From assembly GCA_019454165.1 (NCBI GenBank), contig CP075367.1, positions 2,024,805-2,088,804 on the forward strand: a DNA stretch of 64,000 nt, given 5' to 3'. The stretch is from Anaerolineales bacterium (GTDB lineage Bacteria; Chloroflexota; Anaerolineae; Anaerolineales; UBA11579). A model generated the notes under the pieces. It did not search any database, had not been told where the DNA came from, and saw only the letters and a list, made by a program, of their open reading frames with translations. Each line of letters begins with the position of its first letter. The first letter of the stretch is position 1. A program made the position numbers and the translations under genes. This document shows, piece by piece, positions 1-64,000 of this stretch.

Positions 1-960
1 GTAGTTGACGCCAAGGACTTCATTGGCACCGGCCATGCCGGCCAGCGCGCCGGAGAGGCTCATGGCCAGCACCGTTATGACTAGGATGTTCATGCCGGCG
101 TAGCGGGCGGCATTGGGGTTGGCCCCTACAGTACGCAGTTCAAAGCCCAAACGAGTTTTGAATAGCAGCCAGTACACACCATAGGCCGCAGCCAGAGCAA
201 TAAAGAAGCCCAGATGGAAACGTATGGGGCTTTCAAAGAAACGCGGCAACTGGGCGGTGGTTTCAATGAATGGACTGATGGGATTGGTGGTGTCGGGGCG
301 CTGCAACGGGCCGCGCAGCAAGTATTCACTCAAGCGGAAGGCAATGTAATTCATCATGATCGTATTGATGACTTCATGTCCGCCGGTCTTGGCTTTAAGC
401 CAGCCGGGGATAAAACCCCAGATGGCGCCACCCAGTGCGCCAGCCCCCAGGGCCAGCGGCAGATGGATGATGGCCGGCAGGCCTTTGACGGCAAAACCGA
501 CATAAACAGAGGCAACCGCGCCCATGAACAGCTGGCCCTCGGCGCCGATGTTAAACAAGCCGGCGCGGAAGCCCAAGGCAACCGCCAGGCCGGCAAAAAT
601 ATACGGCACAGATTTAATGAGGCTCTCAAAGAAGGGGTTAAATGCCCGCCGTAACGCAGCCGCCTCGCCGCTCGCCAGAGCGTCGGCAATACGTTCCGGG
701 TTGCCGATGGCGCCGTTGAACAGAGCGCTGTACGAGCGCAGGGCGGCGTTGATCCCCACACCAATCGCCTCCAATGGCGAGCGCGACCAGGCAGTGTAGA
801 CCTGGTCTGTAGTGACAGCGACGATAAGGCCACCCAATAGCAAGCCGGTGATGATAGCCAGGATGGGAACGATCAATGAGCCGCGGGCGAGCTCATGCAT
901 AAAGATGCCAAACGCGCTCTTGTCTTTGGGAGGGGTGGATTGGCTGTCTTGGTTCGCCAT
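1..960 (-). CDS. Simple sugar/nucleoside ABC transporter permease (partial, NupP/YufP-like)
   Basis: Membrane permease of a BMP-type ABC importer that moves nucleosides or simple sugars across the cytoplasmic membrane. The ATG at 960 opens a frame of 320 codons that runs off the window edge, so the C-terminus is missing. The product has a short hydrophilic N-terminus, a first membrane segment near residues 25-45 (IVPILAIITGLLLGG), then the conserved family stretch FRAGLFNIGAEGQLFMGA and further hydrophobic segments. It starts 2 bases after the stop of the ATPase gene, so the two are co-transcribed and probably translationally coupled. These systems normally have a second permease; it should lie just outside the window. 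The family assignment is firm, the substrate is not. Confidence 0.88.
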   Translation of the reverse strand, partial: MANQDSQSTPPKDKSAFGIFMHELARGSLIVPILAIITGLLLGGLIVAVTTDQVYTAWSRSPLEAIGVGINAALRSYSALFNGAIGNPERIADALASGEAAALRRAFNPFFESLIKSVPYIFAGLAVALGFRAGLFNIGAEGQLFMGAVASVYVGFAVKGLPAIIHLPLALGAGALGGAIWGFIPGWLKAKTGGHEVINTIMMNYIAFRLSEYLLRGPLQRPDTTNPISPFIETTAQLPRFFESPIRFHLGFFIALAAAYGVYWLLFKTRLGFELRTVGANPNAARYAGMNILVITVLAMSLSGALAGMAGANEVLGVNY

Positions 961-962
961 GC

Positions 963-2621
963 CTAGGAGTCCTTACGGCGGCGCGTGGTTTTAGCCGCAC
1001 GAGATGTTTTCTTTTTCTGCGCAGCTTTCCTGGCGGAGGTCTTTGTCTTGGAGCTGGCTTTAGCCTTGGGCTTAGGTTTGACGCCCAGACTGGCCTTTTT
1101 GGCGGTCGCAGTCCGCACTACGCCTGCCATCAGCAGGCCCACCTTCTCCTTGCTGGCATCCTGCGCTGAAAGCACATCAACGATCTTGCCGCGGTATATC
1201 ACCGCGATCCGGTCGGATAGTTGCATGATCTCATCCAGTTCAGAGGAGACCAGCAGCACTGCTCCCCCGTTGTCGCGGCTTTCAATGAGGCGACCGTGGA
1301 TATATTCAATGGAGCCTACGTCCAACCCGCGGGTGGGTTGGGAGGCGACCACCAGCTTAACGGGGCGAGAGAGCTCGCGGGCGACAATCACTTTCTGCTG
1401 GTTTCCACCAGAAAGTGAAGCGGCGCTGGTGTCCACGCTGGGGGTTCGGATATCAAAGCTATTGACGCGTTCTTCGGCCACTTTAGCAATGGTGGCCTGC
1501 TGCAAAACCGCGCCTTTGGAAAAGGGCCGCTGGTAGTACGTATTGAGTACGAGATTGTCAGCTACGGGAAAGCTGAGCACCAAGCCATCCCGCTGGCGGT
1601 CTTCGGGAATGTGAGCGGTGCCTAGCTCAGTAATGCGGCGCGGGTTGGCGCGGGTGACATCTTCGTTGAGCAAGCGTACGCTGCCATCCAGCGCCGGGCG
1701 CAAGCCGGTGAGCGCCTCCACCAGCTCTGTCTGGCCGTTGCCCTGAACGCCAGCGATGCCCAACACTTCCCCGGCGCGCACGGTAAAGGACACATCGTCC
1801 ACGGCGATCTGGCCACGGTCATCGCCAACTTTGAGGTTCTGCACTGTCAGCACATCCGCGCCGGGAGTGAAGGCGCGTTTATGGACGCTCAGGTCCACCT
1901 CGCGGCCCACCATCATGGCGGCCAACTTGCTCTGGTTGGCCTGCTTGGGTGTGGTGGAGCCGACGACTTTGCCACGCCGGATGACAGTGATGCGGTCAGC
2001 AATGTCGAGGACTTCACGCAGCTTGTGGGTGATGAAGATGATGGATTTGCCGCGCTCGGTGAGCGAGTGCATGATCTTGAAGAGCTCATCCGCCTCTTGC
2101 GGAGTCAGCACGGCGGTCGGCTCATCCAGGATGAGGATATCCGCCTCGCGGTAAAGCAGCTTGATGATCTCCACGCGCTGCTGCACGCCCACCGGCAGAT
2201 CGCGCACATAGTCATCCGGGTCCACTTCGAGACCATAGGCGCTGGAAATTTGGCGGATGCGCTCGGTTGCGGCGCGGCGGTCAAGTATTCCGCCCATTTT
2301 CAGGCTCTCCGAGCCCAACATGACGTTCTCGGTAACAGTGAATACGGGGATGAGCATAAAGTGCTGGTGCACCATGCCGATCCCGGCGTTGATGGCATCT
2401 GTAGGGGAATGAATCTGCACTTGCCGGCCATTGATGAAGATCTCACCTTCGTCCGGCTGGTACAAGCCATAAAGGATATTCATCAAGGTGGTCTTGCCGG
2501 CGCCGTTCTCGCCCAGCAAAGCATGGATCTCACCACGCTCGAGAGAAAGATCGATGCGGTCGTTCGCCAGCACACCGGGGAAACGCTTGGTAATTGTTTT
2601 TAGCTCAAGGACGGGGGGCAT
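963..2621 (-). CDS. Sugar/nucleoside ABC transporter ATP-binding protein, double NBD, with basic C-terminal tail
   Basis: Energising ATPase of the BMP-type importer (NupO/RbsA/MglA family). It has two tandem nucleotide-binding domains. The first has Walker A GENGAGKTT near residue 37, and Walker B with the following Glu, LILDEPTAVL. The second is degenerate as is normal for this family: its P-loop reads GVQGNGQTE without the Lys-Thr, it keeps the signature LSGGNQQK, and the Walker B region reads SQPTRGLD. About the last 45 residues form a Lys/Ala/Arg-rich tail (KPKPKAKASSKTK and so on) that the family lacks. At 552 aa it is longer than the usual 500-510 because of this tail. The gene lies between the binding protein upstream, from which a terminator separates it, and the permease 2 bases downstream. 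Confidence 0.93.
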   Translation of the reverse strand: MPPVLELKTITKRFPGVLANDRIDLSLERGEIHALLGENGAGKTTLMNILYGLYQPDEGEIFINGRQVQIHSPTDAINAGIGMVHQHFMLIPVFTVTENVMLGSESLKMGGILDRRAATERIRQISSAYGLEVDPDDYVRDLPVGVQQRVEIIKLLYREADILILDEPTAVLTPQEADELFKIMHSLTERGKSIIFITHKLREVLDIADRITVIRRGKVVGSTTPKQANQSKLAAMMVGREVDLSVHKRAFTPGADVLTVQNLKVGDDRGQIAVDDVSFTVRAGEVLGIAGVQGNGQTELVEALTGLRPALDGSVRLLNEDVTRANPRRITELGTAHIPEDRQRDGLVLSFPVADNLVLNTYYQRPFSKGAVLQQATIAKVAEERVNSFDIRTPSVDTSAASLSGGNQQKVIVARELSRPVKLVVASQPTRGLDVGSIEYIHGRLIESRDNGGAVLLVSSELDEIMQLSDRIAVIYRGKIVDVLSAQDASKEKVGLLMAGVVRTATAKKASLGVKPKPKAKASSKTKTSARKAAQKKKTSRAAKTTRRRKDS

Positions 2622-2695
2622 GGGCTTACCTCGGCGGCGGCTTGGATGAACTTAGTTGCATTCTACCATGAGCGAGTCTTGCAGCTTTGCGGCGC

Positions 2696-2733
2696 AAAAA
2701 AAAGAGCCGGGCGATACGCCCGGCTCTTTTTTT
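2696..2733 (-). terminator. Rho-independent terminator after the BMP lipoprotein gene
   Basis: A 10-bp GC stem (GAGCCGGGCG with its complement around a 3-base loop) is flanked by A and T runs, so it can act in both directions. It lies 18 bases past the binding protein stop and 75 bases before the ATPase start, inside the operon. Partial termination here would make more binding protein than ATPase and permease. Confidence 0.88.
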
Positions 2734-2751
2734 ATAACAAGATTCGTTGCT

Positions 2752-3750
2752 TTACGGAGCGGTCTGAATGTCGCCGGCGACGATGCCGTCAACCAGCGCC
2801 TGCATACCGTCAAAGCTGGTGGCTACACCCACACCACCGTTCTCCAAGGTACCTACGATCAGGCCACCACCCGCGCCGCCAGCCAAAGCTGCTTCGATCT
2901 GCTGGTACACAGTTGCGTCCATGTTCTTCAGCACCGAGTTGAGGATGACGCCAGCATACTCCGGAGCCGTCTGGGTCCAGTCGCTGTCCACACCGATCAG
3001 CCAGGCATTGCCGCGCTCCTGAATGGCAGCCGCGGAGCCGAGGCCAACGGGGCCAGCCACCGGCATGATGATGTCGGCGCCTTCGTCCATCAGGCTCTCA
3101 GCGAACGCACGACCATCATCCAGCGAGTCAAAGTTGCCGGTGAAGAGACCATCCTGAGCAGCGGGGTCCCAACCGAGCACCTGCACGTTGGCACCATTCT
3201 GCTGGTTGTAGTACTGCACACCATACCAGAAGCCGTCCATGAACACAGTCACCGGCGGAATGTTGATACCACCGAAGGTGCCCACGACGCCGGTCTGCGT
3301 GCTGGCGGCAGCGTGGTAACCCGCCAGGAAGGCAGCCTCGTCAGTGGCGAAAGCGTGACCGGTCAGGTTGGGGAAGTCCAGGTAGTCAACATCGATGATG
3401 CCGAAGGCCTGGTCAGGGTTGGCGGCCGCAGCGGCAGCGGTCGCATCGCCCATCAGGAAACCAACCGTGATGATGAGGTCACAACCCTGGTCGATCATGG
3501 CGTTGATGTTGGGCTCGTAATCGGCCTGCTCGTTGGATTCAACGAAGGCGCCTTCAATGCCGAGCTCATCAACAGCCTGTTCCACGCCAGCCCATGCGGT
3601 CTGGTTGAAGGAGGCATCATCAATGCCGCCCGTGTCGGTCACCTGGCAGGCCTTGAAGTCAGCCGCGCCCGGTGCCGTCCCACCGCAGGCAGCCAAAACA
3701 AGCGCAGCCGCCAGAAGCAGGCCAAACAAGGAATAGTGCTTCTTATTCAT
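2752..3750 (-). CDS. BMP family ABC transporter substrate-binding lipoprotein
   Basis: Extracytoplasmic nucleoside- or sugar-binding lipoprotein that feeds the permease and ATPase encoded downstream. It has a lipoprotein signal peptide: MNKK, then a hydrophobic core and the lipobox LAAC with Cys near residue 22. The mature part contains the BMP-family hallmark TGGIDDASFNQ near residue 40. The length of 332 aa is typical. The start is supported by AGGAGGAAG a few bases upstream. The gene is first in a minus-strand operon that continues through a terminator to the ATPase and permease. The family is certain; ligand identity cannot be read from sequence. Confidence 0.93.
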   Translation of the reverse strand: MNKKHYSLFGLLLAAALVLAACGGTAPGAADFKACQVTDTGGIDDASFNQTAWAGVEQAVDELGIEGAFVESNEQADYEPNINAMIDQGCDLIITVGFLMGDATAAAAAANPDQAFGIIDVDYLDFPNLTGHAFATDEAAFLAGYHAAASTQTGVVGTFGGINIPPVTVFMDGFWYGVQYYNQQNGANVQVLGWDPAAQDGLFTGNFDSLDDGRAFAESLMDEGADIIMPVAGPVGLGSAAAIQERGNAWLIGVDSDWTQTAPEYAGVILNSVLKNMDATVYQQIEAALAGGAGGGLIVGTLENGGVGVATSFDGMQALVDGIVAGDIQTAP

Positions 3751-3828
3751 ATACTCTCTTCCTCCTGGAAGGGTCTTGGAAGCGCGGGGCGCGTTTGGCC
3801 CCAGGCACCTCTCGTTTAGGGTTATGGG

Positions 3829-3858
3829 AGTCTATCATGAAGGAATTGGGGTGTAAAT
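3829..3858 (-). promoter_or_regulatory. Predicted sigma-70-type promoter for the BMP transporter operon
   Basis: On the minus strand, TTTACA (3858-3853) is followed after 18 bases by TAGACT (3834-3829). Transcription would start near 3822 and leave a leader of about 70 nt before the ATG at 3750. Confidence 0.5.
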
Positions 3859-3892
3859 CATTTGGGTGTAGCGCGATGAAATTTTAAGCCGT

Positions 3893-4861
3893 TTACTGAC
3901 CTGTTTGCCAAATCACCAGGCCACTTAGCAACTCTTGGATGGTAAGTTGCACAAAATCCCGGCGGGATTGGCTGAACAAGCTGGGATTAATGTGCTCGAG
4001 CGACAGCCCGGAGGCGGCGCTGGGCGCCTGCCCCGCCAGGGCTTGCTGCAACTGGGTCTGCAAGCTGTCGCCGGACTGGGCGGCCACAGACGCGATCCAC
4101 AAATGGGCCGCCTCTGCCGGCGGGGCCGAAGTGCCGATGAGCATGACCCCAAAACTGGCCAGGTATTGGGCCGCCCCGCTGTTCTCCATTTCCGGGGTGA
4201 TGTAGACCACGCGCACGAACTCGATCATGAACTGGTCCACCGCGGCCTGCCAGCTGTCCGGCGCGGCCTGGGCGGCCACCGGGTAGCGCGTGTTCGGCGG
4301 GCCGGCCGGCACGCAGGCGCCGCAAAAATAGGCCGCCCCGGCGCGGTACGCATCCACCAGGCCGGCGTCTGCCGGGCCGTACAGGATGCCGGTGCGCCAG
4401 TCATTGGCCGACATGGCCGCAATGTATCCGGCGATGAAGGCCGCATCCTGGCTGCCGGCAGCCGCCGCGGCCGACACGCTGATCACATTGGCCAATGATT
4501 CGGCGGGGGCAAAGCCCACGGTGACGAAGCGCGCCTGCGGAGCGGCCGCAGCCAGCTCCTGCATACCTGGATCCGCCAGCAACACGGCGGCCTGCAAGTT
4601 GGCGGGCAGCTCAGCCGCGCTGATGGCGGCGCGCTGCTCGAGTTGCAGGCCCTGCGCCGCGGCGAAGCCGCTGGCGGCGGCCTGCACTTCGGCCAGCAGG
4701 TTAGCGTCAGCGTCTTCGGGGGCGACGAGCAGCACGATGCCCGGCAACGGCGTAGGCGTTGCGGGCAAGGGCGTGGGGAGTTCGAGTGTGGGGGTAGGTT
4801 CTGCCGCGCCCAGCGAACAGGCGCTTAACAACAAGGCCAGCAAAAGATACGCAATTTTCAC
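3893..4861 (-). CDS. BMP-like substrate-binding lipoprotein, second copy
   Basis: A probable extracytoplasmic binding lipoprotein with the BMP/Med-type fold, only distantly like the neighbour at 2752-3750. The GTG at 4861 is chosen because it directly opens a signal peptide (VKIAYLLLALLLSAC, lipobox LSAC). A longer frame from 4957 exists but would bury the signal. A Thr/Pro linker follows the Cys. Later segments such as QDAAFIAGYIAAMSA and VVYITPEMENSG resemble the BMP family's ligand-binding core. A -10-like TATTAT ends 6 bases before the GTG, which fits a leaderless mRNA. No permease or ATPase is adjacent, so it may share the importer downstream or act as a sensor. Confidence 0.72.
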   Translation of the reverse strand: MKIAYLLLALLLSACSLGAAEPTPTLELPTPLPATPTPLPGIVLLVAPEDADANLLAEVQAAASGFAAAQGLQLEQRAAISAAELPANLQAAVLLADPGMQELAAAAPQARFVTVGFAPAESLANVISVSAAAAAGSQDAAFIAGYIAAMSANDWRTGILYGPADAGLVDAYRAGAAYFCGACVPAGPPNTRYPVAAQAAPDSWQAAVDQFMIEFVRVVYITPEMENSGAAQYLASFGVMLIGTSAPPAEAAHLWIASVAAQSGDSLQTQLQQALAGQAPSAASGLSLEHINPSLFSQSRRDFVQLTIQELLSGLVIWQTGQ

Positions 4862-4866
4862 TCCTG

Positions 4867-4873
4867 TATAATA
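4867..4873. promoter_or_regulatory. Shared, symmetric -10 element for divergent transcription
   Basis: The heptamer TATAATA reads as TATAAT on the plus strand (4867-4872) and TATTAT on the minus strand (4873-4868). The plus-strand reading serves the DUF389 gene at 4900 and the minus-strand reading serves the lipoprotein starting at 4861. No clear -35 is visible on either side. Confidence 0.5.
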
Positions 4874-4899
4874 ACCGCCACAGCCCCCTTCTGACAAAA

Positions 4900-6060
4900 A
4901 TGACCCTGCCGCCAAACCAAACACAGCCTGAAGACGATCCGCAACTGCCCGCCGCACGCCGCCGGCACGCGCGCCGCAGCTTGTTTGGCCCGCTGGGCGT
5001 GGACGAGCGCAGCCAGGCGCTGGAAGCGCTGGCGCGCAAGACCACGCCCACTTTTGATTTCTTTTTGTATTCGCTGCTGGCCGGCGCAGTCATCAGCCTG
5101 GGCCTCTTGCTCGATTCCGCGCTTCTTTTAGTATTGGCCATGCTGCTGGCGCCGCTGATGGCGCCCGCCGTCGGTATCGCCCTGGGCACCGCCCTCGGCT
5201 CCAGCAAGCATTTCCTGCGCAACCTGAGCGCGCTGTTGCTGGCAAGCGCCTTCGTCTTCGCCACGGGCGTAGTGGCCGGCCTGTTCAACACGGCCGAGCC
5301 GAACAGCGCCGGCGTGGCCGCGCTGCACGCCCTGCTGAGCTGGCCCAGCCTGGTGGCGATGGCCGTGGCCGGCGCGCTGACCGCTGGCACCCTGATACGT
5401 GAGCAGAATGCCAGTGCGGCCAGCTTGCTGTTGAGCTATGGCCTGTATGTGCCGCTGGCCGTGGCGGGCTTCGGGCTGAGCAGCGGGCAACTGCACCTGT
5501 GGCCGCACGGCCTGGTGGTGTTTGCCATTCACCTGGCCGTGGCGACCCTAAGCGGCGCCGGGGCGCTAGCCGCCATCGGCTTTCGCCCGCCCGCCTGGTA
5601 CGGCTATTCGTTCAGCGCGGCGGTCTTGCTGGCGGGCGTTCTGCTCTTCATCGGCTTCACCGGCGCCGGCGCAGCCTTCGGGGCGCGCATCGGCCTGCCT
5701 ACTCTGACCCCCAGCCCCACCCTGACCGCCAGCATCACTCCGACTCCATCCATCACACCCACACCGTCACCCACGGCCATGCCGTCGCGCACGCCTACGC
5801 GCACGCCCACCCTGACCCCCAGCCCCACCGCAACCCCCCAACTGGCCGTGATCGATGCGCAAGGCGGCGGGGCGGTGATCCGCGAGACGCCGGCCGGTAT
5901 GGCCATCACGACCATCCTCAACGGGCAGATCGTGGAGCTGCTGCCTGAGCCGCCGCAAGAGGCGGGCGGGCAGCTGTGGCTGCACGTGCGCCTGCAGGGG
6001 CGTGACCTGAGCGGCTGGATCCTGCAGAACTTGATGGCTACCACCACGCCGCAACCCTAG
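4900..6060 (+). CDS. DUF389 family membrane protein with C-terminal SH3-like domain
   Basis: An integral membrane protein of the DUF389 family, function unknown. After a hydrophilic N-terminus comes the family core (TFDFFLYSLLAGAVISLGLL, then LAMLLAPLMAPAVGIALG) with about six membrane segments up to residue 260. A Thr/Pro-rich linker of about 50 residues (TPTPSITPTPSP and similar) leads to a C-terminal bacterial SH3-like domain (residues 310-385, with ending DLSGWILQNL). DUF389 proteins usually lack this extracellular SH3 module, so the protein may contact the cell wall. The ATG at 4900 has no Shine-Dalgarno; a TATAAT lies 27 bases upstream. Confidence 0.8.
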   Translation: MTLPPNQTQPEDDPQLPAARRRHARRSLFGPLGVDERSQALEALARKTTPTFDFFLYSLLAGAVISLGLLLDSALLLVLAMLLAPLMAPAVGIALGTALGSSKHFLRNLSALLLASAFVFATGVVAGLFNTAEPNSAGVAALHALLSWPSLVAMAVAGALTAGTLIREQNASAASLLLSYGLYVPLAVAGFGLSSGQLHLWPHGLVVFAIHLAVATLSGAGALAAIGFRPPAWYGYSFSAAVLLAGVLLFIGFTGAGAAFGARIGLPTLTPSPTLTASITPTPSITPTPSPTAMPSRTPTRTPTLTPSPTATPQLAVIDAQGGGAVIRETPAGMAITTILNGQIVELLPEPPQEAGGQLWLHVRLQGRDLSGWILQNLMATTTPQP

Positions 6061-6078
6061 ATTCGCCAACCCGTCTGG

Positions 6079-6112
6079 TACAATTCGCCCTTGCCCGGTA
6101 ACCTTGCCGGGC
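6079..6112 (+). promoter_or_regulatory. rplI promoter -10 and leader hairpin
   Basis: TACAAT at 6079-6084 is a likely -10 element. The leader that follows contains GCCCGG (6093-6098) pairing with CCGGGC (6107-6112). A T-run is lacking, so this looks like a leader hairpin and not a terminator; it could also be the end of the preceding transcript. Confidence 0.4.
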
Positions 6113-6144
6113 GAAATTTTGAACCCCCCATAAGGATGTGAAGC

Positions 6145-6777
6145 ATGCAGGTCTTACTGTTACAAGATGTATATAAGCTCGGCCGCGCCGGCCAGATCAA
6201 GAAAGTTGCCAACGGCTACGGCCGCAACTACCTGATCCCCCAGGGTCTGGCGATGCCCGCCACCCCGAATGCGATCAAGATGGCCGAGAAGATCGCCGCC
6301 AATGCTGACAAGCAGCGCAGCACCCGCAACGCCGAAGCCGAAGCCCTGGCCGCCAAGATGCAGGGCATGCAGTTGCTCTTCCCGGCCCGCGCCGGCGAGA
6401 CCGGCAAGCTGTACGGCTCCATCACCACCCAGATGCTCGCCGAGCAGTTGGGTGAGAAGCTGGGCGTGACCTTTGACCGCCGCCAGATCGATGTGCAGCC
6501 CCTGCGCCTGCTGGGTATGCACAAGGTGGCCGTGCGCCTGACCATGGACGTGATCCCTGAGTTTGACGCCGTGGTGTACCGCGAGGGTGAGAGCCCCGAG
6601 AACTACATGGTGGCTGCCAGCGAGCTGGCCGCCTCCGCCGAGTCCAACCAGCCCAAGCCGGTGGAAGAGGTGCTGGAGCCGGTGGCCGAAGAAGCCGTGG
6701 CCGAGGTCGCCGAAGAGGCAGCCGAAGCCGTTGAAGCCGAGGCCGAAGCCCCGGCCGACGAAGCCGCCGCGGAATAA
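6145..6777 (+). CDS. rplI: 50S ribosomal protein L9 with acidic C-terminal extension
   Basis: Structural protein of the large ribosomal subunit that binds 23S rRNA. The N-terminal domain shows the family signature (MQVLLLQDVYKLGRAG, then VANGYGRNYLIPQG), followed by the long connecting helix and the C-terminal domain with LYGSITTQ. The usual length is about 150 aa; this protein has 210. The additional 60 residues are mostly Ala, Glu and Val-Ala-Glu repeats (EEAVAEVAEEAAEAVEAEAEA), an acidic low-complexity tail. AAGGATGTG just upstream is the ribosome binding site. The gene stands alone here, without the rpsF, ssb and rpsR genes that often precede it. Confidence 0.96.
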   Translation: MQVLLLQDVYKLGRAGQIKKVANGYGRNYLIPQGLAMPATPNAIKMAEKIAANADKQRSTRNAEAEALAAKMQGMQLLFPARAGETGKLYGSITTQMLAEQLGEKLGVTFDRRQIDVQPLRLLGMHKVAVRLTMDVIPEFDAVVYREGESPENYMVAASELAASAESNQPKPVEEVLEPVAEEAVAEVAEEAAEAVEAEAEAPADEAAAE

Positions 6778-6800
6778 GCGCCATCCCATCATGAACATTT

Positions 6801-6838
6801 AATCAGCCTGCCGATACAATAGGCAGGCTGATTTATTT
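6801..6838 (+). terminator. rplI terminator with the next gene's -10 in its loop
   Basis: Perfect 12-bp stem AATCAGCCTGCC / GGCAGGCTGATT (6801-6812 and 6822-6833) followed by TATTT. The 9-base loop holds TACAAT (6815-6820), a -10 hexamer for the gene starting at 6842. TGAACA at 6792-6797, 17 bases earlier, could be its -35. Confidence 0.75.
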
Positions 6839-6841
6839 AAG

Positions 6842-8146
6842 ATGACCCCACAGAACGTCGGTCGCGCCCTGAGCGAACAACGCGAGCAGCGCGGCATCAC
6901 GCTCGAAAGAGCATCTGAAGCCACCCACATCCGCAAGCACTATTTGCAGGCGTTGGAAGAAGGCAATTTTGGCGCCCTGCCCTCGGCCGCCCAGGTGCGC
7001 GGCTTCCTGCGCGCCTATGCCGGCTACCTCGAGCTGAACCCGGACGAAGTGCTGGGCCTGCTGAAGCAGCCCGCCGCCGCCCCGACCACAGAGCCGACTG
7101 GCGCCGAATCCCCAGTGCAAGAGGCTGCCAGTGCAGCGGTGGTGGCTGAGGCGCCTGCAGTTGAACCCGTGCCGGCCGAAGAACCGGCGGATGACTACGC
7201 CGCCATCGGCGCCCAGCTGCGCACCCGCCGCGAGCAGACCGAACTGACCCTCGACGAGGTGGAGCAAACCACCCACATCCCCGCCCATTACTTGCAGCGC
7301 CTGGAACGCGGCGACTTTGACAGCTTCCCTTCACCCACCCAGGCGCGCGGCATGCTGGGCAACTATGCTGAGTTCCTGGGCCTGGAGAGCGAAGCGCTGC
7401 TGTTGCAATATGCCGAGGCGTTGCAGGAGCGTTTCAAGCAGCGCACCGCCAAGAAGAATGAGACCGCCAAGCCCAAGCGCACCCGCCCGGCCCTGCCTCC
7501 GCTCAAATTCCGCCTGCCGGCCTGGGCCCAGCCGCTGCTGACCCGGGATATCGCCTTCGGAGCGCTGGCGGGCATTATTCTGCTGGCCTTCATCACCTTC
7601 AGCATCAGCCGCGTGCTGGATACGCGTGCCGCCCAGAACATCGAGCCTACTGCGCCGCCGCTTGGCATTCTGGTGCAGCCAACCGACACGCCTGACCCTT
7701 CGGTTGCTGGCGGCGAATCGATCAACCTGCTGGGCAGCCCCACCCCCACCACCACTGCCGCCCTGCTGGGCGCGACCACGATCGAGGCAGGCAGCGGCGG
7801 CAACATCAACCTGCGTCTGCTCTCGATGCAACGCGTCTGGATGCGCGTGACCGCCGATGGGCAAGTCCAATTCGAGGGGCGCACCAACCCGGGCCAGAAC
7901 TATTCGTTCAGCGCCAACGGGCAGATCCTGCTGCTCACCGGCAACGGGGCCGGCCTGCGGGCCTTCCTCAATGAGCAGGATATGGGCATTGTTGGCCTGT
8001 TCGGCGAAGTGGTCAGCGTGATCTTCAACGCCCAGGGCGCGGCCACCCCCACCCCTTCACCCACGCCCACCATCGACCCGGCTGTGCTGACCGCTACGGC
8101 CGAAGCCACACCCAGCGCCCAGGCCACCAGCACGCCTGAGCAATAG
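6842..8146 (+). CDS. RodZ-like membrane protein with tandem HTH_25 domains and DUF4115
   Basis: Likely cell-shape or envelope regulator related to RodZ, which links the MreB cytoskeleton to the membrane. Unlike the usual RodZ it has two N-terminal helix-turn-helix domains: residues about 7-70 (ITLERASEATHIRKHYLQALE) and about 121-190 (LTLDEVEQTTHIPAHYLQRLE). The two are clear copies of one another, joined by an Ala/Pro/Glu-rich linker. A basic segment and one membrane helix follow (AFGALAGIILLAFITFSI, near residue 240), then a Thr/Pro linker and an extracytoplasmic beta-rich DUF4115-type domain (WMRVTADGQVQFEGRTNPGQ). It ends in a Thr/Pro tail. No Shine-Dalgarno is visible; the -10 is 21 bases upstream. 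Confidence 0.85.
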   Translation: MTPQNVGRALSEQREQRGITLERASEATHIRKHYLQALEEGNFGALPSAAQVRGFLRAYAGYLELNPDEVLGLLKQPAAAPTTEPTGAESPVQEAASAAVVAEAPAVEPVPAEEPADDYAAIGAQLRTRREQTELTLDEVEQTTHIPAHYLQRLERGDFDSFPSPTQARGMLGNYAEFLGLESEALLLQYAEALQERFKQRTAKKNETAKPKRTRPALPPLKFRLPAWAQPLLTRDIAFGALAGIILLAFITFSISRVLDTRAAQNIEPTAPPLGILVQPTDTPDPSVAGGESINLLGSPTPTTTAALLGATTIEAGSGGNINLRLLSMQRVWMRVTADGQVQFEGRTNPGQNYSFSANGQILLLTGNGAGLRAFLNEQDMGIVGLFGEVVSVIFNAQGAATPTPSPTPTIDPAVLTATAEATPSAQATSTPEQ

Positions 8147-8157
8147 CGTCCAACGGT

Positions 8158-8163
8158 TACAAT
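8158..8163 (+). promoter_or_regulatory. -10 element of leaderless rimO transcript
   Basis: TACAAT ends 8 bases before the rimO ATG and no Shine-Dalgarno lies between, so transcription should start at or next to the ATG. Confidence 0.5.
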
Positions 8164-8171
8164 CAGCCCGC

Positions 8172-9566
8172 ATGTCTGATAAGAACTTTCACCTGGTGTC
8201 CTTAGGCTGCGCCAAGAACACCGTAGATTCCGAATCCATGGCCCAACTGCTGCAGCGCGAGGGCTACCGGCCCAGCCTGGTAGCCGATGCCGCCGAAGTG
8301 TTGATCGTCAACACCTGCGGATTCATTGGCCCCGCCAAGGAAGAGTCGTACCAGGCATTGAGCGAGCTGGCCGCCAACAAACGCAGCGACCAATGGCTGA
8401 TCGCCGCCGGCTGCCTCAGCCAGCGCTACGGGGCTGAGGTGATCGAGCGCGTACCGGGCGTGGATGCGCTGCTGGGCACCCGCCGCTGGATGGATGTGCT
8501 GCAACTGATCGACAAGCTGCGCCGCCGCACCAGCCCCGAGCCGCTGTATCACCTGCCGGATGAAGCCATCACGGTCGGCTCCGATGAGCAGGATGTGCTG
8601 CGCATCTCGAAGCAGGGCTATAGCGCCTATTTGAAGATCGCCGATGGCTGCCGCCGCCCCTGCGCATTCTGCGCCATCCCGCTCATCAAGGGCACCCTGG
8701 TCAGCCGCCCGATGGACAGCATTCTGGCCGAAGCCCGCGCACTGCAGGCCGCCGGCGTGCGTGAGATCAACCTGATCGCCCAGGACAGCACCGACTGGGG
8801 CCACGAGCTGGGCATGAAAGACGGCCTGGCCAGCCTGCTGGAAGCGCTGGTGCACGAGGCCCCGCATGTGGATTGGATCCGCGTTCTGTACAACTTCCCC
8901 GGCTCGGTAACCGACCGCCAGATCGAGACCATGGCGGCCCACAAGCAGCTCATCCCCTATCTGGATATGCCTCTGCAGCACGCCCACCCGGCTACGTTGA
9001 AGCGCATGCGCCGCCCAGCCAACATGGATTGGGTCCATCGCACGCTGGAGAAGATGCGCAACAAGCTGCCCGGCCTGGCGCTGCGCTCCACCTTCATTGT
9101 GGGCTACCCGGGCGAGACCGACGAAGAGTTCCAGGCCTTGATGGATTTCATCGAAGAGATCCGCTTTGACCGCGTGGGCGTGTTCACTTTCTCGTTCGAG
9201 CCCGGCACCAGCAGCGAACCGCTGGGCGACCCCGTGCCTGAGCATGTCAAAGAAGCCCGCAAGGCGCAAGTGATGGAAGCCCAGCAACGCATCTCGCTGG
9301 AGAACAACCAGGCCCTGGTGGGCCAGACGCTGGACGTGCTGATCGAGGGCACCGGCGAGGTAGAAGGCAGCGACGAGCCGATCGCAGTTGGCCGCAGCTA
9401 CCGCGACGCGCCGGAGATCGACGGGCTGGTGTTCGTGGAAGGCGGCGCGCCGGTCGGCGAGATCGTGCCGGTGCGTATCACTGGGGCCATGCCGTACGAC
9501 TTGAGCGGCACGGTGGATGTAAGCCGCAACATCATCACCCTGGAAGGGTTGGAAGTAAGAGAGTAG
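8172..9566 (+). CDS. rimO: Ribosomal protein S12 methylthiotransferase RimO
   Basis: Radical-SAM enzyme that adds a methylthio group to the conserved Asp of ribosomal protein S12. The N-terminal UPF0004 domain starts with SLGCAKNTVDSE, the RimO-specific version of the motif, and includes NTCGFI. The radical-SAM cluster motif is CRRPCAFCAIP near residue 160. A C-terminal TRAM domain follows (GQTLDVLIEGTGE and so on, about residues 385-460). The length, 464 aa, is normal for the family. The start ATG at 8172 follows a -10 element by 8 bases and the gene appears leaderless. The distinction from MiaB rests on the AKNxVDSE motif. Confidence 0.95.
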   Translation: MSDKNFHLVSLGCAKNTVDSESMAQLLQREGYRPSLVADAAEVLIVNTCGFIGPAKEESYQALSELAANKRSDQWLIAAGCLSQRYGAEVIERVPGVDALLGTRRWMDVLQLIDKLRRRTSPEPLYHLPDEAITVGSDEQDVLRISKQGYSAYLKIADGCRRPCAFCAIPLIKGTLVSRPMDSILAEARALQAAGVREINLIAQDSTDWGHELGMKDGLASLLEALVHEAPHVDWIRVLYNFPGSVTDRQIETMAAHKQLIPYLDMPLQHAHPATLKRMRRPANMDWVHRTLEKMRNKLPGLALRSTFIVGYPGETDEEFQALMDFIEEIRFDRVGVFTFSFEPGTSSEPLGDPVPEHVKEARKAQVMEAQQRISLENNQALVGQTLDVLIEGTGEVEGSDEPIAVGRSYRDAPEIDGLVFVEGGAPVGEIVPVRITGAMPYDLSGTVDVSRNIITLEGLEVRE

Positions 9567-9828
9567 AAGCGGTTTCAATGCCTTGACGTTCGGCCCTAGT
9601 TCGCCCGCCAACAACCAACCTGTGCTATAAGCCCCTCGCATGTCTTGCAATGGCCTCATGCAATCTGCTTGGGGATCGCTTCGAGCGCAGGCAAGCCTGC
9701 GCCTCGCAAAGACGACCAGTTTATAAGATGGGGAAAGCAAAAGTTGTTACTAATTTAATTTTGACCCCCTCCCCATTCGCGCAATAATAACTTTTGGCGG
9801 TACTGGGGTGGGAACAGGGATTGGGGGA
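9567..9828. repeat. Intergenic stretch with a degenerate dispersed-repeat-like hairpin
   Basis: No gene is visible in these 262 bases between rimO and chrA. Bases 9682-9706 form a hairpin (CGAGCGCAGGC / GCCTGCGCCTCG with one bulged base) within wording such as ATCGCTTCGAGCGC and CTCGCAAAGACGACC. This resembles the 'GCTTCGTCGC...CTCGCAATGACG' intergenic repeats common in many bacterial genomes. A related remnant lies at 55560-55632. Confidence 0.4.
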
Positions 9829-10923
9829 CTAAAGCAACGAAATCAATAGCCCGGCCAGGGCTCCGCCCAGCACAAGCCAGGCAGAATTTACTTTGTAGAG
9901 CAACAAGACAGCTGTAAGGATGGCAATGACGATGCTGGGCAGGTCTACCAGGGCGGCCGCACCCAGCTGCCAGGCCACCGCTGCCATCAGGCCCACCGAG
10001 GCGATGTTGACGCCATCCAGGAAGGCGGCTGCCCAGGCTGACTGGCGCAAGCGCGGCAGCCAGCCGGCGGTCAGCCCCACCAGCAGGAACGAGGGCAGGA
10101 AGATGCCTACGGTGGCCAGCAGGCTGCCGGGCAGCCCGCCCAGCAGGTAACCGACGAAGGTGGCGGAGGTGAACAGCGGGCCGGGGGTCAGCTGGCCCAC
10201 GGCGATGGCATCGATAAGTTGTTGCTCGCTCAGCCAGCCAAGCCGGGTGACGAACTCGGCCTGGATGAAGGCGAACAGCACATAGCCGCTGCCATACAAG
10301 ACTGTGCCGATCTTGAGGAAGGTCCAGAACAGGCCGGACAGCGTGAACGGGATGGCCGGCACTATGCCCAGCGGGGCCAGCAGCGCGGCCGCCGGCGGCA
10401 GGCCGCGGTGGACATTGGCAACCAGGGTCACCAGCAGCGCCGCACCGAACAGCAGCGCGATCTCGTTGAAGCCGAGCAGATAGAGCGCAAACACAGCCGC
10501 CCCCACCGCGGCCAGCCAGGCGCTGCGGGCGGCCGTGCGGCCCAGCAGCCACAAGGCCTGCAAGATCAGCACGATCACGACTGGCTTCACGCCGTACAGC
10601 AGCCAGGCCGCCTGCGGCAGGCTGCCGTAGCTTTGGTACAGCCAGGCCAGCGCCAGCACGGCCAGCGCGGCCGGGCTGATGAAGCACAGCCCGGCCACCA
10701 GCAGCCCGGGCCAGCCGCGGCGTAGGAAGCCGACGTGCAAGACCATCTCGGTGGAGTTGGGGCCGGGGATCAGGTTGGTGGCGCCCAGCAGATCGAGGAA
10801 GTGCTGCTCCGTCAGCCAGCCGCGCCGCGCGACGACCTCATCGCGCAGCATGGCGATGTGGGCGGCCGGCCCGCCGAAGGCGGTAAAGCCGAGTTGCAAA
10901 CATAACTTCGCCAATTCACGCAT
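9829..10923 (-). CDS. chrA: Chromate transporter, two-domain ChrA
   Basis: Membrane transporter of the CHR family, which exports chromate in exchange for, or coupled to, other ions. Both homologous halves are present. The first begins with LGFTAFGGPAAHI and includes LIPGPNSTEM; the second carries AEFVTRLGWLSEQQLIDAIAVGQLTPGP, a version of the same motif. About ten hydrophobic segments are visible. The ATG at 10923 is preferred over the one at 10956: it removes 11 residues not found in the family, and TATACT lies 10 bases before it, pointing to a leaderless message. No regulatory chrB is adjacent. The actual substrate could differ from chromate. Confidence 0.88.
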   Translation of the reverse strand: MRELAKLCLQLGFTAFGGPAAHIAMLRDEVVARRGWLTEQHFLDLLGATNLIPGPNSTEMVLHVGFLRRGWPGLLVAGLCFISPAALAVLALAWLYQSYGSLPQAAWLLYGVKPVVIVLILQALWLLGRTAARSAWLAAVGAAVFALYLLGFNEIALLFGAALLVTLVANVHRGLPPAAALLAPLGIVPAIPFTLSGLFWTFLKIGTVLYGSGYVLFAFIQAEFVTRLGWLSEQQLIDAIAVGQLTPGPLFTSATFVGYLLGGLPGSLLATVGIFLPSFLLVGLTAGWLPRLRQSAWAAAFLDGVNIASVGLMAAVAWQLGAAALVDLPSIVIAILTAVLLLYKVNSAWLVLGGALAGLLISLL

Positions 10924-10933
10924 GCCGCGGGCG

Positions 10934-10939
10934 AGTATA
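10934..10939 (-). promoter_or_regulatory. -10 element of chrA
   Basis: Minus-strand TATACT ends 10 bases before the preferred chrA ATG, with no Shine-Dalgarno in between. Confidence 0.4.
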
Positions 10940-11013
10940 AAGCAGGCAACGCGCATAGCCGCTGGACAAATTTTGTTGCATAATTACAACATTCTGCAAG
11001 TTTCGTTGCCATC

Positions 11014-11062
11014 ACAAGCAAACAAAAAGCCCTGCGGGTAGCAGGGCTTTTTGTTTGCTTGT
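11014..11062 (-). terminator. Strong terminator after the SIMPL lipoprotein gene
   Basis: Perfect 22-bp inverted repeat (ACAAGCAAACAAAAAGCCCTGC and its complement) around loop GGGTA. The GC core is followed by T-runs on both strands. It ends 8 bases from the SIMPL stop codon. Confidence 0.9.
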
Positions 11063-11069
11063 GAAGATT

Positions 11070-11801
11070 TTACTTCAGAGCGAAAGTGATGGAGACATCC
11101 GCGCCGACGGTGATCTGGCCGGGCACGATGCTGGTGCTGGCCTCCGCGGCAGCGCCGCCACCGCCCATGCCGTACATGGGGCCGTAGAAGTAGCTGGTGG
11201 GCGTGTAGCTGATGGAAATGATGTCACCCAGGGTGACGCCAGCCGCAGCAGCCAGGGCACGCGCTTCTTGGATCGCATTCTGCACGGCGGCATCGCGGGC
11301 CTGGGCCTGCGCCTCAGACTTGTCGTCCACATCGAAGCTCACACCCCAGATGGAGTTGGCGCCAGCGCTGACCGCACGGTCGAGCAGTTGGCCCAGGGTG
11401 GAGAGATCGCGGGCGGTGACGTTGACGGTGTTCTCCACCGAGTAGGTGGTGATCTCACCGGGCAGACCGGTCACCGGGTCGTAACCCTGGTTGGCGTAGA
11501 CGTTGAAGTTGGAGGTCTGCATGTCCTCAGGGGCAATGCCCATGTTGGAGAGGGCCTGCATGACCGAGGAGACGGCCTCCGCATTGGCGGCCACGACCTC
11601 GGAGACGTTGGCGCCGTTGGTGCGCACGCCAATGGTCACGGTGGCGATGTTGGGCACCAGGCGGATCTCGCCATGGCCGGAGACGGTAATGCCGGTGACC
11701 GGCACGCTGGCGCCAGGAACCACAGAGGTTGGGGCGGCGGCGCCGCAGGCGGCCAGCACCAAGCCAGCCAAAACGACGAACAAAATACTCTTCTTAACCA
11801 T
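11070..11801 (-). CDS. SIMPL domain (DUF541) lipoprotein
   Basis: Surface lipoprotein of the SIMPL/DUF541 family, whose biochemical role is unknown. The signal peptide MVKKSILFVVLAGLVLAAC has its lipobox Cys at residue 19. The SIMPL domain fills residues 37-240 with the typical opening ITVSGHGEIRLVPNIATVTIG and the later segment LLDRAVSAGANSIWGVSF. The length of 243 aa is normal. GGAATGGTG upstream may serve as the ribosome binding site. The gene is monocistronic, flanked by a strong terminator downstream. Confidence 0.9.
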   Translation of the reverse strand: MVKKSILFVVLAGLVLAACGAAAPTSVVPGASVPVTGITVSGHGEIRLVPNIATVTIGVRTNGANVSEVVAANAEAVSSVMQALSNMGIAPEDMQTSNFNVYANQGYDPVTGLPGEITTYSVENTVNVTARDLSTLGQLLDRAVSAGANSIWGVSFDVDDKSEAQAQARDAAVQNAIQEARALAAAAGVTLGDIISISYTPTSYFYGPMYGMGGGGAAAEASTSIVPGQITVGADVSITFALK

Positions 11802-11899
11802 AATTCACCATTCCTTTTCTATTTTGCGGGCTGTGCCCGCTCACTGGGTTAACGAACCAGCCTTCAAAAAGTTCCCCAGCCCAAGCGGCGAAAAAGCCC

Positions 11900-11919
11900 T
11901 ATAAAATCAAAGTCGGAGG
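11900..11919 (+). promoter_or_regulatory. -10-like element and ribosome binding site of the DinB-like gene
   Basis: TATAAA at 11900-11905 is a plausible -10, and GGAGG at 11915-11919 sits 5 bases before the ATG at 11925. Confidence 0.4.
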
Positions 11920-11924
11920 CCGCC

Positions 11925-12419
11925 ATGGACGCCAACAGTTTCAGGAACCTGTTCGAATACCACTTTACCCGCAACCGAGAATTGTGGGAGCACTGCATCC
12001 GCACGCTCACCCCGGATCAATTTGTACAGGAAGTCAATTACTCGATGGGATCAATGCGCAACCAATGCGTACACCTGCTGAACATCGACGAACGCTGGTT
12101 CAGCGGCCTGCGCGGGCTGCCCCTGCCCGACTTTGCCGACCCGGCGCCGTATACAGACTTTGCCAGCGTGCGCAGCAAGTGGGACGAGGTGGAGGCCGGC
12201 ATGCGCGAATACCTGGCCGAGCTAAAGGATGCCGCCCTGGCGGAGGAGTTTATGCCGGGAGTGAAAGTGTGGCAGATCCTGTTCCACGTCATCAACCACG
12301 GCACCGACCACCGCGCCCAGATGCTGGCCGGGCTGCATTCTTTGGGAGCGCCTACCTTCGCGCAGGACTATTTCTTCTTTGCGAATGATATGCCGATAAA
12401 GCTAAACAGTAATCAGTGA
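11925..12419 (+). CDS. DinB-like (DUF664-type) metal-dependent protein
   Basis: A small four-helix-bundle protein of the DinB/YfiT superfamily, some of whose members are thiol-dependent transferases; the substrate is unknown. The characteristic metal-binding His pattern is visible: QCVHLLNIDERWF near residue 48 and ILFHVINHGTDHRAQM near residue 125. It starts with a clear GGAGG site. Its last codons (LNSNQ, stop) are written in an AGTAATCAGTGAACAGT repeat that continues into the intergenic space, so the C-terminal tail seems to derive from that repeat. Confidence 0.82.
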   Translation: MDANSFRNLFEYHFTRNRELWEHCIRTLTPDQFVQEVNYSMGSMRNQCVHLLNIDERWFSGLRGLPLPDFADPAPYTDFASVRSKWDEVEAGMREYLAELKDAALAEEFMPGVKVWQILFHVINHGTDHRAQMLAGLHSLGAPTFAQDYFFFANDMPIKLNSNQ

Positions 12420-12450
12420 ACAGTAACGAGTGAGCAGGTGATTTGCTCAC
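12405..12450. repeat. AGTGAACAGT-type repeat and hairpin between convergent genes
   Basis: AAACAGTAATCAGTGAACAGTAACGAGTGAGCAG is a run of degenerate AGTGA/CAGT units, shown here as positions 12405-12437. GTGAGCA (12430-12436) pairs with TGCTCAC (12444-12450). It overlaps the end of the DinB-like gene and lies just before the stop of the M23 gene on the other strand. Confidence 0.5.
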
Positions 12451-12451
12451 C

Positions 12452-13435
12452 CTAAGGCAATAAAAGCATGGGGTCGACCGGAGTGCCAGCCTGGCGGATC
12501 TCAAAATGGATGAAGGTGCCGGCGGGGTGACCGATGATGCCGGCCAGCCCAAGCACATCCCCCTGCGATACCGAGGCACCGCACAGGGCTTGCGCATCGG
12601 ACAGGCCGGCGTAGAGGCTGAACTGGCCGTTGCCATGATCCAGCATGACCGCATAGCCGTAGCCAAAGTTCGACCAGCCGGAGAAGGTGACTACGCCGTC
12701 GTCGGCGGCCAGGATGGGTTGGCCGGGTTCGGCGGCCAGGTCTACGCCAGTATGGGCTGGCCAGAAGCCTTCGCCAACAACCTCCAGCGGAGTAACGGGA
12801 GCGGCGTAGACGCCATCGCCAATTGAGCCGCCCTGCACGTTGAGCGGGCAGGCGCCAGCGCCAAACTCCATGAAGTCCACGGCCATGGCGCTGCGCGGCA
12901 GGTTAGGCATGGTGCGGCGGCGCAGGCTGCGCTGGCCGCCGGGGACAACAAGCCACTGGCCAGGCTGGATGATGGGATTGCTCGAGTCAATGTTGTTGCC
13001 AGCCCAGTTGATGATGGCCTGCGGATCGGCGGAGAAAAAGGCGGCGATATTGTTGACCGAATCGCCGCCGCCCACTTGGTGGTAGATGCCATCCACCGGC
13101 AGGATGGTGAGCTGCATTTCCTCGAAGAGCAGATCAGGAATATCCAGCAGCGCGTCGTAGTTGGCCCACAAGATGGTTTCGGGTTGCAGGTTGTAGGCGG
13201 CGGCGATGCTTTGCAGCGTGTCGCCGGGCTGCACGGTGTAGGTCTCTACCTCCAGGCGCGGCATCGGCGTGGCGGTGGATTGAGGCGTGGGCGTGCTGGG
13301 CAGTGCGGAGGGCGTGAGCACTGCTGCGAGCGTGGGCTCCGGCGTAGGCGTGGGTTGCGCGCCGCACGCAGCGAGCAGAAACAACAGCAGGCCCGAGCAT
13401 AGGGTGCGCCGAGCCTGCTGAGTGAGTGCGTTCAT
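12452..13435 (-). CDS. LysM / M23-like lipoprotein, probably catalytically inactive
   Basis: Cell-wall-binding lipoprotein with an M23 (LytM) domain. The start at 13435 puts MNALTQQARR before the signal core and the lipobox LAAC (Cys 24). Two LysM-like modules follow (YTVQPGDTLQSIAAAYNL and VGGGDSVNNIAAFFSAD, about residues 55-160), then the M23 domain at about 225-325. The zinc ligands HxxxD (HTGVD) and the second His of the HxH pair (IHFEIR) are present. Both catalytic His positions are changed: the YAHLS motif reads YAGLS and the HLHFE motif reads FIHFE. It may therefore bind or regulate rather than cut peptidoglycan. The gene lies 19 bases behind rho, in the same direction. Confidence 0.82.
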   Translation of the reverse strand: MNALTQQARRTLCSGLLLFLLAACGAQPTPTPEPTLAAVLTPSALPSTPTPQSTATPMPRLEVETYTVQPGDTLQSIAAAYNLQPETILWANYDALLDIPDLLFEEMQLTILPVDGIYHQVGGGDSVNNIAAFFSADPQAIINWAGNNIDSSNPIIQPGQWLVVPGGQRSLRRRTMPNLPRSAMAVDFMEFGAGACPLNVQGGSIGDGVYAAPVTPLEVVGEGFWPAHTGVDLAAEPGQPILAADDGVVTFSGWSNFGYGYAVMLDHGNGQFSLYAGLSDAQALCGASVSQGDVLGLAGIIGHPAGTFIHFEIRQAGTPVDPMLLLP

Positions 13436-13454
13436 GGATAGCGAGGACTGAGAA

Positions 13455-14732
13455 CTAGTCCTGGTCAATAAGGGTTTCCAGGAATTCCTGGTTGCTGTCG
13501 GTCTTGCCCATGCGCTGCAGCATGGCTTCCATGGCGTTGGTGGTGTCCATGCCGGCGCCGTGCGGCGGCTCGGCGATCATGGTGCCGTACATGCGGCGCA
13601 TCAGCCAGACGCGCTGGGTGATGTCCGGGCCGAGCAGGAGCTCCTCGCGGCGGGTGGAAGAACGCTCGATGTCGATGGCCGGGAAAATACGGCGCTCCTG
13701 CATCTTGCGCGAGAGGTGCAACTCCATGTTGCCGGTACCCTTGAATTCTTCGTACACGACGTCATCCATGCGGGAGCCGGTGTCCACCAGGCAGGTGGCG
13801 ATGATGGTGAGCGAACCGCCCTCTTCAATGTTGCGGGCAGCGCCGAAGAAGCGCTTGGGCGGATAGAGGGCGGAGGGGTCAATACCACCGGAGAGCGTGC
13901 GGCCGGAAGGGGTGACGACCAGGTTGTAGGCACGCGCCAGGCGGGTGATCGAGTCCATCAGGATCACGACGTCACGGCCGATCTCGACCAGGCGTTTGGA
14001 GCGCTCGAGTACCATCTCGGCGGCGCGCACGTGCGAGGTCACAGGCTCATCGAAGGTGGAAGAGATCACCTCGGCATCCACCGAGCGATCCATGTCGGTC
14101 ACTTCTTCCGGGCGCTCACCGATGAGGGCCACGACGAGGTGCACATCTTTGTAGTTGGTGGAGATGGAGTTGGCCATCTCTTTGAGGATGGTGGTCTTGC
14201 CCGACTTGGGCGGGGAAACGATGAGCCCACGCTGGCCGCGGCCCACGGGGGCCACGAGGTTGATCATGCGCATGGCGAGGCCGCGCTTGTCGGTCTCGAG
14301 GTCAAAACGTTGGTCTGGGAAGATAGGGGTCAGGTTTTCGAAACGGGGGCGGGTCTTGGCCTTCTCAGGGTCCATGCCATTGACGGACTCCACTTTGACC
14401 AGGCCGTAATGCTTCTCGGATTCGCGCGGGGGGCGGGCTTCACCGATGATGAGGTCACCGTTGCGGAGGCCGTAGCGGCGGATCTGGGTCTGGGAGACGT
14501 AGACATCGCCCGGGCCGCCCTGGTAGTGCTCAGAGCGCAGGAAGCCGACGCCCTCGTTCATGATCTCGAGGATGCCGCCGCGCACCTCACGGCCCTGCTT
14601 GCTGGCCATGACCTGGGCGATGGTGATGACCAGGTCCTCACGCTTCAGGCGGGCGGCGCGCTCAACGCCGAGGTCTTTGGCTTGCTTGCGCAAGTCATTG
14701 AGAGAAGTAGTTTCAAGCTCTAAAATGTTCAT
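13455..14732 (-). CDS. rho: Transcription termination factor Rho
   Basis: Hexameric RNA helicase/ATPase that ends transcription at Rho-dependent sites. The N-terminal helical domain begins MNILELETTSLNDLRKQAKDL; the cold-shock RNA-binding domain includes GVGFLRSEHYQGGPGDVYVS. The RecA-type motor has P-loop PPKSGKTT near residue 178, Walker B DVVILMDSITRLARAYN, and the Q-/R-loop region SGGIDPSALYPPKRFFGAARN. The length of 425 aa is standard. It has its own promoter with a leader of about 140 nt, and the M23-like gene follows after 19 bases. The assignment is certain. Confidence 0.98.
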   Translation of the reverse strand: MNILELETTSLNDLRKQAKDLGVERAARLKREDLVITIAQVMASKQGREVRGGILEIMNEGVGFLRSEHYQGGPGDVYVSQTQIRRYGLRNGDLIIGEARPPRESEKHYGLVKVESVNGMDPEKAKTRPRFENLTPIFPDQRFDLETDKRGLAMRMINLVAPVGRGQRGLIVSPPKSGKTTILKEMANSISTNYKDVHLVVALIGERPEEVTDMDRSVDAEVISSTFDEPVTSHVRAAEMVLERSKRLVEIGRDVVILMDSITRLARAYNLVVTPSGRTLSGGIDPSALYPPKRFFGAARNIEEGGSLTIIATCLVDTGSRMDDVVYEEFKGTGNMELHLSRKMQERRIFPAIDIERSSTRREELLLGPDITQRVWLMRRMYGTMIAEPPHGAGMDTTNAMEAMLQRMGKTDSNQEFLETLIDQD

Positions 14733-14881
14733 GGGTTTATCTCTGCTAGCAACGATGATTGGGATTAATGCGTACGGATAGCTGCCTAACGCCCCGGGCA
14801 GTACAGGACTAGGTGAGTCTGCAGGTTGGGTGGAATATAAAAGTTGTAACCAAAAAAGTTTTCAGGGGAAATTCGCACAGA

Positions 14882-14910
14882 ATTATAACGGCAAACTTTT
14901 GGGCAGGCAA
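14882..14910 (-). promoter_or_regulatory. Predicted rho promoter
   Basis: Minus strand TTGCCT (14910-14905), 17-base spacer, TATAAT (14887-14882). The start near 14875 gives a leader of about 140 nt before the rho ATG, long enough for autoregulation as in other bacteria. Confidence 0.5.
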
Positions 14911-14939
14911 GCAGGAGATTTGGGCTAGTGCGCCGAGCG

Positions 14940-15476
14940 TTAGTGCGGGGCCAGCACCTGGCGGGCCATGTAGAGGCCGAGCATGGTCTTGGCATCCTCG
15001 ATCTCACCGCTGGCGATGGCGGCCATGCATTCGTCCAGGCTCATGCTCACGACTTCGAGCTCCTCGTCCTGGTCAGGCGGCAGCGCGTCCGGCTGCAAGT
15101 CCTGGGCGAGGTAGATCCACATGCGTTCGGTGGAGTAGCCAGGGGCGAGGAAGAATTCAGCCAGCAGGCTTAAGGAGCCGGCGGCCATGCCGACCTCTTC
15201 GCGCAGCTCGCGCTGGGCGGTTTCCTCGACAGGCTCGCCGGGTTCAAGGGTGCCGGCGGGCAGCTCCAGGAGCTGCTTGCCGGTGGAGTGGCGATACTGG
15301 CGCACGAGCAGAATCTTGCCTTCGGCGTCCACCGGCACCAGAGAGACGGCGCCAATGTGCTCCACGGTGTCATAGATCAGCTCGCGGCCGTCTGCAGTTT
15401 CCAAAACGTCATGCCGCACGGAAAACTTCTGGCCGCGGTAGGCCAGTTCACTGCTCAGGGTTTTGTAGGTCGCCAT
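14940..15476 (-). CDS. NUDIX hydrolase, ADP-ribose pyrophosphatase-like
   Basis: Cleaves a nucleoside diphosphate linked to another moiety, most likely ADP-ribose to AMP and ribose 5-phosphate. The NUDIX box G-x5-E-x7-REUxEExGU is complete (GTLEPGEPVEETAQRELREE, about residues 75-97). The preceding ILLVRQYRHSTGKQLLELPAG is typical of the ADP-ribose/NudF subgroup. The ATG at 15476 (MATYKTLSSE) is preferred to 15536 because the additional 20 residues look non-homologous. No Shine-Dalgarno is apparent. Confidence 0.9.
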   Translation of the reverse strand: MATYKTLSSELAYRGQKFSVRHDVLETADGRELIYDTVEHIGAVSLVPVDAEGKILLVRQYRHSTGKQLLELPAGTLEPGEPVEETAQRELREEVGMAAGSLSLLAEFFLAPGYSTERMWIYLAQDLQPDALPPDQDEELEVVSMSLDECMAAIASGEIEDAKTMLGLYMARQVLAPH

Positions 15477-15544
15477 GGGCTCACAAGTACAAGATTGCTG
15501 CAACAGGCAGCCGAAAAAATCATAACCCATAATCAAAATGCAAG

Positions 15545-15576
15545 AACAAAAAGCGCTGGTACCAGCGCTTTTTGTT
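15545..15576 (-). terminator. Terminator after the LysM lipoprotein gene
   Basis: A perfect 32-base palindrome: AACAAAAAGCGCTGGT and its complement with no spacer bases, ending in TTTTT on either strand. It lies 14 bases past the stop at 15591. Confidence 0.85.
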
Positions 15577-15590
15577 TGATGACGTGCAGC

Positions 15591-16226
15591 TTATGGAATG
15601 TGCAACTGTGTGCCGCCCGGAATGGTTTGATCCAGGCTCATGCTGTTGGCCTCAGCAATGTGCTCAGGCCACACATCGCCGAAGGCGCAGGCAATGCTGT
15701 AGAAGGTATCGGCACCCGAAGCGACATAGGTGGTGGGATGCGAACGCAGCGAGCGATTGCCGCCGAAGCTGCCCACCCCGCTGGGGATGGTGATGGTGGT
15801 GCCAACACTGAGACTGTTGGCGTTATTGGCGTTGAGCCCGTTGGCCGAAAGCAGCGCATCCGGGTTGATGTCAAAGCGGCGTGCCAGACAGTAAGGCCAC
15901 TCGCCCTCATGCAGGGTGTAGCTGCTAGGCACGGCCAGCTGGGTGATCGGCGCGGGCGTGGTGGTGGCGCTGGGCTGGGCCGTGGCGCTGGGCTGCACGG
16001 TGGCGGTGTCGCCGAAGAGCGGCGTGGTGGTCGCTTCCAAGGTGGGCAGCGTTCCCGACTTGTCCTGACCTGCCAGCGCGGTCTGGGTAGCCATGGTGTT
16101 GAAGATGGATTCAAACGGGTCCGCCGTGGGGGAACCGCCCACCGGCGAGCCGCTGGCGGAACGAGTGCAAGCCGCCAGCAGGAGGGTCAAAACTGCGATC
16201 GAAAACACAAACGAGCGTTTTTTCAT
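15591..16226 (-). CDS. LysM domain lipoprotein
   Basis: Cell-wall-associated lipoprotein. The start at 16226 gives MKKRSFVFSIAVLTLLLAAC, a signal peptide with lipobox Cys at residue 20; the longer frame from 16274 would add 16 unrelated residues. A low-complexity Ala/Thr/Ser linker leads to two LysM-like modules: YTLHEGEWPYCLARRFDINP (about residue 115) and YVASGADTFYSIACAFGDVW (about 170). It has no enzymatic domain, so it probably acts as a peptidoglycan anchor. It is related in layout to the LysM part of the lipoprotein at 12452-13435. Confidence 0.82.
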   Translation of the reverse strand: MKKRSFVFSIAVLTLLLAACTRSASGSPVGGSPTADPFESIFNTMATQTALAGQDKSGTLPTLEATTTPLFGDTATVQPSATAQPSATTTPAPITQLAVPSSYTLHEGEWPYCLARRFDINPDALLSANGLNANNANSLSVGTTITIPSGVGSFGGNRSLRSHPTTYVASGADTFYSIACAFGDVWPEHIAEANSMSLDQTIPGGTQLHIP

Positions 16227-16338
16227 TTTTTCAGAACATCCATTCCGGTCAGTTCGCGATACTAGCATACGCAAAATTGAGCGTCAAGCGAAACAGCCTG
16301 GCGAATGCTCATAGCGCCGCGCTTCTCATATACAAGAA

Positions 16339-16374
16339 AAAAGAACAGCCCGTGGCGTCACGGGCTGTTCTTTT
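16339..16374 (-). terminator. Terminator after the siderophore-binding lipoprotein gene
   Basis: 16-bp stem AAAAGAACAGCCCGTG and its complement around GCGT; T-run on the minus strand. It lies 19 bases past the stop at 16394. Confidence 0.85.
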
Positions 16375-16393
16375 GGAGGGGCAAGAATGCCGG

Positions 16394-17443
16394 CTAGTTG
16401 CCTTTCAGGGCCTGGCTCAAGCCATCCAGCATGGGGGTCATGCGTTCGATGGAGTACGGCAGGCTCAGCACGGTGGCAAAGTTGAGGGCGTCGTACAAGG
16501 TGTCGGTGCCCTCAATGTAGTAGACACGGCCATCCTTGACAACATCCAGGCTGGTGTAGAGGGGGTTGGTGCGCAGATCCTCAGGCATGGTGTCAGCCCA
16601 GATCACGAGGTCAACATCGATGAGATCAAAACGCTCGTAGCTGATGGATGCGCCGTATTCATCACCAGCCAGTTCATCAATGATGGGCGGGTTTTGGAAA
16701 CCGAGGGCGGCAATGATGCGGCCACGAATATCCTGCGAGCTGAAGGCGTAAAAGCTGACGGGGTGACCATAAGCGGTGGCGACCACGCCTTCGGCATCCT
16801 GAAACTCAGGATACTGAGCGCGCACTTCCGCAAAGTCTGCTTCCACCCCGCTGATCAGGGCTTCGGCCTCAGCCGACTTGCCGACGATCTTGCCGATCGT
16901 GCGGGTGACCTCCTGCCAGGGGATGCCCCAGTCAATGTATTCAGCGGGCTGGGCTACCGTGGGGGCAATGGCGGAGAGGGTGTTGTATTCCTGCTCGGTC
17001 AGGCCGGAGTAGAGGCCGATGATGACATCCGGCTCCAGGCTGGCGATCTGCTCAAAGTTGATCTGAACGGAATCGAGAACGACGGGAACTTCGGCGCCTT
17101 CAATGGCGGCCAGCTCATCCTGAGCCCATTCGAAGATGGCGCCGGGACGCCCGCCGTACCACTCACTGGTGGCTACGGGAACAATGCCGAGGGCCAGCAG
17201 CGAGTCTTGCTCATTGAGGCCAACCAGCACAATGCGCACGGGCGCCTGCTCGATGGTGGTGCTACCGTATTTGTGCGGGATGGTGACGGGGAAACTGCTG
17301 TCGGTGACAGTTTCGGCTTCGGTGGCCGGGGGAGCGGCTTGCGTCTCCACGGCGGGCGTGGCAACTGGCGCCGGGGCGCCGCAGGCGGCCGCCACCAACG
17401 CCAGGATGAAGAGAAGAGAGATTACGGTGCTGCGTTTGAACAT
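16394..17443 (-). CDS. Iron-siderophore (FhuD/BtuF-type) substrate-binding lipoprotein
   Basis: Extracytoplasmic binding lipoprotein for a ferric siderophore or related metal chelate. The signal peptide has the lipobox VAAAC (Cys 21), followed by an Ala/Pro/Thr linker. The periplasmic-binding (Peripla_BP_2) domain starts with FPVTIPHKYGSTTIEQAPVR and includes LVGLNEQDSLLALGIVPV, a very typical segment, and LEPDVIIGL. The length of 349 aa is usual. AAGGAG precedes the ATG. No permease or ATPase gene is next to it, so it must use a transporter encoded elsewhere. Confidence 0.9.
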   Translation of the reverse strand: MFKRSTVISLLFILALVAAACGAPAPVATPAVETQAAPPATEAETVTDSSFPVTIPHKYGSTTIEQAPVRIVLVGLNEQDSLLALGIVPVATSEWYGGRPGAIFEWAQDELAAIEGAEVPVVLDSVQINFEQIASLEPDVIIGLYSGLTEQEYNTLSAIAPTVAQPAEYIDWGIPWQEVTRTIGKIVGKSAEAEALISGVEADFAEVRAQYPEFQDAEGVVATAYGHPVSFYAFSSQDIRGRIIAALGFQNPPIIDELAGDEYGASISYERFDLIDVDLVIWADTMPEDLRTNPLYTSLDVVKDGRVYYIEGTDTLYDALNFATVLSLPYSIERMTPMLDGLSQALKGN

Positions 17444-17602
17444 GTACTGCTCCTTATATGGGGCTAAGATAAAGGGCAGTATGCGCCGCGAGCAGCAGCA
17501 AATCTAGACATGCGGGTTATGTAAGGGTTGTTGGCGCGGCAAGCGGCTGTTCACTGCCGATTGAGGTCAGTTTTCCGCCTGGGTGTAACTTTTGAGCGAT
17601 AG

Positions 17603-18595
17603 TTAGGCGAGCAGCGGCTCGAGCGTGGCGAAGTCGAACTCGATGAAGGGCAGGCCGGCGAGGATGCGCTCTCGGCGGCCGCGCATGAAGTTGGCGATCC
17701 AGTCATTGTCGATGTTCTCGACATCAAAATCGCGGTGGATGACGGCGTACAGCTCCAGCTCACGGATCTTCATGAAGGCCGGGACTTCACGCAGCCATTT
17801 GGGCTCCAGGCTGCACTGGCTGGCATAGCCGCGCAGGAAGTGCGGCATGAACTCGGCCGCGAAGGCAGCCTTGTCCTCCTGCGCGCTGGCCATGTAAAAG
17901 AGCACCATGGCAATGTCATTCACCAGCCAGTTGTAGCCACAATCATCGAAATCGAAGAGCGTGATGCGGCCGGCCTCATCCACGAAGAGATTGCCACCAT
18001 GCGCGTCCTGATGGGTGAGGCCATAGGACTGGCTGTCCTTGGGCAAGGTGCGCACGTAGTCACATACTTCTTGATATTTCTGCTTGATCTCGTTCTCGCT
18101 CTCGGGCAGGAAACTGTTGACGAATTCGAAGACCGGGTCATCCCAGTGCGGGCGCTTGGGCGGCGCAGTGTAGGCTTTAGTGAGCGTATGCATGCGGCCG
18201 ATGGTCTCGCCATAGGTCTGGTAGAGCTGCGGGGTCCAGCGGCCGCGGGGCGGGCCGCCGGCCGCCTTGACGAAGGCCACGGCCAGGAAGTCACCTCCGT
18301 GGCCATCGGCGATGGGCTCGACCAGCTTGTGATTGAGGGACTGGATGGCCTGGGCGGCCGAGACGCCACCGGCGGCCAGATAGTTGATCCACTCGGTTTC
18401 GCCCTCGATCAGGGTCTGGTTGCGGCGGTGGCTGTGGCCGATGCGCAGGATGTATTCCTTGCCGTCACGCGGGAATTCGAAGATGAAGCTTTCAAAACTA
18501 TCCAGCATTTTGACCGCGGCCGGCTCTACGCCATAGCGCTGGGCGGCTTCGTGCAAGATGGCATCATTGAAACGGTCTTTGATGAATTGTTCCAT
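17603..18595 (-). CDS. APH-family phosphotransferase / small-molecule kinase
   Basis: Protein-kinase-like fold enzyme of the aminoglycoside phosphotransferase/homoserine kinase type II group, which phosphorylates small molecules with ATP. The catalytic loop is LTHQDAHGGNLF (HxDxxxxN pattern, about residue 198) and the metal-binding motif is LFDFDDCGYNW about 20 residues later. At 330 aa it has the family's usual size. It starts right after a degenerate AATGGTAACTGGTAAATGG stretch. Its neighbours give no hint of the substrate. It is unlikely to be a true antibiotic-resistance enzyme, as this subgroup commonly acts on metabolites. Confidence 0.85.
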   Translation of the reverse strand: MEQFIKDRFNDAILHEAAQRYGVEPAAVKMLDSFESFIFEFPRDGKEYILRIGHSHRRNQTLIEGETEWINYLAAGGVSAAQAIQSLNHKLVEPIADGHGGDFLAVAFVKAAGGPPRGRWTPQLYQTYGETIGRMHTLTKAYTAPPKRPHWDDPVFEFVNSFLPESENEIKQKYQEVCDYVRTLPKDSQSYGLTHQDAHGGNLFVDEAGRITLFDFDDCGYNWLVNDIAMVLFYMASAQEDKAAFAAEFMPHFLRGYASQCSLEPKWLREVPAFMKIRELELYAVIHRDFDVENIDNDWIANFMRGRRERILAGLPFIEFDFATLEPLLA

Positions 18596-18649
18596 TGGGA
18601 AATGGTAACTGGTAAATGGGCAGAGATTGGCACTCAGTGAATAGGAATA

Positions 18650-18679
18650 AAAAAAGACTTCCTTGCGGAAGTCTTTTTT
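18650..18679 (-). terminator. Terminator after the DUF35 gene
   Basis: 13-bp stem AAAAAAGACTTCC and its complement around TTGC, with T-run. It ends 11 bases from the stop at 18690. Confidence 0.85.
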
Positions 18680-18689
18680 GTTGTTGTCG

Positions 18690-19091
18690 TTAGCCTGCCA
18701 CAGCCGGGCGGAACTTGTAGCCGTAGATCAACATGCCGCGCTCGTCGGTGGCGGAGCGCAGCAGGCGGGTGACCATTTCAACGGGCATGCCGATGGCGGG
18801 CTGCTGCTCGCCCAGGTCAGTGAGCTGGGCGGTGACCAGCGGGCCTTCGGCCAGCTTGACCATGGCCAGAGTGTACGGCGCCTGCTCGGCATAGCCTTCG
18901 GGCGCGTCGTAGACGGTGGTGAAAGAGTAGACCTCGCCCTTGCCGCTGAACTGGAAGAGGGTCTTGGCCTCCTCGCCACACTCGGGGCAGATGTCACGCG
19001 GCGGGAAGAGCTTGGCGTCACAATGCTCGCATACCTCACCGGTGAGCGAGTAGCGCTGTTTCTTTAGTCTCCAATGGCGCGGAATATCCAT
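18690..19091 (-). CDS. DUF35 zinc-ribbon/OB-fold protein (acyl-CoA-binding partner type)
   Basis: A small protein with a rubredoxin-like zinc ribbon and OB fold that binds CoA thioesters as a partner of thiolase-fold enzymes. The zinc site is CEHC (about residues 21-24) and CPEC (35-38); the OB part includes GKGEVYSFTTVYDAPEGY and PYTLAMVKLAEGPLV. In archaea this family forms a complex with acetoacetyl-CoA thiolase and HMG-CoA synthase. A thiolase-like gene and an archaeal-type synthase gene lie 1.4 kb away on the same strand, separated by map and a DinB-like gene. The 133 aa length is typical. A role in that complex is inferred, not shown. Confidence 0.88.
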   Translation of the reverse strand: MDIPRHWRLKKQRYSLTGEVCEHCDAKLFPPRDICPECGEEAKTLFQFSGKGEVYSFTTVYDAPEGYAEQAPYTLAMVKLAEGPLVTAQLTDLGEQQPAIGMPVEMVTRLLRSATDERGMLIYGYKFRPAVAG

Positions 19092-19189
19092 CTTTCACTT
19101 CTCCTGTCGAGCTTACTGTAGCCCGGCAAGACTCTCAGAAACTATCAACTTGGGATCGGGGAAGCTCACAATTTGGCTATTAATGCGCC

Positions 19190-19195
19190 TATAAT
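19190..19195 (+). promoter_or_regulatory. -10 element of leaderless map transcript
   Basis: Perfect TATAAT ending 9 bases before the map ATG; no Shine-Dalgarno between. Confidence 0.55.
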
Positions 19196-19204
19196 CCAGC
19201 CCTT

Positions 19205-19945
19205 ATGACGGTTGAAACTGACGAAGAATTGAAGCGGTTGCAAGTCATTGGGCGCATTTGTGCCGCGGCCCTGCGCAAAATGCTGGCGGCGGCCGCGCCG
19301 GGTATGACCACGCGAGAGCTGGACGAGATCGGCCGCAGCTACCTGGAAAGCCAGGGCGCCCAATCGGCGCCCGAAGTCATGTACCAATTCCCCGGCGCCA
19401 CCTGCATCAGCGTGGCGCCGGTGATCGCTCACGGCGTGCCCGGCAAGTATGTGCTGCAACACGGCGACCTGATCCACATCGACGTATCCGCTGAGAAGGA
19501 TGGTTATTTTGCCGACACAGGCGCATCGATGCAGGTGGCCAAGGGCAGCAAAGAGGTGACCGCCCTACTGGATGCGACGAAGGCCACGTTGAAGAAGACA
19601 CTGGCGACGGCCAAGGCCGGAACCTTGATCAGTGATTTGGGCCAGACGATGCAGAGCGAGGCGCGCAAACGCGGCTACAACACGATCGCCCAGCTGGCCA
19701 GCCACGGCATCGGCCGCAAGCTGCACGAGTACCCCAGCGATGTGCTGAATGTACCCAACCCGCGCGACAAGCGCGTGCTGACCGAGGGGCTGGTGCTGGC
19801 CTTGGAGCCGTTCCTGACCGCCGGCTCCGGCCGGATCACGGAGGAGCGCGACGGCTGGTCGCTGCGCACGACGGACCGCAGTATCGCAGCCCAGTTCGAG
19901 CACACGATCGTGGTCACGCAGGGCAAGCCCATCATCCTGACATAG
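19205..19945 (+). CDS. map: Methionine aminopeptidase, type I
   Basis: Removes the N-terminal Met from nascent proteins. The M24 fold is complete, with metal ligands recognisable in LIHIDVSAEKDGYFADTGAS (two Asp), LASHGIGRKLHEYP (His), VLALEPFLT (Glu) and AQFEHTIVVT (Glu). At 246 aa it has the size of the short bacterial enzyme without an N-terminal extension. It begins at 19205 just after a TATAAT and lacks a Shine-Dalgarno, so it is probably leaderless. It lies on the plus strand between minus-strand genes of the mevalonate region, with its own terminator. A divergent member of the family (for example a Xaa-Pro peptidase) is less likely. Confidence 0.9.
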   Translation: MTVETDEELKRLQVIGRICAAALRKMLAAAAPGMTTRELDEIGRSYLESQGAQSAPEVMYQFPGATCISVAPVIAHGVPGKYVLQHGDLIHIDVSAEKDGYFADTGASMQVAKGSKEVTALLDATKATLKKTLATAKAGTLISDLGQTMQSEARKRGYNTIAQLASHGIGRKLHEYPSDVLNVPNPRDKRVLTEGLVLALEPFLTAGSGRITEERDGWSLRTTDRSIAAQFEHTIVVTQGKPIILT

Positions 19946-19953
19946 ACGAAAAC

Positions 19954-19981
19954 GCCCGCTGCATGCAGCGGGCTTTTTTTT
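19954..19981 (+). terminator. map terminator
   Basis: Perfect palindrome GCCCGCTGCATGCAGCGGGC followed by eight T. Confidence 0.9.
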
Positions 19982-20018
19982 ATGGCTCTACTCGGGCGGG
20001 TCTGAGACCCGCCCCTAC

Positions 20019-20453
20019 CTAGTTCAGCGCGTAGCGCTTGGCAAAGTCTGGCGGGAAGGGGATCTGGTTGGTGTAGAAGTAGCGAATGAGCTGGCCCTGG
20101 TGCTGGGCTTCGTGCTCCAGCAAGTCGAAGAGGATGTGCTGGCGCGGCTCGTCATAAGGTTGGCTGGCGGCGGCCAGGGCGGCCTGCAAGGCCGCCTGGG
20201 AGGCGGCCAAGGCAGCCTGCACGCTGGCAGGAACCTCAGGCTCCTTTAGACTGCAACTGAAACCCTGCCATGCGCCGGCCTCGAAGGCACGCGCATAACT
20301 CTCACGCGCCCCGACCACGCACCAGAACTGGGCGCCGATGCTATTTGAAGGCGACTCGCCGTTGTGGCTGGCGAGCTGCTCGCTGCTGAGCTGAGCGGCC
20401 AGGGCATTGGTGAGATTGGTGGCTTTGTCGAGTCGGGCAGTCAGCAGATCCAT
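20019..20453 (-). CDS. DinB-like protein at the end of the mevalonate operon
   Basis: A 144-aa four-helix-bundle protein of the DinB superfamily with the C-terminal His pattern LLEHEAQHQGQLIRYFY. Its function is unknown. Its ATG overlaps the stop of the thiolase-like gene by one base (TGATG), so its translation is coupled to that gene. It is only loosely similar to the DinB-like protein at 11925-12419. Why a DinB-like protein is coupled to isoprenoid genes is unclear; members of this superfamily bind metal and sometimes thiol cofactors. Confidence 0.78.
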   Translation of the reverse strand: MDLLTARLDKATNLTNALAAQLSSEQLASHNGESPSNSIGAQFWCVVGARESYARAFEAGAWQGFSCSLKEPEVPASVQAALAASQAALQAALAAASQPYDEPRQHILFDLLEHEAQHQGQLIRYFYTNQIPFPPDFAKRYALN

Positions 20454-21616
20454 CAGTCCTCCATGCGGCGCAGCACATGCGTCACGGCCGTGGCAGCCGG
20501 GCCGCCCAGGCTCTGCACCAGGGCGGTGCGTGCGCCGGCGATCTGGGCCCCACTCGCCTGGCCGCGCAGTTGCAGGGCGGCCTCGGCGGCCTGGTAGGCG
20601 CCGGTAGCGCCGCCGGGGAAGCCGCGGGCTTTCAGGCCGCCCAGGGTGGCGATGGGCATCTCACCAGTGAGCGAGATGGCGCCATTCTGGGCCCACTTCC
20701 AGCCCTCGCCGCGGGCGGCCAAGCCGGCCGCTTCCATGGAAAGGGCGCTATAGATGGAGAACGCGTCGAAGAGTTCGAAGAAATCTGCATCCTTGGGCAG
20801 GATGCCAGCCTGAGCGCAGGCACGCTCGATGGAGAGGCGGGCTGCGTTGAAGGTGAGCGGGTCTGGGCGGTCGTGCAGCGCCAGTGTGTCGGAGACGGCG
20901 CTGGAGCCGATGATCTCCACCAGCGGGTGCGAGAACTTTGGCGGCAGCAGCTCGCGCCGGGTCAGGATGAGGGCGGCAGCGCCATCCGCATTGGGGGCGA
21001 CATCAAACATGTTGAGCGGCGCACTGACCATGCCGGCCTTGGCATAGGTCTCAGGCTTGACGGCCTTCTGGAACATGGCGTTCGGGTTATGGGCGCCGTT
21101 AGCGTGGGCAGTGAGCGGGAAGCCGGCCAGCGCGTCCTGTGGCAGCTTGTGCTCGTGCAAGTAGCGCTGCGCCAGCAGGGCGGCCTGTGCGGTGAGGGTG
21201 AGACCCTGCTCGGCTTCGTAGTCCGTGTCAGAGCCCATCGCCAATGCAGCCTCGACCTCAGCGGGGACCTGCTCGCTGAGCTTCTCGACGCCGAGCACCA
21301 TGGCGGCGTCCACCTGGCCGCTGGCGACCGCCAGCATGCCAACCCGCAGGGCCATGGCGGCCGAGGCGCCGGCGGCCTCGATGGTGGCGGCTTCAATGCC
21401 GGTCAGGCCGGCAAAGTCGGCCAGCAGGGTGCCGAGTTGGGCTTGCTTGGAGAGCTGGCCGGCCAGCATATTGCCGACGTACAGCGCGTTGGGGCGCAGG
21501 CCGCCAGCATCCTGCATGGCGGCTTCCATGGCCTGGAAGGCCAGCTCGCGCAGGGAAATGTTCCAATGTTCGTTTACGGGGGTAAGCCCGATGCCAGCAA
21601 TGATGACGTTGGTCAT
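20453..21616 (-). CDS. Thiolase-fold protein lacking catalytic residues (HMG-CoA synthase partner?)
   Basis: Thiolase-superfamily protein (387 aa, SCP-x/archaeal acetoacetyl-CoA thiolase type) encoded directly downstream of HMG-CoA synthase. The fold is recognisable from end to end: IIAGIGLTPV at the start, the nucleophile-elbow region IEAAGASAAMAL, ADFFELFDAFSIYS, and GGLKARGFPGGATGAYQ. Every catalytic position is changed. Residue 83 is Gly (GGC) where the family has Cys; residue 283 is Phe where HDAF has His; residue 333 is Phe where GHP has His. The Asn of the NxxGG motif is also absent. The frame is intact, so it is not a plain pseudogene. It may be a structural partner, or a thiolase-like aldolase of the Ltp2 kind, which works with DUF35 proteins. 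Active thiolase is unlikely. Confidence 0.82.
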   Translation of the reverse strand: MTNVIIAGIGLTPVNEHWNISLRELAFQAMEAAMQDAGGLRPNALYVGNMLAGQLSKQAQLGTLLADFAGLTGIEAATIEAAGASAAMALRVGMLAVASGQVDAAMVLGVEKLSEQVPAEVEAALAMGSDTDYEAEQGLTLTAQAALLAQRYLHEHKLPQDALAGFPLTAHANGAHNPNAMFQKAVKPETYAKAGMVSAPLNMFDVAPNADGAAALILTRRELLPPKFSHPLVEIIGSSAVSDTLALHDRPDPLTFNAARLSIERACAQAGILPKDADFFELFDAFSIYSALSMEAAGLAARGEGWKWAQNGAISLTGEMPIATLGGLKARGFPGGATGAYQAAEAALQLRGQASGAQIAGARTALVQSLGGPAATAVTHVLRRMED

Positions 21617-21633
21617 AAAGTTCCTCTCAAAGC

Positions 21634-21693
21634 AAGTGATCAGTGGCTAGTGAGTCGGAGAACTGCTCACGGTTTACTGTTCACTGATCACTT
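21634..21693. repeat. 12-bp inverted repeat between HMG-CoA synthase and thiolase-like genes
   Basis: AAGTGATCAGTG (21634-21645) and CACTGATCACTT (21682-21693) are perfect inverted copies. The space between them contains more AGTGA/ACTGTTCACT wording. The right arm covers the stop codon of the synthase gene. It belongs to the same degenerate family as the repeats at 12405 and 56629. Confidence 0.65.
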
Positions 21694-22773
21694 CATTGTC
21701 AACTTGCCGCGCATACGTACATACGCGGCGTAATCGATCTCGGTGCGGCGTTCGATATATTGCTCGGTGGTGGTGACGAGCTGCGGTTTGCCGGCGATCT
21801 TGTCGGTGACGCGCAGCACCATCGCATCCGAGCCAGCGCCGGAGCCGAAGGAGACCAACATGATGCGCTCACCCGGCTTGGCAATATCCAGAATGGCGGT
21901 CAGGCCGATGATGGCCGCGCCGGAATAGGTGTTGCCGATGCGCGGCACCAGCAAGCCGGTCTTGATCTGCTCCGGCGTGAAGCCGAGCATCTGCCCGGCG
22001 CGCTGCGGGAACTTGGCGTTGGGCTGGTGGAAGACGGCGTAGGCGTAATCCTCCGGCTTGGTGTTGGTGGCCTGGAACATGGCCTCGCCGGCGGTGGTGA
22101 TGTGCTTGAAATAGGCCGGCTCGCCGGTGAAGCGCTGGCCGTGCTCGGGGTACTTGGCATATTGGCGACGCCAAAAGTCCGGCGTGTCGGTGACGAAGGA
22201 ATAGGTGCACTCGATCTCGGCCAGCGACTCCTCACCGGGGCCGATGACGAAGGCAGCCCCGCCCGCCCCGGCGGTGTATTCGAGCGCGTCACCCGGGCGG
22301 CCCTGGGCGGTGTCCATGCCGATGGCCATGGCGTACGGGGCCATGCGCGAGCCAACGAAACCCATCGCCGCCACCATGGCTTCGGTGCCGGCTTTGCAGG
22401 CGAACTCCCAGTCGGCGGCCTGGATGTTGGTGGAAGCCCCGATGGCCTCGGCCACGAGCGTGGAGGTGGGCTTGACCGCATACGGATGCGACTCGGAGCC
22501 GACCCATACGGCGCGCAGCTCGCTGGCAGGCACCTGGGCGCGGGCCACGGCGTTGCGGGCGGCCTCGATCGACATGGTGATGACGTCTTCATCCAGCCCG
22601 GGGACGGACTTCTCGATGATGGGCAGACCCGCGGTGCCATCAGTCCACACACGGGCAACTTCCTTGGCGGGCAAACGATAGCGCGGCACATAGGCGCCGT
22701 AGCCTACGATGCCGACGGGATGCTCAGGCTTGAGCAGGCGAGCCGTTTCGTGCTGGTGGGTATGCTCTGTCAT
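21688..22773 (-). CDS. HMG-CoA synthase, archaeal type
   Basis: Condenses acetyl-CoA with acetoacetyl-CoA to HMG-CoA, the second step of the mevalonate pathway. The archaeal subtype is plain: [63 protein letters not shown]. Catalytic residues are kept: Glu 94 (in GSESHP), Cys 126 (EFACKAG) and His 249 ([10 protein letters not shown]). The ATG at 22773 overlaps the reductase stop (ATGA) and has AAAGGA 9 bases upstream; the ATG at 22782 has no room for a site. Order in the operon: reductase, synthase, thiolase-like, DinB-like. The synthase should be active, unlike the thiolase-like protein after it. Confidence 0.95.
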
Positions 22774-24053
22774 CGGTTCCATTCCTTTAGCAGTTCTTCG
22801 GCGCGGTCAATGCGCACGGTCTTCTCGGATACCAGTTGGGCGGCCAGCTTCTCGACCTGTTCGCCTTGCGCCCCGGCCGCAATGGCCACCTGGCGGGCGT
22901 GCAGGCTCATGTGGCCGCGTTGGATGCCCTCGGTGGCCAGGGCGCGCAGGGCGGCCAGGTTCTGGGCCAGCCCTACGGAAACGATGATCTCGGCCAGTTG
23001 TGCCGCGGTGGTGACGCCCATCAGCTTGAGGGCGGCTTGCGCGGTAGGATGCACTTTGGTGGCGCCGCCGACAATGCCGACCGCCATGGGCAGCTCCAGG
23101 CTGCCGACCAGATCGCCCTCGGGCGAGACGCCCCAGGTGCTGAGCGAGGTGTAGCGGCCTGTATGAGCGGCGTAGGCATGCGCTCCAGCTTCCACGGCGC
23201 GCCAGTCATTGCCAGTGGCGATGACCACGGCGTCAATGCCGTTCATGATGCCCTTGTTATGGGTAGCGGCGCGGTACGGGTCGGCGGCGGCGAAGGCCCA
23301 GGCCTCCACAATGCCGTCGCGCACTTGCTCGGCTGAGAAATCAGCGAAGGCCAGCTCGCTAAGTTTGATTGTGCACTCGGCGCGGGCCAGGCGGCGGTCG
23401 GCGAGGTTGCTGAGGATACGCAGGTGGACGCGGCCGCCGGTGAGCGCCTCAATGCGCGGGGCCAGGCGCTCGCAAGCCGTGTTGATGGCGTTGGCGCCCA
23501 TAGCGTCCCGCACGTCGTAGATGAGATGCAGCACCAGGAAGGGGCCAATGGGGGATTCAGGGATGCGGCGCACAACCAGCTCACGCGGACCACCGCCCAG
23601 TTTGAGGAGGATGGGGTCGATCTGAGCGGCCTCGGCTAGCAGGTCTGGCGTGGCGGCTTCGAGGGCGGCAGCCGCCGCGTCGAGATCAGCGACATCCAGC
23701 AGCTGCATCTGGCCGATCATCAGCGGCGCGTCGGTGCTGGCGGTGAAACCGCCAGCGGCACGCGCCAGCTTGGCCATGAAGGAAGCCCCGGCTACGACAG
23801 AAGGCTCCTCGACCGCCATAGGCACCAGCACCTCGCGGCCATTGACCACAAAGTTGAGCCCCAGGCCCAACGGCAAGCTGTGCACACCGATGGCATTCTC
23901 GACCATGTGGTCAGCAGCTTCGGCCACGATGCCGCCGAGGGCCAGGGCCTGCAACTGGTCCTGGGACAGTACGCCCAGGGCACGCAGACGCTCGTGGCGC
24001 GCTTCTATTGAAAGATCGTAAAAACCGGGAATGCGGGATGAAGGCGAATTCAT
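22770..24053 (-). CDS. mvaA: HMG-CoA reductase, class II
   Basis: Reduces HMG-CoA to mevalonate (or the reverse) with NAD(P)H. At 427 aa without membrane anchor it is the class II bacterial type. Catalytic residues are visible: Glu in [12 protein letters not shown] (about residue 88), Lys in [13 protein letters not shown], Asp in the same segment, and His in [10 protein letters not shown] near the C-terminus. The segment [19 protein letters not shown] is the usual class II opening. It is the first gene of the operon and overlaps the synthase start by four bases. With the synthase next to it, the biosynthetic direction is more likely than mevalonate breakdown. Confidence 0.95.
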
Positions 24054-24175
24054 ACACCCTAATTAATACGCGGGAGTACTTGCAAAAGCTATCAAGAAAA
24101 CAGGCCGGGTTGTTGGGCTAATTTGTGGCTAAAAAGTGGGTTCTCAATGACAATCCATCCATTATGGGAGACACT

Positions 24176-25132
24176 ATGCACTCATTGCGCAAGTCCTCAA
24201 CCTGGGTTTTGATCCTACTGCTCACCCTGCTGGCAGCCTGCTCGTCTGCGCCGGCCATCCCCACCAGTACCCCCACCCTGCCCAGCGGTGGCGGCGACAC
24301 AAGCGGCGCGGGGTCTGTGCCGGCCGGAGACCCCGGTGGCAGCCAGGATGCGGCCACGGGATTGGATGAGCCTGTGCTGGGCATCACCCCGCCCGAGGCC
24401 ACGCCGCCGCCCGTGCCCACACCGAGGCCAGGCATCCAGGGCGCGGGCAACCCGCCGGAGGGTAGTGCGTCCATCGCCATTGGTGGTGATCTGGCGCTCG
24501 GCCCGATCACCGGCGGCACTTGCTCAACGCTGGATGGCGAAACCTACCTGAGCGTCCCGCCAAGCGCGGGGGCGCCGCCGCCATATGCTTCATTGGTGAT
24601 CTACGCGGGGCCGAGCAACATCCGCAGCGGCACTTTGGTGTGGGCAACTTCTGAGCAGGCTACCGATAGCGCGGTGGTATCGGCGCAGGATACATTCGAG
24701 ATCATCATCAACCCGGATGGCTTCTCCGGCAGCTTTGAAGGGACTGCCCATCGCGTCACCAGCGGAGTGCCGGTACAGGAAGTTATCAGCGTGAGCGGTG
24801 TATTCAACTGCGTTGCCGGGCTGCTGCGGGTGTACGGGGAACACCCGGTGGACATGACCGGCGCGCAATGCGAAACCACGCCGCAACTTGTGATCAGCAG
24901 CGGGCGCAGCGGCGAGAATGCGGCCCTGTTCATGGTGGAGCCCGGGGCATCACCGGACCATGTGGCGCGCGGCGGGTTGAGCTGGCGGGTCGATGGCATA
25001 CAATACGGCACCACCTGGCTCAACGTCACCATCAATCCAGACCGCCTGTCTGGCTCATACTACGGTGAGGGCCGCCGCCCGGATGGCAGCACGTTCCCGA
25101 TACAAGGTGCATTCAACTGTCTCGGCATGTAA
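24176..25132 (+). CDS. Lipoprotein with two copies of a beta-rich domain, function unknown
   Basis: The ATG at 24176 has GGGAG 6 bases upstream and gives a signal peptide with lipobox LAAC (Cys near residue 22). A long Pro/Gly/Thr-rich linker reaches about residue 105. The rest seems to be a duplicated domain of about 95 residues. Copy one ends with INPDGFSGSFEGTA...VSGVFNC; copy two ends with INPDRLSGSYYGEG...IQGAFNC. Each has a start like LVIYAGPSNIRSG or LVISSGRSGENAA. I do not recognise the family. A terminator follows at once. Confidence 0.72.
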   Translation: MHSLRKSSTWVLILLLTLLAACSSAPAIPTSTPTLPSGGGDTSGAGSVPAGDPGGSQDAATGLDEPVLGITPPEATPPPVPTPRPGIQGAGNPPEGSASIAIGGDLALGPITGGTCSTLDGETYLSVPPSAGAPPPYASLVIYAGPSNIRSGTLVWATSEQATDSAVVSAQDTFEIIINPDGFSGSFEGTAHRVTSGVPVQEVISVSGVFNCVAGLLRVYGEHPVDMTGAQCETTPQLVISSGRSGENAALFMVEPGASPDHVARGGLSWRVDGIQYGTTWLNVTINPDRLSGSYYGEGRRPDGSTFPIQGAFNCLGM

Positions 25133-25151
25133 GGCAGGAAATATAAGTAAC

Positions 25152-25182
25152 AAAAACGCTGGCCGCACGGCCAGCGTTTTTT
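25152..25182 (+). terminator. Terminator after the duplicated-domain lipoprotein
   Basis: 13-bp stem AAAAACGCTGGCC and its complement around GCAC, then T-run. Confidence 0.88.
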
Positions 25183-25197
25183 ATTTACGCACGCTCG

Positions 25198-25203
25198 TAT
25201 AAT
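25198..25203 (+). promoter_or_regulatory. -10 element of leaderless SpoU methyltransferase transcript
   Basis: Perfect TATAAT ending 6 bases before a GTG start. An ATG two bases earlier is followed immediately by a stop codon, so GTG is the usable start. Confidence 0.55.
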
Positions 25204-25209
25204 GCGGAT

Positions 25210-25995
25210 GTGAGCGCCATCACCAGCCGAACTAACCCTAAAGTGAAACTCGTGCGCAGCCTGCACGAGCGCAAGGCGCGCCAGGAAACAGGCCTGTTCC
25301 TGATCGAGGGTGTCTTTCATATCGGCGCAGCATTAGAAACTGGCGCAGCGCTGGAATTGGCGCTGTATGCCCCTACCCTGCTGCGCGGCGAGTTCGCTCA
25401 GGGCCTGCCTGGGCAGGTGCAGGCGGCGGGCGTGGAAACCCTGGAAGTTAGCGAAGACGTGATGGCCAGCCTGAGCGAGAAGGACAACCCGCAGGGCATC
25501 CTGGCGGTTGCCCGCCAGCAAGCGGCCACGCTGGCCAGCCTGCCGGTGCATGGCGCAGCGGTGTACCTGGCGGCGGTGGCGCCGCAGGACCCAGGCAACC
25601 TGGGCAGCTTGCTGCGCACGTTGGACGCGGCCGGCGGCGATGGCCTGATCGTGCTCGAAGGCGGCACCGACCCCTGGCACCCGCAGGCAGTGCGGGCGAG
25701 CATGGGGGCGCACTTCACCAAGCCGATCGTGCAAGCCAGTTTTGCAGACTTTGTGATGTGGGCCGCGGCCGAGGGCGTGGGCATCTACGGAAGCTCCGCC
25801 AAGGCGGAGCTGGACTACCGCCAGGCGGCGTACAGCCGGCCGGCGGCGCTGCTGCTGGGCAGCGAACGCGAAGGGCTGAGCCCTGAGCAGCTGGCCGCCT
25901 GCACGCAGGTGGTCAGCCTGCCGATGCGCGGGCGGGTCACCTCGCTGAATCTAGCAGTGGCAGCCGGGATCTGGCTGTATGCGGTGCTAGCATAA
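25210..25995 (+). CDS. TrmH/SpoU family RNA 2'-O-methyltransferase
   Basis: SAM-dependent ribose methyltransferase with a knotted SPOUT fold, acting on rRNA or tRNA. The N-terminal substrate-binding part starts ITSRTNPKVKLVRSLHERKAR, as in the TrmH/RlmB-like group. The three SpoU motifs are clear: PQDPGNLGSLLRTLDAAG, LLLGSEREGLS, and LPMRGRVTSLNLAVAAGIWLY at the C-terminus. The length of 261 aa is normal. The target nucleotide cannot be decided. The GTG start follows TATAAT by 6 bases, suggesting a leaderless message. Confidence 0.92.
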   Translation: MSAITSRTNPKVKLVRSLHERKARQETGLFLIEGVFHIGAALETGAALELALYAPTLLRGEFAQGLPGQVQAAGVETLEVSEDVMASLSEKDNPQGILAVARQQAATLASLPVHGAAVYLAAVAPQDPGNLGSLLRTLDAAGGDGLIVLEGGTDPWHPQAVRASMGAHFTKPIVQASFADFVMWAAAEGVGIYGSSAKAELDYRQAAYSRPAALLLGSEREGLSPEQLAACTQVVSLPMRGRVTSLNLAVAAGIWLYAVLA

Positions 25996-26028
25996 AAACA
26001 AATCAGCAGAGCTGATTTATTTTTATGC
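25990..26028. terminator. Bidirectional terminator containing both stop codons
   Basis: GCATAAAAA-C-AAATCAGC / GCTGATTT-A-TTTTTATGC around loop AGA; a single C-A mismatch. The TAA of the plus-strand methyltransferase (25993-25995) and of the minus-strand gene (26025-26023) both lie inside the stem. Confidence 0.8.
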
Positions 26029-26421
26029 TTTAGGGAACGTGAACGAGGCGTAGTCCTTGCCTTGCTTCTTATACTGGCCAATGGCTTCGGCGATCTGCGG
26101 ATTGCTGGTCATGGCTTCTTCCAAGCCTTTGGAATCCCAGGTGACGCGGCCGGAGTGATACGAGGCTTTCATGCCCTCGACGGATACATTGGCCTGCGCG
26201 GTAACCACGCTGGCCTTGATCTTCTCCTCAAGCTCGGCCAGCGATGCTTCTGCCGCCTGGCTCTTGCCATCGAATTCGGCTTCGATCTCGGCTACGCGCT
26301 GGCGCACATCCAGAGGCATAGCCTCTTCAATCAGGCGCTGCTTCTCGGATTCCAATTGAGCAGCCTGCCCCTTCACCTCAAGATACTTGTTCATTAAATT
26401 CAGGATCTCTTCGTTGGTCAT
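26023..26421 (-). CDS. Small coiled-coil protein, phage-like C-terminal motif, function unknown
   Basis: 132 aa. The N-terminal 75 residues are a charged helix likely to form a coiled coil (AAQLESEKQRLIEEA, EASLAELEEKIKASV). The C-terminal part has the wording ASYHSGRVTWDSKGLEEA, which resembles a motif seen in phage proteins with the pattern 'Y..GR..WD...L'. AAGGAG precedes the ATG. It follows the 26437-27846 gene by 15 bases in the same direction and ends in a shared terminator. No function can be assigned. Confidence 0.6.
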   Translation of the reverse strand: MTNEEILNLMNKYLEVKGQAAQLESEKQRLIEEAMPLDVRQRVAEIEAEFDGKSQAAEASLAELEEKIKASVVTAQANVSVEGMKASYHSGRVTWDSKGLEEAMTSNPQIAEAIGQYKKQGKDYASFTFPKA

Positions 26422-26436
26422 CAGACGTCTCCTTGG

Positions 26437-27846
26437 TTAGGGGTTACCCCAAATACGATATGAGTCGGTCGTGCAGCGGGTGGCCTCGTTCAATCCATCC
26501 AGGCAGACCTTATAGACCACCAGTTCCCAGTTCTGGCCCTGCACCGGCGGCACGCTGAGTTGGGTCTGGCCGTTGGCATCCGTGGGCGGGAAGGTGTAGA
26601 GCCATGTTTCGCCGGAGGGCGCGGTCAGCTCCAGGAATGGCTGCAGCCCTTGCAGGAGCTGGCCGTTGGCGTGCAAGCTGGCGTAAAGGGTCTGCCCTTC
26701 GGTGGAGGAAACTTGAGCCCGCGCTTCCCACACATCAATGCGGATCTTTTCAAACGCGGCCTGGGCCAGCGGTGAGCCTTGGTCGTAGAAACGGGTGCGA
26801 TATTCAACTCCGAGCGGCAGCAGGCTGACTGCGCCGCTTTGATAGCGCAGGCAGGCATTGACGAAGCACTGGCTGGCGCCGCCGTCCGTGGGCTGCAATT
26901 CTGCAATGGGCGCGCCGAAGGCGGCATAGCCACCATGCTGGGTAATGTAGTCGTCGAACACGAGCGGCACGTTGTAGCCAAAGTTGCCATCCAGCGCGTG
27001 GAAGACCAAGTTGGCATTCTCCAGCCGCGTCACGCGCGGCTCAGGCAGGATGCCAAGCAGCGAAGTGAGCGGACGCGGCAGCACCGTCGCCGGCTGGCCA
27101 GGGGGAACATACAGCACCATGTTCTGGTAGATGACCTCGAGGCTGCCATCGGCCAGTTGGTACGGGCCAGCCAGACGCGGGCCGGTGACCGCTTGGCCGA
27201 GAGCGGCTGCGACGCTGGTGAATGGCTCACCGTAGGCGAGCTCGGGATGGACCACGGCCGGCGGGCTGCTGGCGGGCACGCCGCAGCCCTGGCCGCAGAT
27301 CTGGCGGCCGTAGTCAATGAAGCGCACGCCCGCCTGGGATTCATCAAGATCCAAATAGAAGCCAAGGTTCTCAAAATACTGCTCTACTCTGCTTTGGTCT
27401 TGCAAGAAGCGCATGCCGGTGAGAGGTTTGCCGACATAGCGCTGGCCGCCCAGCTGGCGGTAGAGATCCTCAAAACCTTCGTAGATAATGTAGCCTTCCA
27501 CGAACAGGGCGTCTTGCAAGTTGCCATCTGGCAGGGGTGCATCCCATACGCCCAGTTGCTGGCCAAGCGGAGCCAGGCTGAACTGCTCGCTGGGGGCCAG
27601 GGCCGGGTTGTAGACCATGAGGCCGGCTTCGATGTATTGCTTCTGGATGTTGCCCTCGACGATGCCGGGCGAGATCACCGCCCCGGCGCGCTGCGGGCCG
27701 CCGAGGAAGGCATAGAACTCCTCGAAGACGGGCTCGAGAGCATAGGGGCTGGGAGTGGTATCAGGAGAGTTAGCGCGTGGGCTGGAGCAGGCGGCCAGAA
27801 GGAGCCCCAGGGTAAGAACCACAACAAAATTTCTGCGCCATGACAT
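26437..27846 (-). CDS. Large extracytoplasmic lipoprotein, function unknown
   Basis: 469-aa lipoprotein. The signal peptide (MSWRRNFVVVLTLGLLLAAC, Cys 20) is clear. The mature chain has repeated segments of the kind FYAFLGGPQRAGAVISP, LYRQLGGQRYVGKPLTGM and ITQHGGYAAFGAPIAEL. Each is an aromatic residue, then GG, then F/V-G-x-P, followed by a stretch with aromatic residues (IQKQYIEAG, VEQYFENLG). Such repeats are frequent in exported Chloroflexota proteins of unknown role. The C-terminal third (SSTEGQTLYASLHANGQL...) looks like a beta-sandwich. It is first in a two-gene unit. Confidence 0.7.
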   Translation of the reverse strand: MSWRRNFVVVLTLGLLLAACSSPRANSPDTTPSPYALEPVFEEFYAFLGGPQRAGAVISPGIVEGNIQKQYIEAGLMVYNPALAPSEQFSLAPLGQQLGVWDAPLPDGNLQDALFVEGYIIYEGFEDLYRQLGGQRYVGKPLTGMRFLQDQSRVEQYFENLGFYLDLDESQAGVRFIDYGRQICGQGCGVPASSPPAVVHPELAYGEPFTSVAAALGQAVTGPRLAGPYQLADGSLEVIYQNMVLYVPPGQPATVLPRPLTSLLGILPEPRVTRLENANLVFHALDGNFGYNVPLVFDDYITQHGGYAAFGAPIAELQPTDGGASQCFVNACLRYQSGAVSLLPLGVEYRTRFYDQGSPLAQAAFEKIRIDVWEARAQVSSTEGQTLYASLHANGQLLQGLQPFLELTAPSGETWLYTFPPTDANGQTQLSVPPVQGQNWELVVYKVCLDGLNEATRCTTDSYRIWGNP

Positions 27847-27893
27847 GCTTTATAAAGTAAAGATGATTTTAACATGCAGGCTTGCCCTGCCCT

Positions 27894-27923
27894 TTGCCTG
27901 GGCAGGGGCGAAAGTACTATAAT
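27894..27923 (+). promoter_or_regulatory. Predicted promoter of the tyrosine degradation operon
   Basis: TTGCCT (27894-27899), 18-base spacer, TATAAT (27918-27923). The same TTGCCT -35 hexamer appears in the predicted rho promoter. AAGGAG at 27941-27946 serves the ATG at 27954. Confidence 0.55.
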
Positions 27924-27953
27924 GAAATCAACCCCCTCTCAAGGAGTGTGCCC

Positions 27954-29090
27954 ATGGTGCAAGTGAAACAACCCCAAACCGAAACACGTCCAATGACCGA
28001 GGAAGGCGATTTTCTGCCGATCCAAGGCATTGACCACTTACATTTTTATGTAGGCAACGCGAAGCAGGCCATGCATTACTGGTGGAAAGGCCTGGGCTTC
28101 AAGCCGGTTGCCTATTCCGGCCTGGAGACGGGCAACCGCGAGTTTGCCTCGTATGTTTTGGAATCTGGCAAGATCCGCGTCGTGGTTTCGGCCGCATACG
28201 GCCCCAGCCACGAGATGGCGGGCCACCACCTGGCACACGGGGATGGCGTCAAAGTCGTGGCGCTGCAGGTGGAGGATGTGGAGAAGGCTTTCAAGGAAAC
28301 CACTTCACGCGGCGGGCAGGCTGCCTGGGCGCCGCGTGAAGAAAAGGATGAGTCCGGCATCCTACGCACCGCGGCCATTCACACGTATGGCGAAGTGCTG
28401 CACGTCTTCGTAGACCGCAGCGAGTACAAGGGGCCATTTGCGCCCGGCTACCAGCCGCACGAGCGCGAGGCAAACAGCGCCGGCCTGGCGGCGGTGGACC
28501 ACATTGTGGGCAATGTGCAACTGGGCAAAATGAACCACTGGGTCAACTTCTATCACAAGGTGATGGGCTTCCGCCAGCTGCAGCATTTTGACGACCAGGA
28601 CATCAGCACCGAATATTCAGCCCTCATGTCCAAAGTGATGGAGAACGGCAACGGGCGCATCAAGCTGCCAATCAACGAGCCGGCCGACGGCAAGCGCCGC
28701 AGCCAGATCGAAGAATATCTCGACTACTACCTGGGGCCGGGCGTGCAACACCTGGCGCTCTCGACCGGCGACATCATCGAGACGATCACGCAGCTCAAGG
28801 AAAATGGCATCGAGTTCCTGCGCGTGCCAGACGAGTACTACACCATGCTGCCTGAGCGCGTGGGCGACATTGTGAAAGAGCCGCTGGACAAGATCAATGA
28901 GTTGGGCATTCTGGTGGACCGGGATGATGAGGGCTATTTGCTGCAAGTGTTCTCACGCCCTATTCAGGACCGCCCAACTTCCTTTATTGAGGTGATCCAG
29001 CGACGCGGCAGCCGCGGCTTTGGCAAGGGCAACTTCAAAGCCCTGTTCGAGGCGCTGGAAGCGGAGCAAGACCGCCGCGGCAACCTGTAA
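27954..29090 (+). CDS. hppD: 4-hydroxyphenylpyruvate dioxygenase
   Basis: Fe(II) enzyme that converts 4-hydroxyphenylpyruvate to homogentisate, the entry step of this tyrosine pathway. Two vicinal-oxygen-chelate domains are seen: the N-terminal one begins GIDHLHFYVGNAKQAMHYW and the catalytic one begins AVDHIVGNVQLG. The iron ligands are recognisable: His in VDHIVGN, His in GVQHLALST and Glu in FIEVIQR near the C-terminus. GFGKGNFKALFEALE is the standard family ending. The ATG at 27954 has AAGGAG at the right distance; the longer frame from 27882 is upstream noise. First gene of an operon with the next two pathway genes. Confidence 0.96.
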   Translation: MVQVKQPQTETRPMTEEGDFLPIQGIDHLHFYVGNAKQAMHYWWKGLGFKPVAYSGLETGNREFASYVLESGKIRVVVSAAYGPSHEMAGHHLAHGDGVKVVALQVEDVEKAFKETTSRGGQAAWAPREEKDESGILRTAAIHTYGEVLHVFVDRSEYKGPFAPGYQPHEREANSAGLAAVDHIVGNVQLGKMNHWVNFYHKVMGFRQLQHFDDQDISTEYSALMSKVMENGNGRIKLPINEPADGKRRSQIEEYLDYYLGPGVQHLALSTGDIIETITQLKENGIEFLRVPDEYYTMLPERVGDIVKEPLDKINELGILVDRDDEGYLLQVFSRPIQDRPTSFIEVIQRRGSRGFGKGNFKALFEALEAEQDRRGNL

Positions 29091-29095
29091 GCCTG

Positions 29096-30016
29096 ATGCG
29101 CTACCTGACCTTCAATGCACCTGATGATGAGCGCCCCCGATTGGGGGCGCTCATTGCTGAAGACCGCGTGGTCTCGCTGGGCCGCGGCGACCTGCCGCAG
29201 GACATGCTGAGCTTCATCCGCGCCGGGGCGGCCACCTGGGCGCTGGCAGCGCAGGTGGCGCGCCAGACGCAGACGGTATGGGCGCTGGAGGATGTGCGGC
29301 TACGCGCCCCGCTGCAAAACCCGCCCAGCATCCGCGATGCGTATGCCTTTGAGCAGCATGTGCGCACCGCCAACCAGAACCGCGGGCGCGAAGTGCCGGC
29401 TGAGTGGTACGAGTTCCCCGTCTTTTATTTCACCAACCCCACCACGGTGTTCGGGCCTGCGGATACGATCCAGAAACCGAGCTATACCCAGGCCTTGGAC
29501 TATGAGCTGGAAGTGGCGGCAGTTATTGGCAAGCCCGGCAAGGACATCTCCGCTGAGAAAGCAATCGAGCACATCTTCGGCTTCACGATCATGAACGACT
29601 GGTCGGCGCGGGATGTGCAGCGCAAGGAGATGAAGGTGGGCCTAGGCCCGGCTAAGGGCAAGGACTTTGCCACCAGCCTGGGGCCAGTGATCGTCACGCC
29701 GGATGAGCTGGAAAACGCCAACGTCGGCCGCCCTGGCGTATACAGCCTCGAGATGAAAGCGCGTGTGAATGGGAAGCAACTCTCTCACGGCAACTGGGGC
29801 GATATCCACTACTCCTTTGGCGAGATCATTGCGCGTGCATCGCAGGGAGTGACTCTGCAAGCCGGCGATGTCATCGGCTCGGGCACGGTGGGCACCGGCT
29901 GCCTGCTTGAACTCACAAAAGCGGAAGGGCCATGGTTACAGGCGGGGGACTCGATTGAACTCGAAGTCGAACGCCTCGGCATACTCAAAAACACCGTTCG
30001 TAGCTCTGACGACTGA
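29096..30016 (+). CDS. Fumarylacetoacetate hydrolase family protein (probable fumarylacetoacetase)
   Basis: Likely hydrolyses fumarylacetoacetate to fumarate and acetoacetate, the last step of the pathway. The FAH fold is clear: PVFYFTNPTTVFGPADTI, DYELEVAAVIG, FGFTIMNDWSARDVQR, LGPAKGKDFATSLGP and SGTVGTGCLLEL. The 306-aa length corresponds to the short bacterial form. It begins 5 bases after the hppD stop and precedes homogentisate dioxygenase, which is strong context for this substrate. No maleylacetoacetate isomerase gene is next to it; that step may be elsewhere or bypassed. Confidence 0.9.
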   Translation: MRYLTFNAPDDERPRLGALIAEDRVVSLGRGDLPQDMLSFIRAGAATWALAAQVARQTQTVWALEDVRLRAPLQNPPSIRDAYAFEQHVRTANQNRGREVPAEWYEFPVFYFTNPTTVFGPADTIQKPSYTQALDYELEVAAVIGKPGKDISAEKAIEHIFGFTIMNDWSARDVQRKEMKVGLGPAKGKDFATSLGPVIVTPDELENANVGRPGVYSLEMKARVNGKQLSHGNWGDIHYSFGEIIARASQGVTLQAGDVIGSGTVGTGCLLELTKAEGPWLQAGDSIELEVERLGILKNTVRSSDD

Positions 30017-30073
30017 ATTAGAATACTCTTCGTAGTTCAAGCTATCAGCACACCCGCGATAAAGGAGCCCCTT

Positions 30074-31240
30074 ATGCCCTTCTATCATTCCCTTGGTGAA
30101 TTCCCGCAAAAGCGCCACGTGCAGTTCCGCAAGCCGAATGGCAATCTGTACCGTGAAGAAGTCATGGGCCTGGAGGGCTTCTCCGGCATCCAGTCCCTGC
30201 TGTATCACCATTTCCTGCCGCCGCGCATCAAGAAAGTGGAGCTATTGGGCAGCGCGAAGTCCGAATACGTCGACTATGGCGCCATCCGTCACCGCGCCTT
30301 CCGCACGGCGGACATACCCGCCGGGGGCGATCCCGTTGCGGCTCGCCGGGAGCTGTTGGGCAATAACGACGTCACCATCGGCCTGAGCCGCCCAACCAAG
30401 AGCATGGACTATTTCTATCGCAACGCCCAGGCCTACGAGTGCTGGTTCGTGCACGAGGGCAGCGGCGTGCTGCGCAGCCAGTTCGGGGCGCTGGAATTCC
30501 ACGAAGGCGATTACCTGGTGATCCCGTTCGGGGTGACCTGGAAGCTGGAACTCTCCGGCCCGGAAGCGCGCTTCCTGGTGGTGGAGACGCCCTCGCACAT
30601 TGAGCCGCCGCGGCGCTATCGCAACGAATACGGCCAACTGTTGGAACACGCGCCCTACACCGAACGCGACATCCGCGTGCCGACCCAGCTTGATACGCAC
30701 ACTGATCGCGGCGAGTTCGAAGTGCGCGTCAAGGTGCGCGACACGATCAGCCGCCATATCCTTGACCATCACCCGCATGACGTCGTAGGCTGGGACGGCT
30801 ATCTGTATCCGTGGATCTTCAACATCAACGACTTCGAGCCGCGCACCGGTGCGCTGCATCTGCCCCCGCCCACGCACCAAACCTTCCAGGGCCGTGGCTT
30901 TGTGCTGTGCTCGTTCGTGCCGCGCTTATATGACTTCCACCCGGATGCGATCCCGGCTCCGTACAACCACTCCAACGTGCAGTCGGATGAAGTGATCTAC
31001 TACGCCGAGGGCGAGTTCATGTCGCGCAAGGGCATTGACCGCTGCGATATTTCCATGCACCCCTTCGGCCTGCCGCATGGCCCGCAGCCCGGCGCCACGG
31101 AGGCCTCGATCGGCAAGGAGCGCACGGATGAGCTGGCGGTGATGGTGGACACCTTCCACCCGCTGCACATCACCACCGCCGCGCTGGAGATGGAAAAGCC
31201 GGAGTATCAGGACAGCTGGCTGGAAGGCGACGGCGAGTAA
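30074..31240 (+). CDS. hmgA: Homogentisate 1,2-dioxygenase
   Basis: Fe(II) ring-cleaving enzyme that opens homogentisate to maleylacetoacetate. The cupin-type protein has 388 aa, the shorter form found in many bacteria. Family wording includes YHHFLPPRIKKVEL, FHEGDYLVIPFGVTWKLEL, HPHDVVGWDGYLYPWIFNI and, for the iron site, PAPYNHSNVQSDEVIYYAEG and HPFGLPHGPQPGATEAS. AAAGGAG lies 8 bases upstream of the ATG. It follows the FAH gene by 57 bases, and its stop overlaps the next start (TAATG). Confidence 0.93.
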   Translation: MPFYHSLGEFPQKRHVQFRKPNGNLYREEVMGLEGFSGIQSLLYHHFLPPRIKKVELLGSAKSEYVDYGAIRHRAFRTADIPAGGDPVAARRELLGNNDVTIGLSRPTKSMDYFYRNAQAYECWFVHEGSGVLRSQFGALEFHEGDYLVIPFGVTWKLELSGPEARFLVVETPSHIEPPRRYRNEYGQLLEHAPYTERDIRVPTQLDTHTDRGEFEVRVKVRDTISRHILDHHPHDVVGWDGYLYPWIFNINDFEPRTGALHLPPPTHQTFQGRGFVLCSFVPRLYDFHPDAIPAPYNHSNVQSDEVIYYAEGEFMSRKGIDRCDISMHPFGLPHGPQPGATEASIGKERTDELAVMVDTFHPLHITTAALEMEKPEYQDSWLEGDGE

Positions 31241-31884
31241 TGAAGGGCAAAGCACTCGAACGCAAGATCGCCTTGATGGCGCTGGCGGCCGGCCTGGTGC
31301 TGGCCGCCATGCTGGCGGCCACCGTACTGCAAGGCGCGGCCGAGACCTCGTTCGACGCCGCCATGCCGCCGGCGCAGTACGTCGACAACCTGCTGCAGCA
31401 CGAGACAGCGCTGCGCACGTATGTGGCGCTGGACAGCTTCTTTGTGCTGTTCTATACGGCGGTGTTCGTGCTGCTGGCCATGGCGCTCAAGAATGCCGAG
31501 AACCTGTGGCTGGTTGCGGCCGGGCTTGGCGCGTTGCTGATCACGACCTATCTGGATATTCACGAGAACAATGAGCTGCTGATCTTCCTGCAGATGGCCC
31601 AGCAAGGCGTCTTGCCAGGCGCCGAGATGGTGCATTCGCGCGCCCTGTGGAGCGCGGTGAAATTCCATAGCAGCTATGTGAGCTTCTTCCTGATGGCGTT
31701 CGTGCTGCCTGACAAGACCATGCTGGAGCGCAGCTTGCGCTGGGCGCTGTGGTTAGGCTATGTACCGGTTGGCATATTGGTCTACGCCTTCCCCAGCCCG
31801 TGGTTCACGCTGGCGCGCTTTGTCTTCATGCTGGTGGGCTTGTGCTTGCTGGCTTGGAACTTCCACCTGCGTTCACGCAAGTAG
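31240..31884 (+). CDS. Six-helix membrane protein, function unknown
   Basis: 214-aa protein with about six hydrophobic segments, such as MALAAGLVLAAMLAATVLQG, SFFVLFYTAVFVLLAMAL and FVFMLVGLCLLAWNF. The loop YLDIHENNELLIFLQMAQQ carries charged residues. The ATG overlaps the hmgA stop by one base, so it is coupled to the tyrosine operon, but nothing in the sequence ties it to aromatic metabolism. I do not recognise the family. Confidence 0.75.
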   Translation: MKGKALERKIALMALAAGLVLAAMLAATVLQGAAETSFDAAMPPAQYVDNLLQHETALRTYVALDSFFVLFYTAVFVLLAMALKNAENLWLVAAGLGALLITTYLDIHENNELLIFLQMAQQGVLPGAEMVHSRALWSAVKFHSSYVSFFLMAFVLPDKTMLERSLRWALWLGYVPVGILVYAFPSPWFTLARFVFMLVGLCLLAWNFHLRSRK

Positions 31885-31890
31885 CGGCTC

Positions 31891-32526
31891 ATGCAGTTTG
31901 ACCCGCAAACCGCTCCGGCTGGCGCCGTAAGCAAGATCCTGACTGGCAGTGTGATCCCCCGCCCGATCGCGTGGGTCTCCACGGTCAGCGCGGACGGCGT
32001 GCTCAATTTAGCGCCGTTCTCGTTCTTCAATGTCGCCGCACACAAGCCCCCCACCCTGCTGTTTTGCATCGAGGTGCGCGGCACGGATGGCGGCATCAAG
32101 GATACGTATCACAACATCATGGCGACCAAGCAATACGTCATCAACATCGCCACCGAACCGCTGGCCGAGGCCATGAACCTGAGCTCGACCGAACTGCCGC
32201 CGGAGGGCGACGAGTTCGAGGTGGCCGGGCTGACGCCGGCCCCCTCCGCCCGCGTGACGCCGCCGCGGGTGGCCGAGAGCCCGGTGAGCTTCGAATGCGA
32301 GCTGCGCCAGGTGGTACCGATTGGGGATGGCACGCCAGGCTCGGCATGGATCATGATCGGCGAAGTGGTGTATGTGCACGTGGCCGACGAAATCATCAAT
32401 GAGAAGTTTTATGTTGACTCACAAAAACTGCGCGCCATCGGCCGCCTTTCAGGCTTTGGCTATTCGCGCACTACGGATACGTTTGAAATGAAGCGCCCAC
32501 CCTCTCAATTGGGGAGTACGTCATGA
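31891..32526 (+). CDS. Flavin reductase-like FMN-binding protein (DIM6/NTAB, flavoredoxin type)
   Basis: FMN-binding split-barrel protein, 211 aa, probably an NAD(P)H-dependent flavin reductase or flavoredoxin. The family core is ILTGSVIPRPIAWVSTVSADG followed by LAPFSFFNVAAHKPPTL, and it ends with LRAIGRLSGFGYSRTTDTF. It starts 6 bases after the membrane protein gene and its stop overlaps the channel gene start by four bases. It could supply reduced flavin for an oxygenase; no partner is obvious because hppD and hmgA do not use flavin. Confidence 0.9.
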   Translation: MQFDPQTAPAGAVSKILTGSVIPRPIAWVSTVSADGVLNLAPFSFFNVAAHKPPTLLFCIEVRGTDGGIKDTYHNIMATKQYVINIATEPLAEAMNLSSTELPPEGDEFEVAGLTPAPSARVTPPRVAESPVSFECELRQVVPIGDGTPGSAWIMIGEVVYVHVADEIINEKFYVDSQKLRAIGRLSGFGYSRTTDTFEMKRPPSQLGSTS

Positions 32527-33683
32527 TCACAATCGCGAATATCAGACTTTGGATGGAAACCAACCCAACTCTCGCCCCCTGGGTGGTAGTGGGCGCGATC
32601 CTGCTGAGCTTATTGATCGCCCGCTATGTTGTCGGCCGCGGCCTGATGTGGCTGGCGCGCAGCACCAAGAACCAGTGGGACGATGTGCTGGTCAAGCACA
32701 TGAAGCCCTTGCGGCTCTCATGGGTAGCGCCGCTGGCGGTGCTATATCTGTTTGCATATTTGTGGCCCCAGTACGCGCGAGCGCTACAGTCCATCTCACT
32801 CTTCTTTATCTTGTGGATCCTGGTGCTGACGCTGAACGCTCTGTTGACGGCGGCCAATGTGATCTACGAGAGCCGCGCCAACTACAGCGGCGTGGCGATC
32901 CAGGGCTATCTGGACCTGGGCAAGATATTGATGATCGGCGTGGGTGTGATCCTGAGCATCTCTGTGTTTACAGGCCGCTCGCCGCTGCTGCTGCTGGGCG
33001 GGCTAGGCGCGCTGACCGCCATCCTGCTGCTTATCTTCCAGGACACCATCCTCGGACTGGTAGCCAGCGTGCAGATCGCCGCCAATGACCTCCTCAAGGA
33101 AGGTGACTGGATCGAAGTGCCGGCCTTCAATGCCGATGGCGATGTGATGAACATGTCGCTGCACACCGTCAAGATCCAGAACTTCGACAAGACATTCACC
33201 GTCATCCCTACCCATAAGCTGCTTGAAGTCTCATTCAAGAACTGGCGCGGCATGAGCCAAAGCGGCGGCCGCCGCATCAAGCGCTCGATCTCGCTGGATA
33301 TTCAAAGCGTCCGCTTTTGCAATGAAAAAGAAATGACGCGCTTGAAACAAATGGACTTGCTCAAGGATTTCTTTGCCAACAAGCCCAGTCAGCTCACCAA
33401 CGTCTCAGTGTTCATGGCCTATGTGGAAAGCTACCTGCGCCAGCGCCCGGACATCAAGAAGGACCAGACCATCATGGTGCGCCAGCTTGACCCGGGGCCG
33501 ACCGGCCTGCCGGTCGAGATCTACATCTTCGCCAGCACGACCGCCTGGGAAGAATATGAAGCCATCCAGGCTAGCATCTTTGACCATTTGCTGGCGATCG
33601 TGCCCGAGTTTGGCCTGCGCGTGTTCCAGAATCCGACGGGCGGTGACTTTTCAAGCTTCATAAGCCAGACCGATGCCCAGTAG
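32523..33683 (+). CDS. Mechanosensitive ion channel, MscS family (YbdG-like)
   Basis: Membrane channel that opens under tension and releases solutes in hypo-osmotic shock. Four to five N-terminal hydrophobic segments lead to the pore-lining helix and the MscS beta domain (LLLIFQDTILGLVASVQIAANDLLKEGDWI). The extended soluble part HTVKIQNFDKTFTVIPTHKL and KNWRGMSQSGGRRIKRSI is characteristic of the YbdG/MscM subgroup. The length, 386 aa, fits. It ends the operon and is followed by a terminator. Confidence 0.92.
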   Translation: MITIANIRLWMETNPTLAPWVVVGAILLSLLIARYVVGRGLMWLARSTKNQWDDVLVKHMKPLRLSWVAPLAVLYLFAYLWPQYARALQSISLFFILWILVLTLNALLTAANVIYESRANYSGVAIQGYLDLGKILMIGVGVILSISVFTGRSPLLLLGGLGALTAILLLIFQDTILGLVASVQIAANDLLKEGDWIEVPAFNADGDVMNMSLHTVKIQNFDKTFTVIPTHKLLEVSFKNWRGMSQSGGRRIKRSISLDIQSVRFCNEKEMTRLKQMDLLKDFFANKPSQLTNVSVFMAYVESYLRQRPDIKKDQTIMVRQLDPGPTGLPVEIYIFASTTAWEEYEAIQASIFDHLLAIVPEFGLRVFQNPTGGDFSSFISQTDAQ

Positions 33684-33698
33684 TTCCCACACGGGTCT

Positions 33699-33729
33699 AA
33701 AAAGCCTCGCTCAATGAGCGAGGCTTTTT
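33699..33729 (+). terminator. Terminator of the tyrosine/MscS operon
   Basis: 14-bp stem AAAAAGCCTCGCTC and its complement around AAT, then T-run. Confidence 0.9.
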
Positions 33730-33760
33730 GTTAGCCATTTTGCAGGCCGCCGTGGACTGT

Positions 33761-33766
33761 TACAAT
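33761..33766 (+). promoter_or_regulatory. -10-like element upstream of the oligopeptidase gene
   Basis: TACAAT, 43 bases upstream of the oligopeptidase start codon. No convincing -35. Confidence 0.3.
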
Positions 33767-33815
33767 TTTCTGCACCTGGATACAGAGTATCAAGGATACG
33801 GTTGAAAGGATGAAA

Positions 33816-35813
33816 ATGGCTACAAAGAAGAAGAAACCCGCAAAAAAGGCTCCAGTAAAAACCAAGGCTAAGAAGACCGCCAAGGCGAAGGCCAAAGTGA
33901 CCAAGAAGACAGTCAAGAAGGTGGCCAAAAAGGTTGCGCGCAAGCCTGCCGTAAAGAAGGCCGCCGCCCGCAAGCCGAAGGCGGCCGCGGCCCCTAACCT
34001 GGGGAATGTGCCCCGTTGGGACCTAAGCAATGTCTACACAGGGCTGGAGAGCGCCGATTTCAAGGCTGGCATCGCTGACCTGCAGTCCCAGTTGGACTCA
34101 ATCGAAGCCTACCTGGGCGAGCACAAGATCCGCAAGAACCCCGGTGGCCCGCTGCAAACCAGCACAGACGAGCAGGCCAATGTGCTGTCTTCTCTGCTGG
34201 ACAAGGTCAACACGGTAGCGCGCCTGTACGGTACATTGCGTGCTTACATTGCCTCCTATACCACCACAGACTCGTACGACCAGACTGCCCGCCGCATCGA
34301 ATCTGAGGTGGAGCAGTATGGCGTAAATCTGCAGAAGATCGATGTAGCCATCAGCGGCTGGGTCGGCACCTTGAGCAGCAGCCAACTGGAGGAGATCACT
34401 CGCCGCCCCGGTACGCTGGCCGGGCATGCCTTCTACCTGAAGGAGCTGCACGAGCAGAGCAAGTACCTGATGGACTCCGAGCAGGAAGCCTTGGCGGCTG
34501 AGCTCTCGCTCAGCGGCTCCAACGCATGGGGCAAGCTGCAGAACACCACCAACTCTCAACTCAGCGTAGAGTTCAAGCTGGATGGCAAGGTGCAGAAGCT
34601 GCCCATGCCGGCGCTGATCAATCTGCGCAGCCACGCTGACCCGGATGTGCGCCGCCGCGGCTACGAAGCCGAGATGGCCGCGTTTGACAGCGTGAAGGAA
34701 GTGTATGCCGCTTCCATGAACGGCGTAAAGGGCGAAGTGAACACACTCAACACGCGCCGCGGCCGCAGTGATGCGCTGCACTCCTCGGTTGACACATCGC
34801 GGATTGATCGCCAGACCCTGGATGCCATGATGGAAGCCATGCAAGACAGCTTCCCCATGTTCCGCAAGTATTTCAAGTCCAAGGCGCAACGCCTGGGCAA
34901 GAGCAGCCTGGCCTGGTGGGATCTGTATGCCCCCATGGGCAGCATGGACCGCGTCTACACCTACGAAGAGGCGCGCGACTTCATTCTGGAGCAGTTCGGC
35001 ACCTTCTCCGATGATCTGCGCGGCCTGGCCCAGCGCGCCTTCGACAAGAACTGGATCGACGCCGAGATGCGCGAGGGCAAGAGCGCGGGCGCGTTCTGCA
35101 TGGATGTGCCTGGTGTGGACGAGTCCCGCATTCTGGCCAATTTTGACGGTTCAATGGAGCAGCTGAGCACCCTGGCCCACGAACTGGGCCATGCGTATCA
35201 CAACGAATGCCTGGTGGGCAAACCCTATCTGCAGGCCATTACGCCCATGACCCTGGCCGAAACTGCCTCGATCATGTGCGAGACGATCATTACCAACGCC
35301 TCCATCAAACTGGCGCAGACTCCGGGCGAGAAACTGGCCATCCTCGAGAACCAACTGCTCAACGCATCGCAGGTGATCGTGGACATTACGTCACGCTTCT
35401 TGTTCGAGAAGGAAGTGTTCGAGCGCCGCGCCAAGGCGGAACTCTCCGCAGACGAGCTGTGCGAGATCATGGAGCGCGCTCAGTTGGCAACCTACGGCGA
35501 TGGGTTGGATCCCAAGCAGTTGCACAAGTACATGTGGACCTGGAAGCCGCATTACTACTATGCCGGTTTCTCGTTCTACAACTATCCGTATGCTTTCGGC
35601 CTGCTGTTTGGCACGGGTCTGTACGCCATCTACCAGCAGCGCGGGGCGGAGTTCACCAAAGACTACCGTGACCTGCTGGCCAGCACCGGCCTAGGCGATG
35701 CGGCTACCTTGGCGCAACGCTTCGGCATCAACATCCGTGAGAAGAAGTTCTGGCAAGACAGCCTGGCCGTCATCGGCGAGCAGGTTGAGGAGTACGTCAA
35801 CCTCAAGGCGTAG
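33816..35813 (+). CDS. pepF: Oligoendopeptidase F (M3B) with histone-like basic N-terminal tail
   Basis: Cytoplasmic zinc metallopeptidase that cleaves short peptides. The M3 active site is in STLAHELGHAYHNE (HExxH, about residue 455), and the PepF-type beginning VPRWDLSNVYTGLES and ending TGLGDAATLAQRFGINI are present. Before the enzyme lie about 60 residues made almost only of Lys, Ala, Val, Thr and Pro (KKKKPAKKAPVKTKAKKTAK and more), like histone H1 or AlgP tails. The ATG at 33816 is preferred to 33810 because AAAGG then has normal spacing. The tail would bind nucleic acid or ribosomes. About 665 aa in total, against the usual 600. Confidence 0.93.
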   Translation: MATKKKKPAKKAPVKTKAKKTAKAKAKVTKKTVKKVAKKVARKPAVKKAAARKPKAAAAPNLGNVPRWDLSNVYTGLESADFKAGIADLQSQLDSIEAYLGEHKIRKNPGGPLQTSTDEQANVLSSLLDKVNTVARLYGTLRAYIASYTTTDSYDQTARRIESEVEQYGVNLQKIDVAISGWVGTLSSSQLEEITRRPGTLAGHAFYLKELHEQSKYLMDSEQEALAAELSLSGSNAWGKLQNTTNSQLSVEFKLDGKVQKLPMPALINLRSHADPDVRRRGYEAEMAAFDSVKEVYAASMNGVKGEVNTLNTRRGRSDALHSSVDTSRIDRQTLDAMMEAMQDSFPMFRKYFKSKAQRLGKSSLAWWDLYAPMGSMDRVYTYEEARDFILEQFGTFSDDLRGLAQRAFDKNWIDAEMREGKSAGAFCMDVPGVDESRILANFDGSMEQLSTLAHELGHAYHNECLVGKPYLQAITPMTLAETASIMCETIITNASIKLAQTPGEKLAILENQLLNASQVIVDITSRFLFEKEVFERRAKAELSADELCEIMERAQLATYGDGLDPKQLHKYMWTWKPHYYYAGFSFYNYPYAFGLLFGTGLYAIYQQRGAEFTKDYRDLLASTGLGDAATLAQRFGINIREKKFWQDSLAVIGEQVEEYVNLKA

Positions 35814-35828
35814 CCTGAGATCAAGCAC

Positions 35829-35862
35829 AAAAAAAGCCCGCCGAATGGCGGGCTTTTTTTTT
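35829..35862. terminator. Bidirectional terminator between pepF and the TadE-like genes
   Basis: 14-bp stem AAAAAAAGCCCGCC and its complement around GAAT, with T-runs on both strands; 15 bases after the pepF stop and 2 bases from the TadE-like stop. Confidence 0.9.
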
Positions 35863-35863
35863 A

Positions 35864-36286
35864 TTAGCAGGTGGGCCGCAGGATCGTACTACTGGACGAA
35901 ACCGAGATAGGTATCGTCTGCGTGCCAATGATGGCGCCAACAAACGGCATTGTGAGCGTGAACTGGTGAGTAACGGTTACGGTGAGCTGCCCACCGGCAA
36001 CAATGGGGCTGGGCTTGGTGACGGCAACGGTGACATTGGTGGTATTTGACAGATCTACCGGGGTGGTAGAGCTGCTACGCACCCGGTTAATGATGTCTGC
36101 ATTGTTGACTGGGCAAAAGGACCCGAAGATAGCGCCTTCTTCAGCCGCTTCTCGCAAAGAGATGAGGGAGAAATAGGCGCGGCCGGCATCAACGCCTACA
36201 GCCAGGACCATCAACAAAGCAACAAAGGAAATCGCCAACTCGGTGAGGCTTTGGCCACGCTGGTGGCGCAGGCGAGAGGCAGGCAT
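35864..36286 (-). CDS. TadE/TadG-like pilus assembly protein
   Basis: A pseudopilin-like protein with one N-terminal membrane helix. The TadE motif is RGQSLTELAISFVALLMVLAVGVDAGRAYF (shown as residues 10-39), followed by SLREAAEEGA. The rest is a beta-rich extracellular part. The ATG at 36286 begins two bases before the stop of the upstream TadE-like gene ends (TAGTATG); the frame from 36310 would overlap that gene further. Two TadE-like genes form this unit; the secretion ATPase and platform genes of a Tad system are not in the window. Confidence 0.82.
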   Translation of the reverse strand: MPASRLRHQRGQSLTELAISFVALLMVLAVGVDAGRAYFSLISLREAAEEGAIFGSFCPVNNADIINRVRSSSTTPVDLSNTTNVTVAVTKPSPIVAGGQLTVTVTHQFTLTMPFVGAIIGTQTIPISVSSSSTILRPTC

Positions 36287-36287
36287 A

Positions 36288-36839
36288 CTATTCTGTCTCC
36301 GGGGGGGCAAGACCGATCTCTAGCGAAGCCAGCATGGGCAGCCAGCCGAGATCAACCCCCTTCACAATGGTGCGGCGGGTGATGGTGGTGAACGTAAGGA
36401 CTGGGAAACGAAAGATCGGCATGGGTGCGCCAGGTTGAAAGGTACCGGTAACCTGCACAACAATCCGATCACCGAGGGCAATGGTGGCGGCGCTGACCGG
36501 GCAATTCCCGAGCGAGCTGGTGCCGGGGCCGCGGTCATAGCTGATGAGCACATTGGCGGCGGTCACATTGCCCGGGCTGCCAAGCTGCACGGCGCGATCG
36601 CGAATGGCCGTGCAGTTGAGGTAGGCGGGCGTGCCACTGGTCTCGCCCACACCAGAACCCAGGCGGGCTGCCTCGCGGCTGGCGCTGCTGATCGACTGGT
36701 AGACATAGATCGCGCGCCCAGCCTCAAAGATCCCAACAACAATGAGCAGCAAAATAGGGATGGCCAACGCAAACTCCACCATGCCCTGCCCTGAGCGCAG
36801 TCGGGACCAGCGAAAACGAGAACGCAACGCCTTCAACAT
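36288..36839 (-). CDS. TadE-like pilus assembly protein
   Basis: 183-aa protein with the TadE motif SGQGMVEFALAIPILLLIVVGIFEAGRAIY (residues 17-46) and then SSASREAARLGSG, which is typical of TadE pseudopilins processed at the membrane. The remainder is extracellular and beta-rich. It is first of a two-gene unit, with the next gene starting at its stop codon. Both are likely minor pilins or surface-assembly proteins. Confidence 0.86.
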   Translation of the reverse strand: MLKALRSRFRWSRLRSGQGMVEFALAIPILLLIVVGIFEAGRAIYVYQSISSASREAARLGSGVGETSGTPAYLNCTAIRDRAVQLGSPGNVTAANVLISYDRGPGTSSLGNCPVSAATIALGDRIVVQVTGTFQPGAPMPIFRFPVLTFTTITRRTIVKGVDLGWLPMLASLEIGLAPPETE

Positions 36840-36862
36840 ATGCAGAAATTATAGCGAAATAG

Positions 36863-37255
36863 CTACTTCTTCTTGGCCGCTTTGCCTTTGGCTTTGGCGG
36901 GCTCGGTGCGGCCCAGGCTGTAGAGGCGGTTGAGGCCGCGCACCAGGAAGAACAGGGCGATCGCCACGATGAGGAAGTGGATCAGCGCGTTGGCAAACTC
37001 GCCGTAGTTAAGGGTGACGGCGCCAGCTTCCTTGGCGGCTTCCAACGTGGCGTAAGGGCCAGAGGGGTCGCCCGGTTTTAGCAGCACGTACAGATCTTTG
37101 AAGTCCGCGCCGCCCAGCACCAGGCCCAAGGGTGGCATAAGCACCCCATTGACCAGCGTATTGACGATGCCGGTGAAAGCCGTGCCCAGAATCAGACCAA
37201 CGGCAAGATCCATGGCGTTGCCACGAGTTGCAAATTCCTTAAATTCTTTGAGCAT
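36863..37255 (-). CDS. mscL: Large-conductance mechanosensitive channel MscL
   Basis: Pentameric emergency-release channel. The first 45 residues are diagnostic: FKEFATRGNAMDLAVGLILG, then LVNGVLMPPLGL. The second membrane helix is FLIVAIALFFLVRGLNRL. The C-terminus ends in a short basic stretch KAKGKAAKKK, in place of the usual acidic/helical bundle. AGAGG precedes the ATG. A second tension-gated channel (MscS type) lies 3 kb away. Confidence 0.96.
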   Translation of the reverse strand: MLKEFKEFATRGNAMDLAVGLILGTAFTGIVNTLVNGVLMPPLGLVLGGADFKDLYVLLKPGDPSGPYATLEAAKEAGAVTLNYGEFANALIHFLIVAIALFFLVRGLNRLYSLGRTEPAKAKGKAAKKK

Positions 37256-37279
37256 ATGTACCTCTACTTTATATAAAGA

Positions 37280-37597
37280 CTACTCGCCGGATATACGCAG
37301 GCCAATGATGCCGGCGATCAACAGAACCAGCGAGACGAGTTTGATGGTGTCACGCGGCTCATCCAACCACAGCATACCGAAGATGGCCGTGCCGGCCGCG
37401 CCAATACCGGTCCAGACGGCGTAGGCCGTGCCAACCGGGAGAGTCTTGAGCGCTTGCGAGAGCAAAGCCATACTGATGACCAGGCCAACAGCGAAGGCCG
37501 CCGTGTAGGCGGGCTTGGTGAAACCATCAGACTGTTTGAGCATCAGCGCCCAAAAGACTTCCATCAGACCGGCAATGAAGAGAATGATCCAGTTCAT
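37280..37597 (-). CDS. SMR-family guanidinium exporter, Gdx/SugE-like
   Basis: Small four-helix transporter of 105 aa that works as a dual-topology dimer. The beginning MNWIILFIAGLMEVFWALML has the essential Glu (residue 13) and the following GFT; SQALKTLPVGTAYAVWTGIG is close to SugE/Gdx of enterobacteria, which exports guanidinium. The ATG at 37597 is chosen because it aligns with the family start and lies 13 bases after the stop of the SET gene; a longer frame from 37822 runs inside that gene. No guanidine riboswitch was recognised upstream. Confidence 0.92.
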   Translation of the reverse strand: MNWIILFIAGLMEVFWALMLKQSDGFTKPAYTAAFAVGLVISMALLSQALKTLPVGTAYAVWTGIGAAGTAIFGMLWLDEPRDTIKLVSLVLLIAGIIGLRISGE

Positions 37598-37610
37598 GGT
37601 TGCGGCCGGC

Positions 37611-38138
37611 TTAGACAAGCGCATCGATCTTGTCCTGCAAGTAGGTCGAGAAGTAGCCTGCATAACGCTGGCGCAATTCCGGCAACCGCCAATCCTCGCT
37701 GGTGATCGTGCCGCGGCAATTCGCCGATCCGCAGGCGCATTCGAAATCTTCATCCGGCGTGCTATCGCACATGGCGTAGTCAATGCAGACTTCCTCGCCA
37801 ATGGCAATGTCCCGCATGGCAACGATCATGATCTGCCCACGGATGCCGGCATTCGCATCACAACTGTGATTGATGTAATCACCCGGGCCGGGCTTGCTGG
37901 AAACCAGATAGAAGCCATCCGCCACCTGGGCGCTCTGGCGTTTCTGATGCTCGCCCAGGTCTTTGAATATGGCCGTGGGTACGACATCCCCACCCCAAAT
38001 GGTGACGACCTCGTTCTTGGCAATGGGCTGTACGGCGAACATGCCGCGCCCTTCCACCGTTTTTTCCTGGCGAATCTCCAGCTTAGGAGAAAGCCATGAG
38101 TTAGGGTACGGCAAGCTGTAGTCTTCTTTTTCTGTCAT
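37611..38138 (-). CDS. SET domain protein with post-SET zinc motif
   Basis: Probable SAM-dependent lysine methyltransferase, 175 aa. The SET domain starts with GRGMFAVQPIAKNEVVTIWGG. The catalytic motifs are YINHSCDANAG (NHSCxxN) and GEEVCIDYAMCDS (the ELxxDY site). The post-SET cysteines CACGSANCRGTI would hold a zinc. The start ATG at 38138 fits the family, although 38183 is also possible and no Shine-Dalgarno precedes either. It sits just upstream of the Gdx gene in the same direction. The substrate, perhaps a ribosomal or nucleoid protein, is unknown. Confidence 0.88.
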   Translation of the reverse strand: MTEKEDYSLPYPNSWLSPKLEIRQEKTVEGRGMFAVQPIAKNEVVTIWGGDVVPTAIFKDLGEHQKRQSAQVADGFYLVSSKPGPGDYINHSCDANAGIRGQIMIVAMRDIAIGEEVCIDYAMCDSTPDEDFECACGSANCRGTITSEDWRLPELRQRYAGYFSTYLQDKIDALV

Positions 38139-38252
38139 AGGAGGAATGGCTCGGGCGGGCAGGATAGTTTCACAGTCTATCATGCCCGCCCGAAGGAGTT
38201 CAATAGGAAGCGCAGGCTACTATCTAAGCCTACGTTACTAGCCGGAGGCCAG

Positions 38253-40055
38253 CTATGTGGTCAGGCCGAACCCGAACGGGAACAGCGGCTCGCCCTGGTC
38301 TTTGGCGCCGTTCAGGGGGATCTGGTCCATGCTACGCGGCCAGGTGAAGGACAGCTTGCCGGTGAAGGGCTTGTCGCCAAACAGCACATCAGTGATGCCA
38401 GCCGCCTCGGTGCCGGGCCAGAAAGCAGCCACGAAGGCATCGGCCTGCTTGATCTCTTCGGTGATGATGAGCGGGCGGCCAGACAACAGCACGATGACCA
38501 GCTTCTTGGCGCGGGCACGCACACGGGCGACCAGCTCACGGTCGGCATCGGACAGCATCAGCGATTCGCGGTCGCCGCGGCCCTCGGCGTAAGGCTGCTC
38601 GGCCAGGGTCAGCACGGCCACGTCAGCTTGCAAGGGCTGGCCGTCGGCGGAGACTTGATCGTCGAAGTTGCCGAAGCGGTCAAAGACCACCTGGCTGTCG
38701 GTCGACTCGCTGTCGAGGAAGGCATCCAGCACCGTGGTGCCGGTGGTGCTGGGGCCAGGCTTACCCTGCCACTCGATCGTCCAACCACCGGATTGCAGGC
38801 CAATGTCGTTGCCCTCGCCGGCCAGGAAGATCAGGCGGGTGTCTTTGGGCAGCGGCAGCAGGTTGCCTTCGTTCTTGAGCAACACGGCCGATTGCGCCAC
38901 AGCTTCACGCGCCAACTGGCGGTGCTCCTGGCTGCCGACATGCGGCAGCAGGGATGCGTCAGCATACGGGCGGTCGAACAGGCCGAGCTCCAGCTTGACT
39001 TTGAGGATGCGGCGCACGGCATCATCAATGCGCTCCATGCTCACATCCCCTTTTTCGACCGCCTGGGTAAGCGTGTGAATGAACTTCTTGTAATCGAAGG
39101 GCACCATGTTCATATCAATGCCGGCGTTATAGGCTGTCACGACTGCCTCATAATAATCAGAGGTGATCTGGTTGATGGCTTCCCAATCGGTGACGATGAA
39201 GCCTTCAAAACCCATCTCGCCTTTGAGCACATCGGTGAGCAGGTAGCGATTGGCGTGCATCTTCAGGCCGCCCCAGCTGGAGAAGGATGCCATCACGCAG
39301 CGGGCACCGGCCGCCAGCACATCGAAGTACGGCGCCAGGTGCACGGAGCGCAGCATGGCCTCGTCCACATCGGTGATGCCCTGATCCAACAGGTACTGCA
39401 CCATAATGAACGTGGTCGAGGAGCCGAAGGCGGTGCCGCCGTCGCCCACGAAGTGCTTGGGCGTGCCAAGCACCGCAGTCGGTGCGGCCAGGTCAGGCTC
39501 GCCATCCGGGTTTTGCAAACCCTGCAGGTAAGCGACGGCCATCTCGGTCACCAGCTCAGTGCGTTCGCTGAAACCTTCGAAGGCGCGGCCCCAGCGCAGG
39601 TCTTGCGGCACGGAGAGCGCGGGTGCATAGTTCCAGTAGATGCCAGTGGCGGCCATCTCGACCGCGGTGGCGCGGGCGATGCGCCGCACCAGATCCGGGT
39701 TGCGCGTAGCGCCCAGGCCAATGTTGTGCGGGAAGATGGTTGCGCCGAAGACGTTGTTGTGCCCGTGCACCGCATCCACCCCGTAGATCATGGGGATGGC
39801 CAGGCGGGTATTGAGGGCGCGCTTCTGGAACGCATCGACCATCTCACGCCAGTTCTCAGCCGTATTGGGATTGGGGTAACCGCCGCCGCCGCTGAGCAAA
39901 CCGCCGATGAAGTAGGTCTCTACATCATCCAGGGTGATGCTGTTCTTCTCGACCAGGGTCAGCTGGCCGATCTTCTCGGCCAGGGTCATCTGGCCAAGCA
40001 GGGCGTCTACGCGGGCCATGTTGGCGGTTGTGCTTACGTTCTGTGCAGATTGCAT
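38253..40055 (-). CDS. Glycoside hydrolase family 3 beta-glucosidase
   Basis: Exo-acting beta-glucosidase (600 aa) that removes glucose from beta-linked oligosaccharides. The GH3 N-terminal barrel has YGVDAVHGHNNV, GTPKHFVGDGGT and the nucleophile motif GFIVTDW (Asp 290). The C-terminal alpha/beta sandwich domain has LLKNEGNLLPLPK and SGRPLI. No signal peptide is present, so it should act in the cytoplasm on imported sugar. The ATG at 40055 has GAGGAG upstream. It is the last gene of an operon with an ABC importer and two other glycosidases. Confidence 0.94.
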   Translation of the reverse strand: MQSAQNVSTTANMARVDALLGQMTLAEKIGQLTLVEKNSITLDDVETYFIGGLLSGGGGYPNPNTAENWREMVDAFQKRALNTRLAIPMIYGVDAVHGHNNVFGATIFPHNIGLGATRNPDLVRRIARATAVEMAATGIYWNYAPALSVPQDLRWGRAFEGFSERTELVTEMAVAYLQGLQNPDGEPDLAAPTAVLGTPKHFVGDGGTAFGSSTTFIMVQYLLDQGITDVDEAMLRSVHLAPYFDVLAAGARCVMASFSSWGGLKMHANRYLLTDVLKGEMGFEGFIVTDWEAINQITSDYYEAVVTAYNAGIDMNMVPFDYKKFIHTLTQAVEKGDVSMERIDDAVRRILKVKLELGLFDRPYADASLLPHVGSQEHRQLAREAVAQSAVLLKNEGNLLPLPKDTRLIFLAGEGNDIGLQSGGWTIEWQGKPGPSTTGTTVLDAFLDSESTDSQVVFDRFGNFDDQVSADGQPLQADVAVLTLAEQPYAEGRGDRESLMLSDADRELVARVRARAKKLVIVLLSGRPLIITEEIKQADAFVAAFWPGTEAAGITDVLFGDKPFTGKLSFTWPRSMDQIPLNGAKDQGEPLFPFGFGLTT

Positions 40056-40095
40056 GCGTCTCCTCAATAACAGCTGTGATGTTTGCGCCGCGCGG

Positions 40096-41337
40096 TCAGC
40101 TGGCGGCGTCTTCCAATGCTTTCAAATAGGCTGGGTACCACTCGCGAACGTATTTGTTGGGATCGGTATTGAATTCGTCCGCGTCCACGGCCAACTGCGC
40201 CCAATCCGGAATTGGCTGCACGGTGGGCTTGGTGGCGGCGAACTGCTTGATGGCCTCGGCATGCGGCTTGAGGCTGCCATCCGGGCGCACCAGCCCAAAA
40301 AAGCGCTCATGCCGGCTCGAGTCACAGGGCGGCTTGTCCCACAGCTCTTCCACATAGTCTGCGAAGCACCAGGTGATGGCCCCGGTGGTGCCGATCTGTT
40401 GCAGCTTGGGCAGCACCTGGCGGAAGTACTCGGCCAGGTCTTCTTCTAAGGCCATGAAGCGCTTGTAGTGCTGGCCCAGGGCATCCCATTCCCAGTCATA
40501 GGAGGGCTGGCCGGCCGCGGCGGTGCAGCCGCCGAACTCTTCCATCAGCACGGGTTTGCCGCACAGTGCGGCGGTGAGGGCACAGGTATAGGGCACAAAA
40601 TCAGGGTCGAGCGGATGGCGCGACCAGTCCACATACATGGGGTACGAGTGCATCACGGCCACATCGGTTTCGGCGTAGACATCACTGATCATGAGCCCAT
40701 TGCGCTCATGCAGGCTGCCGCCATGCAAGCCGAGGGTGACGGGGTGCACCGGGTCGATGTCCTTGATGAGCTGGGTCATCTCACGCGTCCAGGTGCGGCC
40801 CTCGGCGTTGGAGGCCGGCCAGGCGAACAGGTCCGGCTCGTTGCCCAGGTTCCACATCCATATCGCCTCGTGCTGCTTGAAGCGCTCGACCACCGTGCGC
40901 AACAGCAGGCGTTCAGCCTGCAAGGCAACCGGGTCATTGAAGAAGTTGCGGTAGCCGCCGCTCTGCACGCGGCCTTCGCTCACCACCTGGCGGATCCATT
41001 TGTGATGCGGCAGCGGGCCGCCCAGCAGCCAGCGCGGCGACCAGTTGGGGCCGCTCATATGGCCGGTGAAGAAGGTGACATCCAGCTGGATGCCAGCGTC
41101 CACGGCGGCGTTGCAGACCGTCTCCAGGTGGCCGAGCGCCTCGGCCGACACGCTGTCCGGCTGGGGCTGAAAGTCATCCCAGAGCAGGAAGATGCGCGCT
41201 ACGCTCATCCCCAGCTCGCGCAACAAGGCAAAATCCTCGCGCACCTCGCCCGCGTCGAACTGGCTCCACCAGTACATGGCTTTGCGGCGCGGCCAGTAAT
41301 TGGCCCCAAGAACGAAGGGTTGCGGTGCTTGTGTCAT
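40096..41337 (-). CDS. GH5-like (clan GH-A) glycoside hydrolase
   Basis: A (beta/alpha)8-barrel glycosidase of 413 aa. The acid/base Glu lies in MWNLGNEPDLF and the nucleophile Glu in VLMEEFGG, the spacing of clan A. The beginning LGANYWPRRKAMYWWSQFD and ARIFLLWDDFQP are of the GH5/mannanase-like kind. There is no signal peptide, so it is cytoplasmic. It starts 7 bases after the GH51-like gene. A beta-mannosidase or beta-galactosidase-like activity is possible; substrate not determined. Confidence 0.84.
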   Translation of the reverse strand: MTQAPQPFVLGANYWPRRKAMYWWSQFDAGEVREDFALLRELGMSVARIFLLWDDFQPQPDSVSAEALGHLETVCNAAVDAGIQLDVTFFTGHMSGPNWSPRWLLGGPLPHHKWIRQVVSEGRVQSGGYRNFFNDPVALQAERLLLRTVVERFKQHEAIWMWNLGNEPDLFAWPASNAEGRTWTREMTQLIKDIDPVHPVTLGLHGGSLHERNGLMISDVYAETDVAVMHSYPMYVDWSRHPLDPDFVPYTCALTAALCGKPVLMEEFGGCTAAAGQPSYDWEWDALGQHYKRFMALEEDLAEYFRQVLPKLQQIGTTGAITWCFADYVEELWDKPPCDSSRHERFFGLVRPDGSLKPHAEAIKQFAATKPTVQPIPDWAQLAVDADEFNTDPNKYVREWYPAYLKALEDAAS

Positions 41338-41344
41338 ACGATTG

Positions 41345-42727
41345 TTATGGAGCAGGAATGATGAGCAGCAGCATGGATTCCGGGCTCAACTCCAACTGTG
41401 TATCTGCGCCTATCTGGATGGCAGGCTGGGCGGTGGCGGCGTGCTCCTTGTCGAACAGCAAGACCTGCGCCTCGCCGGAATACTCCCAGCCGCTGAGCGT
41501 GAGCGGAATGCTCTTGGCTTCGGCGGCCAGGTTATTCACCATGACAGCCAGGGCGCCATCCTCGCGCTCGGCGGCGAAGATGGATACCAGCTCATCCTCC
41601 GAAGAGGCGTAGACCAGTTCCTGCCCGAATTCCTTGTACATGAGATAGACGTTGTAGATGGGCTTGACCTCGTAATTGCCCATCAGGCCGAACTGGCCAA
41701 TGATGGCGAACTGGTTGACCATGTACACGCCATTGCGGATCATGCGGCCCAGCGCATCCCCCCACCAGATCGCATTGAGGTGCGAATCCATCGTGGTGTC
41801 GCCGCCGCTGCTGGCTGCCCAGCTGGAGTTGGCTTCGGTCACGGCGATGGGAATATCGCGACCGGTGTATTCGCGCACCAGGTCACGCGCATACGGGATG
41901 AGGGCATCCCACTCGGCGGAGGCATGGCGCAGCTCATCCGCACTGGGCGGGCCGGCCAATTGAGATGAAGGGAAGGGATAGCGGTGGAAAGACACCACAT
42001 CCACCATGTCGCCATTGGCTTTGAGGAATTCGATCATCCAGCGCTCCAGCTCCTGCTGGTGCGGCTGGGTGGGGTTGGCGTAGAACTGGTTGATCTCAGG
42101 GCCGATGAGAATGATGCTGGGGTCGACAGCCCGCATGGCTTCGGCCCACTCGCGCCACTCGCGCACAAATTGCTCAGTCTCGTAGCCATCGCCGAACAGA
42201 TTGGGCTCGTTGCCGATGGACCAGAAGCGCACGTTGTAGCCCTTCTCTACATTCAGCATACGCACCACATCGGCGGCACGTTCGGCCGTGCCGTTGAGCA
42301 GGCGTACATGGATATAGGGCTCAGCGCCGAATTGGCGGGTCAGCGCAATGTATTGATCCAGGTTCCATTCATCCATATCGTTGCGGTCACCCCAGTTGCC
42401 GCCGGGGTAGCGAAGGACGCTCAGGTTAGCTGCCTCGGCCGCCGGCTGCATTTGCAGCGGCACGAACAGCCACGGGCCGTAGTTGGTGCCGTAGACCAGC
42501 GGGCTCACCGAGCCCACCGCTTGCGACGCGTCCACATACAAGCCGGGCTGGGTAACCGGCACGGTTGGCGTCCAGGTGGGCAGCGGCTGCGGCCCGGCTG
42601 CGGTCGCCTCAGCCTCCGCCGAGGCGGCAGGCGCCTGGGCTGCTGGCGCGCAAGCCGCCAGCAGCAGCGCGGCGCACAACAAGGCCAGTAGAGGATGCAG
42701 GCGGGCAGCCGGGGCGGGCAGCCTCAT
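41345..42727 (-). CDS. Secreted GH51-like (clan GH-A) glycoside hydrolase lipoprotein
   Basis: Lipid-anchored extracellular glycosidase, 460 aa. The signal peptide ends in LLAAC (Cys near residue 26) and an Ala-rich linker follows. The barrel carries NLSVLRYPGGNWGD, the acid/base motif WSIGNEPN and the nucleophile motif AVTEANSSW, as in GH51/GH44-type alpha-L-arabinofuranosidases and endoglucanases. A C-terminal beta domain ends in SPESMLLLIIP. Its ATG overlaps the permease stop (ATGA). It would cut polysaccharide outside so that the importer can take up the products. Confidence 0.8.
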   Translation of the reverse strand: MRLPAPAARLHPLLALLCAALLLAACAPAAQAPAASAEAEATAAGPQPLPTWTPTVPVTQPGLYVDASQAVGSVSPLVYGTNYGPWLFVPLQMQPAAEAANLSVLRYPGGNWGDRNDMDEWNLDQYIALTRQFGAEPYIHVRLLNGTAERAADVVRMLNVEKGYNVRFWSIGNEPNLFGDGYETEQFVREWREWAEAMRAVDPSIILIGPEINQFYANPTQPHQQELERWMIEFLKANGDMVDVVSFHRYPFPSSQLAGPPSADELRHASAEWDALIPYARDLVREYTGRDIPIAVTEANSSWAASSGGDTTMDSHLNAIWWGDALGRMIRNGVYMVNQFAIIGQFGLMGNYEVKPIYNVYLMYKEFGQELVYASSEDELVSIFAAEREDGALAVMVNNLAAEAKSIPLTLSGWEYSGEAQVLLFDKEHAATAQPAIQIGADTQLELSPESMLLLIIPAP

Positions 42728-43800
42728 TTCTCCACACCGGTAACGACGATGCCTTGCACGAACACCCGTTGGGCCAGGAAGAACATGATCAGCGGCAGAG
42801 CGATAGCCATCATGGAAGCAGCCATGGCCAGACCCGGCTGGGTGTTGAAGATGTTGTTGAACTGGGTCATGCCGATGGAGATGGTGTAGAGATCCTCACG
42901 CCCCTGCAAATAGACCAGCGGTTCAAAGAAGTCATTCCAGGCGAAGAAGAAATGGAACAGGCCCACAGCAATGAGGGCTGGGATGGACTGCGGCAAGATC
43001 ACATGCCAAAGCACCTGCCAGGGTGTTGCGCCATCCAGGGTGGCGGCTTCATCCAGATCACGCGGGATCGAGCGGAAGTATTGGCGCAGCAGGAACACGT
43101 TGTAGGCGTTGGCAAAGAAGTGCGGCACGATCAACGGCAACCAGGTGCCGCCCCACCCGATGGTACGGAAGAAGATATAGGTGGGAATGAGCGTGACCTG
43201 CCGCGGCAAGATGATGGTCGAGATCAAGATAATGAACAGGATACTGATGCCCGGTACGCGGAAGCGCGCAAACCCATAAGCCACCAGGACGGATGAGAGC
43301 AAAGTGCCTATCGTGCCCAGCGTGGCGATGATGATGGTGTTGCGGAACAGCCGCCCCAGGTTGACCTGTTCCCATGAGGTTGGAAAGTTGGCGGTGGTTG
43401 GGTTGAACTCATACACCGGTTCAAAGGTGCGCCAGCGCCCCACTACGGTAAAGATGCCCGCTTCGGGGTTCTGCGGGTCGACGTAGTCGCTCTCCTCGCG
43501 GCCGGGTTTCACCAGAGCGAGCTCTTGAACGCCATCTTCGGTCGGCACGAGCAGCAACGGATACTCCACGCCTTGATACGTATAGTTGATCGGGCTGGCT
43601 GGCAACCATTGCGAATGCGGGTCACGCACCTGCACAATGGTCTTGAAAGCGGTCAGGCTCATGTATCCCAGGGGAGCCAGGAACAACAGCAAGATCACCA
43701 GGCCCAGGGTGGAGATGGTGATATACGGCAATAGCTTGCGCAGCCGCGGCGTAAGCTGAAAGCGCGGTTTCGCCGGCACGCTGAGAGTTTGGCTGGCCAT
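42724..43800 (-). CDS. Carbohydrate ABC transporter permease (MalG-like)
   Basis: Inner-membrane permease of a CUT1-type sugar importer. Six hydrophobic segments; the ATPase-contact EAA loop reads DEAATLDGATPWQVLWHVILPQ (about residue 265). Segments such as ILFIILISTIILPRQVTLIP are typical of MalG-type subunits. A large extracytoplasmic loop of about 100 residues follows the first helix. It starts 3 bases after the MalF-like gene and overlaps the following glycosidase gene. The partner ATPase (MsiK type) is not in this locus and is probably shared. Confidence 0.94.
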   Translation of the reverse strand: MASQTLSVPAKPRFQLTPRLRKLLPYITISTLGLVILLLFLAPLGYMSLTAFKTIVQVRDPHSQWLPASPINYTYQGVEYPLLLVPTEDGVQELALVKPGREESDYVDPQNPEAGIFTVVGRWRTFEPVYEFNPTTANFPTSWEQVNLGRLFRNTIIIATLGTIGTLLSSVLVAYGFARFRVPGISILFIILISTIILPRQVTLIPTYIFFRTIGWGGTWLPLIVPHFFANAYNVFLLRQYFRSIPRDLDEAATLDGATPWQVLWHVILPQSIPALIAVGLFHFFFAWNDFFEPLVYLQGREDLYTISIGMTQFNNIFNTQPGLAMAASMMAIALPLIMFFLAQRVFVQGIVVTGVEK

Positions 43801-43803
43801 GGT

Positions 43804-44748
43804 TTATTCGCCTCCTGCGTAGTACACCCAGCGTTGCTGCGTGCGGAAAAGGAAGATGGTGATAAGCAGCACGACCACAAACATCACCCAGGCCAGGGTA
43901 GCGCCGTAGCCCATATCCAGGAAGTTGAACGCCGTACGATAGAGGTACAGGTTATAGAACATGGTCGAGCCGTTTGGGTCACCACGACCATTGCTTACGA
44001 TATAGGCTTGGGTGAAGTACTGGAAGGAGCCGATCAGCGCCAGCACCAGCTGGTAAAAAATAATGGGGGAGATGATGGGCAGAGTGACATGGCGGAAGCG
44101 TTGAATGCTGGTAGCACCGTCCACCTTGGCCGCGTCGTACAGCTCGGTGGGTACGTTCTGCAGGCCGGCCAGCATGATGATCATGGCGTTGCCCACGCCC
44201 CATACGCCCATCAGGGTCAGGGCGGGCAACACCCAGCGCTCATCCTGAAACCAGCTGGGGCCTTGGATACTGAAAACTCCCAGCATGCGGTTGAGCCAAC
44301 CGGTCTCGGTGCTCATGATGCCGCGCCAAACCATGACATTGACCACGACCGGGATCATGGAGGGCATGAAGAACAGCGTGCGATACAGGTTCTTGCCCAG
44401 CAAATGCTCAGAGTTCACAAGCAGAGCCAGACCCAGCGGAATAATGATCGCAAAAGGAACTGAAATAAGAACGAAACGCAGGGTCACGCCAATGGCCTGG
44501 CGGAAGAAAGGGTCTGTGAACAACCGAGCGTAGTTGGAAAGGCCGGCAAAACTGATCTGGTCAGGGTGCAGCGGGTTGTAATTCGTAAACGAAAAAACAA
44601 GGGAAGCAAGGGTTGGTAGCAAAGTGAAGATAAAAAAGCCGATCAACCAAGGGCTAAGGAATAACAAACCCCAGCGGATCTCGCGCCGCATCAGGTTGTT
44701 ACGCGGTTTTGCTTGTTTGCCTTGCGGCTGTTCAACTTTCTTTGCCAT
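43804..44748 (-). CDS. Carbohydrate ABC transporter permease (MalF-like)
   Basis: First permease of the CUT1-type sugar importer, 314 aa. Six hydrophobic segments beginning LLFLSPWLIGFFIFTLLPTL; the EAA loop is LYDAAKVDGATSIQRFRHVT. The ATG at 44748 is preceded by GAGGTG; the longer frame from 44811 would start inside the hairpin region. Its N-terminal 40 residues are basic and cytoplasmic. It is separated from the binding protein gene by a strong hairpin. Confidence 0.94.
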   Translation of the reverse strand: MAKKVEQPQGKQAKPRNNLMRREIRWGLLFLSPWLIGFFIFTLLPTLASLVFSFTNYNPLHPDQISFAGLSNYARLFTDPFFRQAIGVTLRFVLISVPFAIIIPLGLALLVNSEHLLGKNLYRTLFFMPSMIPVVVNVMVWRGIMSTETGWLNRMLGVFSIQGPSWFQDERWVLPALTLMGVWGVGNAMIIMLAGLQNVPTELYDAAKVDGATSIQRFRHVTLPIISPIIFYQLVLALIGSFQYFTQAYIVSNGRGDPNGSTMFYNLYLYRTAFNFLDMGYGATLAWVMFVVVLLITIFLFRTQQRWVYYAGGE

Positions 44749-44770
44749 CCTACACCTCAGAGAAAAGAAC

Positions 44771-44803
44771 TGTCTGGCGGGCCAGTACTGCGCCCGCCAG
44801 ACA
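44771..44803 (-). terminator. Intra-operon hairpin between binding protein and permease genes
   Basis: 12-bp perfect stem TGTCTGGCGGGC / GCCCGCCAGACA around a 9-base loop, followed on the minus strand by GTTCTTTTCT. It can act as a leaky terminator or protect the upstream mRNA, which would favour the binding protein. Confidence 0.7.
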
Positions 44804-44820
44804 ATTATCAAGTTGAAGGG

Positions 44821-46269
44821 TTACTGAGCTTCCTGGTAGATCGCCGTCAGATCGCTCAGGAACTGAGTGATACGGGCGTCGATGTCCAGGTCAGGGTTGC
44901 TGCGCAGGTCACTACCAAACTGCAGGAACGCATCGTGCGACTTGGCAATGTTGGGCAGTACCAACTCGTGGCCGGGGACTTCCAGGTACGGGATCATACG
45001 CAGGAAGACGTCCCAATCCACTTCGTTGGGAGCAAAGTTAGCAGCCTGGCCCTCAAAGAAGGCAGCCTGCTGAGAGGTGCGAGCCGGCAAACCACCGTAG
45101 ATGGCGTACAGGTCAGCGGAGCCTTCACCCAGCATGTAGGAGTAGACCTCGAAGGCCTCTTCCGGATACTGAGTGGTGTTCATGATGGCGAAGGTGTCGC
45201 CATGCATCTTGGCGGTGGTCACACCGTTGTAGGAGGGAACCACGGCCACGTCCCAGCTGGGCACGGAAGCCTTGTCGATACAGCAGGTGTACCACAAGTG
45301 GGTCAGACCCATGGCTACCTTGCCGGAGCTGAAGGAGTTACCACTGATCAGGTCGCTATCCATAGCAGCCTGGGTTGGCAGGAAGGGCTGAGCGCCCCAC
45401 ATGGCATCGTAGTACCACTTGATGGCGTCAACCTGGCCAGCCGAGAGTTCGGCAGTGCCGTCAGCCGCCACGGGATAGTGGGGTTCGAAGTAGGCGCTGA
45501 ACCAGCGCGGGCTGTCCTTGGTCCACTGGAAGTCAAAGCCGTACTGAACGATGCTGCTGCTGTCAAAATCAGCGCTGGTGGCATCGTTACCGTTGGCGTC
45601 CACCGTCAAGCGGCGGGCAACTTCGGCCAGGGTGTCGAAGTTCCATTCAACCTCAGCGCCGTCGAGCACGTAGGGCTCACCCACTTCGTGCGGCGGGTAG
45701 GCCAGACCGGCCTCGTCAAACAGGGCGCGGTTGTAGAACACGGCAGACGGGAAGATGGCGAACGGCAGACCGATCAGCTCGCCCTGGTCCTTGTAGAACT
45801 CAAGGAAGGCAGGGTCGATGTCGCTGGTGTCATAGTCGAACTGGTCAACCAGAGGCTGCAGGTCCAGGAAGGCGCCGGGGAAGAAACCACGGCCTTCAGT
45901 ACCCACGGGGCCAACGATGTCCGGAGCGTTGCCGGCCGCGATCTGCGCGGTCAGGTTGTCACGGGCAAACTGGTTGTCCACCACGATCATGATCAGCTGA
46001 ATGCGGTTCTGGGAGGCGTTGAACTTCTCCACAAACTCGCGCTGCAGCGGGATCTGCTGCGGCTGGGCGCCAGCGCCCAGACCGATGTACCAGTAGATCT
46101 GCACGCGGTCAACCTGAGCCACATCGGGCTCCACCATCACGCCGCCATCATCCTCAGCGCCGGTGTCGCCAGTCGGCGCCGGGGTGGCAGCCGCGCCACC
46201 GCCACAAGCAGCCAGAATGAACGAGGCCACCATCAGCAGCGACAGCAAAGTAAGCAAATGCTTCTTCAT
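44821..46269 (-). CDS. Sugar ABC transporter substrate-binding lipoprotein (family 1)
   Basis: Extracytoplasmic sugar-binding lipoprotein of the MalE-like class, 482 aa. MKKHLLTLLSLLMVASFILAAC is the signal with lipobox Cys near residue 22; the Gly/Ala/Pro/Thr linker is usual for this organism. The binding domain includes IQLIMIVVDNQFARDNLTAQ and IAAGNAPDIVGPVGTEG. GAGGAG precedes the ATG at 46269; the longer frame from 46302 lacks a site. It is the first gene of the glycosidase operon. Substrate is inferred to be a beta-linked oligosaccharide from the neighbouring GH3 and regulator. Confidence 0.93.
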   Translation of the reverse strand: MKKHLLTLLSLLMVASFILAACGGGAAATPAPTGDTGAEDDGGVMVEPDVAQVDRVQIYWYIGLGAGAQPQQIPLQREFVEKFNASQNRIQLIMIVVDNQFARDNLTAQIAAGNAPDIVGPVGTEGRGFFPGAFLDLQPLVDQFDYDTSDIDPAFLEFYKDQGELIGLPFAIFPSAVFYNRALFDEAGLAYPPHEVGEPYVLDGAEVEWNFDTLAEVARRLTVDANGNDATSADFDSSSIVQYGFDFQWTKDSPRWFSAYFEPHYPVAADGTAELSAGQVDAIKWYYDAMWGAQPFLPTQAAMDSDLISGNSFSSGKVAMGLTHLWYTCCIDKASVPSWDVAVVPSYNGVTTAKMHGDTFAIMNTTQYPEEAFEVYSYMLGEGSADLYAIYGGLPARTSQQAAFFEGQAANFAPNEVDWDVFLRMIPYLEVPGHELVLPNIAKSHDAFLQFGSDLRSNPDLDIDARITQFLSDLTAIYQEAQ

Positions 46270-46289
46270 GTACACTTCTCCTCTTGATA

Positions 46290-46300
46290 GTTTAGTAAAC
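46290..46300. promoter_or_regulatory. Palindrome in the leader of the sugar-binding protein gene
   Basis: GTTTAGTAAAC, an odd-centred inverted repeat 20 bases before the start codon. No CelR-like site was found in this leader, so it could be a different operator or chance. Confidence 0.25.
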
Positions 46301-46390
46301 AACTGCGATTAACGGATGTTGAAATTCCGCTGTATAGGGCAACCACCTCCTTCGATTTGAAAAGTAGGTTTACAAAAGGCGAGAAAAGAA

Positions 46391-46420
46391 GAATCGGCTT
46401 ATTCATTGCTAAGCCGATTC
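46391..46420 (-). terminator. Terminator overlapping the end of the LacI-family gene
   Basis: 11-bp stem GAATCGGCTTA / TAAGCCGATTC with an 8-base loop; on the minus strand it is followed by TTCTTTTCTC. The stop codon of the regulator lies in the first arm. Confidence 0.75.
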
Positions 46421-47458
46421 CCGGATGATCAAGTCTGAGGCGAAGATCTCGTTCATAACGTCATTGGGCTGCTGCTCAATCACGTTCACGAGCATGTCTA
46501 CGGCGCGGCGGCCGAGATCACCAATGGGTTGGGCGATCGTAGTGAGGGATGGCTTATAGCTGGCGGCGAAGGGGGCATCGTCAAAGCCGACCACGCCCAC
46601 ATCCTCCGGCACGCGCACACCCTGCTCACGCAGGAAGCGGATGGCGCCCACGGCCATGGCGTCGTTGGTGGCGAAGACTGCATCTGGCTTGTGCGGGAAG
46701 ATCTTGGCCATGGCTGCATAGCCGCCCTCCTCCACAAAACCGCCCTCGGCGATCAGGTTGTCATCGATTTTGAAGCCAGCTTTGGCCAGCGTGGCGCGGT
46801 AACCATCCAGGCGCTCGCGGCTCACCATGGTGTCAGCCACGCCGGTGATCGTGGCGATGCGCTTGCGGCCGGTCTGCAGCAGGTAGTTGACGGCCATCTG
46901 GGCGCACTTTTCGTTGTCAATATCCACGAAGTTGACCGGCAGGTCGCGATAGCGGCCAATGAGCACAAAGGGGATCTGCGAGCGATGCAAAGCCGCCACG
47001 ATCGGGTCTTGATCCTTCAGAGACGAAACAATGACCCCGTCAAGGAGGTCATTGCTAAGGATCTGGGTAATGCTTCTGCGCTCGTACTCCGGCTCCCCCA
47101 ACCAAAACATCACGGAACGATTGACCTGATTGCAGCGATTGGTGACACTTTGAATGAGGATGGGGAAAAAGGGTTCTACAAAGAGGCGGGAGACGCCGAT
47201 GGGGATGACCAGGCCAATTACACCGGTGCGTCCCCCGGCAAGCTTGCGGGCGGCACGATTGGGAACGTAGTTATTGGAATTAACCACTTCAAGCACACGC
47301 TCACGCGTCTGCTCATTCACATTCGGGTCATCATTGATGACCCGGGAAACCGTTGACCGGGATACCCCAGCCTTTTTGGCGATTTCTTCGATCGTGCTCA
47401 AATCCGCAACTTTCTGAGAGCGTTCCCAATCCTTCAAGGAAAAAATACAGGGAAACAC
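46409..47458 (-). CDS. LacI family transcriptional regulator (CelR-like operator)
   Basis: Repressor that should control this oligosaccharide locus. The LacI HTH is IEEIAKKAGVSRSTVSRVIND, followed by the hinge NYVPNRAARKLAGGRTGVIG and a sugar-binding core ending DDAPFAASYKPSLTTIAQP. The frame opens with GTG at 47458, but the family normally begins right at the HTH, which would be the TTG at 47401; neither has a good Shine-Dalgarno. Palindromes TGGGAGCGTTCCCA and TGAGAGCGTTCCCA lie at 47479 and 47415. They match the known CelR box TGGGAGCGCTCCCA at 13 and 12 of 14 positions. The first overlaps the gene's own -10, so it is probably autoregulated. Confidence 0.9.
   Translation of the reverse strand: MFPCIFSLKDWERSQKVADLSTIEEIAKKAGVSRSTVSRVINDDPNVNEQTRERVLEVVNSNNYVPNRAARKLAGGRTGVIGLVIPIGVSRLFVEPFFPILIQSVTNRCNQVNRSVMFWLGEPEYERRSITQILSNDLLDGVIVSSLKDQDPIVAALHRSQIPFVLIGRYRDLPVNFVDIDNEKCAQMAVNYLLQTGRKRIATITGVADTMVSRERLDGYRATLAKAGFKIDDNLIAEGGFVEEGGYAAMAKIFPHKPDAVFATNDAMAVGAIRFLREQGVRVPEDVGVVGFDDAPFAASYKPSLTTIAQPIGDLGRRAVDMLVNVIEQQPNDVMNEIFASDLIIRESA
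47415..47428. promoter_or_regulatory. CelR-like operator, second copy
   Basis: TGAGAGCGTTCCCA, two mismatches from the CelR box. It lies 64 bases (centre to centre) from the first copy and is inside the reading frame if the GTG at 47458 is used, or just upstream of the start if the TTG at 47401 is used. Confidence 0.6.
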
Positions 47459-47478
47459 ATCTCGATTTCGTCAGATAT

Positions 47479-47492
47479 TGGGAGCGTTCCCA
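47479..47492. promoter_or_regulatory. CelR-like operator, first copy
   Basis: TGGGAGCGTTCCCA, one mismatch from the known CelR box TGGGAGCGCTCCCA. Its last base is shared with the -10 hexamer of the regulator's promoter. Confidence 0.7.
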
Positions 47493-47521
47493 TTCTAAAG
47501 CGATTTTCTTGACACTGTCAA
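47492..47521 (-). promoter_or_regulatory. Promoter of the LacI-family regulator
   Basis: Minus strand TTGACA (47521-47516), 18-base spacer, TAGAAT (47497-47492), directly abutting the operator. The -35 sits within the 13-base palindrome TTGACACTGTCAA (47509-47521). Confidence 0.7.
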
Positions 47522-47536
47522 TAGCTGAATACAGAC

Positions 47537-47566
47537 TTGACATTATGTGAAAGCTAGTTTTATAAT
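47537..47566 (+). promoter_or_regulatory. Promoter of the metal importer operon
   Basis: Perfect TTGACA (47537-47542), 18-base spacer, perfect TATAAT (47561-47566), the best sigma-70-type promoter in the window. Confidence 0.8.
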
Positions 47567-47579
47567 TAGGCATTCCTAA
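47566..47579. promoter_or_regulatory. Putative metalloregulator operator at the importer's transcription start
   Basis: TTAGGCATTCCTAA, a perfect TTAGG-N4-CCTAA palindrome that begins at the last base of the -10 and covers the expected start site. The half-site resembles DtxR/MntR-family operators (TTAGG...CCTAA). Which protein binds it is unknown. Confidence 0.6.
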
Positions 47580-47594
47580 ATTATGGAGAGTTTT

Positions 47595-48524
47595 GTGAAA
47601 CGTAATATCCCCACCCTATTCTTTGCTATTGCTTTGGCGTTTACCCTGAGCGCTTGCACCACCCCGAGCCAAGACAGCGGAAAGCTGCAAGTAGTCACCA
47701 CCATCGGCCAAATTGCAGACGCCGCCCAGAACATTGGGGGCGATCTCATCGAAGTAACGCCCCTGATGGGTCCAGGAGTAGACCCCCACTTGTATGTGGC
47801 CTCCGAGGGCGATGTGACCACCCTGCAAAACGCAGACGTGATCTTGTACAACGGTCTATTTCTGGAAGCCCAAATGGTTGGCATCCTGGAGCAGATCAGC
47901 GAATACAAGACCGTCGTAGCTGTCGCCGAGAGCATTCCGGCAGAACGCCTGCTGGCCTCCCCCGTTTACCCTGATGAGCATGACCCGCACGTCTGGTTTG
48001 ATGTGCAGCTCTGGCAGTTCGTCGTAGCGGAGGTGCGCGATACCCTGATGGCCGCTGACCCTGAGAATGCTGCCGCCTTTGAAGCCAACGCAGCCGCCTA
48101 CCTGGCAGAACTGGACACGCTGGACAGCTACGTCAGATCAGAAGCCGAACGGCTGCCAGCCGACGAGCGCATCCTCATCACCGCCCACGATGCGTTCAAC
48201 TACTTTGGGCGTGCCTATGGCTTCGAGGTGATGGGCTTGCAAGGCATCAGCACCCAGTCTGAGGCCAGCACATCGGATGTGCAAGAGCTGGCCACCACCA
48301 TCGTGGAACGCCAGGTGCCGGCTGTGTTCATCGAATCGTCGGTACCGGTGCGCACGGTCGAAGCCCTGCAGGAGGCCGTACGCGCCCGCGGGCATGAGGT
48401 CGCCATCGGCGGGCAATTATTCTCAGATGCTATGGGCTCCCCGGATACGCCCGAGGGAACTTATCTCGGGATGGTGCGCCACAACATCGATACCATCGTC
48501 GGCGCGTTGCTCGGCGGGAATTGA
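47595..48524 (+). CDS. Zn/Mn ABC transporter substrate-binding lipoprotein (ZnuA/TroA family)
   Basis: Extracytoplasmic metal-binding lipoprotein of cluster A-I. The GTG at 47595 is preferred because GGAG lies 6 bases before it and it gives a compact signal ([21 protein letters not shown]); the ATG at 47583 would add four residues. The metal ligands are visible: His in GVDPHLY, His in HDPHVWFD, His in [12 protein letters not shown] and Asp in [10 protein letters not shown]. There is no His-rich loop, which fits a manganese or mixed Mn/Zn binder of the TroA kind better than a ZnuA. It is the first gene of a four-gene operon. Confidence 0.92.
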
Positions 48525-48531
48525 GGCACAC

Positions 48532-49290
48532 ATGGATGCAGATAAACTCGCAGTCCAAGTAGCCGACCTGACGGTCGCTTACCAGGAGAAGCCAGTCTTG
48601 TGGGACGTCGACCTCGACGTCCCACAAGGCGTTTTGATGGCGATCGTCGGCCCCAATGGGGCCGGCAAGACCACCATGCTCAAAGCCATTCTTGGCCTGC
48701 TGACGCCGGCCGCCGGGCATGTTTCCATCTTCGGCAAGCCCTACCAGCAGCAACGCAGCCTGGTGGGCTATGTTCCGCAGCGCGGCAGCGTGGATTGGGA
48801 CTTCCCCACCAGCGTGCTGGACGTGGTCATGATGGGCAACTATGGCAAGTTGGGCTGGGTGCGCCGCCCCGGCGCAGCTGACCGCCGCGCCGCCCAGAGC
48901 GCTTTGGAGAAAGTAGGCATGGCCGATTACGCGGATCGTCAGATCAGCCAACTTTCAGGTGGCCAGCAGCAGCGCACCTTCTTGGCGCGCGCCCTGATGC
49001 AGGATGCGCAGGTGTATTTTATGGATGAGCCCTTCCAAGGTGTTGACGCCACCACCGAGCGCGCCATCGTGGATCTTTTAAAAGAGCTGCGTGCCCAGGG
49101 CAAGACCGTGCTGGCGGTGCACCACGATCTGCAAACCGTGCCCGAGTACTTTGATTGGGTGATGCTCTTGAACGTACGCCGCATCGCCAGCGGCCCGGTC
49201 AATGAAGTATTTACCGACGAGAACCTGCGCGCCGCCTATGGTGGCCGGGTCGGCTTCCTTAACAAGCGACAAGACCATGAGCCTGCTTGA
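48532..49290 (+). CDS. Metal ABC transporter ATP-binding protein
   Basis: ATPase of the Zn/Mn importer, 252 aa. The ATG at 48532 lies 8 bases after the binding-protein stop; the longer frame from 48277 is a shadow. Walker A is [10 protein letters not shown], the signature [15 protein letters not shown] and Walker [12 protein letters not shown], followed by the H-loop VLAVHHDLQ. The segment [22 protein letters not shown] is typical of metal-type ATPases. Its end overlaps the first permease gene by 14 bases. Confidence 0.96.
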
Positions 49291-50413
49291 CCTGCTCAAC
49301 AGCCTGCTGTTCGACCACACCATCCGCACGGTGGCGCTGGGCACGGCCACGCTCGGCATCGTCAGCGGAGTGCTGGGCAGCTTTGCGGTGCTGCGCAAGC
49401 AAAGCCTGCTGGGCGATGCGCTCTCGCACGCCGCCCTGCCAGGCGTAGCGATCGCCTACATGCTCACCGGCAGCAAATCGCCGGCGGTGCTGATGCTAGG
49501 CGCCGGGGCGGCTGGGGTGCTGGCCATCCTGCTGCTGATCAACATCACTCGCCAAACCCGCCTCAAAGAAGACAGCGTACTGGGCATTGTGCTGTCCGTA
49601 TTCTTCGGCTTTGGTCTGCTGCTACTCACCTTCCTGCAACGCAACCCAGATGCACGCCAGGCGGGGCTCAACACCTTTCTGTTCGGCCAAGCCGCTACCC
49701 TGCTCACGCGGGATGTAGTCACCATGGCCATTTTTGGCGGCTTAGCCCTATTGTTCGTGGCCGTATTCTGGAAAGAGTTCAAACTGCTGAGCTTCGACCG
49801 CGAATTTGGCGCTAGCTTGGGCTTGCCCATGCCCCGCATTGACATGCTGCTCACCACGCTTTTGGTCGTCGCAGTTGTGATCGGCCTGCAGGCAGTGGGC
49901 GTAGTGCTGATGAGCGCCATGCTGGTCGCGCCGGGCGCGGCCGCCCGCCAATGGACTAACCACTTGGGCCGCATGACCCTGCTCTCGGCCTTGTTCGGCG
50001 CACTGGCCGGCGTGGCCGGCGCCCTCTTGAGCAGCCTGGGCACTGGGCTCTCCACCGGGCCGGTGATCGTGCTGTGCATCAGCGTGATCGTGCTGTTCTC
50101 GCTGGTCATGGCGCCCAACCGCGGCCTGCTGTGGAATTATCTGCGCCAATGGCGCAACCGCCGCCGCCTACGCACCGAAGCGGTGCTGGAGAACATCTAC
50201 TTGATGAGCTCGCAGCACGATGACCCCAGCCATCCGCATGCCATCACCGCCCTGGAGGCGGTAAGCGGCGCCGGCAACGTGCGCCGCTCACTCGAGGAGC
50301 TGCAACGCCGCGGGCTGGCCGTTCCATACGATGGCAACAAATGGGCCCTGACCGCCGAGGGTGTGCGCGCCGCGCAAACCCGGCTGCAGCCGGCCCAGAA
50401 GGATGAAAAATGA
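49277..50413 (+). CDS. Metal ABC transporter permease with C-terminal DtxR-like winged helix (first)
   Basis: ABC-3 family permease of 378 aa; such permeases usually have about 280. The membrane part (residues 1-295) has about eight segments and the family motif [19 protein letters not shown]. After [24 protein letters not shown] comes a cytoplasmic domain at about 305-378: [10 protein letters not shown], then [20 protein letters not shown] and [16 protein letters not shown]. This is the helix-turn-helix-wing pattern of DtxR-type repressors, without their metal-binding and dimerisation domains. The ATG at 49277 follows the family start. The role of the fused domain is unknown. Confidence 0.93.
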
Positions 50414-51522
50414 GCAGCGCACAGATCGAAATTCAGCTGATCGGCATCGTGGTGGCCGCGGCCTGCGCCCTGCCCGGCGTATTTCTGGTGCTGCGCGGCA
50501 TGGCCATGATGAGCGATGCCATCAGCCACACCGTGCTGCTCGGCATTGTACTGGGCTTTCTAATCACCGGGGATCTCGAATCCCCCTGGTTGTTGTTTGG
50601 CGCGGCCGCCATGGGCCTGCTCACTGTCAGTCTCACCGAATTACTCAACCGCACGCGGCTGGTGAAGCAAGATGCGGCAATTGGCCTCGTCTTCCCTGCC
50701 CTGTTCAGCATCGCCGTCATCCTCATTTCGCGCTTTGCACGCGGCGTTCATCTGGATACGGATGCGGTGCTGCTAGGCGAGCTGGCCTTCGCTCCGTTCG
50801 ACCGCTTAATGCTTTTTGGCGCCCTGCTGCCGCGCTCGCTAGTGGTCATGAGCATCATTTTGGTCATCAACTTGCTCTTCATCCTGGCGCTCTACAAAGA
50901 ACTCAAGCTGGCGACGTTCGACGCCGGGTTGGCCGCAGCGCTGGGCTTCTCGCCGGCCCTGATCCACTATGGGCTGATGGGCATGGTTTCCATCACTGCG
51001 GTCGGAGCGTTCGACGCGGTAGGCTCCATCCTGGTGGTGGCGTTCATGGTGGCGCCGGCCGCGGCCGCCTACCTGCTGACCGACAAGCTGGAGCGCATGC
51101 TGCTCTACAGCGTCGGTTTGGGCGCGCTGGGTGCGGTGGGCGGCTATTGGATGGCCCACCTGATGGACGCCAATATTGCCGGGTCGATGGCGACGGTGAT
51201 CGGCCTGTTGTTTCTGCTGTGCCTGCTGTTCGCCCCCGAGCGCGGGCTGCTGGCCACCGCGGCCCGCCGCCAGCGGCAGCGCTGGGAGTTTGCGCAGACC
51301 ATGCTGACGATCCACCTGCTCCACCACGAGGGAACGCCCGAAGCAGGGGTTGAGAACCGGCTGGACCACTTGCACGACCATTTGCGCTGGGAGCCTGCTT
51401 TTGCCCAAGGCGTGGTGCAGCGAGCCGACGAGCGCGGTCTAGTGCGCCTGGAAAATGGCAGCCTGCACCTGACGGAAGCTGGCCGCGGGCTGGCAACAAC
51501 AATGCTGACTGAGAAACGCTAA
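50410..51522 (+). CDS. Metal ABC transporter permease with C-terminal winged helix (second)
   Basis: Second ABC-3 permease, 370 aa, overlapping the first by four bases (ATGA). The family motif is MMSDAISHTVLLGIVLG. The membrane part ends near residue 275 (LLFAPERGLLATAARRQRQR), a sequence placed like that of the first permease. The C-terminal extension again has a winged-helix look: EFAQTMLTIHLLHH, AFAQGVVQRADERGLVRLE and LHLTEAGRGLATTML. The two extensions share layout but little identity, which suggests an old duplication. The two permeases are expected to form a heterodimer, putting two winged helices side by side in the cytoplasm. Confidence 0.93.
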   Translation: MSSAQIEIQLIGIVVAAACALPGVFLVLRGMAMMSDAISHTVLLGIVLGFLITGDLESPWLLFGAAAMGLLTVSLTELLNRTRLVKQDAAIGLVFPALFSIAVILISRFARGVHLDTDAVLLGELAFAPFDRLMLFGALLPRSLVVMSIILVINLLFILALYKELKLATFDAGLAAALGFSPALIHYGLMGMVSITAVGAFDAVGSILVVAFMVAPAAAAYLLTDKLERMLLYSVGLGALGAVGGYWMAHLMDANIAGSMATVIGLLFLLCLLFAPERGLLATAARRQRQRWEFAQTMLTIHLLHHEGTPEAGVENRLDHLHDHLRWEPAFAQGVVQRADERGLVRLENGSLHLTEAGRGLATTMLTEKR

Positions 51523-51550
51523 AAAAAAGCCCGCATATGCGGGCTTTTTT
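51523..51550 (+). terminator. Terminator of the metal importer operon
   Basis: 14-bp perfect stem AAAAAAGCCCGCAT / ATGCGGGCTTTTTT. Confidence 0.9.
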
Positions 51551-51677
51551 CTTGTACTGCATTGGTGTAAGCAGGATGTGTACCGAGGCTACGAGTAGAG
51601 TTTCGTTACTCGGCGCAGGCGAATAGAAACTCTTAGGTGCAGCACTGTCAGGGGCTGCATTGCCTTATTGCGTGGAG

Positions 51678-51697
51678 TAGCGGCGTCAGCCGCTACA
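51678..51697. repeat. Hairpin downstream of tRNA-Glu
   Basis: GTAGCGGC (51678-51685) pairs with GCCGCTAC (51690-51697). It lies 4 bases past the tRNA 3' end without a T-run. The rest of 51551-51677 shows no gene. Confidence 0.4.
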
Positions 51698-51701
51698 TAT
51701 A

Positions 51702-51774
51702 TGCCCCCACGGGGAGTCGAACCCCGGTTTTGGCCTTGAGAGGGCCACGTCCTAGGCCACTAGACGATGAGGGC
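51702..51774 (-). tRNA. tRNA-Glu (anticodon CTC)
   Basis: On the minus strand the 73 bases fold as a tRNA: acceptor stem GCCCTCA with TGGGGGC, D-arm with TCTAGTGGCCTAGGA, anticodon stem TGGCC/GGCCA with loop CTCTCAA (anticodon CTC, reads GAG), and T-arm CGGGGTTCGACTCCCCG. The 3' CCA is not encoded. A short reading frame across it on the other strand is meaningless. Confidence 0.96.
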
Positions 51775-51796
51775 TTGCGGCTGCGCCGCGCTGGAG

Positions 51797-51857
51797 TTGC
51801 TACTCGGCTGTCGCCGAGTGACGCAACGTCCACTGCTTATGAGCGAATCTATCGCTC
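51797..51857. repeat. Two hairpins upstream of tRNA-Glu
   Basis: GTTGC-T-ACTCGGC-TGTC-GCCGAGT-GAC-GCAAC (51797-51829) and GAGCGA-ATCTA-TCGCTC (51841-51857). They lie between the stop of the 51894 gene and the tRNA on the same strand, so they may terminate the gene or mark tRNA processing. Confidence 0.4.
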
Positions 51858-51893
51858 GCAGGGCGAGATTTTACCAGCAATCGAGCAAGCTGT

Positions 51894-52682
51894 TTAGACC
51901 TTCTTCTGCGGCCAGGGGATGAAGGCGGGGGTGCGCTTCATGTAGGCGGCGTAACCCGGTTTGCGCTCGGCCAGGGTTTTGTCGAGCATGTCGACGCCGG
52001 AGACGTAACGCAGCAGCCAGGTCATGAGGATGGGGCTGAACACGGTCCACCAGCCGAAGCCTCCAGCGACAGCCAACAACCAAAAGGCCCACCACTGGAC
52101 CGCATCGCCGAAGTAGTTGGGGTGGCGAGTGAGCGCCCACAGTCCACTATCCAACACTTTCCCCTTGTTGGCCGGGTTGGCTTTGAAGCGAGCCAGCTGC
52201 CAATCGCCAATGGCTTCGAAGTAGAAGCCGAGCAGCCAGAGCGCGGCGGCGGCCGCATCCAGCCAGCCGAAGGGACGCAGGCCGAGCACGGCGGCAAGCA
52301 ACGGCGCGCTGATGAGCCAAAGCAACGCAGCTTGCAAGAGGAACACCTTGAAGAAGCTGCGCCACCACCAACTGTCGCCAGCCTCTTGGCGCCATTTGGC
52401 GTAACGGAAGTCCTCGCCCTTGCCGTGGTTGCGCCGGGCGATATGGATGGCAAGGCGCAAACCCCAGATGGTGACGAGCGCCAGCAGCAACGCGCCGCGC
52501 TCCAGCAGCCCGCCACCCGGCGTGAGAGCAGCGTACAGCCAAGCGGTGGTGACGAAGCCGCTGCCCCAGAACATGTCGACAATGCTGGAGTCTTTGATGG
52601 GCAGGCTGAGCAGCCACCACAGAATGCTGAGGGCGAGCAAAAATGCTCCGGTAGAGAGGAAAACGGTCCAAAAGAGGCTCAT
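51894..52682 (-). CDS. DUF1295 / steroid 5-alpha-reductase-like membrane protein
   Basis: Membrane protein of 262 aa in the DUF1295 family, related to steroid 5-alpha-reductases and isoprenylcysteine methyltransferases. About six hydrophobic segments. Family motifs: IKDSSIVDMFWGSGFV, LRLAIHIARRNHGKGEDFRY, GLWALTRHPNYFGDAVQWW and MLDKTLAERKPGYAAYMKRTPAFIP. The ATG at 52682 is favoured: TACTAT ends 6 bases before it and no Shine-Dalgarno is seen, consistent with a leaderless message. It may reduce an isoprenoid or fatty-acyl chain; the substrate is unknown. Confidence 0.88.
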   Translation of the reverse strand: MSLFWTVFLSTGAFLLALSILWWLLSLPIKDSSIVDMFWGSGFVTTAWLYAALTPGGGLLERGALLLALVTIWGLRLAIHIARRNHGKGEDFRYAKWRQEAGDSWWWRSFFKVFLLQAALLWLISAPLLAAVLGLRPFGWLDAAAAALWLLGFYFEAIGDWQLARFKANPANKGKVLDSGLWALTRHPNYFGDAVQWWAFWLLAVAGGFGWWTVFSPILMTWLLRYVSGVDMLDKTLAERKPGYAAYMKRTPAFIPWPQKKV

Positions 52683-52688
52683 GCCGCA

Positions 52689-52694
52689 ATAGTA
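52689..52694 (-). promoter_or_regulatory. -10 element of the leaderless DUF1295 transcript
   Basis: Minus-strand TACTAT with a 6-base spacing to the ATG at 52682. Confidence 0.45.
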
Positions 52695-52724
52695 CCGTAT
52701 CCAAAGTGGGAGAAAGGCGTGGGC

Positions 52725-52751
52725 TATAATCTCCATATTCCGCCTTGGAGG
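52725..52751 (+). promoter_or_regulatory. -10 element and ribosome binding site of the acyl-CoA mutase gene
   Basis: TATAAT at 52725-52730 and GGAGG at 52747-52751, the latter 8 bases before ATG 52760. The spacing decides for ATG 52760 over the TTG at 52745. Confidence 0.6.
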
Positions 52752-52759
52752 CTGCTTGC

Positions 52760-54439
52760 ATGTACGATCGCGACAAGATTGAACAGATCCGCGAAGAAAA
52801 AGAGACCTGGGAAGAAGGCACCCTGAAACAAGGCAGCAGCCGCTTACCTGAACGCAAAAAGCAGTTCGTCACCACCTCCTCAGAACCCATAAACCGCCTG
52901 TACACGCCGCTGGACGTGGCCGGCCTGGATTACAGCCAGGACCTGGGCATGCCGGGCGAGTACCCCTTCACGCGGGGGGTGCACCCCACCCTGCACCGCA
53001 GCAAGCTGTGGACGATGCGCATGTTCGCCGGGTTTGGCTCGGCGGAGGAGACCAACAAGCGCTTCAAGTACCTGCTGGAACAGGGGCAGACCGGGCTCTC
53101 GACGGCGTTCGATCTGGCAACCCTGATGGGCTACGACACCGACCAGCCGGAAGCCGAGGGCGAGTTCGGCGTGTGCGGAGTGGCGGTGTCCTCCTTGAAA
53201 GATATGGAGATCTTGTTCGATGGCATCCCGCTCGACAAGGTTTCGACGAGCATGACGATCAACTCGCCGGCGTCCATCATCTGGGCGATGTACATTGCCG
53301 CGGCGGAGAAACAGGGCGTGCGGCCTGAGCAGCTGCGCGGCACGCTGCAGAACGACATTTTGAAAGAGTACATTGCGCAGAAAGAGTACATCTTCCCGCC
53401 GGAGCCTTCGATGCGGCTGGTGACGGACACGGTGGAGTATGCGGCGCAGCACTTGCCGCAATGGAACCCGATCAGCATTTCGGGCTACCACATCCGCGAG
53501 GCGGGCAGCACTGCGGCACAAGAGCTGGCCTTCACGCTGGCCGATGGCCTCGAGTACGTGCGCTGGGGGATTGCCCGCGGGCTGGATATTGACGATTTTG
53601 CGCCGCGGTTGAGCTTCTTCTTCAATGCGCACAACGACTTCTTCGAGGAGATTGCCAAGTACCGGGCGGCGCGGCGGATTTGGGCGCGCCAGATGCGCGA
53701 GGTGTTTGGCGCCAAGAACCCGCGCAGCTGGTTGATGCGCTTCCACACCCAGACGGCGGGCGTCTCGCTGACGGCGCAGCAGCCGGAGAACAATGTGGTG
53801 CGCGTAGCGATCCAGGCGTTGGCGGCAGTGCTGGGCGGAACGCAGAGCCTGCACACCAACAGCATGGACGAGGCGCTGGCGCTGCCGAGTGAGCACGCCG
53901 TGACGGTGGCGCTGCGCACGCAGCAGATCATTGCCGAAGAGAGCGGTGTGACCAATACAGTAGACCCGCTGGGCGGCAGCTTCTTTGTGGAAGCACAGAC
54001 CGACCGGATGGAGCGCGAGGCGCTGGCGTATTTTGCGCAGATCGATGCAATGGGCGGCGTGCTGCCGGCGATCGAGCGCGGCTTCTTCCAGAGCGAGATC
54101 GCCGAGGCAGCCTACCAATACCAGCGCGAGATCGATTCGAACGAGCGCCTGATCGTGGGCGTGAACGCCTACGCGGACGCGGCGGGCTACAACGTGCCGA
54201 TCCTGCAAATGGACCCGGAGGGCGAGAAGCGCCAGGTGGCGCGCCTGCAGGCGCTGCGCAAGGAGCGCGATGCGGGGGCGGTGGGCCAGGCGCTGGACCG
54301 CCTGCGGATCGCCTGCCAGGGCACCGAGAACACGATGCCATACCTGCTGGATGCGGTGCGGGCCTATGCGACCCTGGGCGAGATCATGAGCCTGATGAAG
54401 GTGGAGTTCGGGGTGTACGAAGAAAGTACGGAAATCTAG
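52760..54439 (+). CDS. Acyl-CoA mutase large subunit (methylmalonyl-CoA mutase family)
   Basis: Cobalamin-dependent carbon-skeleton mutase subunit, 559 aa, holding the substrate-binding TIM barrel but no B12-binding domain; a separate small subunit is needed and is not in the window. Family motifs: [64 protein letters not shown] and [11 protein letters not shown]. In methylmalonyl-CoA mutase the residue that stacks near the corrin (Tyr 89 of the Propionibacterium enzyme) lies in TMY; here the position is His (PTLH). The Arg that holds the substrate carboxylate (PSMR) is kept. Methylmalonyl-CoA is therefore likely but another acyl-CoA is possible. Confidence 0.92.
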
Positions 54440-54776
54440 ATTCAGCCGCAGATGAACGCGGATAAACGCAGATAGAAGATGTTGTTCGGTTTGGGTGTGG
54501 GGGTATGGGGTGCAACCTAAAAGATATCTGCTTTGGGTCCGGCTAGTTTTAATAATCATCATGGCCAAAGGAGAGGCGGGGGTCAGGCCGTTAATAGTTA
54601 ATAGTTCAAGGGCCTTGACAGCAGATTGGCAGGCGCATAAGGGAAACCTGCGGATGGAGTCCATGCCTAGCTGATACTACAAATTTGAGGTATCAGGCGT
54701 TCATAGAGCCTACTGTCAAGCTTTTGTAACACCAGTGCAGAAACAGCAGGTCAACGCGATGTTGGGTTTTGAATAC
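54440..54776. other. Gene-free region with short tandem and simple repeats
   Basis: No gene is visible. Bases 54448-54477 are three imperfect 10-base units (GCAGATGAAC, GCGGATAAAC, GCAGATAGAA), a known kind of short intergenic repeat. Bases 54588-54604 contain GTTAATAGTTAATAGTT. The rest shows no hairpin or open frame with coding character. Confidence 0.5.
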
Positions 54777-54808
54777 AAAAAGCGCAGCGGGTCTCCCGCT
54801 GCGCTTTT
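54777..54808 (-). terminator. Terminator after the DhaL-like gene
   Basis: 14-bp stem AAAAGCGCAGCGGG and its complement around TCT, with a T-run on the minus strand; it lies 25 bases past the stop at 54834. Confidence 0.85.
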
Positions 54809-54833
54809 GATTCTGGGTACAGGGAACTACTGG

Positions 54834-55478
54834 CTACTTGCTGAGGTTGCCCACCACATCCAGCAGGGTTTTAAGGACCAACTCGCTGGATTGGGCGCGG
54901 TGGGGTGTGGGGGCCATGGCGCTGTCGGCGACGAGGGCTTTAATGAGGGCTTCGCCGGTGGTGGCGCCTTGGTTTTTGGCGTTCATGTAGGTGAGGCCAG
55001 CGTTGATGAGGTCTTGCATATTGATCTTGTCGTCATCGGCGCCTGAGGCGGCGGTTTGGCCGCCGGTGAGCTGGGTCAGCAGGCTGCCGAGCGCCCCGGC
55101 GCCGGATAGGCTGCCAGCGCTGGCGGGCGCCTGCGCCTGGCCGCCGCCCATGAGCAGCTGGATGAGCTGCAGGATATTGTTGGGGTCGATCTCGCGGCCT
55201 TGGAACTGGCGGGCGGCCTGCTGCAGGCCCTTGGCGTACAGCTGGGCGGAGCCGCTGTTCTTCTGCGAGAGCAGCTGGGCGGCATAGTCAAGCTGAGCGG
55301 CCTGCGGGCTGCTCTGCTTTTGCTCGACAGCCTGGGTGATGAGCTTGAAGACTTCGACCATGTTGTCGCCGTGGTCGTGGTTTTGGGTGTCAGCTTTATT
55401 GAGCTGGGTCTGCTGCTGGGCAAGGGTTTTGACCACCTGAGAGAACAAGGGGCCGAGGTCGATCTGGTTGTTGGACAT
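54834..55478 (-). CDS. DhaL/DAK2-like helical protein, function unknown
   Basis: 214-aa protein. The ATG at 55478 has GGAAGGAACG upstream; the longer frame from 55595 reads through repeat sequence. The part NHDHGDNMVEVFKLITQAVE (about residues 33-52) and GSAQLYAKGLQQAARQFQG recall the DhaL (DAK2) helical barrel of dihydroxyacetone kinases, where GDGDHGxNM binds Mg-ADP. Here the motif reads DHGDNM and is reduced. A Gly/Ala-rich middle leads to a second helical part (MQDLINAGLTYMNAK). The relation is tentative. Confidence 0.6.
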   Translation of the reverse strand: MSNNQIDLGPLFSQVVKTLAQQQTQLNKADTQNHDHGDNMVEVFKLITQAVEQKQSSPQAAQLDYAAQLLSQKNSGSAQLYAKGLQQAARQFQGREIDPNNILQLIQLLMGGGQAQAPASAGSLSGAGALGSLLTQLTGGQTAASGADDDKINMQDLINAGLTYMNAKNQGATTGEALIKALVADSAMAPTPHRAQSSELVLKTLLDVVGNLSK

Positions 55479-55559
55479 TGGGTGCGTTCCTTCCACTAAA
55501 GTGTGCGAATAGTAACGCAGGGCTGAGCGGATTACAAGAACGGCATGACTATAGAAACG

Positions 55560-55632
55560 AGTCAGCGAGGGTCCTTCGCTGCGCTCAGGACGCACGTGTT
55601 ACAGAGATTGTTCAGTACTTTGCAATGACGGG
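55560..55632. repeat. Degenerate dispersed repeat remnant
   Basis: GAGGGTCCTTCGCTGCGCTC (55568-55587) and TTTGCAATGACGGGAAGGC (55619 onward) are like the halves of the common intergenic element 'TTCGCTGCGCTC...GCAATGACG'. It lies between the DhaL-like gene start and the pfkA stop. Compare 9682-9706. Confidence 0.4.
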
Positions 55633-55636
55633 AAGG

Positions 55637-56611
55637 CTAGAACGCAAGCATCTTGGCCATCTCGTAGTAGTCGAGATTGGCTTCGCGCTGGCGGGTGACG
55701 ACGTCGGCGAGGGGCACGGGCTCGACTTCACGGCCGCGCAGGCCCATCATGACGTCGGTCTGGCCGGCGAGCAGAGCATCGACGGCTTTGACGCCCATGC
55801 GGCTGGCCAGCAGGCGGTCGAAGGCGGTGGGCCGCCCGCCGCGTTGGATGTGGCCGAGGATGGTGATGCGGGTGCTGAAGCCAACATCCATCTTTTCCAG
55901 CGCGCTGGCCAACTCCGTAGTGAGAATGTTGGCGCCTTCGGAGACGATCACGATGGAGTGCGTTTTGCCACGCTTGTAGGCATCTTCAACTTTGGCGGCC
56001 ACTTCTTCGATGGTGACAGGTGCTTCGGGGATGAGGACGACTTCAGCGCCGCCGATGACGCCAGCCATGACGGCCAGGTAACCACAGTTGCGGCCCATGG
56101 TTTCAATGAGGAAGGCGCGGCGATGTGAGGAAGCCGTGTCACGCAGCTTGTCGATGGCATCACTGATGGTGTTGAGGGCGGTGTCCACGCCGATGGCCAT
56201 GTTAGTGCCCCACATGTCGTTGTCGATAGTGGCGGGCACGCCGACGATGGGCAGGCCGCGGGCGGCCAGCGCACGGGCGCCGCGCATGGAGCCATCACCG
56301 CCGATGACGACCACGCCATCCACCCCGTGCTCTTTGAGGATTTGCATGGCCTTGAGCTGGCCGGCTTCGGTGCGGAACTCTTCGCTGCGGGCAGTGCCGA
56401 GGATGGTGCCGCCGCGCTGGATGATGCCGCCAACCTCACGCGCATCCAATGGGCCCATAGCGCCGAGCAGCAAGCCTTCATAGCCATCCCGGATGCCGAT
56501 GACGTCGCACCCGTTGTAAAGGGCGCAACGGGCAACGGCGCGGATGCAGGTGTTCATGCCGGGGGCGTCGCCGCCAGAGGTTAATACTGCGATGCGTTTG
56601 ATCTCAGACAT
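55637..56611 (-). CDS. pfkA: 6-phosphofructokinase, ATP-dependent
   Basis: Phosphorylates fructose 6-phosphate to fructose 1,6-bisphosphate in glycolysis. The protein has 324 aa. It starts IAVLTSGGDAPGMNTCIRAV, and the ATP site is VVVIGGDGSMRGA, with Gly at the position where pyrophosphate-using enzymes carry Asp. The catalytic motif is PATIDNDMWGT and substrate binding VDTALNTISDAIDKLRDTA. GHIQRGGRPTAFDRLLASRM is the classic C-terminal signature. It stands alone on the minus strand, with repeats on both sides. Confidence 0.97.
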   Translation of the reverse strand: MSEIKRIAVLTSGGDAPGMNTCIRAVARCALYNGCDVIGIRDGYEGLLLGAMGPLDAREVGGIIQRGGTILGTARSEEFRTEAGQLKAMQILKEHGVDGVVVIGGDGSMRGARALAARGLPIVGVPATIDNDMWGTNMAIGVDTALNTISDAIDKLRDTASSHRRAFLIETMGRNCGYLAVMAGVIGGAEVVLIPEAPVTIEEVAAKVEDAYKRGKTHSIVIVSEGANILTTELASALEKMDVGFSTRITILGHIQRGGRPTAFDRLLASRMGVKAVDALLAGQTDVMMGLRGREVEPVPLADVVTRQREANLDYYEMAKMLAF

Positions 56612-56628
56612 ATTCTGGTTGCGATTTT

Positions 56629-56675
56629 ATCAGTGAATGTTTTTGTGAATAGTGAGCAGTGAGGAGTGAGCAGTA
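56629..56675. repeat. AGTGAGCAGT-type repeat between dnaE and pfkA
   Basis: TCAGTGAATG...GTGAATAGTGAGCAGTGAGGAGTGAGCAGTAATCGG, a run of AGTGA/GCAGT units, the same family as at 12405 and 21634. Confidence 0.55.
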
Positions 56676-56723
56676 ATCGGAAATCGGGCAGGCAAACAAA
56701 TCGACGGATTATTTGCCGATCAC

Positions 56724-59700
56724 TCAATGTATTTTCAGGTCTTCGACGCGTACGTTGTTGGGGCCGAGGAGGGATTCGAGGCGGGCGATGAGCTCTTCGT
56801 TGAGGTCAGTGGTCTCATTGGGGAACTCGATGAGGTAGCTGCCGCGGCCTTCGAAGACGTAGAAGTTGAAGCGGTCATTGCCGGGGTAGCTGATGATGGC
56901 GCCGTGGACGCGGCGGATGTGCAGGATGTCACGCATTTTGTCGCCGAGGCTGCGCAGGTAAATGGTGGCGATGCGCGGCGGGCGGTCGTGTGCAGCTGGG
57001 CGCTCTGGCGCCTTGGGCAGGGCCAGCGGCGGCGCCGGGGTTTGCTTGGGCGCCGGTTGGCTGGCAGGCGAGGCGGCTGGCGCCGGGGTGATGCTGGCGC
57101 CCAGCTCAGAGGCGGCAGCGCTGGCGGCCGGCGTGTTGGGGCTAGTGTCGAGCTGTGGCTCGGGTTCCACTTCGGCGGTGTAGGCCGGCTCGCTCAGGTC
57201 CATCTCGAGAGTATGTTCATCCGCGGCCTCGACGGGGACTTTGACCATGGGCGCATGGTCCTGCGCTTGCACGTCCCACCAATCATCGGCGAAGGTTTCG
57301 GGCTCAGCCGGCATATCGGCGGGGCTGGCGTCAAAGTCAGGCTCGTCTGGGCTGGCGGCGTAGGCGGGCTGCGGCGCGGCCGCGGGCAGCTCGGCTACAG
57401 CAGGCGCAGCCGTGGCCGCGGGGCTGGCGGCCGGTTTGGTAGCCTGCGGCTGGGCCGCGGGTGCGGAGCGCGCCAGCGTATTGAGCGGCTCTACGATGTT
57501 GAAGTTCGTGTCGAACTTATCCGCCAGCACTTTCGGCTCGGCATTCTGGGCGTCGATCTTGCCTTCGACCAATACCAGGTTGTCGAGCTGGATCAGACTG
57601 GCAAAGCGCTTCCAGGTCTCGGGGAAGATGACCAGCTCGATGAGGCCAAAGCCATCATCCAGCGTGGCGAAGGCCATATCCTTGCCGCGCTTGGTCTGGA
57701 AGCTGCGGAAGGTCTTGACCTGGCCTGCAACGCGCACGCGCTCTTCGTGCTGGGTTTCGCCGAGCTCGGTGGATTTGTGGGTGACCACCTCGGCGATGGT
57801 GCTCATCATGTGACTGAGCGGATGATCAGATACATACAGGCCGATGACCTCGCGCTCCCAATTGAGGCGCTCGCGGCGAGCGGCTTCCTGGTCAGCGTGG
57901 GCGGGCGGCAGAACCGTGATGGATTGCTCCATCCCGGAGCCGGCCGCAAACATGCTGAGCTGGCCAGCTTCCTTGGCGGCGAAGTGGGCCGCGCTGGTGC
58001 CGACCACCTGATCAACTGCTTCCACCAGGGAGTGGCGGTCACCAAAAGCGTCGAGGGCGCCGGCTTTCACCAGGCTCTCGAGCGGCCGCTTGCCGACCAG
58101 GCGCAGATCGGCGCGGTGGGCGAAGTCACCCAGGTTGGCGAACGGTTGCTGGCCGCGGCCGGCGATGATGGCTTCGATGGCGCCGCGGCCCACGTTCTTG
58201 ACCGCGCCCAGGCCAAAGCGGATGGCAACCGCGCCTTCGGGGCGGTCTTCCACGGCAAAATCCCAGACGCTGAAGTTAATATCGGGTGGGAGCACATCGA
58301 TGTTCATGCGCTGGCAATCGGTGATGTAGGCGGCCACCTTGTCAGCATCGCCCTGGGTGACCGAAAGCAGCGCGGTCATGTACTCCACGGGGTAATGAGT
58401 CTTTAGGTAAGCAGTCTGCACGGCGATGAGGCCGTAATCCGCGGCGTGGGCTTTATTGAAGCCATAGCGGGCAAAGTTTTCCCAATCGGCAAAGATGCCT
58501 TCGGCGGTCTTCTCGGCAATGCCCTGCTTGACGGCGCCGTCAATGAATTTCTTGCGATGCTTGTGCAGCTTGGATTCGATCTTCTTGGCGATGGCCTTGC
58601 GCAGGTCATCCGCCTCGGAGGGCGTGTAGCCGGCCACCTCCATCACCGCGAACATCAGCTGTTCCTGGTAGACCGGGATGCCGTAGGTCTCGGCGAAGAT
58701 GCTCTCCAACTTGGGGTGAGCGTACTTCACCTGCTCTTTGCCGTGCATACGGGCAATGTAGGTGGGGATGAAATCCATTGGCCCGGGGCGGAAGAGGGCC
58801 ACCATGGCAACCGCGTTGTCGAGTGCCTTGGGCTTCATGGCCACCATCCAGCGGCGCATCCCTGAACCTTCAAACTGGAAGACGCCGGCAGTCTCGCCGC
58901 GGCCGAGCAGTTCGAAGGTGGCGGGGTCATCCAACGGGATGTTATAGAGATTAAGGTCTACGCCATGGCGGGCCTGGATGAGTGCGCAGGCGCGCTGCAT
59001 GATGGTGAGGGTTGCCAAACCGAGGAAATCGACCTTGAGCAGGCCGAGCGATTCCAGCGTGGCCATCTCAAACTGGGTGAGCTTCTTGATGGGCGTATCT
59101 TCGGTGGCATTGCCGGTGGGACGATGCAGCGGCACGTATTCGACGATGGGCTTGTCGGCGATCACTACCCCGGCGGCGTGGGTGCCGGCGCCGCGAATGA
59201 CACCTTCCATCTGGATGGCGGTGTTGATGAGCTCTTTCGTGGTGGGGTTGCTGTTGTACTCGGTCTTGAGGTCACGGATATCTTCGAGCGCCTCGGTGAT
59301 GGTGACGGGCTTGCCGGGGATGTTGGGGATCATCTTGGCGACGCGGTCAACATCGCTCAGGGGGACGTTCATCACGCGGCCGACATCTCGCACGGCGGCG
59401 CGGGCCTTGAGCTTGTTGAAGGTGATGATGGCCGCCACGCGGTCATCACCGTAGCGGCGGGCGGCGTACTCCAGCATGCGCGAGCGCTTATCGTCCTGGA
59501 AGTCCAGGTCAATATCGGGCATGCTGATGCGGTCTACATTGAGGAAGCGTTCGAAGATCAGGCCGTGAGCCAACGGGTCCACCAGGGTGATGCCCAGCAG
59601 GTAGGCGACGATGGAGCCGGCCGCAGAACCGCGGGCGTTGTACCAGATGCCCTGCTCGCCGGCGAATTTACACAGATCCCAAACAATGAGGAAGTAAGCG

Positions 59701-60710
59701 GCGAAGCCCATCTGGTTGATGGTGTTGATCTCGTGATCGAGGCGGGCGCGCACTTCGGGGTCTTGCTCGCTGCCGGGGTAGAGGCGCGGCAGGCCGGCTT
59801 CGCACAACTCACGCAGGTAGGTGGCGGGAGTGTGGCCGGGCGGCACATCGAACTCAGGCAGGCGATAGCCCTGGGTGCTGAGGTCCACATTGCAGCGCTC
59901 GGCGATCAGCAGGGTGTTGCTGAGCGCCTCGGGCACCTCGGAGAAGAAGCCGGCCATCTCCTGCGGGGTACGCAGGTAATACGAGTCGCCGGTCATCTTC
60001 ATGCGGCGCGAGTCGCTGAGCAGCGCGCCGGTCTGCACACACAGCAGCACGTCTTGCAAGCGGGCATCGCCCGGATTGACGTAGTGCACGTCATTGGTGG
60101 CGACGAAGCGGCTCTGGTAGCGGTTGCCGAGCTCCATCAGGGTGCTGTTGACGCGTTGCAGCTCGGGAATGTCGTGGTGCTGGAGTTCAAGGAAGAAGCG
60201 GTCAGGGCCGAAGACTTCGTAGTACCAATCCAGCTTTTTGCGTGCCTCGGCCAGCTGTTCGTTCTGGATGGCGCGGGGCACCTCAGCAGAGAGACAGCCG
60301 GAGGTGGCGATCAACCCTTCGGAGTGGGCGGCGAGGAACTCGCGGTCAATGCGGGGGAAATAGTAGAAGCCCTCGAGCTGCGAGGCAGACGCGATCTTGA
60401 GCAGATTCTGGTAGCCTGTGGCATTCTCCGCCAGCAGCAGCATGTGGAAGGACTTCTTGTCCTCCTCCGGGTCACGATGCTGCATGGTGCGAGAGGCAAG
60501 GTAGGTTTCGATGCCGATGAGCGGCTTGACGCCCTTCTCGCGGGCGGTGTTGAAGAAGTCAATTACGCCGTAGAGTGCGCCGTGGTCAGTAATGGCCAGG
60601 GCAGGCATCTCCAGCTCTTTGGCCCGGTCCACCAGTTTAGGGATCTTGCTGAACCCGTCCAGCAGGGAGTATTCAGTGTGGACGTGGAGGTGGACGAAGG
60701 AGGAGGTCAT
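56724..60710 (-). CDS. dnaE: DNA polymerase III alpha subunit
   Basis: Replicative DNA polymerase, 1328 aa. The start at 60710 gives MTSSFVHLHVHTEYSLLDG, the DnaE-type beginning; the frame from 60761 only adds repeat-encoded residues. Domains: PHP (about 1-280, HLHVHTEYS and AITDHGALYG), palm with the catalytic Asp pair in MPDIDLDFQDDKR (about 410), fingers, tandem HhH/OB part (KTFRSFQTKRGKDMAFATLDD, about 1010). A low-complexity Ala/Pro/Glu linker of about 170 residues replaces the tail, followed by a C-terminal domain beginning RIATIYLRSLGDKMRDILHI. The linker is unusually long. It should be the main replicase. Confidence 0.97.
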   Translation of the reverse strand: MTSSFVHLHVHTEYSLLDGFSKIPKLVDRAKELEMPALAITDHGALYGVIDFFNTAREKGVKPLIGIETYLASRTMQHRDPEEDKKSFHMLLLAENATGYQNLLKIASASQLEGFYYFPRIDREFLAAHSEGLIATSGCLSAEVPRAIQNEQLAEARKKLDWYYEVFGPDRFFLELQHHDIPELQRVNSTLMELGNRYQSRFVATNDVHYVNPGDARLQDVLLCVQTGALLSDSRRMKMTGDSYYLRTPQEMAGFFSEVPEALSNTLLIAERCNVDLSTQGYRLPEFDVPPGHTPATYLRELCEAGLPRLYPGSEQDPEVRARLDHEINTINQMGFAAYFLIVWDLCKFAGEQGIWYNARGSAAGSIVAYLLGITLVDPLAHGLIFERFLNVDRISMPDIDLDFQDDKRSRMLEYAARRYGDDRVAAIITFNKLKARAAVRDVGRVMNVPLSDVDRVAKMIPNIPGKPVTITEALEDIRDLKTEYNSNPTTKELINTAIQMEGVIRGAGTHAAGVVIADKPIVEYVPLHRPTGNATEDTPIKKLTQFEMATLESLGLLKVDFLGLATLTIMQRACALIQARHGVDLNLYNIPLDDPATFELLGRGETAGVFQFEGSGMRRWMVAMKPKALDNAVAMVALFRPGPMDFIPTYIARMHGKEQVKYAHPKLESIFAETYGIPVYQEQLMFAVMEVAGYTPSEADDLRKAIAKKIESKLHKHRKKFIDGAVKQGIAEKTAEGIFADWENFARYGFNKAHAADYGLIAVQTAYLKTHYPVEYMTALLSVTQGDADKVAAYITDCQRMNIDVLPPDINFSVWDFAVEDRPEGAVAIRFGLGAVKNVGRGAIEAIIAGRGQQPFANLGDFAHRADLRLVGKRPLESLVKAGALDAFGDRHSLVEAVDQVVGTSAAHFAAKEAGQLSMFAAGSGMEQSITVLPPAHADQEAARRERLNWEREVIGLYVSDHPLSHMMSTIAEVVTHKSTELGETQHEERVRVAGQVKTFRSFQTKRGKDMAFATLDDGFGLIELVIFPETWKRFASLIQLDNLVLVEGKIDAQNAEPKVLADKFDTNFNIVEPLNTLARSAPAAQPQATKPAASPAATAAPAVAELPAAAPQPAYAASPDEPDFDASPADMPAEPETFADDWWDVQAQDHAPMVKVPVEAADEHTLEMDLSEPAYTAEVEPEPQLDTSPNTPAASAAASELGASITPAPAASPASQPAPKQTPAPPLALPKAPERPAAHDRPPRIATIYLRSLGDKMRDILHIRRVHGAIISYPGNDRFNFYVFEGRGSYLIEFPNETTDLNEELIARLESLLGPNNVRVEDLKIH

Positions 60711-60757
60711 TTTGGAATTTTTGATTGTTGATCGTTGATTTGTGATCGCAGAATCAG
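60711..60757. repeat. Degenerate TTGATNGTTGAT repeat upstream of dnaE
   Basis: TTTTTGATTGTTGATCGTTGATTTGTGATC, a run of TTGATNG units that reads as a short run of codons in the dnaE frame but precedes the true start. Confidence 0.45.
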
Positions 60758-60855
60758 GCAACGAATCAACAAAGTGATTCTAGCATTCTGGCGGGAGGGA
60801 TACTACCCAGCAAGCTTAAAGTTGTAGAGTTTTAAGATTGGAGAAGGGACTGCGT

Positions 60856-61266
60856 TTAGTTATCGGCCAAGATACCGCCCCATTCTGCCGGGTCAGAGTC
60901 GCGCAGGGTTTGGGAGAAGGTCCATACATGGCCGGCGAGGTCAGCGGCGCTGTATTGGCGCTCGCCGTAGGGGAAGTCGTTCGGGCTGGAGAGGATCTTG
61001 GCGCCGGCGGCCTTGGCCTGGGCATGGTGGGCATTCACATCGGCCACGCGCACCATGATGCTGTGGTCCGGCCCGGGCGCAGACTCGCCGCGGGTGACGA
61101 CGATGCAGCCGCCCTCCCCAACGTTGAGCTGGATGCGGTGGCCGCCGATGCGCAGGCGCGGGGTGAAGCCGAAGGCCGCGCACAGCCAGTCGGCAGCAGC
61201 GGGCACATCCGGATAGGCCAGCGTGGGGATGACGACGCTATTGGGCATGGAGCGATTGGGGAGCAT
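60856..61266 (-). CDS. VOC (glyoxalase/bleomycin resistance-like) family protein
   Basis: Small beta-alpha-beta-beta-beta protein of 136 aa, the PhnB-like group. VVIPTLAYPDVPAAADWLCAAFGF is the standard first module; GPDHSIMVRVADVNAHHAQAKAAGA the second; and QYSAADLAGHVWTFSQTL the typical ending. The ATG at 61266 is chosen because minus-strand TATACT ends 6 bases before it, which fits a leaderless message; an internal ATG at 61248 is the alternative. Function within this large family cannot be inferred. Confidence 0.86.
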   Translation of the reverse strand: MLPNRSMPNSVVIPTLAYPDVPAAADWLCAAFGFTPRLRIGGHRIQLNVGEGGCIVVTRGESAPGPDHSIMVRVADVNAHHAQAKAAGAKILSSPNDFPYGERQYSAADLAGHVWTFSQTLRDSDPAEWGGILADN

Positions 61267-61272
61267 GAGACA

Positions 61273-61278
61273 AGTATA
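61273..61278 (-). promoter_or_regulatory. -10 element of the leaderless VOC transcript
   Basis: Minus-strand TATACT with 6 bases to the ATG at 61266. It overlaps the space just before the stop of the upstream membrane protein gene. Confidence 0.45.
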
Positions 61279-61280
61279 GG

Positions 61281-61620
61281 CTAGTACACCTTGTCCGCGT
61301 CAACCAGCACCAGCGTAACGCCCAAGAGGCAGACCAGGCCGGGCCAGAAAGGCAACCGAGCCGATGGTGGAAGCGGGAACAAGACCGGATGCGACCAATG
61401 CGACAGAGGCGACCAGCAGCCACCATGTGGGCTTGGCTCCGCGCAGCACTTTATAGCAGGTAGAGAGAATATAGATGAAGCCGGCCACGTGGAGAAGGAT
61501 GAACAACAAGCTAGGAACGGCAGGCGGGCCGAAGCTGAGCACTGAGAAGCCCAGGGCAGCCATGGCAACTGCCCCAACGAGACCGCCTAACAGAGAAAGT
61601 ACAGCGCCAATTTTTACCAT
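61281..61620 (-). pseudogene. Small membrane protein with a probable frameshift
   Basis: The frame from ATG 61620 encodes three hydrophobic segments ([52 protein letters not shown]) and then leaves its hydrophobic pattern after ASTIGSVAF, ending at 61300 with RPGLPLGRYAGAG. Another frame carries straight on with FWPGLVCLLGVTLVLVDAD, a good fourth membrane helix, to a stop at 61281. Removing one T from the TTT at 61350-61348 joins the two. The result is a four-helix protein of about 112 aa. Either a true frameshift or a sequence error. Function unknown. Confidence 0.6.
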
Positions 61621-61649
61621 TGTCTTATACGGTCAATTTCACCGAGGGT

Positions 61650-61655
61650 TATAAT
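61650..61655 (+). promoter_or_regulatory. -10 element of secA
   Basis: Perfect TATAAT, 28 bases before the secA ATG, with ACGGAG at 61665-61670 as a possible binding site. No clear -35. Confidence 0.5.
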
Positions 61656-61683
61656 CACTTTTCAACGGAGTATTAGCCCCATC

Positions 61684-64000
61684 ATGTTCAAAAACATAGC
61701 CAAAATCATCGGGGGTGACCCCAACAAGCAGGCTGTTGAAGCCTACGCCAAGACGGTTGAACGGATCAATTCGCTGGAAGCGGAGTACGAGACGCTTTCT
61801 GAGGAGGGTTTGCGCGGCAAGACCGCCGAGTTCCGGCAGCGGTTGGCGGCTGGCGAAAGCCTGGACGCCCTGCTGCCCGAAGCCTTTGCAGCGGTGCGCG
61901 AGGCCAGCAAGCGCACGCTGGGCCTGCGGCCCTACGATGTGCAGATGATGGGCGGCATCGCCCTGCACGAAGGGCGCATTGCCGAAATGCGCACCGGCGA
62001 GGGCAAGACCCTGGTGGCGACCGCCCCGCTGTACCTGAATTCCCTGAGCGGGCAGGGCGCCCACCTGATCACGGTCAACGATTACCTGGCGCGGCGTGAC
62101 GCCCGCTGGATGGGGCCGATCTTCACCCTGCTGGGTGTAAGTGTGGGCGTGCTGCAGATGGGCAACCGCACCGACAGCGGGCGCTGGGCTTATGTTGTGG
62201 ATCTGGGTAAGGAATCGACCCAGGAGGACCAGCACCAACTGCGCCAGGTTGAGCGCAGCGAAGCCTACCAGGCGGATATCACCTACGGCACCAACAGCGA
62301 ATTTGGCTTCGACTATCTGCGCGACAACATGCGCATGACCCAGGCCGAGAAGGTGCAACGCGGCCACAACTACGCCATCATTGACGAAGTCGATAATGTG
62401 CTGATCGACGAGGCACGCACCCCACTGATCATCTCCGGCCCGGCCCATGACGAGGCTGAGCACTATGTGCGCATGGCCGATGTGGTCAAGCGCCTGAACC
62501 CCGAAGACTACGAGATCAACGAGAAGGACCGCACGGTCACCCTGACCGAGGTGGGCACCGCCCACATGGAGCAGCTGCTGGGCACGCCGCTGAGCGACCC
62601 GGAGCGCCCCGAGGACGTGACGCCGGAGCAGGCGCGCACGATGGGTTTTGTGGAGCAAGCGCTGCGGGCGCAGTTCTTGTTCAAGCGCAACAAAGACTAC
62701 CTGGTGCAGGGCGGCCAGGTGGTGATCATTGACGAGTTCACCGGGCGTCTGATGCCCGGGCGCCGCTGGTCAGACGGTTTGCACCAGGCGGTGGAGGCCA
62801 AGGAAAAGGTGAAGGTGGAGAGCGAGAATGTGACCTACGCCACCATCACCATCCAGAACTACTTCCGCATGTATGCCAAGCTGGCCGGCATGACCGGCAC
62901 AGCACTGACCGAGGCCGAAGAGTTCAGCAAGATCTACAAACTGGAAGTGGTGGCGCTGCCGCCGCAGGTGGAGTACGCCGCCTCGCGCAAAGAGTCGACG
63001 CTGGAAGAGGTGGAAGCAAAGGATGAGCAGGGCTACCGCTACAGCTACTTTGCGCGCCGGGACGATCCGCAGAAGGCGCCGGCCTTGTGGCGGCGCAAAG
63101 ACTACCCGGATGTGGTCTACCGGACGGAGGAAGCCAAACTGCGCTCGATCGTGCAGGAGATCATCAGCATCCACGTGATCGGCCGGCCGATCCTGGTGGG
63201 CACTACCTCGGTGGAGCGCTCAGACCAGCTCTCGAGCCGCCTGCGCCCGGAGCCGATCCAGCGCATGCTGCAGACCATGCTGCTGCGCCAGATATGGCTG
63301 CAGAAGAACAACAAGACCGACGAAGGCTTCATTATTCCTGAGCTGCAATTCCTGTATGAGCCGCTGGAGAAGCTGAACGTAGCGCAATTGCGCCAGTTCG
63401 GGCGGGATCTGGGGGTGCAGCTCAATTTGCAGAACGAAGAGAACCTACCCACCCTGCTGAGCAGCCTGGGCTTGCGGGCTGAGGATGCGCCGCGGCTGGT
63501 CAATGTGATCCAGGGCGGCGTGCCGCACCAGGTGCTGAACGCCCGCAAGCACACGGAAGAGAGCCAGATCATTGCCGGCGCGGGCGCGTTCGGCGCGGTG
63601 ACGATCGCCACCAACATGGCGGGCCGCGGCGTGGACATCAAGCTGGGCGGCGAGATCGCCGAAGAGGTGACTGCAGCGGTCAACCGCGTGCTGCGCAAGG
63701 CCGGGCACGCCCAGGCTTATGCGTTGAGCTACGACGAGCAGCGCAAGCTGCTGCAAGGGATGAACCCGGCGGACTTCGGCATCTACAAGTCCGAGGTGGA
63801 GTACTTCATGCAGTCGGTGGAGGAGATGGGCAAGGTCAAGACGCTGGGCGGCCTGCACGTCATCGGTAGCGAGCGACACGACGCACGGCGTATCGACAAC
63901 CAGCTACGCGGCCGCGCCGCTCGCCAGGGCGATCCCGGCTCCTCGCGCTTTTACCTCTCGCTGCAGGATGACCTGATGCGCTTGTTCGGCGGACAACAGG
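61684..64000 (+). CDS. secA: Preprotein translocase ATPase SecA (partial), with lineage insertions
   Basis: Motor that drives proteins through SecYEG. 772 codons are visible and the frame runs off the end. NBD1 has the Walker A MRTGEGKT and [19 protein letters not shown] (Asn in place of the usual Ser after VD), the cross-linking domain and [29 protein letters not shown]2 has [33 protein letters not shown] and [17 protein letters not shown]. Three insertions against the usual SecA are visible: about 25 residues near 160-185, about 30 in the preprotein region near 440-470, and about 90 residues at about 518-608 between SSRL and [10 protein letters not shown]. The beginning [20 protein letters not shown] fixes the start. 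Confidence 0.96.

Follow-up and report, generated by a model that had tools for sequence, protein, structure and literature searches.

Why does a mevalonate operon keep a thiolase-like gene whose product has none of the catalytic residues of a thiolase? This question is raised by a locus in a window of 64,000 nucleotides (the whole stretch of DNA analysed here), which is part of a single-contig 2.24 Mb genome of an Anaerolineales bacterium of the phylum Chloroflexota. An earlier reading made from the sequence alone had offered two answers, either a scaffold that keeps an enzyme complex together while another thiolase makes acetoacetyl-CoA, or an enzyme with a new C-C chemistry.

The operon and the catalytic positions of the thiolase-like protein

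The features of the locus are as follows.

18690..19091, minus strand: DUF35 protein with a ChsH2-type zinc ribbon (CxxC...CxxC) and an OB domain (PF12172, PF01796)
19205-19945, plus strand: M24 peptidase gene, between the DinB-type gene and the DUF35 gene
20019..20453, minus strand: DinB-family protein (PF05163), downstream of the pseudothiolase
20453..21616, minus strand: thiolase-fold protein without the catalytic Cys/His/His (pseudothiolase), intact frame, 387 aa
20618..20620, minus strand: codon 333, TTC, Phe where the GHP His is expected
20768..20770, minus strand: codon 283, TTC, Phe where the HDxF His is expected
21368..21370, minus strand: codon 83, GGC, Gly where the nucleophile Cys is expected
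21688..22782, minus strand: archaeal-type HMG-CoA synthase (HMGCS), catalytic residues intact (TIGR00748, 519 bits, cut-off 353)
22770..24053, minus strand: HMG-CoA reductase (HMGR; TIGR00532, 400 bits, cut-off 260; PF00368)

By full-length sequence and fold similarity, the pseudothiolase is an archaeal-type, DUF35-linked thiolase. It matched PRK06064 (353 bits, below the cut-off of 420) and AcCoTHIOL_METTL (290 against a cut-off of 600) over its full length, and it did not reach the cut-off of the classical bacterial thiolase family TIGR01930 (41.5 bits against 240.55). The single-chain model had a mean pLDDT of 92.9. The best structural match of the protein was the thiolase of the archaeal complex (6esq), with a Z value of 60.6 and an rmsd of 1.5 A over 383 residues. 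The value for 7yvy was 58.9, within about two units of the best, and those for the steroid aldolases Sal and Ltp2 were 48.5 and 48.1. The closest solved sequence was 7yvy (Pyrococcus furiosus PFC_04095; phmmer 328 bits, 44-46% identity).

Alignment to the solved relatives 7yvy and 6esq placed Gly at the position of the nucleophile Cys (C83G), Phe at that of the HDxF His (H283F), and Phe at that of the GHP His (H333F). These three losses and the intact reading frame agree with the sequence-only reading. That reading had also counted the missing Asn of the NxxGG motif as a lesion, and this point did not hold. That is, 7yvy and the Cys-bearing Chloroflexota relatives likewise have TxGGLKARGHP, and the absence of the Asn is no lesion because canonical members of the subfamily are also without it. 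The pseudothiolase and 7yvy share the motif TxGGLKARG, but only 7yvy has Cys/His/His. Judged from its sequence, the pseudothiolase would be unable to run the known thiolase mechanism, having no nucleophile Cys, HDxF His or GHP His.

As for the coupling of the gene to its neighbours noted in the sequence-only reading, the HMGR and HMGCS genes overlap by 13 nt, a gap of 71 nt lies between HMGCS and the pseudothiolase, and the stop of the pseudothiolase overlaps the DinB-type gene by 1 nt. The gene order in most loci was HMGR-HMGCS-thiolase-DUF35, with the three partners linked and HMGCS intact. The pseudothiolase and DUF35 genes are usually adjacent elsewhere in the order; their separation by the M24 peptidase gene (on the opposite strand) and the DinB-family gene is specific to this genus. 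Among the loci compared, the DinB-family gene was seen only in those of the same genus and stands outside the general operon. When DUF35 was outside the operon, it was found elsewhere in the genome, clearly in 15 and weakly in 2 of the 17 genomes. The DUF35 protein is presumed to be the bridge of the complex.

HMGCS retained its catalytic Glu, Cys, His and Asn, which are residues 97, 129, 252 and 284 when counted from the upstream ATG, or 94, 126, 249 and 281 from the next ATG. The numbering 94/126/249 in the sequence-only reading is that from the second ATG. All four residues were invariant in 95 of the 95 compared operons. No fixed (compensating) differences in HMGCS or DUF35 were found between the Cys-bearing and the Cys-less operons. 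In two genomes (G049 and G055) no thiolase was linked to HMGR-HMGCS-DUF35, but both had a Cys/His/His thiolase at another place. It follows from this survey of DUF35 and HMGCS, G049 and G055 included, that, in those genomes of the order that were examined and are sufficiently complete, the HMGCS of archaeal type is accompanied by a thiolase-fold partner, live or dead. As a proof of contact, we looked for natural fusions that join the pseudothiolase to HMGCS or to DUF35, and none was found.

Several loci had unusual arrangements. In L099 (3639-5963), HMGR and HMGCS are fused in a single frame that encodes about 775 aa, and HMGR was matched in two pieces in L085. The DUF35 proteins of L048, L097 and L127, which are linked to Cys-less thiolases, are without the usual CxxC...CxxC zinc-ribbon pattern. 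In the operon L061, a Cys-less copy and a Cys/His/His thiolase (4525-5691 and 2763-3920, minus strand) flank the DUF35 gene, which makes it a natural test case.

Conservation and phylogeny of the Cys-less copies

The sequence-only reading had reasoned that canonical residues in related genomes would point to local decay or an assembly error. We found the opposite: Gly, Phe and Phe at positions 83, 283 and 333 are shared by nine more genomes of this genus (ten with that of the window). The Cys was absent in all members of the family that had a match, and in most operons of the order. The gene is under purifying selection, with dN/dS values within the genus of 0.06-0.15, which agree in range with the 0.03-0.15 of HMGCS and the 0.05-0.16 of HMGR.

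We collected about 160 homologues and left the three catalytic columns out of the tree. In the first tree the Cys-less copies linked to HMGCS fell into a single clade, and in the phylum-wide tree this clade had an SH-aLRT value of 99 for 72 rows, or 92 when the two deepest rows were included (74 rows). Thus, the Cys-less linked copies have a single origin on the tree; its deep branching is provisional because the tree came from a quick search without bootstrap. The clade takes in copies from other Chloroflexota families (f26, f27 and f37), among which G/Y/N, G/T/D and G/S/D occur at positions 83/283/333. No member of the clade regains the Cys. On the second tree, at least two switches between Cys and non-Cys are needed, one of which belongs to an unlinked paralogue. 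Copies linked to HMGCS were either Cys-bearing or Cys-less, and those unlinked copies that belong to the closest canonical group all had Cys/His/His. One copy, L125, was placed among the Cys-bearing copies in the first tree.

The catalytic columns vary within the clade. Residue 83 (n = 67) was Gly in 46, Asp in 10, Glu in 7, Gln in 3 and Ser in 1; Gly is perhaps more frequent here than free drift predicts. Residue 283 was His, Phe, Tyr, Asp, Ser, Trp or Cys, and also Thr in the G/T/D copies, and residue 333 was Asn, Phe, Tyr, His, Asp or Glu. The minimum numbers of changes at 83, 283 and 333 were 9, 18 and 14 in the clade, against 0, 0 and 1 in the 56 Cys-bearing relatives.

Other positions remained under constraint. 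Forty of the 62 positions that are invariant in the Cys-bearing relatives stay nearly invariant in the clade, and outside the catalytic columns residues such as H171, N173, D211, K329 and R331 are invariant in both groups. W306, S56 and A84 are newly conserved in the clade, and N145 is replaced with A145. We therefore think that the clade is not simply drifting, because it has constraints of its own. Positions 122-142, in what is presumably the lid region, belong to the more relaxed part of the protein. Around the four catalytic loops, a permutation test over positions conserved in the Cys-bearing relatives gave no significant excess of relaxation (p 0.094), and we therefore claim relaxation for the catalytic columns alone. 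The mean pairwise identity across the clade was 0.57 for the pseudothiolase and 0.72 for HMGCS, that is, the pseudothiolase diverged somewhat faster.

Supply of acetoacetyl-CoA

An active thiolase elsewhere in the genome had been suggested as the source of acetoacetyl-CoA. Our search of the window's own genome, for which all genome-wide statements rest on targeted searches, found two canonical (classical) thiolases with complete Cys, His and CxG motifs. Mevalonate kinase (MVK), isopentenyl phosphate kinase (IPK) and the decarboxylase were over their cut-offs in the same genome, and DXR gave no match (type II DXR was outside the search). Mevalonate therefore seems, from these matches, to be the only isoprenoid route of this bacterium. 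An alternative mevalonate route has been described for Chloroflexi (PMC3857490), and the enzyme set of this genome matches it.

Every genome checked that carries a Cys-less linked copy has another thiolase. This was the case in about 95 of about 95 genomes, 91 of them with a TIGR01930 thiolase and 4 with an unlinked Cys/His/His homologue; these totals, like the six given next, were summed over several searches, and there is some redundancy and relatedness among the genomes. In six genomes the linked copy was the only thiolase detected, and all six copies keep Cys/His/His. A TIGR01930 thiolase was absent in 3 of 61 relatives, which are exactly the family with a Cys/His/His operon thiolase. In the second genome set, the four Cys-less genomes without TIGR01930 each had an unlinked Cys/His/His homologue, and the operon copy stood alone in three Cys-bearing genomes. 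Genome G136 also fits the pattern, though its other homologues were sought at a strict threshold only.

A Fisher test on this co-occurrence gave a p value of 2e-5, which serves as an indication only, as the lineages are non-independent and the counts partly overlap. We take the co-occurrence as support and not as proof, because the genomes are redundant and related. Most of them are MAGs, and the gene absences are therefore soft. Moreover, a canonical thiolase would be expected in most genomes anyway.

Possible roles beside HMG-CoA synthase

From the above results, we consider it probable that the pseudothiolase is a pseudoenzyme subunit of a thiolase/DUF35/HMGCS complex, and that acetoacetyl-CoA comes from separate thiolases. 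That is, an archaeal-type acetoacetyl-CoA thiolase would have lost its thiolysis and condensation chemistry while retaining its fold and its position in the complex. Most likely it acts as the structural third partner that docks DUF35 and HMGCS and contributes to the shared CoA site. The acetoacetyl-CoA made by the separate thiolases would then enter as a diffusible substrate, with no hand-on inside the complex. Of the two answers in the sequence-only reading, the scaffold is the one that conservation, purifying selection, the co-occurrence of genes and the phylogeny favour.

The closest known systems bear on this role. The archaeal complex of Methanothermococcus thermolithotrophicus (6esq/6et9) is alike in fold, in full-length homology and in linkage to an archaeal-type HMGCS and DUF35, but the nucleophile Cys and the two His of the HDxF and GHP motifs are missing from the pseudothiolase. 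The PhlABC acyltransferase of Pseudomonas protegens has the same three-part architecture and likewise retains one subunit without catalytic residues. It is a mirror image of the present case, the HMGCS-like PhlA having lost its residues and the thiolase-like PhlC being active. PhlA is without Cys and Glu, yet it is required for a functional PhlABC complex (PMC6392133). The thiolase-like ST0096 of Sulfolobus tokodaii (4yzo; 26-29% identity) is also without the nucleophile Cys (Ser is aligned), but unlike the pseudothiolase it keeps HD and GHP. We found no function for ST0096 in the open-licence literature.

The rationale of the archaeal complex is channelling: HMGCS pulls the unfavourable thiolase step, and acetoacetyl-CoA is not released. 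A Chloroflexota lineage that kept the assembly gene and dropped the thiolase residues would have separated the structure from the channelling. The channelling idea becomes directly testable with natural variants, since operons exist that have a live thiolase, a dead one or both. In much of Chloroflexota, the label acetyl-CoA acetyltransferase is probably a misannotation of this gene. Throughout the phylum, the thiolase-like gene of the operon with which isoprenoid synthesis begins has lost its thiolase residues and was nevertheless retained over a very long time; most likely its product serves the enzyme of the following step as a structural subunit. We found no description of the Cys-less operon thiolase of Chloroflexota in the open-licence literature.

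The main rival is that the pseudothiolase binds acetoacetyl-CoA or acetyl-CoA unreacted and gates or regulates HMGCS, as a substrate-holding or sensing subunit. The CoA of the archaeal complex lies at an interface formed by all three proteins (PMC6392133), and the residues invariant in both groups (H171, N173, D211, K329, R331) as well as the newly conserved W306, S56 and A84 are in line with such a role. In contrast, the presumed lid region is among the more relaxed positions. We regard this explanation as rather unlikely. A somewhat smaller chance is given to an undescribed mechanism, in which the emptied pocket would take free acetoacetyl-CoA and hand it to HMGCS, or would carry out a Cys-free C-C reaction. 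If true, a CoA-presenting subunit or a Cys-free C-C reaction would add a new type of function to the mevalonate pathway.

It is improbable that the pseudothiolase is an aldolase or other C-C enzyme on a Cys-free thiolase fold. The steroid aldolases Sal and Ltp2 (9myr, 6ok1) do resemble it in their thiolase fold, and they too pair with a DUF35 protein and carry Gly in place of the nucleophile (PMC12329534); in the present case, DUF35 is known from the genes. Some clade members have YDAF (GYN). The aldolases, however, depend on an essential Tyr (YDxF), and Y302F inactivates Sal (PMC12329534). This Tyr is Phe in the pseudothiolase, which makes an aldolase unlikely, and the linkage here is to mevalonate genes and not to steroid genes. 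Across the clade the Tyr column is H/F/Y/W/C/D/S/T, with 18 changes at position 283, and position 83 is also D/E/Q/S. An aldolase as the clade-wide function is ruled out by the variable Tyr column. More generally, a shared new chemistry is disfavoured because no alternative polar set is conserved at 83/283/333. The earlier proposal of a new C-C chemistry thus found no support, the catalytic columns varying freely and the Tyr of Sal and Ltp2 being inconsistent in the other members. Some clade members may possibly retain a residual non-thiolase chemistry, because one or both His are kept (GHN, DHH).

Still more doubtful is a mixed oligomer in which the pseudothiolase modulates a canonical thiolase. 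Chain-length factors pair with ketosynthases in this manner. In many genomes of the order the subfamily is also represented by an unlinked homologue with Cys/His/His, and L061 holds both kinds in one operon. In the window's own genome, however, there is no Cys-bearing homologue of the subfamily, its only other member is a Cys-to-Thr paralogue, and the canonical thiolases belong to another subfamily. That the gene is a relic in decay, or an artefact of assembly, is hardly credible: the loss of all three catalytic residues and the somewhat faster divergence would fit it, but assembly error and local decay are ruled out by the phylum-wide conservation and the low dN/dS, and the listed copies of the same genus show no frame damage.

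Other paralogues with changes at the Cys position were also observed. The second subfamily member of the window's own genome (L004, G000:C1:1517159-1518268, minus strand) has Thr at the Cys position and keeps HDAF and GHP. Copies from the same genus (L203-L206) share this Thr, and the relatives L207-L209 have Ser, Met or Cys. As judged by eye, L004 adjoins one gene for an apparent FAD subunit of a xanthine dehydrogenase and another for an apparent XdhC-type protein. Other genomes of the order (L244, L245 and L246) hold a thiolase-like paralogue that is more distant (33-36% identity); its Cys position is occupied by Pro (ENGPASGG), and it keeps HDAF, GHP and NxSGG.
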